This document shows positions 1-26,637 of a stretch of 26,637 nt of DNA, piece by piece. Origin of the DNA: a virus; the IMG/VR virus record IMGVR_UViG_3300044691_000609, positions 1 to 26,637 of that record. One strand, written 5' to 3'. Made by a program: the position numbers and the translations under genes. The notes under the pieces were generated by a model. The model saw nothing but the letters and a program-made list of their open reading frames with translations, did no database searches and was not told where the DNA came from. How positions within the stretch are numbered: the stretch's first letter is position 1; every line of letters starts with the position of its first letter.

Positions 1-346
1 ATATCTTAATTCCTCGACCGCCGTAGTTTGGCCATGCTTTGCACTTAGGATTTGTGCAGCGCTGGATTATCCCGCACCACGCCCGATACTCGGCAGTATT
101 ACCTGCATGAACCGACTCTCCATGGACGCGGCGGCTTTGCCCCCTTTTCGAAGTAACCTCACGCCTAAAACAACCGCACGATTGTGTTTGACCGTTACGT
201 AGCCGATTCCTGGCTACGATAAAATCAATAGTTCCGCAGTCACATCGGCAAATTGCTTTTGTTTCAATTCGCTGTTGGCCGTTATTGCCGCGAGCGCCCT
301 TTATCAAGGCGGTGACAGTGAGCCGCCCGAATTGCTTGCCAATCAT
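1..346 (-). CDS. Phage HNH/AP2-type zinc-binding protein, truncated by window edge
   Basis: The frame is open from an ATG at 346 to the left edge (115 codons, no stop), so the C-terminus is outside the window. It opens with MIGKQFGRLTV, followed by a Cys cluster CRCDCG (residues 33-38) and SCGCF (56-60), then an HGES motif, YRAW, RCTNP and NYGGRGIK at the end. This order is characteristic of a widespread phage family annotated as HNH endonuclease-like or AP2-domain proteins; the HNH catalytic part normally follows the GGRGI motif and would lie off the edge. The ATG overlaps the TGA of the upstream 88-residue gene by four bases (ATGA), supporting this start and translational coupling. Family assignment is from motif recognition; nuclease activity is inferred and cannot be judged from the truncated part. 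Confidence 0.85.
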   Translation of the reverse strand, partial: MIGKQFGRLTVTALIKGARGNNGQQRIETKAICRCDCGTIDFIVARNRLRNGQTQSCGCFRREVTSKRGQSRRVHGESVHAGNTAEYRAWCGIIQRCTNPKCKAWPNYGGRGIKI

Positions 347-609
347 GAACGGCTATCTCCATCCACGTGAATGTCAATGCGCGCCTGTTGAATCTCGAAC
401 CGCTGCCGCGCCTGCCTTTCACGATATTGCCGCGCTGACTCGCACAGCCAGTCACGAGCCGCGCAATTACTCTCGTTGAACCACAACGCGATCAACTCCT
501 GCAATTCGGCCAATTGGCGTCGGGCGAGCTGCGTTTCGTCGCGCTGCTCGACGAGCTGCAGCCCGAGGGTGGCGAGGCTCACAGCAATCGCTCCGGTGGC
601 GTCCAACAC
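343..609 (-). CDS. Small hypothetical protein, probable coiled coil
   Basis: An 88-residue protein with a GTG start. The first 20 residues are mildly hydrophobic (LDATGAIAVSLATLGLQL). The rest is rich in E, Q, R and A with heptad-like spacing (RRQLAELQELI, ARQYRERQARQRFEIQQAR), suggesting a helical or coiled-coil rod. It overlaps the 3' end of the preceding zinc-binding gene by 31 bases and its stop overlaps the ATG of the next gene by four bases, which is the main evidence that it is translated. No family is recognised. A role in lysis (spanin-like) was considered, but there is no convincing membrane anchor or lipobox. Function unknown. Confidence 0.6.
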   Translation of the reverse strand: MLDATGAIAVSLATLGLQLVEQRDETQLARRQLAELQELIALWFNESNCAARDWLCESARQYRERQARQRFEIQQARIDIHVDGDSRS

Positions 610-779
610 AACCGAACAATTCCATACAACATGCCCGGAGACCGCGCGGGGCCGGTGCGCCGACCTTGGTTTCGCAGGCGCTTGCAGACGCGGCAGTTAC
701 GATGGGCGCGCGGACTCTCGGTAATCTGCGAGGGAATGCCGGGGTGCAGGCGCTGGCAGGAGGGGAGGGAAGAGGTCAT
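579..779 (-). CDS. Small zinc-finger-like phage protein (66 aa)
   Basis: The start is the ATG at 779, which overlaps the TGA of the upstream exonuclease gene by four bases; a longer reading of the frame would bury half the protein in the exonuclease gene. The N-terminal half holds LPSCQRLHPGIPSQI and then NCRVCKRLRNQ: a Cys/His followed by C-x2-C, a compact zinc-knuckle-like pattern. The C-terminal half is basic and lacks a clear domain. The same pattern (LPSC..LHP..P, then YCRKC) occurs in the product at 11090-11365 on the other strand, so the two are probably distant paralogues. Small phage proteins of this type usually have no known role; DNA or RNA binding is inference. Confidence 0.65.
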   Translation of the reverse strand: MTSSLPSCQRLHPGIPSQITESPRAHRNCRVCKRLRNQGRRTGPARSPGMLYGIVRLCWTPPERLL

Positions 780-1480
780 GTCGCTTCCCCTCGCAGCGCC
801 TTGCACAGATACGGGTCTTTCGCGAAGTCGTCGACCCCGAGGCACCAGCGGATATAACCCGAATCCAACTTGCGGACCTCGCTGATCAAACGCCCAGGCT
901 TACCGTCTTTCGGACCGTACTTGCCGAAGCTGAAACGCTGTGGGACGCGAGCCTTTTCGCTCGCGATCCACAGGTCGTGCCAATTCGAGACAGTGGGTAA
1001 CTTGTGCATGGCCTGAACGAGCACGCGGCAGCACAACTCAACATCACGCGCAGCATCGTGAGCGCCCCTGAGTAAATCGCGCGCCTCCCGATGATCCGTG
1101 AAATAGTAGGTCAGTGCCCCCAGCGAATGCGACTCGACGTCTGGCCACAGTGACCGCGCCAATGCCAGCGTGCAGATGCGGGCGACGTGAGGCGAGCCAA
1201 TGGCTTTCCAGTCGAAATCGACGTTGTGCCCAACTAGATACTCGGCCCCGACCGGGGGCGACCACGATCCCGGCCACGGCGCGGCGTCGACCAGGTCCGC
1301 CTCGATGATGTGATGCGTTGCCATCGCGCCGAGCGATATCGGCTTCGATGGCTTGAACGACAGGCATTGAATTGCTTCATCGGGCGGCGCATACACCCGC
1401 ATCGGGCCCATGAGCGCGAGTTGAATCACTTGCGGCTCGTCCAGGCCGGTGGTCTCGGTATCGATGATGAGAGCACTCAT
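776..1480 (-). CDS. DnaQ-fold 3'-5' exonuclease with C-terminal DUF3820-like segment
   Basis: A 234-residue protein. Exo I is DTETTGL (D7, E9), Exo II is VGHNVDFDW (N86, D90), and Exo III is the HDAARD block (H141, D146), giving the DEDDh set of the RNase T/DNA Pol III epsilon/ExoX superfamily. These enzymes remove nucleotides from 3' ends with two metal ions. After the nuclease, FSFGKYGPKDGKPG...GYIRWCL (about 183-213) resembles the DUF3820 segment found fused to phage ExoX-like exonucleases. The start at 1480 is chosen because its ATG overlaps the TGA of the PD-(D/E)XK gene and the protein then begins directly at the first beta strand. It lies in a recombination cluster with an SSB-like protein and a RecA-fold ATPase, consistent with processing of DNA ends. 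Exact substrate unknown. Confidence 0.9.
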   Translation of the reverse strand: MSALIIDTETTGLDEPQVIQLALMGPMRVYAPPDEAIQCLSFKPSKPISLGAMATHHIIEADLVDAAPWPGSWSPPVGAEYLVGHNVDFDWKAIGSPHVARICTLALARSLWPDVESHSLGALTYYFTDHREARDLLRGAHDAARDVELCCRVLVQAMHKLPTVSNWHDLWIASEKARVPQRFSFGKYGPKDGKPGRLISEVRKLDSGYIRWCLGVDDFAKDPYLCKALRGEAT

Positions 1481-2133
1481 GCTGCACGCTTCTTCAGTTT
1501 GGCGTCGATGTCGTAAGCCTGTCTGAACAACAGGAACTGCGCCTTGGCATCTTCCAACTCGCCGTAGAAGTGGTGCGCAAAGTCTGCCGATTCCTTGGCC
1601 ACACGTAACAGGTGAAACGCTTCCGGAGTCCATGCCGGCGCACACTCCTGCAGCAAAAGCGCATAGGCGCCCAACTGGACAAGGAAATCCTGATAGACGC
1701 CGTTCGAGCTCTTCCAGTCGAGCAGCACGATCCGTCCCTTGGCATCACGTCCGACCGCATCGATCGTGCCGCCGAACTGATGGAGTTCTGACACGTAGGA
1801 GCGCTCTGTTGCAACGATTTCCATACGTGTCAGATCCCACCACTCACGAAATTGCAGATAGGCGTTGTCAGCTTTGACTAGCGTCTCGGCTGCGACGGAC
1901 GGGAACTCCGGCCGATCTTTCTGCAGGATGAATGACTCAATGTAGTCGTGTGCGATCGTACCGGCCAGGGCGGCCTCGTCACGCTTCTCGTACAGCGTTT
2001 TCGCCCCGTTCTGTCCTTGTGAAAATGCCCAGTGCATGAGCGCACCGCTATCCTTAAATCGACCGATTACGGTCGTCGTGCCGGGAATTCGCTTCCCGGC
2101 CGCGTTTTTATAACCTGCCGCAGGCCGTGCCAT
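1477..2133 (-). CDS. PD-(D/E)XK family nuclease (RecB/Cas4-like)
   Basis: A 218-residue protein with the ordered motifs of the RecB-like PD-(D/E)XK superfamily: GTIAHDYIE (58-66; G-x3-H-x3-E), GGTIDAVG (121-128; metal-binding D125), LLDWKSS (137-143; D139 and K141) and QLGAYALL (153-160). Such enzymes degrade or nick DNA using Mg2+. In phage recombination operons they sit next to an SSB and a recombinase, as here, where they are thought to resect double-strand ends. The ATG at 2133 follows a CAGGTAG sequence; upstream codons in the frame belong to the SSB gene. The stop overlaps the exonuclease start by four bases. No Cys cluster of the Cas4 Fe-S type is seen, so a plain RecB-like exonuclease is the better name. 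Confidence 0.88.
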   Translation of the reverse strand: MARPAAGYKNAAGKRIPGTTTVIGRFKDSGALMHWAFSQGQNGAKTLYEKRDEAALAGTIAHDYIESFILQKDRPEFPSVAAETLVKADNAYLQFREWWDLTRMEIVATERSYVSELHQFGGTIDAVGRDAKGRIVLLDWKSSNGVYQDFLVQLGAYALLLQECAPAWTPEAFHLLRVAKESADFAHHFYGELEDAKAQFLLFRQAYDIDAKLKKRAA

Positions 2134-2164
2134 GTTGTTATCTACCTGAGATTGACTGCGAGTG

Positions 2165-2827
2165 TTAGAACGGAATGTCGTCGTCAAACTCGTGCTGAGT
2201 TTTTGCGGCTGCCTGGTGGTTTCCGTTTGCTGGCTTTGGCCGAGCCTCCTGCTTATCCGCACCTTTTCGCACGTCCCTGATCGGCGTTTTCGCAAGAATC
2301 TGCCGATACTTCTCAGCGCGCTCCGGCTTGGTCTTACCGTCCAGGATCTCAGTCGCAGTCAATCCCGTCGCAGCTTCAAACACGCCAATCAAATTGAGCC
2401 GCTCAACGTTCTCACCCGTCGTTGAATGTGTCTGCAACTCTTGCTGCAGGAAAACTCCAATGCGCTTTCCCATTAGGGCTGGGTAGCCCGTAGCTTGAGC
2501 TTCCATGATCCGGCGCTCGTTCGAATCCCATTTTTCAAACTTTATGGCGCCTTCGTCAGCATTCTTGACCTTCGTGCAGCACAAAAGCGCCTGCACAAGG
2601 TGGTAGCCGCGAAGCTTCGTGCCATCAGGCTTGATCGTGTAAAGGTCGAGATAGTTCGCGGTAGCGCCGTCATCTGTGCGGATTGACAGGCCAACGCCCT
2701 CTACCTCATTCCTGCTGAAAAGTTTCTCGGCTCGCGTGATCGTCGCGACGTACTCGCCCGATTCGCGAATCACATTGGAAACCGTATCGCCCTGCCGGGC
2801 ATCGTTAGCGTTTAGTTGCAGTCCCAT
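2165..2827 (-). CDS. Phage single-stranded DNA-binding-like protein with SSB-type acidic tail
   Basis: A 220-residue protein whose last residues are EFDDDIPF, essentially the conserved C-terminal tip of bacterial SSBs that recruits partner proteins. The N-terminal ~150 residues (GEYVATITRAEKLFSR, GVGLSIRTDDGATANYLDLYT) alternate beta-strand-like stretches, compatible with an OB fold but too divergent from Ssb for a confident match. Residues ~180-212 form a low-complexity basic linker (ARPKPANGNHQAAAKTQ), again as in SSBs. A GGAG ribosome site lies seven bases before the ATG. The gene sits directly between the RecA-fold ATPase and the PD-(D/E)XK nuclease, the usual place for a phage SSB in a Sak4-type recombination module. 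The ssDNA-binding role is inferred from the tail and the context. Confidence 0.78.
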   Translation of the reverse strand: MGLQLNANDARQGDTVSNVIRESGEYVATITRAEKLFSRNEVEGVGLSIRTDDGATANYLDLYTIKPDGTKLRGYHLVQALLCCTKVKNADEGAIKFEKWDSNERRIMEAQATGYPALMGKRIGVFLQQELQTHSTTGENVERLNLIGVFEAATGLTATEILDGKTKPERAEKYRQILAKTPIRDVRKGADKQEARPKPANGNHQAAAKTQHEFDDDIPF

Positions 2828-2841
2828 TTGAATTCTCCAGT

Positions 2842-3483
2842 TCAGGCAGCTTGTGCGAGTTCATAGTAGGAAACCAACGCCTTGTCCAATTCGGCAAGGT
2901 CGTTCGGAATGTGTTCTTCGTCGAAGAGGCCGAGCGGTGTTTTGACGGTATCGGAGCCGTTGTTGTGAGTGCTGAACACGTACTGTCCGTTGATGACGTG
3001 CGTGCGCACGACGATTGTCACGAGACCCTCAACTGTAATCTTTTCGTCTAAAAGCTTACCAATCGTCTTCGCCTTCACCTGGCCGGATTCGCTGGTATCG
3101 GTGTGCGAGAGCAGATAGACACGCTTCTCGTGCGGCAACGACATGGCGCACGTGAGCACGTCATAGTAATGACGAGCCATCTCGGTGAATTTGTCGTAGC
3201 CCTTCTCGTGTGCCCGCTCCATAAATTCGGTGGCCAGTAGATACTGCAGATCATCGACAACAATGATCGGTCGCGTCGTCTTCTTCATGGCGGCGCAAAT
3301 CGTTGTCGAGTTGGCAGCCACCAAGACATTCCCGTTGTCTCGAATGGACTTCCATCCGGGCGCGCGAAACGGGAGTGGTTTGTCAACGACCTTGATAAGC
3401 AAGGTCAGCGACGGGTCCATGTTCCGGAGACTCGTACTTTTTCCCGTGCCGGACTGACCAAGCACCATTACGGCGATACTCAT
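2842..3483 (-). CDS. RecA-fold P-loop ATPase, Sak4-like recombinase candidate
   Basis: A 213-residue protein beginning MSIAVMVLGQSGTGKST, with Walker A at residues 9-16 almost at the N-terminus, and RPIIVVDDLQYLL (71-83) as Walker B, followed by VYLLSHTDTSESG as a probable sensor strand. This compact layout matches the phage 'nucleotide-binding/AAA_24' proteins that include Sak4, a RecA-core single-strand annealing or strand-exchange protein. Family members commonly neighbour an SSB, as this one does 14 bases downstream, and need that SSB for annealing. A strong AGGAG lies nine bases before the ATG. Assignment to an ATPase is firm; Sak4 function specifically is inferred from size and neighbours. 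A DNA-packaging or helicase-loading role is less likely given the nuclease neighbours. Confidence 0.82.
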   Translation of the reverse strand: MSIAVMVLGQSGTGKSTSLRNMDPSLTLLIKVVDKPLPFRAPGWKSIRDNGNVLVAANSTTICAAMKKTTRPIIVVDDLQYLLATEFMERAHEKGYDKFTEMARHYYDVLTCAMSLPHEKRVYLLSHTDTSESGQVKAKTIGKLLDEKITVEGLVTIVVRTHVINGQYVFSTHNNGSDTVKTPLGLFDEEHIPNDLAELDKALVSYYELAQAA

Positions 3484-3535
3484 AGTTCTATAGCTCCTGT
3501 AGGTTGTTTTAGTTGCGCTCGATCAGTCTTTGAAG

Positions 3536-3742
3536 TTACTTCACCTTCTCGATTTCACCACCTGACACCGCCAGCGCCATGAAATCCTGTGGCGTCGCCT
3601 TGCGCACGGCTATGGTGGCCTGGATGATGTGGGCGGTCGCCTGCGCCTCGTTTTTGGCTTCCACGATGCGCATTGGCATCGGATCGCCATTGACGTTGCG
3701 GAAGTCGTCCTTCTGTTTGTGTTCGAATACGTAATGAGGCAC
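3536..3742 (-). CDS. Small hypothetical phage protein (68 aa)
   Basis: Starts at a GTG preceded by AAGGAA at a good distance (about seven bases). The product is soluble, begins PHYVFEHKQKDDF and contains MRIVEAKNEAQATAHIIQATIAVRKATPQDFMALA, which reads like a small alpha/beta domain. This pattern of 'VEAKNEAQA..H' recurs in small phage proteins that lie beside recombination genes, but I do not recognise a function. It stands as a separate cistron with 52 bases to the ATPase gene start and 29 bases from the upstream membrane-protein gene. Confidence 0.65.
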   Translation of the reverse strand: MPHYVFEHKQKDDFRNVNGDPMPMRIVEAKNEAQATAHIIQATIAVRKATPQDFMALAVSGGEIEKVK

Positions 3743-3771
3743 TTGAGCTTCCTTGGTATTGTTGAGTTGAA

Positions 3772-3963
3772 TTAATCAGCCTGACGCCGAACCATGTTCG
3801 GCAAATGCGTGCGCCACTCGGCCGTGCGCTCGCAGCTGCTCGACGGCGCGAGGAGCTTGCGGTTGCGCCTGGCAGGCTTCGGACCGCGCGCCAGAAAGCC
3901 GATAAACCAATGGATCGCGACTATCCACAGACACACATCCATCAATTTATGAGCGAAGGTCAT
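3772..3963 (-). CDS. Small single-pass membrane protein (63 aa)
   Basis: The N-terminus MTFAHKLMDVCLWIVAIHWFI... contains one hydrophobic helix (about residues 8-25), followed by a short, strongly basic tail (RGPKPARRNRK). A GGAG sits five bases before the ATG, supporting translation. No homologue is recognised. A basic cytoplasmic tail following a single N-terminal helix is seen in phage proteins acting at the inner membrane. The position inside the early operon argues against a late lysis role. Function unknown. Confidence 0.5.
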   Translation of the reverse strand: MTFAHKLMDVCLWIVAIHWFIGFLARGPKPARRNRKLLAPSSSCERTAEWRTHLPNMVRRQAD

Positions 3964-4057
3964 GTTGACTCCGAGCCCGTCGCCGGTTTCTCAGCCCGTG
4001 TGAGCGCAAAACGGGCAGTGCGCGGGGGAACGCAAACCGGCGACGGCTGTTCGATAA

Positions 4058-4405
4058 TCATGACTTTCCCTCTGCCTTGTTGATCACGGCCCAGATGTCG
4101 GCGCACTCTGCACAAGGTTCGGCGTATTCATCTTCGGGTGCTGGCCCGGTGCTGCGGACCTTCTCGGCACTTCCGCCGCATTCCGCGCACTCGCTCGCAA
4201 GCTTTCTGGCGAGGGCCAGTAGATCCGGTGCCGCGGCCATCAACGTGGCATCCACAAGCGTGACGCCATTTGATACACACATGTAGGCAACGTCATGCCA
4301 GTCGCCTTGCGCGTTCGGATGTCGGACATGCTGGCTCATCACCACAACTACGCCGCCTCTCTCGCTGGCGATCCATGGCGCTGGAATCGGGGTTGCGGTG
4401 TTCAT
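4058..4405 (-). CDS. Hypothetical phage protein with 'AAAPDLLALA' segment and Cys cluster
   Basis: A 115-residue product starting at the ATG at 4405, which shares ATGA with the stop of the upstream gene; the longer frame is not used. The central part, THLMA-like 'DATLMAAAPDLLALARKL', matches a segment recurrent in small phage early proteins, typically preceded by a beta-rich part with V..MS or HNAA residues, as here (GDWHDVAYMCVSNG). A CAECGG at about residue 78 and CAEC near 103 could bind one zinc ion (two C-x2-C pairs about 22 residues apart). The biochemical function of this common family is unknown. Confidence 0.7.
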   Translation of the reverse strand: MNTATPIPAPWIASERGGVVVVMSQHVRHPNAQGDWHDVAYMCVSNGVTLVDATLMAAAPDLLALARKLASECAECGGSAEKVRSTGPAPEDEYAEPCAECADIWAVINKAEGKS

Positions 4406-4644
4406 GCTGAGACGGTCTCGCGAAACTTCCGACGCGCCCAGATGCCGAACGTGCACTCGACCAGCAGCGGATCGGGGTCCGGCTCATCGCTGTGCTGAAA
4501 TTCGGCCAGCAGCGTTTGGCGGTTGGTGCTCAACCAGCGCAAATACCGGGATTCGTTCGTCATGGTGGCGACTGACAGTTCAAGCAAAAACAACATGTAT
4601 TGCGGGTCTAACAGGTCGGGATTGAGGCGGGAGCGATACATCAT
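4402..4644 (-). CDS. Small hypothetical protein (80 aa)
   Basis: Starts MMYRSRLNPDLLDPQYMLF; the first ATG (4644) overlaps the stop of the upstream gene as ATGA, and the stop overlaps the start of the next gene in the same way. The protein is mostly helical by composition, with ESRYLRWLSTNRQTLLAEFQ in the middle and an acidic DEPDPD stretch. No family is recognised. Its embedded position in a chain of coupled cistrons is the strongest evidence that it is expressed. Confidence 0.65.
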   Translation of the reverse strand: MMYRSRLNPDLLDPQYMLFLLELSVATMTNESRYLRWLSTNRQTLLAEFQHSDEPDPDPLLVECTFGIWARRKFRETVSA

Positions 4645-4961
4645 CGCTCGACCTCGGGCTGGTAAGTTAACGCCAGCAAACTCGCGCGCTGCTGTTTGAT
4701 CTCATTCAGGCGCGTGTCGAGATCCAGGCGCGCATTGCGCTCCTCGGCGTCCAGCGTCTTCAGTGCGTTCAGGATGGCCTCGTCGTGTGCGAGTGCCTTG
4801 AAGGTCACGGTGGCCGGCTCGCTGATGCGCACCATTCCGCTATGCGTTTCCGCATCGCGCTCACCGTAGAACGCCGAGACGTGCACATAGCCGTATTTCA
4901 GGCTCTTGTACAAGGCGACGGGATGGGCCTGCTCGAAAGGGTTGGGGGTGTCGGTTGTCAT
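4641..4961 (-). CDS. Hypothetical early protein (106 aa)
   Basis: Begins MTTDTPNPFEQAHPVALYKS. The N-terminal ~60 residues look beta-rich (YGYVHVSAFYGERD, GMVRISEPATVTFKAL) and the C-terminal ~45 form a probable helix or coiled coil (ILNALKTLDAEERNARLDLDTRLNEI, split here across heptads). The start lies five bases after the stop of the upstream gene, and its own stop overlaps the next start. No known domain is recognised. Confidence 0.68.
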   Translation of the reverse strand: MTTDTPNPFEQAHPVALYKSLKYGYVHVSAFYGERDAETHSGMVRISEPATVTFKALAHDEAILNALKTLDAEERNARLDLDTRLNEIKQQRASLLALTYQPEVER

Positions 4962-4966
4962 GGCGG

Positions 4967-5368
4967 TTAACCTACGAAGAGGGCGCGCTCAGCATCGCGA
5001 GCCGATTCGTCCTGCAACTTGTCGAGCAAGTACACCGCCGCCTGTTGCTTCAGTGCGCGGCGAAACGCGGCGCCGAGGATCTCGTTGGACAGTTGCTCGC
5101 TGGTCGACTCGGCATTGAGCGCGTAGATGAGGTCGCGCATCACGCGCTCGTCGCAGCAGGCGTCGGCCGCGACGATGCTTTCACGGGTCAGGACGGTCAC
5201 GAGGTCGGCGGTACTGATTTGGCCCAGCTGGCGAGTGGATTCCCAGCCGGTGTGAGGCTCATCTGTGGATAACCTGTTGATGAGGCGGGTGTAACGCTCG
5301 GCGGGGGTCCACTGCGGAGCGGGCTCGAGGGGGCCGTGGGTTGCGAGGACGGCGAATGATGCGTTCAT
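4967..5368 (-). CDS. Hypothetical early protein (133 aa)
   Basis: The ATG at 5368 is chosen because it overlaps the upstream stop (ATGA). The product begins MNASFAVLATHGPLEPAPQW and is mainly helical after residue ~25, with YTRLINRLSTDEP, STADLVTVLTRESIVAADACC and RALKQQAAVYLLDKL. The general look of short amphipathic helices suggests a compact helical bundle. No catalytic motif is seen and no family recognised. It is one of a run of uncharacterised coupled genes downstream of PL. Confidence 0.68.
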   Translation of the reverse strand: MNASFAVLATHGPLEPAPQWTPAERYTRLINRLSTDEPHTGWESTRQLGQISTADLVTVLTRESIVAADACCDERVMRDLIYALNAESTSEQLSNEILGAAFRRALKQQAAVYLLDKLQDESARDAERALFVG

Positions 5369-5697
5369 GACTGGACCTTCCCGTATTCGGCGGCGAGCTT
5401 GTTGGCCGTGTAGCGGATGTACCATTCGCGGCCCCAGCGCACCTTGGGCTTGCCGGCGCGGAAGTTGATTTGGTGGCAGCGCTCGAAGTAGGTCGCGGCT
5501 TCGTCGCCTTTGCCCGCTTCGACCAGCGCGCGCATCTCGTTCGCCTCGTTGAGGGAGCCGGGGCCGGTGGCGCGCTGCAGGCGTTGAGTGCCGCGGCGCA
5601 TGTTGTTACCGAAGGCGCCGTCAGTGGACTTGCGGCCGTGGCCGATCAGGTCGCTGAGGGAGCCGAAGTCGAGGACGCGTTTGAGGAGGTCGTTCAT
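5365..5697 (-). CDS. Hypothetical early protein (110 aa)
   Basis: Starts at the ATG at 5697, preceded by AGGGGA at about eight bases; this ATG also overlaps the stop of a 49-residue upstream gene. The product begins MNDLLKRVLDFGSLSDLIG and includes a helical central part (NEANEMRALVEAGKGDEAATYFERC) and a basic, aromatic C-terminal region (KVRWGREWYIRYTANKLA). That last region could contact nucleic acid or another acidic surface, but this is conjecture. No known family is recognised. Confidence 0.68.
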   Translation of the reverse strand: MNDLLKRVLDFGSLSDLIGHGRKSTDGAFGNNMRRGTQRLQRATGPGSLNEANEMRALVEAGKGDEAATYFERCHQINFRAGKPKVRWGREWYIRYTANKLAAEYGKVQS

Positions 5698-5843
5698 CTC
5701 AATTTCCCCTGCGAAAGCTGGGCGAAGTCGATGGCCGACTCGAAGCACATCCATGCGCCGGGACCGGCCGGCGCGAAGCAACAAGCCCAGCGGGCAACCT
5801 GCATGGCTTCATGTTGTGTGGCGACGTAGACGATGCGACGCAT
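5694..5843 (-). CDS. Very small early protein (49 aa), overlooked by length filters
   Basis: The frame runs from the ATG at 5843 to a TGA at 5696-5694, beginning MRRIVYVATQHEAMQVARWA and ending FAQLSQGKLR. The ATG lies one base after the stop of the 106-residue upstream gene, and its own stop overlaps the ATG of the next gene by four bases. These two tight junctions, in an operon built of such junctions, are the evidence for a real gene. Composition (CC, then FAPAGPGAWMCFES) is unlike a shadow frame. No function is suggested by the sequence. Confidence 0.6.
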   Translation of the reverse strand: MRRIVYVATQHEAMQVARWACCFAPAGPGAWMCFESAIDFAQLSQGKLR

Positions 5844-5844
5844 G

Positions 5845-6165
5845 TCACGCCACCTCGGCAAACAGCGCATCGAAGCGGCTGGTGATGGCTGAAGCCTTTT
5901 GAGCCCGCGAGATCGCTTGCGCGGCGACGAGCTCGACGTGGGCGCGGTAATTCGCGATCTTCTGCTCGACGTCAGCGAGCTCGACGCGCGTCAGGCCCTG
6001 GTGGGGAACAAACCGGTACAGCTTGTCGCCGGCCAGATTCGTTAAAAAGTAGAGGTCTGGGAGAGAATCGTTGGGCGTCGGGATGGCCGCGACGATTTTG
6101 AGCTGGAGGAAGCCTACCCGGACGATCGAGCCGATCTGCCAATTCTGCCGGGTGTTGCGGATCAT
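5845..6165 (-). CDS. Hypothetical early phage protein with beta-rich N-terminus (106 aa)
   Basis: Uses the ATG at 6165, whose ATGA overlaps the stop of the 40-residue upstream gene; longer readings run back through the operator region and are not credible. Residues 1-60 look like a small beta barrel (WQIGSIVRVGFLQLKIVAAI, DLYFLTNLAGDKLYRFVPHQ), with the 'GS.V.VGFL.L.V' and 'PH.GL' pattern seen in small phage proteins of unknown function. Residues 65-106 are one or two long helices with an Ala-rich heptad pattern. Second cistron after PL, so expressed immediately after infection or induction. Confidence 0.7.
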   Translation of the reverse strand: MIRNTRQNWQIGSIVRVGFLQLKIVAAIPTPNDSLPDLYFLTNLAGDKLYRFVPHQGLTRVELADVEQKIANYRAHVELVAAQAISRAQKASAITSRFDALFAEVA

Positions 6166-6284
6166 CGCAGCACCTTGAACAGCAGGCCGGCTTCGAGCAG
6201 CGCGATACGCTGGATCGCCGTAAACCCCGAGCTGAGCTTCATCAACTGCAGCGTGATGCTGTAGTCGTTGTCGAAGTGTTTCAT
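6162..6284 (-). CDS. First PL-operon gene, 40-aa early protein
   Basis: The frame runs from the ATG at 6284 to TGA at 6164-6162: MKHFDNDYSITLQLMKLSSG, ending in a hydrophobic helix (AIQRIALLEAGLLFKVLR). A strong GGGGAG lies seven bases upstream of the ATG, and the stop overlaps the next start as ATGA. It is the first open frame after the PL promoter, about 20 bases from the predicted transcription start. Its length keeps it out of usual gene calls. The C-terminal half is an amphipathic helix that could bind a host protein. Early leftward phage proteins of this size commonly modulate host functions, but nothing here identifies a target. Confidence 0.62.
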   Translation of the reverse strand: MKHFDNDYSITLQLMKLSSGFTAIQRIALLEAGLLFKVLR

Positions 6285-6311
6285 CTGCGCTCTCCCCGTT
6301 TCGATGGAGAG

Positions 6312-6341
6312 AGCGTACGGCATCCCGTAGATCTATGTCAA
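6312..6341 (-). promoter_or_regulatory. PL, leftward early promoter
   Basis: Reading leftward, a perfect -35 TTGACA (6341-6336) is followed 18 bases later by TACGCT (6317-6312) as a weak -10. The operator TACGGGATGCCGTA fills most of the spacer and overlaps the -10. The layout is identical to that of PR: in both, TTGAC is followed by GATC and then directly by the operator. A transcription start near 6305 would give a leader of about 20 bases with a GGGGAG site. The promoter call is by eye. Confidence 0.65.
6316..6329. promoter_or_regulatory. Repressor/Cro operator OL1
   Basis: Perfect inverted repeat TACGG-CATC-CCGTA. It lies inside PL between -35 and -10, where bound repressor or Cro would block RNA polymerase. 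Three of the four operators share the same core CGGCATCCCG. Confidence 0.75.
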
Positions 6342-6353
6342 CGGCATCCCGTA
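6340..6353. promoter_or_regulatory. Repressor/Cro operator OL2
   Basis: AACGG-CATC-CCGTA, one mismatch from a perfect inverted repeat. It starts 24 bases from OL1, a little over two helical turns, and touches the upstream edge of the PL -35. Repressor dimers on OL1 and OL2 would lie close to the same face of the helix, consistent with cooperative binding. Confidence 0.7.
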
Positions 6354-6397
6354 ATTTATTTCCACGGGAAGCAAGAGAGTAGGGCGCCTGCGATGCT

Positions 6398-6994
6398 TTA
6401 AGAGCGCGGCACCACAAAACACCCGAAAACCACAGATACGGAGGAGTCCTGATTATTACAGGTGAAGGCGCCCCCCTTACTGAAATTGCTCATAGGTATG
6501 CCGATGGTGGGCGAGTCATCGCCGCGCAGCAAACCCAGGTCTGAAGTGAAATCCGTGGTCTGCTTGTCAGTGGCACCGGGATTCAGGATGACGTATATGG
6601 CGCCGATCGCACTGACCGTGCGCAGCATGTTAATGGGATCGGCGCGCGTTCCTGAGATGATGATCCCCGTGACTCGTCGAGTCTTTTGCTCAAAATTAAC
6701 AATGAGTTTGGCGTTATAGATGACTTTCCCGTTCATCAGGTCCATATCCTTCATGAGTTTGACTCCGCGCTGGAATTTGGCGTCATCAAACCTGAAGACG
6801 ACTTCGCCAGCGCCGGGCTGCGCAGAGCGAATGACGTCGACCTCATCCTTCAGCGCTTGCTCATTGAATGCGGCACGGAACTGCTCGACGGTAAAAGGGA
6901 ACGTCGGATTCGCGGCGCTGGCGAAATGCGACATGCAAACACATAAATAAAACATCAGGAATGCGAATAAATGTTGTGGTGTGACAAACTTCAT
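6398..6994 (-). CDS. Secreted or periplasmic protein encoded in the immunity region
   Basis: A 198-residue protein with a clear Sec signal peptide: KFV, a hydrophobic core LFAFLMFYLCVCM and an ASA-A cleavage site near residue 28, giving a mature ~170-residue exported protein starting NPTFPF. The mature part has motifs TVEQFRAAFN, RRVTGIIISGTRADPIN, LGLLRGDDSPTIGIP and a Cys pair (CNNQ... and FGCFV) near the end that could form a disulfide. No catalytic motif is recognised. It is co-oriented with and 85 bases downstream of the repressor gene and upstream of PL, so it is probably made from the prophage state with the repressor. Known genes in this position (rex, sie, lysogenic-conversion genes) give superinfection exclusion or alter the host envelope. 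That role here is inference. Confidence 0.8.
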   Translation of the reverse strand: MKFVTPQHLFAFLMFYLCVCMSHFASAANPTFPFTVEQFRAAFNEQALKDEVDVIRSAQPGAGEVVFRFDDAKFQRGVKLMKDMDLMNGKVIYNAKLIVNFEQKTRRVTGIIISGTRADPINMLRTVSAIGAIYVILNPGATDKQTTDFTSDLGLLRGDDSPTIGIPMSNFSKGGAFTCNNQDSSVSVVFGCFVVPRS

Positions 6995-7079
6995 AGTTTC
7001 CGCCGCTCCCCGCTATTTTCGCTATTTTCGCTCGACTAAAGGATCGGCTCATCCAGTAACCTTAGGATGTCGAGGTCCG

Positions 7080-7520
7080 TCAGCGTGTCTTCAGTTTCGA
7101 GTGCTCTGTGTCTGTAATGCGATTTGCGAAAGGGCGGCGGCTCTTAGACTCACTCGAAGCAGCGGGCGCTGCGGGCGCGAGACCGGCGACATAGGCCTCA
7201 ATGCGAAGTTTGCTTGTCTTGTTAGCTTCGCGAAATGCCGCAATGATTCGGAGTTCTAACGGATCTAACAGTTGGTCCAGTGTCGTCACTGACTTCTGGT
7301 CGATCGCACCTCCGACCGTGAGCCATTCCATGGTTGTCTCGAGGGCCTTCGCTATCCGGTAGAGCTTTTCTTGAGTGACAGTACGCTGCTCGCCTTTCAC
7401 GATACCCATGATTGTCGTGTATTTCAGGCGTGTGCGAGCCACGAGATCAGGCACGCCTATCTCCAAGTACTTCATTCGCTTGTTTATTCTGCCGGCGAGG
7501 CTGTCGTCGTTCGTAGACAT
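7080..7520 (-). CDS. Phage repressor, XRE-type helix-turn-helix, no peptidase domain
   Basis: A 146-residue protein. Residues ~8-65 form an XRE/CI-type HTH: LAGRINKRMKYLEIG, PDLVARTRLKYTTIMGIVKG, then QEKLYRIAKALETTMEWL. The remainder is a helical segment (LDPLELRIIAAFREA) and a basic low-complexity tail. There is no S24/LexA-type serine-lysine peptidase region, so RecA-induced self-cleavage is not expected. The start is the ATG at 7520 (MSTNDDSL); a longer frame would run through the operator at 7533-7546. No good ribosome site is seen (AAGAAAA). The gene diverges from the Cro-like gene, with two operators between them, the classical CI arrangement. It probably represses PL and PR. Confidence 0.88.
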   Translation of the reverse strand: MSTNDDSLAGRINKRMKYLEIGVPDLVARTRLKYTTIMGIVKGEQRTVTQEKLYRIAKALETTMEWLTVGGAIDQKSVTTLDQLLDPLELRIIAAFREANKTSKLRIEAYVAGLAPAAPAASSESKSRRPFANRITDTEHSKLKTR

Positions 7521-7532
7521 TTTTCTTATTAG

Positions 7533-7546
7533 AACGGAATACCGTA
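7533..7546. promoter_or_regulatory. Repressor/Cro operator OR2 (repressor-proximal)
   Basis: AACGG-AATA-CCGTA, with the same half-sites as the other operators but a different spacer. It lies 13 bases upstream of the repressor ATG and 11 bases upstream of the PR -35, so it could regulate repressor synthesis and assist binding at the neighbouring operator, 37 bases away start to start. Confidence 0.68.
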
Positions 7547-7557
7547 ACGCCATGTCG

Positions 7558-7587
7558 TTGACTGCGATCTACGGCATCCCGTAGACT
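7558..7587 (+). promoter_or_regulatory. PR, rightward early promoter
   Basis: -35 TTGACT (7558-7563), 18-base spacer, -10 TAGACT (7582-7587; four of six consensus bases). The operator TACGGCATCCCGTA sits in the spacer and overlaps the -10 exactly as in PL. A start point 6-8 bases downstream would fall at about 7594, right before the ATG of the Cro-like gene at 7595. Confidence 0.62.
7570..7583. promoter_or_regulatory. Repressor/Cro operator OR1
   Basis: Perfect inverted repeat TACGG-CATC-CCGTA, identical to the operator inside PL, located between the -35 and -10 of PR. Confidence 0.75.
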
Positions 7588-7594
7588 GCCTCGC

Positions 7595-7810
7595 ATGAGT
7601 ACATGGCAAGCGCGCATCAAGGACCTCAAGAAAGCTGGATTGACGTTGGCAGAGATTGCCGAACGCACGGGCCTCGCGCCGTCATCCGTTGGAGATCTTG
7701 CAACTGGGCGCACCGCATCACCCCGTGGCGAGGCGGCCGTGCTCCTGGACAGGCTGCATTCGCAGTTGTGTATCGAGTCGGCTTCATCGAATCGGTTTGG
7801 CGCCGCGTAG
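7595..7810 (+). CDS. Cro-like helix-turn-helix regulator
   Basis: A 71-residue protein with HTH in residues ~10-40: IKDLKKAGLTLAEIAERTGL, then APSSVGDLATGR. This is the size and layout of Cro/CopG-independent XRE mini-repressors. It is divergent from the repressor gene and lies immediately after PR, so it is placed to act as Cro, shutting down the repressor promoter and damping PR/PL in the lytic path. There is no Shine-Dalgarno sequence and the predicted PR start point is at the ATG, so translation may be leaderless. A strong intrinsic terminator follows 26 bases after the stop. Confidence 0.85.
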   Translation: MSTWQARIKDLKKAGLTLAEIAERTGLAPSSVGDLATGRTASPRGEAAVLLDRLHSQLCIESASSNRFGAA

Positions 7811-7835
7811 GCATTCTTTGTTGTCACCTCATCAG

Positions 7836-7856
7836 CCTGCGCAAGCAGGTTTTTTT
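7836..7856 (+). terminator. Intrinsic terminator after the Cro-like gene
   Basis: CCTGC-GCAA-GCAGG forms a 5-bp GC stem closed by a GNRA-type tetraloop and is followed by seven T residues (7850-7856). This is a textbook Rho-independent terminator for PR transcripts. Replication genes downstream must be reached by read-through, antitermination or another promoter. Confidence 0.75.
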
Positions 7857-7972
7857 AGGCAACTCAGTTTGAATTAACGTACCGACATAACTCGCGTTTT
7901 CTAGATCGAAAGATTCTAAGACTTAACAATTGGCGCCGGAATTGAACAGATTTCATACAGGTTTTGACTTAA

Positions 7973-8030
7973 GCGACCGGAGGCGACCACCCGCATTTCG
8001 TTTAATAGTCGCCTAACTGCGACATTTTTT
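7973..8030 (+). promoter_or_regulatory. Attenuator-like leader with competing hairpins
   Basis: GTCGC (8008-8012), loop CTAACT, GCGAC (8019-8023), then A and six T residues form a terminator-like hairpin. The upstream AGGCGAC (7981-7987) is a perfect 7-base complement of GTCGCCT (8008-8014) and would sequester the left arm of that terminator; a second GCGAC copy at 7973-7977 could do the same. The two folds are mutually exclusive, the hallmark of an attenuator. The trigger is unknown. I see no leader peptide, so regulation might be by RNA, protein or nut-like binding. Prediction by eye only. Confidence 0.4.
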
Positions 8031-8067
8031 GATTCACCGCGCCTGGCAGGGCGCATCGGAGATCGCA

Positions 8068-8391
8068 ATGAATTCTGTATCGATTGCAGATTATGTCAGC
8101 GCTGGCGCCGAATGCGGCGAGGCGGGCATGAACCTTGCTGAATTGGAGCTGACGGACATCTCTCGGGCTGATAGCGATCCAGCCTGCGATGTCACCCCTG
8201 ACCCCCAAGGCTGCCACCTTGGGGGTTTTCTTTTGGGGGATCCTCCCAACCCCCTGCACCTGCCGCGCATCCGCCCCGGCGGCATTGCGCTTCGTTTCTG
8301 GATGCTACTCGCGGCCATGCTCAGCCTGGATGCGCTGGCGGTGTATGGGGCGTGGGAGTTGGTGGGGTGGGTGCGGGGGGTGTTGGCTTGA
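8068..8391 (+). CDS. Hypothetical protein with C-terminal membrane segment, interrupted by a terminator
   Basis: A 107-residue frame starting MNSVSIADYVSAGAECGEAG with CGGAG six bases upstream. The N-terminal ~35 residues look like a genuine acidic coding region. The middle (DPQGCHLGGFLLGDPP) is encoded by a strong terminator hairpin at 8201-8234. The end (FWMLLAAMLSLDALAVYGAWELVGWVRGVL) would be a membrane helix. The position corresponds to cII in lambdoid phages, but no HTH is present. The frame may be real and its expression conditional on antitermination, or it may be a remnant or fortuitous frame around a terminator. No family recognised. Confidence 0.45.
   Translation: MNSVSIADYVSAGAECGEAGMNLAELELTDISRADSDPACDVTPDPQGCHLGGFLLGDPPNPLHLPRIRPGGIALRFWMLLAAMLSLDALAVYGAWELVGWVRGVLA
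8201..8234 (+). terminator. Strong intrinsic terminator upstream of replication genes
   Basis: ACCCCCAAGG (8201-8210) pairs perfectly with CCTTGGGGGT (8217-8226) around a 6-base loop CTGCCA, followed by TTTTCTTTT. The 10-bp stem is the strongest terminator in the window. It lies inside the frame at 8068-8391 and 179 bases before the primase-like gene, comparable to tR sites of lambdoid phages. Confidence 0.78.
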
Positions 8392-8412
8392 TCAACCCGC
8401 AGCAGAACAACC

Positions 8413-8832
8413 ATGTCGAATATTGAGGTGCTGCTCGCCGCGCTGGACGGGGTCAAGCAGACCGGCACGGGGCGTTGGCTGGCGCGCTGCCCAGCGCATC
8501 AGGACCGCAAGGCGAGTCTGTCAATGCGAGACATGGGTGATGGCCGGATCCTGATTCACTGCTTTGCTGAGTGCGAGACCGAGTCTGTGCTCGGCGCCAT
8601 AGGCCTCAGCTTCTCGGATCTATACCCCGAGCGTCTGCCTGATGTGGGCTACCGGCGCGCGCCCAACACGCTGACGCCGCGCGAGGTGCTGGACATTTAC
8701 GGCCACGAGATGACGGTCGCGGCTTTGATTCTGGCGGATGTCATGGATGGCAAGACGGTCGACGAAGCCACCTGGACGCGCTTTGCAAAGGCCTCAGCCC
8801 GCATCAGTGCCGCGCGGGAGCACGGTCGTTAA
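8413..8832 (+). CDS. CHC2-type primase zinc-finger protein
   Basis: A 139-residue protein. The N-terminal half reads RWLARCPAHQDRKASLSMRD, then GRILIHCFAEC: a C-x2-H...H-C-type zinc ribbon with the 'CPAHxDxxxSLS...HCxAxC' signature of phage and plasmid CHC2/Toprim primases, here as a stand-alone zinc-binding domain without the Toprim part. It is followed by ETESVLGAIGLSFSDLYPER, the conserved helix that ends the domain. The C-terminal 45 residues are helical. Such proteins recognise DNA for priming and commonly precede a RepA-like helicase gene, as here. Whether another protein supplies the catalytic domain is not visible in the window. Confidence 0.85.
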   Translation: MSNIEVLLAALDGVKQTGTGRWLARCPAHQDRKASLSMRDMGDGRILIHCFAECETESVLGAIGLSFSDLYPERLPDVGYRRAPNTLTPREVLDIYGHEMTVAALILADVMDGKTVDEATWTRFAKASARISAAREHGR

Positions 8833-10162
8833 GCCACATGAATACGACGCGCTCGCTGAAAAGTTGGACCTGGAGAGCAAATCCGGCCCCTCGGTTCCGC
8901 TGTCGGCTTATGACAGGGATCCGGCTTTATCCGCGGCATCTGTTCAGTTGCCTGCTACCAGTGCGGACGAATCTACAGGTGAGGTGCCTGCGCCACCCAT
9001 CACGGCAACTCCCTTTGTATGGATCGAGCCGTTCGCGATTCCTCCGCGTCCATGGCTCTACGCTCACCACTACATGCGAGGCATGGTCTCCGCAACCGCA
9101 GGCATCGGTGGCGCCGGGAAGACATCCGTTCTCATTGTCGAGGCGCTATGCCTGGTCACCGGAAGAGATCTACTCAGCCGCAATGAGCCACTGGCGATCG
9201 GACCGCAACACGTCTGGCTGCACAACGAGGATCCGATGGATGAGATGCAGCGCCGGATCGCGGCGACTTGCATGCAATACCGACTCACTGCGGAAGATAT
9301 CGGCGACCGGTTGCACGTCACATCCGGTCGGTCGACCAACATCATGATTGCGCGCGAACTGGAAGGTGGGGGGAAAGTGCTCGTACCGACCGATCACGGC
9401 GAGCAAATCATCAGCGAGATCAAGAAGTACAACATTTGCACCTTCATGGTCGATCCGTTCGTATCGGTACACAGGGTTAGCGAGAACGACAACGTACTCG
9501 TGGAAGGGGTCATGCGGATCCTGCGGGCGATTGCCGAAGTGACCCAAGCCTCTATCGAGCTCGCCCATCACTTTCGAAAACTGAATGGGCAGGAGCCGTC
9601 CGCCGAAGACGTCCGCGGCGCCTCCTCAATCATTGGCGCCTGCCGCTCGGTTCGCATAGTCGCCCAGATGACCGCCGAGGAAGCGGAGGGCATGGAGATC
9701 CAACCCGAGGAGCGCAAGGGCTATGTCTGGCTCCAGAACGCCAAGGCGAACATGGCGCCACCCCTACTCATGCGCCGCTGGTATCAGTTACAAAGCGTCG
9801 ACCTGGACAACGCCTGCGCACCCTACCTGGCGGATAGCGTCGGAGTCGCCACCCCGTGGGATCCGCCTGCCAAGTCGTTTGATCTCACGGCACCCGAATT
9901 CCGAGCAGTGAGATTGGCGTTCAAAGACGCCCCGTCGCCACTCATATCACTGCGCTATGACCCGCGATCGGTCGGCTGGGCAGGGAAGGTCATTGCGACC
10001 GCACTGCAGATGGAACCGAGCGATTCAGGTGTGAAAGTGAAGGTTCGGGCCCTGATCGAGCGCTGGATCAAGTCGAAGCGGCTGCGGATCGTCAAAGTCG
10101 ACGACTTCAAGCAGGCCAGAAAAGTCCCGGTTTTAGAATGGGTTGAGACGGAGGAAATGTGA
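8807..10162 (+). CDS. RepA-like SF4 replicative helicase (AAA_25)
   Basis: About 451 residues from the GTG at 8807; an ATG at 8738 would give 474 residues, but its first ~29 residues are Arg/Pro-rich shadow of the primase frame. Walker A is ATAGIGGAGKTS (about 97-107), HVWLHNEDP follows (135-143), Walker B is TFMVDPF (212-218), then SIELAHHFRK and RGASSIIGACRSVRIV. This order matches plasmid RepA and phage AAA_25 ATPases, hexameric helicases that open the origin and unwind DNA. The C-terminal ~130 residues (EFRAVRLAFKDAP, VGWAGKVIATAL, KVKVRALIERWI) resemble the winged-helix DNA-binding tail in such helicases. The next gene carries repeated 9-mers likely to be its origin. Confidence 0.88.
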   Translation: MPRGSTVVKPHEYDALAEKLDLESKSGPSVPLSAYDRDPALSAASVQLPATSADESTGEVPAPPITATPFVWIEPFAIPPRPWLYAHHYMRGMVSATAGIGGAGKTSVLIVEALCLVTGRDLLSRNEPLAIGPQHVWLHNEDPMDEMQRRIAATCMQYRLTAEDIGDRLHVTSGRSTNIMIARELEGGGKVLVPTDHGEQIISEIKKYNICTFMVDPFVSVHRVSENDNVLVEGVMRILRAIAEVTQASIELAHHFRKLNGQEPSAEDVRGASSIIGACRSVRIVAQMTAEEAEGMEIQPEERKGYVWLQNAKANMAPPLLMRRWYQLQSVDLDNACAPYLADSVGVATPWDPPAKSFDLTAPEFRAVRLAFKDAPSPLISLRYDPRSVGWAGKVIATALQMEPSDSGVKVKVRALIERWIKSKRLRIVKVDDFKQARKVPVLEWVETEEM

Positions 10163-10800
10163 TTCTTCCTCAGTCTCCTCAGTTGCATTCCAACAGTTGG
10201 TTCTGGGAGGCCGGGAAATCTAGCGTTTCCTCAGTTCCTCAGTCCTTTCGCGCTCACCGCGCGAGTGTAACACACCTCATGACTGAGGAAGCAAGCCCCT
10301 CCCTGCAGGTCCCCACAGTCCCTCTGCTCAGTCGCCTCCACTGGCGTTGCATCGACTGGGCGACGGGACGGTTTCTGTTTCCTCACTTCCTCAGTTGTTC
10401 CTCAGTTGGTCAGCGGACTGAGGAGGACCTATCAAATACCCTTAAAAAGAGCTTACCAAGCATGCAAGTGCCTGATGTACAAGGCCGTCTTAATTTCCTG
10501 GACGCTGAGAAGAAAGAGGCGATTTCCTCAGTCAGTAAGCGAAACGCTGCGCCACTGAGGAAAGTCCGGTGCCCCCGGTGCGACAAGCAGGTCGAACTCG
10601 TGGACGAGGAGCTGGAGCAGTGCCTCCGATGCAATGGTGAGGAAATCCATGAGGCGGCACGCCTGACCATCTTCGAGGCGTTGCCTTCGGAGCGAGCTCG
10701 ACGCTTCGCATCTGGCGAGGACGAATTGCAAATTCTGGAGGACCGCATGAGGTACGAGGAAGCGACAGGGCGGAGAGAAAGGGAGCGTTTCGCGCCATGA
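10159..10800 (+). CDS. Zinc-ribbon protein overlapping the iteron origin
   Basis: The longest frame (213 residues) uses a GTG at 10159 overlapping the helicase stop (GTGA). Its N-terminal 100 residues are low-complexity (SSVSSVPQSF, SCSSVGQ) because they are encoded by the repeated CCTCAGT sequences. A shorter start, the ATG at 10462 (MQVPDVQG), would give 113 residues and leave the repeats as non-coding. The C-terminal half is more protein-like: CPRCDKQVELVDEELEQC followed by LRCN (two C-x2-C pairs, about 138-158), then a helical segment (ARLTIFEALPSERARRF) and an acidic/basic tail. The zinc ribbon could bind DNA at the origin, but no family is recognised. I judge the 3' half coding and the 5' half uncertain. 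Confidence 0.6.
   Translation: MILPQSPQLHSNSWFWEAGKSSVSSVPQSFRAHRASVTHLMTEEASPSLQVPTVPLLSRLHWRCIDWATGRFLFPHFLSCSSVGQRTEEDLSNTLKKSLPSMQVPDVQGRLNFLDAEKKEAISSVSKRNAAPLRKVRCPRCDKQVELVDEELEQCLRCNGEEIHEAARLTIFEALPSERARRFASGEDELQILEDRMRYEEATGRRERERFAP
10166..10562. repeat. Iteron cluster, candidate phage replication origin
   Basis: The 9-mer TTCCTCAGT occurs exactly at 10166, 10227, 10235, 10387, 10398 and 10524 on the plus strand, and its complement ACTGAGGAA at 10282 and 10554: eight exact copies in about 400 bases. Near-copies lie at 10175 (CTCCTCAGT), 10379 (TTCCTCACT) and 10417 (ACTGAGGAG). Several are spaced 8-11 bases, close to one helical turn. An AT-rich stretch (10430-10456, with AAATACCCTTAAAAAGAG) lies between the last clusters and could be the unwinding element. 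The position right after a RepA-like helicase gene and inside the next frame parallels lambda ori within gene O. Confidence 0.68.
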
Positions 10801-11093
10801 GCACAATCGCCCCGCAGGTCGGCCAATCCCTCCCCCTGCTCGTCCACGTCGAAGCCGAGGCTTGGCTCGCTAATCGCCTGGCAGACCACGGCTGCGACAT
10901 CTACGCCAGCGCCGAGCCCTATGCCGCCTACGCTGACCGCCTGGGCGCCTGCATCGTGCGCAATGGCCTGTCGTGCGTGATCGTCGGCCGCAAAGACGGC
11001 AAGCCCGAATCGTACGCCGCCTGCTTCGAGCGCATCTTCGGGCGCCCACTCGTGCCCAAGGCAAGCCGCAAGCTGGCGAAGGAGGGCGCGTGA
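10797..11093 (+). CDS. Hypothetical phage protein (98 aa)
   Basis: The ATG overlaps the stop of the zinc-ribbon gene (ATGA). The product begins MSTIAPQVGQSLPLL and reads as a compact alpha/beta domain: LLVHVEAEAWLANRLADHGC, DRLGACIVRNGLSCVIVGRKDGK, then YAACFERIFGRP and a basic tail. No catalytic motif is visible and no family is recognised. Strong codon regularity and the coupled start and stop make it a confident gene of unknown function. Confidence 0.72.
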   Translation: MSTIAPQVGQSLPLLVHVEAEAWLANRLADHGCDIYASAEPYAAYADRLGACIVRNGLSCVIVGRKDGKPESYAACFERIFGRPLVPKASRKLAKEGA

Positions 11094-11365
11094 GAAACCA
11101 CCTACCGAGTTGCCGCAAGTTGCATCCCGACACGCCGCCCGACATCTACTCGTATGTCCGCGCCACGGGCCTCACGCAACGCTATTGCCGCAAGTGTCTG
11201 CGCATCCGCTATCACAAACTCAATCCCACTGCGCTGCCTCGACGCTCGCCGCGCTGGCATACAGCGCCACATGGCGTCCATGCGCTCAATTGGACGCCCC
11301 CGAGGGTATTTGTTTCACGTGAAACACAACACGATCAACATCAAACATCCGAGGTAACCGCATGA
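11090..11365 (+). CDS. Small zinc-knuckle phage protein (91 aa)
   Basis: Starts at a GTG (GTGA overlap with the preceding stop) with AAGGAGG four bases upstream, one of the best ribosome sites in the window. The N-terminal region contains NHLPSCRKLHPDTPPDIYS and then YCRKCLRIRYHK, a Cys followed by C-x2-C with nearby His residues, likely a small zinc-binding knuckle. The same plan occurs in the 66-residue product at 579-779. The C-terminal 45 residues are Pro/Arg/His-rich and probably unstructured. Nucleic-acid binding is plausible but unproven. Confidence 0.65.
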   Translation: MRNHLPSCRKLHPDTPPDIYSYVRATGLTQRYCRKCLRIRYHKLNPTALPRRSPRWHTAPHGVHALNWTPPRVFVSRETQHDQHQTSEVTA

Positions 11366-12183
11366 AAACCTACTCACCCGCGCCCAACGTAGATTCCTGT
11401 ATCGCGACGATTCAAGACGACCACCACGCCGAACTGGAAGGCGTCACCGTCTCAGCGCTGTTTGTGTTCGACACGGAAGCGACCAGTTGCGTATTGAAGC
11501 ATCAAGGCTATCCCGCTCAAGCAGTCGTGCGCATTACCCCGCTGCGTGAACGCGCGCTGGGTGTTGCTGATGCCACGATCATCGTCGACCGCTCCAACTG
11601 GCTTACGCTCTCGCAGCGCCAGCGCAATGCGCTGATCGATCACGAGCTGACGCATCTGACGCGCGCGCTCGACAAAGACACGCAGCAGCCGGTGTTCGAT
11701 GTGCTGGACCGCCCGAAGCTCACGTCGCGCCGTCACGATCATCAATTCGGCTGGTTCGACGAGATCGCTCAACGCCACGGCGATGCGAGTCCTGAGATCC
11801 GCCAGGCGAAGCACTTGGTCGAAGCATCGGGGCAGCTGTATTTCGAGTTTGGCCGGCGCGTCGCTCAGGTTGCACGTGCACAGGATGATCCCGACATGCT
11901 GGTCTGGTGGCACAACGGAAGGACTGGTGAGGCGTGGTCGGGCAAGCGAAGTGAAATGCCGCTGGGGTGCGTCGAGATTGATCCGCCCGTGGGCAGCAAA
12001 AGCGACGCCGCGCAGACTGCAGCGCTAACTCCAGGCGAGACTCCAGTGCCAGGCACGATGCCGAATGTGCCGCTCCCACCTCTCGATGACTCGGCTGAAT
12101 CCGAAGTTGGTGTTGCCAATGAGCTAAGCGCTCGCGGAAAACGCGCCAGCAACATCACCGACGGGCTGGGGAGGGGCGCATGA
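11362..12183 (+). CDS. Putative phage metallopeptidase (HELTH zinc motif)
   Basis: A 273-residue protein with ALIDHELTHLTRAL (His94, Glu95, His98), the H-E-x-x-H zinc site of gluzincin-type peptidases; further His residues in RRHDHQFGWF (about 122-132) may supply the third ligand. The pattern ('DATIIVDRSNW' strand, then HELTHL, then the HDHQFGWF loop) matches the family annotated as putative phage metallopeptidase. The C-terminal ~80 residues are Pro/Gly/Ala-rich and look disordered. The ATG overlaps the previous stop (ATGA). Protease activity and target are unknown; anti-host or anti-defence functions have been suggested for early phage peptidases, but nothing here decides. Confidence 0.82.
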   Translation: MKTYSPAPNVDSCIATIQDDHHAELEGVTVSALFVFDTEATSCVLKHQGYPAQAVVRITPLRERALGVADATIIVDRSNWLTLSQRQRNALIDHELTHLTRALDKDTQQPVFDVLDRPKLTSRRHDHQFGWFDEIAQRHGDASPEIRQAKHLVEASGQLYFEFGRRVAQVARAQDDPDMLVWWHNGRTGEAWSGKRSEMPLGCVEIDPPVGSKSDAAQTAALTPGETPVPGTMPNVPLPPLDDSAESEVGVANELSARGKRASNITDGLGRGA

Positions 12184-12476
12184 GCACCTTCGAAGTCGGT
12201 GAGGTGGCGATCTTTCACGATCCGGGCATGCCGCGCCACGGCCGAGAGGTCACCGTCATTTCAGCGTTGCAGTATGGCGAGATCGTGCTTAACGACGGCA
12301 CGATGATATGGGCCTGGGCTTATTCCATCGAGTCCCCGGGGGATGAAGCGTGCGCGAGTTACTGCGCCATGCCTGAGAATCTTCGCAAACGCCGCCCACC
12401 CCAAGATTGGCAGCAGTTGTGCAGGTTGGACGAGGTGCCGAGCGATTGTGTACGGGAAAGGGAGGTGGTGGCGTGA
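12180..12476 (+). CDS. Hypothetical phage protein with SH3/KOW-like N-terminus
   Basis: A 98-residue product beginning MSTFEVGEVAIFHDPGMPRHGREVTVIS, where 'VGEVAIF.....HGREVTVI' is the typical small beta-barrel pattern of KOW or SH3-like phage proteins (split here for length). The C-terminal part, AMPENLRKRRPPQDWQQLCR, is a basic tail with the 'LRKRRPP.DW' phrase that recurs in such phage proteins. Coupled to its neighbours by ATGA and GTGA overlaps. Function unknown. Confidence 0.72.
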   Translation: MSTFEVGEVAIFHDPGMPRHGREVTVISALQYGEIVLNDGTMIWAWAYSIESPGDEACASYCAMPENLRKRRPPQDWQQLCRLDEVPSDCVREREVVA

Positions 12477-12694
12477 AGTACTGTATCGGTTGCGCGCATC
12501 TCAGGTACGACGCCAAAGAAACATCATGCGGCAGTTCGTGGACCGGTTCGTGGACGAGCGCAGACGCCGCCATGAGCTGCGCCAAGAATCACTGGAAGCA
12601 ATATCTCACGGAGGGACCTGTTGATTTCGAGTTAGCAAAGGCCATGGAGTCCGCTGAGACGTGCGCTGATTTCAGTGAGAGGTCAGACCCATGA
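12473..12694 (+). CDS. Small Cys-rich protein (73 aa)
   Basis: Starts at the GTG at 12473 (GTGA overlap) after a GGGAGG site about eight bases upstream; the longer frame is a shadow of the preceding gene. The protein begins MKYCIGCAHLRYDAK with C-x2-C and has further Cys residues in ETSCGSS, MSCAKNHW and ETCADF. Five Cys and two His residues in 73 suggest a zinc-binding domain. This kind of 'YC..CAH....E..C' small protein is frequent in phage early regions. No function known. Confidence 0.65.
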   Translation: MKYCIGCAHLRYDAKETSCGSSWTGSWTSADAAMSCAKNHWKQYLTEGPVDFELAKAMESAETCADFSERSDP

Positions 12695-12999
12695 AATCCC
12701 CCCGTCGTCATCGCCTAGCCGACGTCCACCGCGACGGCAACGAAAACGAGTTGGTCAAGTTGGCCGCGCAACTGGGCGGTCATTGGTGGGAAGGAGGGCC
12801 ACTCGACGGCTGGATCTTCGTTCGCGGCGTGTGGAAGGTGGTCGAGATCAAACTGCCTGAGCGCGAAGGCACGATTCACGAATACACGCCGCTGCAGAAG
12901 CGTTTCATGAGTTGGTGCGAGCTGCACCGCGCGCCGTACTATGTCTGGCGAGATGCGGACGATGTGATGCGCACTATGGGCGCGACGGTGGCGGCGTGA
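12691..12999 (+). CDS. PD-(D/E)XK nuclease-like protein, VRR-NUC/Holliday-junction-resolvase type
   Basis: A 102-residue protein. GNENELVKLAAQLGG is the N-terminal helix, PLDGWIF supplies a candidate catalytic Asp, and KVVEIKLPE supplies the E-x-K, followed by YTPLQKRFMSWCE (the 'T..Q..W' helix) and APYYVWRDADDVM (the final 'V....D' strand and helix). This order matches small phage PD-(D/E)XK nucleases related to VRR-NUC domains and resolvases. They cleave DNA with Mg2+, for instance branched replication or recombination intermediates. It is distinct from the RecB-like nuclease at 1477-2133. The ATG overlaps the previous stop. Substrate is inference. Confidence 0.8.
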   Translation: MKSPRRHRLADVHRDGNENELVKLAAQLGGHWWEGGPLDGWIFVRGVWKVVEIKLPEREGTIHEYTPLQKRFMSWCELHRAPYYVWRDADDVMRTMGATVAA

Positions 13000-13163
13000 C
13001 TTACCTAGAGCGACGAAAACAGCGCCTGATTGATGAGATTGGCGAAGCTTACGCACAGTTCGAGTCCGCAATTCATTCGCTCGGCCAGCAAGAGTCGTTC
13101 GACACGGCTGTCCGGGATCTGTTGAGCCGAATTCCCCCCGACCTTTTGGAGGAGCCCGATTGA
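12996..13163 (+). CDS. Small helical protein (55 aa)
   Basis: Starts at a GTG that overlaps the preceding stop (GTGA). The product, beginning with TYLERRKQRLIDEIGEAYAQ, is almost entirely amphipathic helix with a Pro-rich, acidic end (IPPDLLEEPD). No family recognised. The in-frame upstream extension lies inside the nuclease gene and is not used. Confidence 0.5.
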   Translation: MTYLERRKQRLIDEIGEAYAQFESAIHSLGQQESFDTAVRDLLSRIPPDLLEEPD

Positions 13164-13360
13164 ACCGCCGCCAATTCCGAGAGCTATGGGCTGACGAAGG
13201 TATCTACTTCGTTATTTTTGCAGTCATCCTGATAGTGTTGATGGGACTAGTGATGTGGAGTTACCGCGAATACGAACATAGGCGCATCGCCTGCGAGGCT
13301 CACGGCGGCATGTTGATCACACGTGACTGGGTCTGTGTGCGAAAGGATGCGCTGCTATGA
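13160..13360 (+). CDS. Single-pass membrane protein (66 aa)
   Basis: Starts at a TTG (TTGA overlap with the previous stop) preceded by GGAGGAG at a good distance, which justifies the rare start. After a charged N-terminus (NRRQFRELWADE) comes a ~22-residue hydrophobic helix (YFVIFAVILIVLMGLVMW) and a polar C-terminal part with CEAHGGMLI and DWVCVRKDALL. The two Cys residues in this 'C...GG.....CV.KDAL' ending recur in small phage membrane proteins and may form a disulfide if periplasmic. A holin role is possible but not supported by position or topology. Confidence 0.65.
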   Translation: MNRRQFRELWADEGIYFVIFAVILIVLMGLVMWSYREYEHRRIACEAHGGMLITRDWVCVRKDALL

Positions 13361-13542
13361 GCCGAATCCCCGTCACCTCCCGACCATCGACGCCGGCCGC
13401 ACGCCAACCCGATGGCTACGCCTACCGCTATCACGACTATCGCGGCGATGTGATTCGCTTCAGCGGCGGCGAACCGATCAACGGCAGCAAGCCATTCGAG
13501 TCCGTGCCGTACTACTTTGGAACCGCTGAGCAGTTACCTTGA
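13357..13542 (+). CDS. Small hypothetical protein (61 aa)
   Basis: ATGA overlap at its start and TGATG at its end tie it to both neighbours. The N-terminal 20 residues are Pro/Ser/Arg-rich (SRIPVTSRPSTPAARQPDG), followed by an aromatic, beta-prone part (YAYRYHDYRGDVIRFSGG, then FESVPYYFGTAEQ). No family recognised. Confidence 0.55.
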   Translation: MSRIPVTSRPSTPAARQPDGYAYRYHDYRGDVIRFSGGEPINGSKPFESVPYYFGTAEQLP

Positions 13543-13925
13543 TGTGGCCATTCCGCAGAAAGCAAGCCCAGCCCGAGCAGCCACCGCAATTGTTTTGGAA
13601 TCCCACCCTATGCGTGCGGCGCTTTCCCGATGGCAGCGTCAAGCAGTGGGGCATCTTGGCGCCGCATGAAGGCTGGATGGTGATTGGGAAGTGCGATCCT
13701 GACACGTTCGTGCTGCCTGCCGGCTTTTCCGGCGAGTGGCGTGAGTTAGATTTGCAACTGGAGCCGACTCGATACTGGACGCACGTCATCGTGCCCAAAG
13801 TTGCTTACGACGAAATTGAACGTCTACGATCCCTCATGCAAGGCTGGTCGAGCTATGCATGGAAGGATGGCAAGTACGTCGATGACGTGCAGGAATTCTT
13901 TAACCAGCATTTAGGAAACACATGA
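13542..13925 (+). CDS. Hypothetical protein (127 aa), Trp/aromatic-rich
   Basis: The ATG at 13542 shares its A with the preceding TGA; a TTG one codon earlier is also possible. The product begins MWPFRRKQAQPEQPPQLFWN, a basic/proline leader, then a beta-rich domain (LCVRRFPDGSVKQWGILAP, GWMVIGKCDPDTFVLP) and a C-terminal helical part (YDEIERLRSLMQGWSSYAW, DVQEFFNQHL). It looks like a well-folded domain but matches nothing I recognise. The stop overlaps the next start (ATGA). Confidence 0.68.
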   Translation: MWPFRRKQAQPEQPPQLFWNPTLCVRRFPDGSVKQWGILAPHEGWMVIGKCDPDTFVLPAGFSGEWRELDLQLEPTRYWTHVIVPKVAYDEIERLRSLMQGWSSYAWKDGKYVDDVQEFFNQHLGNT

Positions 13926-14227
13926 CCGACCCCCTCAACGGCACCACCCCACCCGATCCCCTGGCCGCCGCCAACGCGCGCTTTGCCAAAGCCTACGCGC
14001 TTGCCATCGCCCCCGGCGGCCAGCTGCAGTTCAACCCGATGAACCTGCTGATCGAGTTGGAGATGTTGAAGCTCACGCTTGGCGCGCTGATCGATTCAGC
14101 AGTCGAGAACGGTTTGAGCGCACCCGCGTTCAATCACCTCGTTGCAAGCAGGCTCAACGCGCAGGCTGAGGCATTGGAGGGGCCGAAGATTGCGGTGGCG
14201 CCGGCCACTGCGATTCGGAAGCGATGA
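13922..14227 (+). CDS. Hypothetical helical protein (101 aa)
   Basis: The ATG overlaps the preceding stop. The product begins MTDPLNGTTPPDPLAAANAR and has a helical core, NPMNLLIELEMLKLTLGALI and SAPAFNHLVASRLNAQAEAL, consistent with a small helical hairpin, and a basic tail. No motif indicates a function. Confidence 0.65.
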   Translation: MTDPLNGTTPPDPLAAANARFAKAYALAIAPGGQLQFNPMNLLIELEMLKLTLGALIDSAVENGLSAPAFNHLVASRLNAQAEALEGPKIAVAPATAIRKR

Positions 14228-14230
14228 CAC

Positions 14231-14497
14231 ATGTTCAAACACTGCTGCCGCGAATGTTCACTCCTGCGTGTCGAGTCCGAAGGACAGACGTGCGCGGAGT
14301 GTTTGGCGAATATGCCGGCGCCGACGGAATCCGAGACAGCCAAGTTGTTTTACGAGATGGGCCTGCGTCGCCCGGTCATGGGGTTCGTCCAATGCTTGGC
14401 ATGCCATGGAGATGTATGCGTCCTGGCAGATGAGTCCGGTGCGATCGTGTGCCCCCATTGTCAAACACCGCTCCACGGCACCGTCTTGTTCTCGTAA
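14231..14497 (+). CDS. Zinc-ribbon protein (88 aa), eight or more cysteines
   Basis: Begins MFKHCCRECSLLRVESEG, followed by TCAECLANM, then FVQCLACHGD and IVCPHCQTP. The C-x2-C pairs come in two sets, giving two four-Cys zinc ribbons (CREC/CAEC and CLAC/CPHC). Such twin ribbons are typical of small nucleic-acid or polymerase-binding proteins. The gene starts three bases after the previous stop, and its TAA shares an A with the ATG of the next gene (TAATG). It lies shortly before a probable late regulator, so a transcriptional role is conceivable but unproven. Confidence 0.7.
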   Translation: MFKHCCRECSLLRVESEGQTCAECLANMPAPTESETAKLFYEMGLRRPVMGFVQCLACHGDVCVLADESGAIVCPHCQTPLHGTVLFS

Positions 14498-14652
14498 TGC
14501 CCGGCCGCCCCCGCAAAACAACCTTCGAGCAGCGCCAGTACGTGCGACGCCGCGCGGAAGTGTGGCCCGGCGTCAAACGCGAACTGTACAAAGTGCTGGC
14601 GCGTGAGCTCAAAGTCAGCTTCTGCACCATCGAGCGAATCGTACTGGGTTGA
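14497..14652 (+). CDS. Small helix-turn-helix protein (51 aa)
   Basis: The ATG at 14497 overlaps the preceding TAA. The product begins MPGRPRKTTFEQRQYVRRRA, with an AT-hook-like GRPRK, and ends in VLARELKVSFCTIERIVLG, a helix-turn-helix-like pair (LARELKVS followed by TIERIV). It resembles the DNA-binding HTH of resolvases or short phage regulators. Its position immediately before the Q-like gene suggests a role in gene control. Confidence 0.6.
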   Translation: MPGRPRKTTFEQRQYVRRRAEVWPGVKRELYKVLARELKVSFCTIERIVLG

Positions 14653-14741
14653 ATTATGAGGGTAAACCCTTCCCAACCGTCCCGCCTTAGGCGATGCTCC
14701 GCCCTGAAGCCCCGTGGCAGCGGGGCATCAATCAGGATCGC

Positions 14742-15335
14742 ATGAACGCAGTAGCGGATGTTGAGTACGCCCCGGTCGATTCGGCCGAGTCTTTACCCCC
14801 CGTTGAGCCCAAAGCGCACCGATTGCGCACCGTTCACACGGCCATGCAAGCGCAAGTGCTGCGCGGTGGTCGGCAGATTCGCGTCGCGCACGCCAGCGCC
14901 TACCGCGAACCGACGATTGTCCCGCAGGAACGCCCCGGCCGACCGCTCGAGAAAAACTCCAGTGAGGCGGACGTCGCCCTCGAAGCTTGGGCACGCTGGG
15001 CCCGCAGCGCACTCGGTAGTCTGGGATGGCCGCCCCGCACGTTGTTGGCCCGTATCGCCGAGTTTGGCGCCTTTGGGGCAGCTTCACGTGGCGGAGGGGG
15101 TGCCCTGGAGGCTGATGCGCTGTGCGAACGAGTGGAACGCGCGGTCATGCGCCTGAAGGCCATCGAGCGCAAGGTCGTCACCACGCACTACCTGCGCTGG
15201 CAACCCCTCGAGGTGTCAGCCCGCTACTGCGGCATGTCCAAGGGGCGCTTCCGGACCGTGCTATCCGCCGCTCGGCGCAGCGTCGGCGACTACCTCGAAG
15301 GGTCCAAGCTTTTATTCGAACAATTACCCCCCTAA
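14742..15335 (+). CDS. Putative late-gene regulator, antiterminator Q-like/sigma-like HTH
   Basis: About 197 residues from the ATG at 14742 (AGGA five bases upstream); a start at 14694 would add 16 residues. The N-terminal ~85 residues are polar and Pro/Arg-rich. The C-terminal half is helical and ends with RVERAVMRLKAIERKVVTTH, then WQPLEVSARYCGMSKGRFRT, then AARRSVGDYL. This 'V..A...L...ER.V....Y......A.......S...F...L..A...V...L' pattern is shared by phage Q-type antiterminators and sigma region 4-like ArpU/RinA regulators. The gene is the last before the virion genes, where Q sits in lambdoid phages. Role in late transcription is inference; no Q-binding site or late promoter was identified. 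Confidence 0.6.
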   Translation: MNAVADVEYAPVDSAESLPPVEPKAHRLRTVHTAMQAQVLRGGRQIRVAHASAYREPTIVPQERPGRPLEKNSSEADVALEAWARWARSALGSLGWPPRTLLARIAEFGAFGAASRGGGGALEADALCERVERAVMRLKAIERKVVTTHYLRWQPLEVSARYCGMSKGRFRTVLSAARRSVGDYLEGSKLLFEQLPP

Positions 15336-15373
15336 GGTGCGAGCCTCACACTAGACCACCGGCCAAACAGCCC

Positions 15374-15625
15374 ATGCCCAACCCCGCCCATCAGTTCGTG
15401 GTCAAGGGCACGGCACAAGACGGCCGCACCATCTTTTGGACCGCTGCCATGGGCGGACGCTACCCCGAATTCCTCCGTGACCGCGCTCGCGCCTACGCGA
15501 TGACCGAGCACGGCGCCGTCGACGTGGCCACGCGATTCAACGTGGGTCAGCCGCTCGAAGGCTTTGGCATTACCGGCCTCGCAGGCTACACGTACAGCGC
15601 TGAGCCGTACGTCCTGCCGGTCTAA
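15374..15625 (+). CDS. Small hypothetical protein (83 aa)
   Basis: The ATG at 15374 is the first plausible start after the Q-like gene; the longer frame runs back through that gene. The product begins MPNPAHQFVVKGTAQDGRT and contains IFWTAAMGGRYPEF and a helical RDRARAYAMTEHGAVDVATR. The second half ends in GYTYSAEPYVLPV. No ribosome site is evident. No family recognised; a small structural or regulatory protein at the start of the late region. Confidence 0.55.
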   Translation: MPNPAHQFVVKGTAQDGRTIFWTAAMGGRYPEFLRDRARAYAMTEHGAVDVATRFNVGQPLEGFGITGLAGYTYSAEPYVLPV

Positions 15626-15721
15626 CCGAACACTGCGCACCCGGATCAATCCAACCCATATTCTGGCAGTAGCCGGCGCTCGCGCAGTCCTTTTCCCTCG
15701 ACCCCAAGGTTCCTTGTCCCG

Positions 15722-15919
15722 ATGCTCAAGCCGAAATACTTCGGAGACGAGCCCGCGCCCGACGTTCGCTCACACGCGACCTTCCAGCACTGGCTGAAAG
15801 TCACGTACAGCGACGACGACGGCAGCACCAGCATCGCCGCCCAAGCCTTGCGCGCCGAGAACGCCCGTCGCTTTGCCGTTCACCTGGCGCGCTGCCCCCG
15901 CGCCACGCGCACGAGCTGA
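15722..15919 (+). CDS. Small hypothetical protein (65 aa)
   Basis: A short frame beginning MLKPKYFGDEPAPDVRSHAT, with HWLKVTYSDDDG and a helix-like AAQALRAENARRFAVHLARC. Its stop lies nine bases before the next start. There is no clear ribosome site, and the ~95 bases upstream (15626-15721) contain nothing recognisable. Considered real because the composition is protein-like and it fills the space before the virion genes. Confidence 0.45.
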   Translation: MLKPKYFGDEPAPDVRSHATFQHWLKVTYSDDDGSTSIAAQALRAENARRFAVHLARCPRATRTS

Positions 15920-15928
15920 GAGACGCCC

Positions 15929-17557
15929 GTGTCGATTGTCCTGCAGCCGCTGAATGCGACCCTGAAGCAGTGTTTTGACCTGACCTTCGACGGCCTGTTC
16001 CCCACCGGCAATAAGACGCCGAACCTCGCCTGGGTGCCGGCCCAGCTGCCGAACCTCAACAGCCTGCCGGTCAACGTCGCGACCTCGTTCAACGCGCGCA
16101 TGGCCTTGAGCGGTGACCCCACCGCGGTCGCGGCGACCACGATCAACGTCGTGTTTGTGTCGGGCGCCACGTCCGCCGGCTGGGTCTCACCGGGCGCGGG
16201 AAACACCTGCAGCAATCCCGGACCGTCGACCGCTGCGCAGGGTGTGTTTCTGCTGCGCGCGACGTACTTCGGTCTGACCATCGACTCGCCGCCGCTCACC
16301 TGGTCGTTTATTGCCGCCAGCAGCGGTAGCGGCAAGTTCAAATTCAACCCGTCTGTTTTCTACATCGAGCTCGACCAGAACACCTCGTTCTCGACGCAGC
16401 TCGCGCGCATGAAGTCCCTGAAGGCGGCGAACCCGCAACTGCGGGGCGTGCAAGTCTTTTGGAACTGGGCAGCGCTGGAAAATCCCGCCCTCGTCGGCGG
16501 TGCCGCGCAGTACGACGGCTCCTGGGGCTCGCAGACCAACGTCGACCAGATGGGCGGCTTCAAGCTGGTTCAGACCTTCCTGGATGCTGCGGCCGCGATT
16601 GGCGTGCAGTTCATGCTGCACAACTACTCGTACCTGGGCGCCTCAGCGGCTGGCGCGCAGTCAACCTCGTTCCCCAGTGCATTCGCGCCCGCGTACCTCG
16701 CCGGCAGCGCCTACGGTCCCAACACCGCCTCGAGCAACGGCATATTTGGCGGCGTCTGGATCAACTCCTACACCGGCAACACGGTCGGCAAGGCGGGCTA
16801 CTACCGCTACTGGGTGCCGGCCGTCATGACGCGCCTGATCGCCCTCGCCACCGCATACGGCAATCACTTCGACTCACACCCGAACCTCGAGTCCACCAGC
16901 TGGCTGGACGAGTCGGCGATCGATCCGCAAACGAGTTACTCGGATGCGGGCGCGATCGGCACCATGATCGGCCCCGGCAATTACTTCCAGGCCATTCGCG
17001 CCGCATGGCCCACCACGCAGTTGCGTTGGCTTGGGAACTACCTGCAGTCCTTGGGCGCCATAGATCAGTTCCTGGCCGCCGCCTTTGCGTCCAAATGGAA
17101 CACGGGCGGCCCGGACACCGCGAACGAATCCGGCCCGCAGTTTCGCTCGGTGGATGCGGACTGGCGCGCGCGCGGCCTGACGGCAGCGTTAGGCAACGGC
17201 GGCGTGCCGGCCAGCGGCGTGCCGAACTACACCACGATGGGCGCCGGTAATCACCGGCAGGTCGAGGGTGAGGACCTCTCGTACGACATCGTCACCAACA
17301 CCACCATCGGCAACACGCGCCACATCGGCGACGGCGTCTGCGCCCACATCGTGGCCCAGGCCAACCTAATGAAAGCCACGCACATGGTCTGGTTCGACAA
17401 CACGTTCACCGGACCTAACCGCAATCGCACTAACACGGCGCATCCGAACCTACTGGACTTCCTAAGCTCGGCCGCGCAGGGCGGCAACGTCGCGGTCAAT
17501 GGCGTCACGGCCGGCATCGCGCTCACCACGACTACCTACCCGAGCAGTTGGCCCTAA
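15929..17557 (+). CDS. Virion/appendage protein with glycoside-hydrolase-like TIM barrel
   Basis: A 542-residue protein (GTG start). Residues 1-~130 look like a beta domain (FDLTFDGLFPTGNKTPNLAW, NVVFVSGATSAGWV). From ~140 a barrel-like alternation appears: KFKFNPSVFYIELDQN, MKSLKAANPQLRGVQVFWNW, then FKLVQTFLDAAAAIGVQFML, YSYLG, and later TSWLDESAID and HMVWFDNTF. The strand 'GVQVFWNW..LE', followed by 'LDAAAAIGVQFMLHNY' and a later Glu-bearing loop, resembles GH42/GH5-type glycoside hydrolases. Acidic residues near LESTSWLDES are candidates for catalysis. Expected role: binding or cleaving host surface polysaccharide as part of the tail or a depolymerase. Fold and activity are inferred from pattern only. 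Confidence 0.6.
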   Translation: MSIVLQPLNATLKQCFDLTFDGLFPTGNKTPNLAWVPAQLPNLNSLPVNVATSFNARMALSGDPTAVAATTINVVFVSGATSAGWVSPGAGNTCSNPGPSTAAQGVFLLRATYFGLTIDSPPLTWSFIAASSGSGKFKFNPSVFYIELDQNTSFSTQLARMKSLKAANPQLRGVQVFWNWAALENPALVGGAAQYDGSWGSQTNVDQMGGFKLVQTFLDAAAAIGVQFMLHNYSYLGASAAGAQSTSFPSAFAPAYLAGSAYGPNTASSNGIFGGVWINSYTGNTVGKAGYYRYWVPAVMTRLIALATAYGNHFDSHPNLESTSWLDESAIDPQTSYSDAGAIGTMIGPGNYFQAIRAAWPTTQLRWLGNYLQSLGAIDQFLAAAFASKWNTGGPDTANESGPQFRSVDADWRARGLTAALGNGGVPASGVPNYTTMGAGNHRQVEGEDLSYDIVTNTTIGNTRHIGDGVCAHIVAQANLMKATHMVWFDNTFTGPNRNRTNTAHPNLLDFLSSAAQGGNVAVNGVTAGIALTTTTYPSSWP

Positions 17558-17560
17558 CCC

Positions 17561-19819
17561 GTGAGCGCACTGACCCCCCAAGGCACGCCGGTCTGGCAAC
17601 ACGGCGGCGGCGGCACGACTACGCCCGTATGGCCCACCGGCTACACGCCTGCGGCCGGCGATCGTGCGTATATCTACACGGATGTGTACGAGGGCGGGGC
17701 TACGAAGCCTGCGCCGGCCGGCTGGACCGTTCCGCCCGCCGCCGCAAATCCCCCCACCGCGCTGCAGGCCTTTTTCTATAAGGACTTAGGTGGCGGCGAC
17801 ACGCTGCCCACGATGGGCTGGAGCGGCGGCTTTCAGACGAGCTCCATTTGCGTCGTCACGCGCGGCAGTCACGCGCCGATCGGCAGCTGCGTTGAGATCG
17901 GCTCGTTTCGACAGGCCAACTCGACGAACCTGATTGCCTCGCCGTCTTGCGCGATCAGCAACGCCAACGATTTCCTGTTTTTCTTAGGCTACCGCTACAA
18001 GAATTCAGCGTCTGACGGCGAGACCGTCGGCAACCTGACCGGCTTCACGCCGTTCGTGGCAGCGAACGTGCCGACCGGCCAGAGCATCGTCAGCACGATC
18101 AACTACTGGCAACAGACCACCGCCACGAGCCCGGCGTTGGGCGGCCAGACGTGCAGTAAGGCCGACACCAACCAGACCTGCAACGGCTGGATCATTGCCT
18201 TCAAGACGCTGACCGCTCCAACGGCGGGCTTTGCGTCTCAGCCCACCGTCACGTCTGCAACCGCGATCCCGGCCGGTCAGTACAACTTGGCCTACACGCC
18301 CACCGGCGGCGCGGGCACCTTCTCGGCCGTTGCATTGGCGCCCGGTTCGCCTACGCCCACCGCGACGCAGATCGATGCGGGTCAGGATAGTTTCGGTAAC
18401 GCCGCGCTGGCCGCGGTCAGTTCGGCCTCGAGCGGGTCAGCCAGCACCGCGGTTCTCGGCGGCGCACTCACTGGCGCGCTGTACGACCTCTACTGCGTCT
18501 ACATGACGACGGTGAATTCCTCCGTTGTCGCGCTGCTGGGCCAGTTCCTGCTCGCAACCACGGGCCGTGAGTTTACGGTCGTCACCGGTCCGCCGACTGT
18601 CGGCACCGTCTCCATCCTGACGGGCGCCTCACCGGCAGCGGTTGCCGGCGATGTCATCGAGTCGGATCAACTCACCACGCCCGGCAATGATGACCTGGCG
18701 ATCACCGGGACCGGTACGCCGGAGTTTGCCGGCGACGGCTCGCGACAGAGCTTCGCGTATCGCATCTTCCAGGTGTCGAGCGCGACCTGGTCGGGGCTGG
18801 TCACCGGCTTCATCAACGATTCACCGCCGCAGTTTATGCCCGTCGGCACGCCGTATTTCAGCGCGCTGAATGCGCCGATTGCACCGATTCCCCTGGCCGG
18901 ATTGTGGTCCAGTCCGACCGGCGACCCGATCACAGTCACAGCGGTGTCGGGTCTGCCACCCGGCATCTTTGTCACGGGCAATCAACTGGCTGGCGCGGGT
19001 ACGGCCCAGGGCATCTACACGATTGCGCTTCAGGGCGCAGACCTTGCGAAAAACGCAACGCCCGGCTCGGTCGTCTACCTCGTCGGCAACGTGCAGTTGC
19101 CCAAGCCGCTCATCGGGCTGGCCGAAGCGGATGCCCAGACCGCCATCGAAGCGGTCTATCTGGTGCCGCGGCCGGTGCTGGTGCCGGATGCGGGCCCGCC
19201 CGGAGTGGTGTTGGATTCGACCCCGGCAGCGGGCGCCTTTGCCGCCCCGTTCAGTCAAGTCGTATTGAGCATTTCAACCCCGTTGCCGGATGGCGGCGGC
19301 ACGGGTGGCGGTACAGGCGGTGGCACCGGTGGAGGCACGGGTGGCGGAGGTACGGTCACCCCACCGCCGCCGACGCCGGTTCCACCGATTCAAAACCCCG
19401 GCACTATCGTTGCGCGGCTGTCGAACGTTCAGCTCTCACTGAGCGACGTGTCGCAGTTCTGGGGCCAGGACTTCACGCTTTCCAACACGCAGGACATCGA
19501 GGTGGTGAGCGGCACGACGCTCGGCCAGCAGCGCGTGTTGCGTCGACTACTCACGAATCCCGGCGACTATCTGTTTCAGCCCACCTACGGCGCAGGATTG
19601 CCGGCGTATGTCGGGCAGACCAATGATGTCGCCAAGATCACAGCGCTCATCACGTCCCAGATCTTACTCGAGGACGTGGTGGCCAAGAATCCGGCGCCGG
19701 TCATCACGGTGACCACGGGCGCCAACGGCACCGATGCCAGCGCGCTCTCAATCTCGATTGCCTACACGGACGCGCCCACGGGTTCCCCGCAGGTGCTGTC
19801 GTTCTCGTTGTCGAAGTAG
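17561..19819 (+). CDS. Multidomain tail protein: lectin-like, Ig-like, PASTA, Gly-linker, gp25-like domain
   Basis: A 752-residue protein (GTG start three bases after the previous stop). Residues ~1-220 are a beta-rich, Cys-containing domain (PAGWTVPP, FLFFLGYRY, CNGWIIAFKTL). Residues ~220-510 contain Ig- or cadherin-like repeats (PTVTSATAIPAGQYNLAY; GLWSSPTGDPITVTAVSGLP). About 512-572 is a PASTA-type unit (GLAEADAQTAIEAV, then VLDSTPAAGA, VVLSIS). Residues 578-598 are a (GGGT)n linker followed by PPPPTPVPP. The final ~130 residues (LSDVSQFWGQDFTL, QQRVLRRLLTNPGDYLF, PTYGAGLPAYVGQ) match the phage gp25/W baseplate family. This fusion suggests a baseplate-anchored adhesin. The individual domains are recognised by motif and their function is inferred. 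A strong terminator follows the gene. Confidence 0.7.
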   Translation: MSALTPQGTPVWQHGGGGTTTPVWPTGYTPAAGDRAYIYTDVYEGGATKPAPAGWTVPPAAANPPTALQAFFYKDLGGGDTLPTMGWSGGFQTSSICVVTRGSHAPIGSCVEIGSFRQANSTNLIASPSCAISNANDFLFFLGYRYKNSASDGETVGNLTGFTPFVAANVPTGQSIVSTINYWQQTTATSPALGGQTCSKADTNQTCNGWIIAFKTLTAPTAGFASQPTVTSATAIPAGQYNLAYTPTGGAGTFSAVALAPGSPTPTATQIDAGQDSFGNAALAAVSSASSGSASTAVLGGALTGALYDLYCVYMTTVNSSVVALLGQFLLATTGREFTVVTGPPTVGTVSILTGASPAAVAGDVIESDQLTTPGNDDLAITGTGTPEFAGDGSRQSFAYRIFQVSSATWSGLVTGFINDSPPQFMPVGTPYFSALNAPIAPIPLAGLWSSPTGDPITVTAVSGLPPGIFVTGNQLAGAGTAQGIYTIALQGADLAKNATPGSVVYLVGNVQLPKPLIGLAEADAQTAIEAVYLVPRPVLVPDAGPPGVVLDSTPAAGAFAAPFSQVVLSISTPLPDGGGTGGGTGGGTGGGTGGGGTVTPPPPTPVPPIQNPGTIVARLSNVQLSLSDVSQFWGQDFTLSNTQDIEVVSGTTLGQQRVLRRLLTNPGDYLFQPTYGAGLPAYVGQTNDVAKITALITSQILLEDVVAKNPAPVITVTTGANGTDASALSISIAYTDAPTGSPQVLSFSLSK
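19292..19354 (+). repeat. Gly-Thr repeat linker (GGGT tandem)
   Basis: Imperfect 12-base repeats of the type GGCGGNACNGGN encode four GGGT units and a GGGG variant, directly followed by a Pro-rich PPPPTPVPP segment. It lies within the multidomain tail gene as a flexible linker before the gp25-like domain. Third positions vary between repeats, as expected of an old, protein-selected repeat rather than recent slippage. Confidence 0.9.
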
Positions 19820-19842
19820 ACCTCAACTTTTCAAACACCCTG

Positions 19843-19866
19843 AACCCCGCCATGAGCGGGGTTTTT
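19843..19866 (+). terminator. Intrinsic terminator after the multidomain tail gene
   Basis: AACCCCGC (19843-19850) pairs with GCGGGGTT (19856-19863) around the loop CATGA, followed by five T residues (19862-19866). It lies 23 bases after the stop codon at 19819. It would limit late transcription into the next appendage genes or mark the boundary between two transcription units. Confidence 0.78.
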
Positions 19867-19886
19867 CGTTTCTGGAGCCCGAACAC

Positions 19887-20804
19887 ATGGCGAACAAGTC
19901 CAACTACTACGAAAACTACGAGATCGATGGCGTATTTCGTGGTGGCGCGCTCAACAGCGCAGGCACGGTGAATAGCACCGCGGTCGTCAAGGGCATCTGG
20001 ACGGCCACGACCGCCTATGTGGTGGGCGACAAGGCTGTGCCGCATGCCAACATGACCGCAGGCGGCGGCAAATTCCTGCAATGCACGACTGCGGGTACCA
20101 GCGGCTCGACCAACACGTTGGCTGTGCCGGCAGTCGGCTCGACCCTGACCGACGGCACGGTGACCTGGACGGCCGTATCCGGCATGCCGTCCCCGATCGC
20201 CTTTTACATGGCGCTGTTCGCCGTCAACAAGGGCCAGCGCGCCAACAGCACCGCCTACGTGTTGAATGATTGCATCAGCCTCACGGCCAACGGTGGCGCG
20301 GGCGGCGATACCAAGCAGCATCTGTACTACTGCACCACGGCTGGCACGACTGCAGTGAGTCAGGCCGGTTACCTCGGCGTGCCCGGCGAGGCCATCACGG
20401 ACGGCACAGCGGTGTTCACCGAGTTGTCCAACATCATCGACACCGGCACGGGCTACCCGTCCGGCTTCACCGAAATCGTGAGCGGTTCCTACGCTCGCGT
20501 GAAGGTGGCGGCCGGCTCTGTCGCGGCGCTCACAGATTGGGCCGGCACGCAGGCGGCTGCATCCGTCACAACCTCCACCGGCACGAGTGGCACCACTTCC
20601 AACAACTCCGCCGTCACGTTCCCGGCGCCAACAGGCAACTGGGCCAATGGCAGCGCGCAGATCGGCGCGGCGATGCTGATGGACCAACTGACGGCCGGCA
20701 ACATGTTCGTGTGGGCGCCGCTGACGGTCCCAAAAAGCGTCTCAAGTGGTGATGCAAGTCCCTCATTTCCGGCCGCTTCATTCAGCGTCCAAGTCGACAA
20801 TTAG
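19887..20804 (+). CDS. Tail fibre-like protein with two tandem carbohydrate-binding-like modules
   Basis: A 305-residue protein with GGAG nine bases before the ATG. It holds a duplicated module: WTATTAYVVGDKAVP with FLQCTTAGTSGS and LTDGTVTW (nt 19990-20184), and NSTAYVLNDCISL with YYCTTAGTTA and ITDGTAVF (nt 20234-20436). The C-terminal ~150 residues (FTEIVSGSYARVKVAA, NNSAVTFPAPTGNW, LMDQLTAGNMFVW, VSSGDASPSFPA) match a common phage tail-fibre-like domain ('V.GGSY.R......TN.AA.TFP....W......D..TGGN.L....L.....V..GD'). Acts in adsorption or as a virion decoration by inference. No protease or hydrolase motif seen. Confidence 0.68.
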   Translation: MANKSNYYENYEIDGVFRGGALNSAGTVNSTAVVKGIWTATTAYVVGDKAVPHANMTAGGGKFLQCTTAGTSGSTNTLAVPAVGSTLTDGTVTWTAVSGMPSPIAFYMALFAVNKGQRANSTAYVLNDCISLTANGGAGGDTKQHLYYCTTAGTTAVSQAGYLGVPGEAITDGTAVFTELSNIIDTGTGYPSGFTEIVSGSYARVKVAAGSVAALTDWAGTQAAASVTTSTGTSGTTSNNSAVTFPAPTGNWANGSAQIGAAMLMDQLTAGNMFVWAPLTVPKSVSSGDASPSFPAASFSVQVDN

Positions 20805-20854
20805 TCGCAGCGGTTCAGCGCGCACCAACACAACTTTCCTCGGAGCATTCCTAA

Positions 20855-21379
20855 ATGTCGAATAACGCTTGGACCCAGGCGCTGGCCACGAGCCGCGAGA
20901 ACGGTACCGCGCTCACCAACACCACGACCGCAACCTCCATCCTGCCGGCGGCCGAACGTTTCAACGTTCCGTCAAACCTGTGGAACCTGGGCACGCGATT
21001 TGTCGTGACGCTGGGCGGCAAGATCTCGACCGCCGCATCCTCGCCCGGCACGCTCACGCTCGACTGCCGCGTCGGCTCGGTCATCGTGTTCACCGGCACC
21101 ACGCCAACGTTGGCAACTTCTCTCGCCAATGCGTCATGGGAGGCTGAGATCAAGCTGACCGCTCAGGCGGTGGGCGCCGGTACCGCGACGCAGTTGAGCG
21201 GCATCGGGCACATTGTCATCAACGGGACCTACATCCCGCTGCCGGCGACCTCGCCGGGCCTGGGCACCGGTTTCGACAACACGGTATCTGGGTTCTTCGA
21301 TTGCTTCGGCACTTGGTCGGTTGCGAGCGCATCCAACACGATCACCGTGACGGACTTCGAAAACAGCCTGCGCAACTAA
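20855..21379 (+). CDS. Small beta-rich virion protein (174 aa)
   Basis: Begins MSNNAWTQALATSRENGTAL with a GGAG about ten bases upstream. The rest alternates strands (RFVVTLGGKISTAAS, LTLDCRVGSVIVFTG, EAEIKLTAQAVGAG, IGHIVINGTYIPL), a pattern seen in phage decoration or tail-associated proteins with a beta-sandwich or jelly-roll. It lies between two large appendage genes in the same direction. Likely structural; family not firmly recognised. Confidence 0.68.
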   Translation: MSNNAWTQALATSRENGTALTNTTTATSILPAAERFNVPSNLWNLGTRFVVTLGGKISTAASSPGTLTLDCRVGSVIVFTGTTPTLATSLANASWEAEIKLTAQAVGAGTATQLSGIGHIVINGTYIPLPATSPGLGTGFDNTVSGFFDCFGTWSVASASNTITVTDFENSLRN

Positions 21380-21388
21380 AGCAGTCAC

Positions 21389-22804
21389 GTGAGCTGGTTC
21401 GGTCCAAGCAATCGGGCGTATACGCCGAACACCGGCGGCGGGGCGCTCGCGGCCCCGGCCAACGTACGTTGGATCAACCAGGGCGGCCCCAACAACTTCG
21501 ACAGCGCGCATCCAAGCTCGAATTCGAGCATCACGGCGATACAGTGGGATCCCGTTTTAGGCGCCACCGGCTACAACATTTACCGCTCGGTCAATGGCGG
21601 CGCGTTCACGCTGTATGCGACCAACGTTCAGCCGCAGAGCTTCGATGGGTCGATCGCGCCAAACAGTCCGGGCGCAAAGCTCACTGTCACGACCGATCGA
21701 ACGGGGGGCAACATCTTCCCCGGAACCGTCCTCTCTACGAATAACGGCAGCGTCGTCGCAGAGACCGCGATTTCAGATCGTTACACCGGAGCGAATCAGA
21801 ACGGCACAACGACAGGCACAGGTGGGACAGGGACCTATCCGCTGAACATCTCACAGACGGTGAGCTCACAGACCTTCACCGCCTGCATCTTCATAGACAC
21901 GGCCGCCACCAACTCGAGCAACGACCTGAACACAGGTCCCAACAATATATACGACTACAACGTCTCGACGTTGATTGGCGGGACGGAAGGGGCTCAGAGC
22001 ACCAACATCGCACTGTGGCTCTACCGTAACGGCTATACGCTGTGTCACGGTCTGCAGGCTTTGCCGAACGCGGAGGAAGTCTCCTTCGGTAGCCCGGCCT
22101 CGGTCTATAACTCGACGAATTTCAATCCGCAGGGTGGTCCGTTCTGCTGGGAGTGGGCGGTCGATCAGGGACTGCAGTTCGCCAGCGATACGCCGATGTG
22201 CCCGGAGTGGTCGCTGGAGACCGGCTGGGCCGGCTACCTGATTGTTGATGTCAATCCGGGCGCGACCTACACCGGATGGGCGTTGGATGGGGTGGGCAGC
22301 GTCAGTCGAGTGCCGCCCGGGGATTTGTTTGGGCTGGCCCCGCAGTTTGATGGCTTCGCCTACGCGCAAGGCGCTGTAGCCGCCAACACCTGGGTCACTC
22401 TCAAGATCCCGATGGCTGCGTTTGGGATGACGCGCAATAAATTCACGGGCAGCATTTCGAACGGCTCCGGCGGCGCGGGCTCGACTTGCTCGGTCACATC
22501 CGTCGGCACGGGACTGTTTGGCGGCGCGGGGGCCTTCGACAAGTCAGGCTTCATCACCGGCACCGGAATACCGGCCGGGTGTTGGGTTCAGGCGAATCTG
22601 ACGGCCGGCACGGGTCCGGGTGGATCAGGCCCTGGCAGCACGTGGCAGATATTCAATGGGGCGGGATCTGCCATCAGCGCCAATGTGACCTCCGATACAA
22701 CGTGGACCTATTCGCGCACCACCCTGTACAAGGCACCTTTCTACACTCGCACCGGCCCGAGTCAACGAGCCGCCCTCAATAACCTGCGGTACAGCCGCAC
22801 GTGA
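21389..22804 (+). CDS. Appendage protein with FN3 domain and beta-rich C-terminal region
   Basis: A 471-residue protein (GTG start). Residues ~20-85 look like a fibronectin type III domain: APANVRWINQ, then TAIQWDPVLGATGYNIYRS and VNGGAFTLYATN. The central part has TYPLNISQTVSSQTFTACIF and ALWLYRNGYTLCHGL, and the end has TCSVTSVGTGLFGGAG and TWQIFNGAG. Several Cys residues (CHGL, CWEW, CPEW, TCSV) may be disulfide-bonded in the virion. FN3 domains in phage tails bind weakly to carbohydrates. The gene is flanked by other appendage proteins, and its role in adsorption is inferred. Confidence 0.65.
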   Translation: MSWFGPSNRAYTPNTGGGALAAPANVRWINQGGPNNFDSAHPSSNSSITAIQWDPVLGATGYNIYRSVNGGAFTLYATNVQPQSFDGSIAPNSPGAKLTVTTDRTGGNIFPGTVLSTNNGSVVAETAISDRYTGANQNGTTTGTGGTGTYPLNISQTVSSQTFTACIFIDTAATNSSNDLNTGPNNIYDYNVSTLIGGTEGAQSTNIALWLYRNGYTLCHGLQALPNAEEVSFGSPASVYNSTNFNPQGGPFCWEWAVDQGLQFASDTPMCPEWSLETGWAGYLIVDVNPGATYTGWALDGVGSVSRVPPGDLFGLAPQFDGFAYAQGAVAANTWVTLKIPMAAFGMTRNKFTGSISNGSGGAGSTCSVTSVGTGLFGGAGAFDKSGFITGTGIPAGCWVQANLTAGTGPGGSGPGSTWQIFNGAGSAISANVTSDTTWTYSRTTLYKAPFYTRTGPSQRAALNNLRYSRT

Positions 22805-22870
22805 TCCAGACCGATCGATAGCCGTCCAAGGCGGGCAAATCAAAGCGACCTGACAGAGTGTTTGTGAACA

Positions 22871-25690
22871 ATGGCTGACATCCGACAAAGCGCATTCAGC
22901 CAGTCGCAACCGGGCAGTTCGTTTGTAAACCCCATCTGTGCCGCGCTGGCCTTAGCGACGGTGCCGGGCAACACGATCATTGCGGCGGCGGCCAGCAGTT
23001 TCGACGTATCCGCCAACACGTTCACGTGCACGGATACGCTGGGGCAGACCTACACCCCGATCGACTACCTGTCGCAGTCGGGTGCGTACAATTTTGCGAC
23101 GTTCATCTGCGCAAATTCACTATCGCTGCCGGCGCCGATTGCGATCACGTTCACCGGTGCGTTGAGCTCTGGAGCGACGAGCGCCACGCTCAGTTCCGCC
23201 TGGGCGGGAGCGACGCATACTTACGTCATCCAGTTCAGTAGCACGGATGTTCGTGCAGCCACACTGACCAATGGCTCTACGACGGTTACCTGGGGAGACG
23301 CACTTCACCTTTCCGCCACCGCCTCGGCCCAGGCGGGGTTCGGTCCGATCCTCACCTGCAACAACGACAGCGATGCGGTTGTCGGGATGGTGCTCGAGGT
23401 CGAGAACGTGCCCCCTTCGGGCGTTCTGGTCGCGCACAATGCCGCGATTAGAAACAGCATCACGAATGGCGCGAACACGCTCAACCCCGGAAGTCTGGCG
23501 TGCGGATCGGGCAATGGCCTGTTGGTCATGCTCGTGGCCAGCGGCAGCAACGGCGCAGGCTCTCCTTCTTACACGCCTATTGTCGGCACTTCGCCGGTCT
23601 CCTTCGCCCAGTTCGGCAGCTCGTTTGTCAACTACGGCGGAGACATTGCGACCAATGCGTTTATTTGGGAGTCAGCCCATCTAACAGCGCCGGGAACCAT
23701 CACCCCCACGGCGGGCTCGCAAGAAACTGCGTCTGAAACGTATTACGTCTTTGGCATGTTCCTGGCCGATGCGACCGTCGCAACGCCGCCCGCGCGCTCA
23801 CTGAGTGTCTCGGGCCCGGGACTGATGCCGGCCAATCTGGCGAACCAATTTCGCGCCTCGCCCTTAGGATTTATTCCCCCGATATCAGCACTGGGGGGCG
23901 CTGCTGCCAGCGGCATGGCGTCTATCAGTGCCGCGCTGTCCTCGTTCCAGACGGCCGGCGGTTTGGGATTTGTGCCGCAGCCCGGTCCGGGTGGCGCGGG
24001 CCCGTTCAACAACAACCAGTTTTTGAGCTCGCCACGCGCCGTGATCGCCCCGGGCCCTCGGTTTTTGATGACCGGCGCGTCCCGCTCGATCGCGAGTGTC
24101 AGCGCCACGCTGTCGCAGTTGCAGTCCTGGGCGGCAGCAGCGGGGTCGATTGCCTCGGGGGCTGCGGGTCTGACGACGTTCGTCACCTCGGGCGGCTTCA
24201 TCGGCTATCAGTCGCAGCCGGGTCCGGGTGTCGGGCCCTTCGGCAATAACCAGTTTCAGACGCCGCCGCGCTCGAACAACGTGCCATTTCAGGCGCTCGT
24301 GGCCTCGGCCGTGTCGGCGGCCATCGCGCGCGCCACCGCGCCCCTCAACACGGCCATTCTGCTCGCGACCGATATTCCGGGCGCTGTCGCGCTCTTGGTT
24401 GAGGGCGGTAGCGGCGTCGGGGTTGAGAACGGTGGCACGCTCCTGGTGGCCTCGCCCATGCGTGGGATGGCGACCGCGACCGCGACGCTGTCCACCGGCA
24501 ACAACCTGGCTGGCGCCGCGCGCGCCATTGCATCGAGCGCGAGTACGCTCACGACAGCGGCTCAGATGAGCGCGGCGGCCTCGAGTATTGTGTCGTGCTC
24601 GGCAGCACCGCTCACGGGCATCACGCTCGCGGCCAATGTCACGGGCCTCAGTTACGCCTCGGCGGCGCTGGGTAGCGGAACGACGTTCACGGTCACGGCA
24701 GCCGGGTTGGCTGCGGCCAGCGGGGCGCTGTTCACACAGACTTTGATCGCCGCGGCGCCGACGGGCGTCGGCTCGGCCAGCGCGCAGTTGAGCAATGCCC
24801 CGCAGTTCGCGGCAGCCGCCTCGAGCGCCGCGAACGCTTCCGGCGCATTCACCGCCTCGATTGTACTCAGCGCGCAAGCGACGGGGCTGGCGAGCGCATC
24901 GTCGGCCCTCGCGGGCTCGGTGATTCTCTCGGTGAGCGCCGCAGGCTTCGCGAGCGCACAGGGCACCCTTGCCACCAGCACGAGACTGAGCGCCACGGCG
25001 ATGGCCGCAGGTTCGGTCAGCGCCGTCTTGGCGACCTCCATAGCGCCTTACAGCGCCTTTGCATTCGCCCGCGCCTCGGCCAGCGCCAATCTCAACGGCA
25101 ACGTCACGCTGGCGGCCAGCGCTTCGAGCTTCTCTCAGGTCACCGCGAGACTTCTGACTGTGCTGCAACCGCCCGGCGAATTCGCGGACATCCGCTGGCT
25201 GCGCGCCCCCCGTGGCGCAGGCGTGGCATACGCGGAATTCTTCCAAACTGTGGATGAGCAGCTGTGGTACGGCGTCAACTGGGAAGACTGGCTGGCGAGC
25301 AACTGGGAAGCCAACTCGGCCGCCACGTTGAATCAAGCGCTGCGCCCCACGATCCCGAATGGACTGGAGTTTGTCTGTACGCAGGCGGGGCAGACCGGCG
25401 CGGTTGAGCCGCTGTGGCCCACCTTCGCGGGTGGCGTCGTGGTCGACGGGACTGCCATGTGGCAGGGACAGGCGGTGAGTGCCGTATCGCTCGATGACAC
25501 GATTTCGAGTTCTGCCTTCAGCGCACCGACCGGCATCGCGCTCGACAGCGGGCAAATATTGACGCAGCGCTCGTATCTGATCATCGACTCGACGACTTCG
25601 GTCGTGGGGACGGATTACGACGTGCTGTGCACGATCTTCACCACGGGCGGGCAACAGAAGATTGCGAAGTTGAGAATCAAGGTTCGGTGA
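22871..25690 (+). CDS. Large Ala/Ser-rich fibre-like protein (939 aa) with ~20-residue repeats
   Basis: The N-terminal ~310 residues form a beta-rich domain (NTIIAAAASSFDVSANTF, TYTPIDYLSQ, YYVFGMFLADATVAT). There follow two copies of a QPGPG-GPF-NNQF element (nt 23978-24022 and 24215-24256). About nt 24463-25160 encode eleven units of ~20 residues of the type G-x-x-S-A-x-x-x-L-x6-L-x-A-x-A. The last ~170 residues include a third copy of the CTxAG...DGTxxW module (FVCTQAGQTGAVEP, VDGTAMWQG) and end in AKLRIKVR. Repetitive Ala/Ser/Val segments suggest a beta-solenoid or trimeric rod with a distal C-terminal tip. The long opposite-strand frame over this gene is a shadow. Probably a tail fibre or long virion adhesin; no matching family is recognised. 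Confidence 0.65.
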   Translation: MADIRQSAFSQSQPGSSFVNPICAALALATVPGNTIIAAAASSFDVSANTFTCTDTLGQTYTPIDYLSQSGAYNFATFICANSLSLPAPIAITFTGALSSGATSATLSSAWAGATHTYVIQFSSTDVRAATLTNGSTTVTWGDALHLSATASAQAGFGPILTCNNDSDAVVGMVLEVENVPPSGVLVAHNAAIRNSITNGANTLNPGSLACGSGNGLLVMLVASGSNGAGSPSYTPIVGTSPVSFAQFGSSFVNYGGDIATNAFIWESAHLTAPGTITPTAGSQETASETYYVFGMFLADATVATPPARSLSVSGPGLMPANLANQFRASPLGFIPPISALGGAAASGMASISAALSSFQTAGGLGFVPQPGPGGAGPFNNNQFLSSPRAVIAPGPRFLMTGASRSIASVSATLSQLQSWAAAAGSIASGAAGLTTFVTSGGFIGYQSQPGPGVGPFGNNQFQTPPRSNNVPFQALVASAVSAAIARATAPLNTAILLATDIPGAVALLVEGGSGVGVENGGTLLVASPMRGMATATATLSTGNNLAGAARAIASSASTLTTAAQMSAAASSIVSCSAAPLTGITLAANVTGLSYASAALGSGTTFTVTAAGLAAASGALFTQTLIAAAPTGVGSASAQLSNAPQFAAAASSAANASGAFTASIVLSAQATGLASASSALAGSVILSVSAAGFASAQGTLATSTRLSATAMAAGSVSAVLATSIAPYSAFAFARASASANLNGNVTLAASASSFSQVTARLLTVLQPPGEFADIRWLRAPRGAGVAYAEFFQTVDEQLWYGVNWEDWLASNWEANSAATLNQALRPTIPNGLEFVCTQAGQTGAVEPLWPTFAGGVVVDGTAMWQGQAVSAVSLDDTISSSAFSAPTGIALDSGQILTQRSYLIIDSTTSVVGTDYDVLCTIFTTGGQQKIAKLRIKVR
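24463..25160 (+). repeat. Eleven ~20-residue Ser/Ala repeats (coding)
   Basis: Examples of the unit are GLSYASAALGSGTTFTVTAA, GLAAASGALFTQTLIAAAPT and GLASASSALAGSVILSVSAA. Gly starts most units, Leu sits near position 9, and a hydrophobic-small-hydrophobic run ends them. Lengths vary from 19 to 22 residues. DNA copies are diverged, so the repeat is old or strongly diversified. It gives this gene a rod-like region of ~230 residues. Confidence 0.75.
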
Positions 25691-26223
25691 TGACTGAGCA
25701 AGAACAGGCGCCGAGCGCCTATCACTCTCTGAAACGTCGTCGCCAGCGATTTGTTGATGAGTACGTCGCATGCGGCGTGGGGGCTGAAGCGTATCGGCGT
25801 GTGTGGCCGAATACAAAGCGTCCCGACTGCGCGGCATGGAAGCTGTTGCGTCTGCCTGAGGTGATTGCCGCGTACGACGAGCGCAGGCTCGAGGCAGTTG
25901 CGGCCGCAGGTCGCACCCCTCAGGAGATATTGCGAGTGGTTGGCGAAACCATGGATCGGTGCATGCAGACAGCGCCGGTACTGGACAAGTTCGGCATGCC
26001 TGTGCTGACAGAAAAGGCCGACGGATCGTTGGCGCCGGCTTACACGTTCGATGCAAAAAATGCACTCGCCGCCGCTGCACTGCTCGGCAATTTTCATAAG
26101 TTGTTCGCTACCAAACACGAACTGACTGGCAAAGACGGCGCGCCGTTGGCCCCGCCGATCATCAACATTGGATTTGCGAATGGCGGACCCGGCGACCCAA
26201 CTCCTAGCGCCGAAGGTACGTGA
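25690..26223 (+). CDS. terS: Terminase small subunit
   Basis: A 177-residue protein starting at the ATG at 25690, which overlaps the previous stop as TGATG. The N-terminal HTH region, RRQRFVDEYVACGVGAEAY, then RRVWPN and AAWKLLRLPEVIAAYDERR, is the signature of the Terminase_2 family, which recognises pac DNA and loads the large subunit. The centre is the usual oligomerisation helices, and the end (HELTGKDGAPLAPP) is the conserved tail that precedes the large subunit gene. The stop overlaps the large subunit start region by 44 bases. Well supported. Confidence 0.88.
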   Translation: MTEQEQAPSAYHSLKRRRQRFVDEYVACGVGAEAYRRVWPNTKRPDCAAWKLLRLPEVIAAYDERRLEAVAAAGRTPQEILRVVGETMDRCMQTAPVLDKFGMPVLTEKADGSLAPAYTFDAKNALAAAALLGNFHKLFATKHELTGKDGAPLAPPIINIGFANGGPGDPTPSAEGT

Positions 26224-26637
26224 CCTTTTCTTTGACTCGAATGGGAACTGGATCCCGTCTGACTACAAAGTCATGCAAGGTGGTCGCGGCGGTCTGAAGA
26301 GTTGGAGTTTCGCGCGCGTCGCCGTGATGCTCGCTGCTAAGCGTAAATTGCGCTTCGCCTGCGCCCGTGAATATCAGACTTCAATCCAGGAGTCCGTTCA
26401 CCAGACCATCGCGATTCAGATCGAAGAGTTGAAGCTCTCGGCGTATTTTGACGTCGGGCAGAAGGCGATTACGAGCCACACGGGCTCGCGATTCTTCTTC
26501 GCCGGTATCAAGACGGACCCCGGTAAGTTCAAATCAACCGAAGGTATCGACGTCCTCTACATTGAGGAGGGCGAGAAGGTCAGCGAGGATAGCTGGCAGA
26601 AGATCGTACCTACGATTCGTAAGCGCGGGTCAGAGAT
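26180..26637 (+). CDS. terL: Terminase large subunit, PBSX-type, N-terminal ATPase part only
   Basis: Open from the ATG at 26180 to the right edge (about 152 codons). QGGRGGLKSWSFARVA (26276-26324) is the Walker A region, with an unusual GGLKS where most relatives have GSGKS or GSAKS. FACAREYQTSIQESVHQ, then RFFFAGIKTDPGKFKSTEGI, then VLYIEEGEKV (Walker B with catalytic Glu) and IVPTIRKRGSE follow. This arrangement matches PBSX/P22-type large terminases, headful-packaging motors. The nuclease domain is off the edge. The start overlaps the small subunit gene by 44 bases. Confidence 0.9.
   Translation, partial: MADPATQLLAPKVRDLFFDSNGNWIPSDYKVMQGGRGGLKSWSFARVAVMLAAKRKLRFACAREYQTSIQESVHQTIAIQIEELKLSAYFDVGQKAITSHTGSRFFFAGIKTDPGKFKSTEGIDVLYIEEGEKVSEDSWQKIVPTIRKRGSE

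Follow-up and report, generated by a model that had tools for sequence, protein, structure and literature searches.

The locus raises the question of why a cluster of short repeats lies directly behind a phage helicase gene, and which protein reads it. The first-pass annotation took the cluster, described as eight exact copies of a 9-mer and at least three near-copies after a RepA-like helicase gene, for a candidate replication origin bound by the helicase or by a zinc-ribbon protein. In the window, i.e., the whole 26,637-base stretch of viral DNA that was analysed, this cluster was confirmed. All eight exact copies of TTCCTCAGT/ACTGAGGAA, six on the forward and two on the reverse strand, are located at 10166-10562. 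The proposed count over the rest of the 26,637-base record gave no further exact copy, and the reversed TTCCTCAGT pattern, used as a control, has zero copies in the record. Matches with at most one mismatch number 19 in the window, compared with 3.4 expected (sd 1.75, maximum 8; 100 shuffles); those within or close to the cluster begin at 10148 (-), 10175, 10379, and 10417 (-). The spacing of about one helical turn was only partly as claimed, the distances between tandem neighbours being 8, 8, 9, and 11 bp; because the tandem spacing is as short as 8 bp, some copies share one base. The AT-rich segment pointed out at 10430-10456 does coincide with the AT maximum of the region, but this peak is modest. 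The iteron, ACTG-AG-GAA, fits the pattern 5'-A-S-T-G-N1-N2-G-M-A-3'. The repeats, located by pattern count, and the segment found by AT content are as follows:

10166..10183, + strand: iterons 10166-10174 (exact) and 10175-10183 (one mismatch)
10227..10243, + strand: iterons 10227-10235 and 10235-10243, both exact, with one base in common
10282..10290, - strand: iteron, exact, inverted
10379..10406, + strand: iterons 10379-10387 (one mismatch), 10387-10395 and 10398-10406 (both exact)
10417..10425, - strand: iteron, one mismatch, inverted
10430..10469, no strand: 40 bp (40-mer) with the highest AT content of the region (65%, approximately the 85th percentile of the window), a possible but weak unwinding site
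10524..10532, + strand: iteron, exact
10554..10562, - strand: iteron, exact, inverted

The genes and codons that matter for the reading of these repeats are listed below:

8413..8832, + strand: short primase-like ORF, 139 aa, directly before the helicase (phrog_6088 DNA primase, residues 4-74, E 5e-12)
8738..10162, + strand: RepA-type (AAA_25) helicase gene, 474 aa from ATG 8738 (Pfam AAA_25, E 7e-26)
9806..10159, + strand: C-terminal domain of the helicase, residues 357-474, predicted winged helix and putative iteron reader (model pLDDT 87; weak winged-helix matches)
9965..9967, + strand: Arg410 codon; the residue pairs with C at position S of the iteron (top-ranking helicase column for S)
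10112..10120, + strand: Gln459-Ala460-Arg461 codons, predicted wing turn, which pair with N1, M, and N2, respectively (460 best for M, 461 for N2; 459 with N1 where 460 is small)
10159..10800, + strand: open frame from the ORF list, 213 aa, overlapping the helicase stop codon and spanning the iterons, with a CxxC zinc-ribbon-like end (similar in L105, 1371-1736)

The Pfam assignment, the family profile, which matches RSF1010 RepA (1g8y, E 3e-25), and the fold comparison, in which RSF1010 RepA is the best match of the model (1nlf, E 6e-16), all identify a RecA-fold core of the RSF1010 RepA-type (AAA_25) ring helicases. The final approximately 115 residues fall outside the RepA match. Their model, for which two plasmid-derived alignment rows were left out of the structure-prediction input, consists of helices and a two-stranded wing. 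Comparison with solved structures returned weak winged-helix matches (Z <=6.7), among which no specific relative stood out, and such values can mean just a common arrangement. In the predicted model, residues 459-461 sit where one wing strand turns into the other, and residue 410 is located in a loop preceding a helix. The true start of the helicase may be later, at GTG 8807, since the protein of L105, a relative with a 68% identical helicase, aligns only from approximately residue 30.

The match of the ORF at 8413-8832 is limited to the N-terminal part of DNA primases; in related plasmids, a separate toprim-domain gene of approximately 310 aa occupies its place, and the ORF is a candidate priming partner of the helicase. 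Upstream, at 8195-8240, inspection by eye shows an inverted repeat rich in GC, CCCCCAAGG..CCTTGGGGG, with TTTTCTTTT behind it; it looks like an intrinsic terminator in front of the primase-helicase genes. The left part of the window runs in the opposite direction and is reminiscent of the early region of a temperate phage, with genes (7080-7553, 776-1645, and 2842-3483, all on the - strand) for a Cro/C1-type regulator, an exonuclease-like protein, and an AAA_24 ATPase.

Relatives were collected from plasmid and phage records linked by the helicase and afterwards by profile searches, giving 160 loci. A single-sequence search of viral contigs with the window helicase found none, and the alignment query did find them. 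The search of viral contigs for tandem TTCCTCAGTTCCTCAGT yielded seven stretches; of the three that were read, two were unrelated-looking coding sequences and one, L010, was a true relative. Most members of the family come from phages, prophages, and phage-plasmids of alphaproteobacteria. The annotated plasmid L020 (NZ_LR026982.1, Rhodoplanes serenus 'plasmid 1') has terminase and portal genes adjoining the helicase and is thus a phage-plasmid or phage genome, and L018 (Methylobacterium indicum pVL1_6) has a tape-measure gene.

Several relatives carry dense repeats directly behind the helicase stop codon with different letters, such as TGCCCCACCT, TGCGTCACCTT, and GCGCCAGTC, and the iterons of most relatives fit 5'-A-S-T-G-N1-N2-G-M-A-3'. 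At least four copies of one STGNNGMA octamer within 520 bp around and after the stop codon were present at 72 of 161 loci, compared with 5 of 2457 control windows drawn from the same loci. A motif-free repeat count exceeded all 20 shuffles at 80 of 123 non-redundant loci. The arrays hold 4-12 copies, with same-strand neighbours generally 8-11 bp apart and inverted neighbours often 21-22 bp apart (96 loci). Loci that lack an array in the first 500 bp often have a displaced one that fits the residues of their own helicase (L133, L160, L154, L155, L054, and L064). In several relatives, the fetched DNA contained no array; foremost among them are the rhizobial prophage loci L071, L085, L087, L093, and L094 (K410, IRR or VRR at 459-461). 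AT enrichment at the arrays is weak, the 40 bp richest in AT having a mean percentile of 0.61 over 82 loci (p 0.001). Approximately 300-600 bp past the RepA gene, L023 (Rhodoferax phage P26218) has CTGCTACAAC repeats with inverted copies; its helicase is a more distant RepA-type protein, the repeats lie outside the STGNNGMA motif, and they may represent another iteron class.

Among the nearest relatives of the window, the iteron is ACTG-AG-G in L105 and ACTG-TG-GA in L106 (helicase identity 51%); in the next clade it is ACTG-GG-G. The window helicase (R410, QAR) and that of L010 (R410, QGR) are approximately 35% identical, and both loci have CTGAGGAA. Repeats missing where the helicase is conserved had been named as an observation that would speak against an origin. 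TTCCTCAGT is indeed missing from most relatives, but a different iteron matching the helicase residues is there in its place. The placement of the array inside a gene may hold for the lineage of the window and L105, in which the repeats may be translated, since the L105 frame has the same arrangement: it begins on the helicase stop codon and crosses the repeats into a similar CxxC protein. In L010, by contrast, the repeats sit in a gap behind the helicase gene.

In roughly one hundred related phages, the repeat changes its letters in step with a few residues in the tail domain of the helicase. At 83 loci with a called octamer (calls departing from STGNNGMA, a minority, were made by eye), each base was compared with every column of the helicase alignment. 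Residue 460 came out best for M and residue 410 for S, and residue 461 ranked first for both N1 and N2. Gln410 goes with G at S in 53 of 54 cases and Arg410 with C in 20 of 23; Arg460 goes with C at M (53/54), and small residues at 460 mostly with A or G. Kinship was controlled with 59 disjoint closest (sister) pairs with a mean identity of 70%. Residue 460 changes in 14 of 15 pairs in which M changes and in 0 of 41 in which it stays the same (p 3e-12), residue 410 in 12 of 13 and 3 of 46 pairs for S (p 5e-9), and residue 461 in 28 of 32 and 7 of 27 pairs for N2 (p 2e-6); each is the best column for its base. For N1, no single helicase column was significant in the 59 sister pairs. Covariation from shared descent alone is thus rejected by the sister pairs. 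An overlap of the coding and repeat DNA is rejected as well, as the codons of 410 and 459-461 precede the stop codon and are free of iterons in the window.

Where residue 460 is small, Gln459 is found with A at N1, as in the window, in L105, and in the distantly related L010, Lys459 mostly with G, Asp or Glu459 with C, and Ala or Thr459 mostly with T, much as side-chain chemistry suggests; the majority rule holds in 31 of 38 cases against a null maximum of 30, and this is a post hoc pattern. In the Arg460 background, Glu461 is accompanied by CG (7/7), His459 or Asn459 with Lys461 by GC (9/9), His461 by C at N2 (10/10), and Arg461 mostly by GA. The pairs L156/L032 and L121/L201 have close helicases and share the residues KRM, yet N1N2 is GG, TG, or CG; something beyond 459-461 therefore helps set N1.

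The residue-to-base rules were fixed in writing before new loci were fetched. Three additional scans supplied the first hold-out, 79 independent helicases not seen before, and a significant cluster was present at 53 of 77 new loci. Wherever it lay in a locus, the strongest octamer out of 96 was scored against the training-set tables. Among 40 loci, S was predicted correctly in 37, M in 39, N2 in 28 of 35, and N1 in 26 of 35; the full octamer was right in 20 of 40, with a permutation mean of 2.9 and a maximum of 8. The figure for M is less telling, because M is mostly C and the permutation mean is already 33.6 of 40; the case for M is carried by the sister pairs. In a second, smaller and more divergent set, a clear strict octamer was found at just 12 of 53 loci, with S right in 11 of 11 (P 0.007), M in 10 of 11 (P 0.18), N2 in 5 of 6 (P 0.07), and N1 in 4 of 9 (P 0.22). 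Departures from the rules among relatives include L244, L205, L252, and L338.

Several other explanations of the array can be considered. That the repeats are a functionless coincidence of low-complexity coding sequence is practically negligible: the first copies do read CCT-CAG (Pro-Gln) in the open frame of the window and of L105, but both strands carry copies, those of L010 lie past the helicase gene altogether, the count is above all shuffles, the letters differ by lineage together with the helicase, and the hold-out prediction contradicts such an origin of the repeats. It is also very improbable, though less so, that the iterons are bound by another protein, the zinc-ribbon protein or some further factor, and that the helicase residues vary with them only through joint inheritance of the module. 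In the window and in L105, a CxxC ORF comes after the array or overlaps it, which would suit this explanation; in other relatives, the next gene is a different one (a methylase in L016, hypothetical proteins in L017-L019). Moreover, module inheritance would not point to a single loop and a single turn of the wing within a predicted DNA-binding domain, and columns 410, 460, and 461 outrank all other helicase columns in the sister pairs. Of the two binders initially proposed, the winged helix of the helicase is thus the likely one, and the zinc-ribbon protein is not favoured.

A more serious alternative, still an unlikely one, is that binding of the array by the C-terminal domain of the helicase serves autoregulation, partition, packaging, or incompatibility control and not replication start. 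Covariation is evidence of recognition and not of function, the GC skew of two related complete plasmids makes no turn at the array and so gives no sign of an origin there, and the end of a set of replication genes is a plausible place for a regulatory site as well. On the other side, the putative reader is fused to a replicative helicase, 4-12 copies at a tight spacing of 8-11 bp are typical of initiator-bound origins, and the array is downstream of the helicase gene, away from its promoter.

We conclude that the array is very probably the replication origin of the phage, recognised by the helicase encoded upstream through its own C-terminal winged helix. Recognition of the array by the helicase is strongly supported by the covariation and by the prediction of unseen loci; of the initial proposal, the initiator-bound iteron array stands on this evidence, and we infer origin activity from it. 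Clustered short repeats that are probably read by a cognate initiator, as in iteron origins, are indicated by the cluster together with the covariation. In the proposed mechanism, an RSF1010 RepA-type ring helicase with a RecA fold bears an added winged helix that would contact 5'-A-S-T-G-N1-N2-G-M-A-3' directly, residue 410 in the loop before the helix setting S and the wing turn 459-461 setting N1, N2, and M. Several subunits on tandem sites 8-11 bp apart, a spacing compatible with subunits of one oligomer, could assemble as a ring on the array, and the helicase would thereby be loaded at the origin without a separate initiator. It would then unwind the DNA nearby, and the primase of the adjoining gene would begin synthesis. 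Somewhat less certain, although favoured, is the broader claim that such proteins form a family of self-recruiting initiator helicases of phages and phage-plasmids with a largely modular code, 410 for S and 459-461 for N1, N2, and M.

For most uncultured phages, neither the origin nor the initiator is known, and here both may be readable from sequence throughout a family. If the proposed code is true, the origin type could be predicted from the protein sequence alone and phages could be sorted into replication-compatibility groups. The natural relatives offer many combinations of residues and bases, which makes the origin choice of the helicase and the drift of its specificity directly testable. 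Most winged-helix proteins read DNA with the recognition helix; in the model considered here, the putative base readers are the wing turn and a preceding loop instead.

In the open-access literature, outside which most subscription journals fall, we found no published recognition code for helicases of this phage RepA type; nor did it yield a description of iterons with RepA-family phage helicases or of Sphingomonas phage iterons. The likenesses to known systems are partial. P4 alpha is a toprim primase joined to an SF3 helicase. In satellite phage P4, this single protein binds the origin repeats with a winged helix and then unwinds the DNA (PMC4234260). The present locus is likewise a phage replication module in which one protein would bind repeats and unwind, and a winged helix recognising origin repeats is suggested by the predicted fold and the covariation. 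The window helicase falls outside the P4 alpha family, its core being of the RepA/RecA type (AAA_25) by sequence and predicted fold. The primase-like sequence forms an ORF of its own, 8413-8832, and the letters of the iterons differ between lineages along with the putative reader residues. With RSF1010 RepA the helicase shares the fold and the sequence family. The iterons of the RSF1010 oriV are bound by RepC, whereas the probable binder here is the extra C-terminal winged helix of the helicase itself. Replication of RSF1010 employs three separate proteins (PMC4234260). The replication protein of the crenarchaeal plasmid pRN1, ORF904, also bears a winged helix at its C-terminus, and directly downstream of its gene lies an essential element (PMC4234260); the position directly behind the gene is similar, but the pRN1 element is a stem-loop and not a set of iterons.

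The resemblance to the lambda origin in gene O, drawn in the first-pass annotation, is loose, because the array follows the helicase gene. In the lambda O and TP901-1 type, direct repeats at a phage replication gene are initiator sites (PMC8965321) and lie inside the initiator's own gene, whereas the window array is located after the helicase stop codon at 10162 and its putative binder is the helicase. Covariation of initiators and iterons as such is already known from geminiviruses and from PLE satellites. In the PLE satellites of Vibrio cholerae, the DNA-binding domain of RepA_N and the ori covary and work as cognate pairs only, according to the excerpt of PMC8263062; as described there, the PLE initiator is without a helicase, its iterons are semi-palindromic and approximately 30 bp long, and this excerpt gives no residue-to-base code. 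In the geminivirus Rep known from the literature, the iteron letters and a short stretch of the initiator (the iteron-related domain) change together in cognate recognition, much as the iterons and the few helicase residues do here, but that system belongs to rolling-circle replication of plant ssDNA viruses, with a different fold and mechanism.
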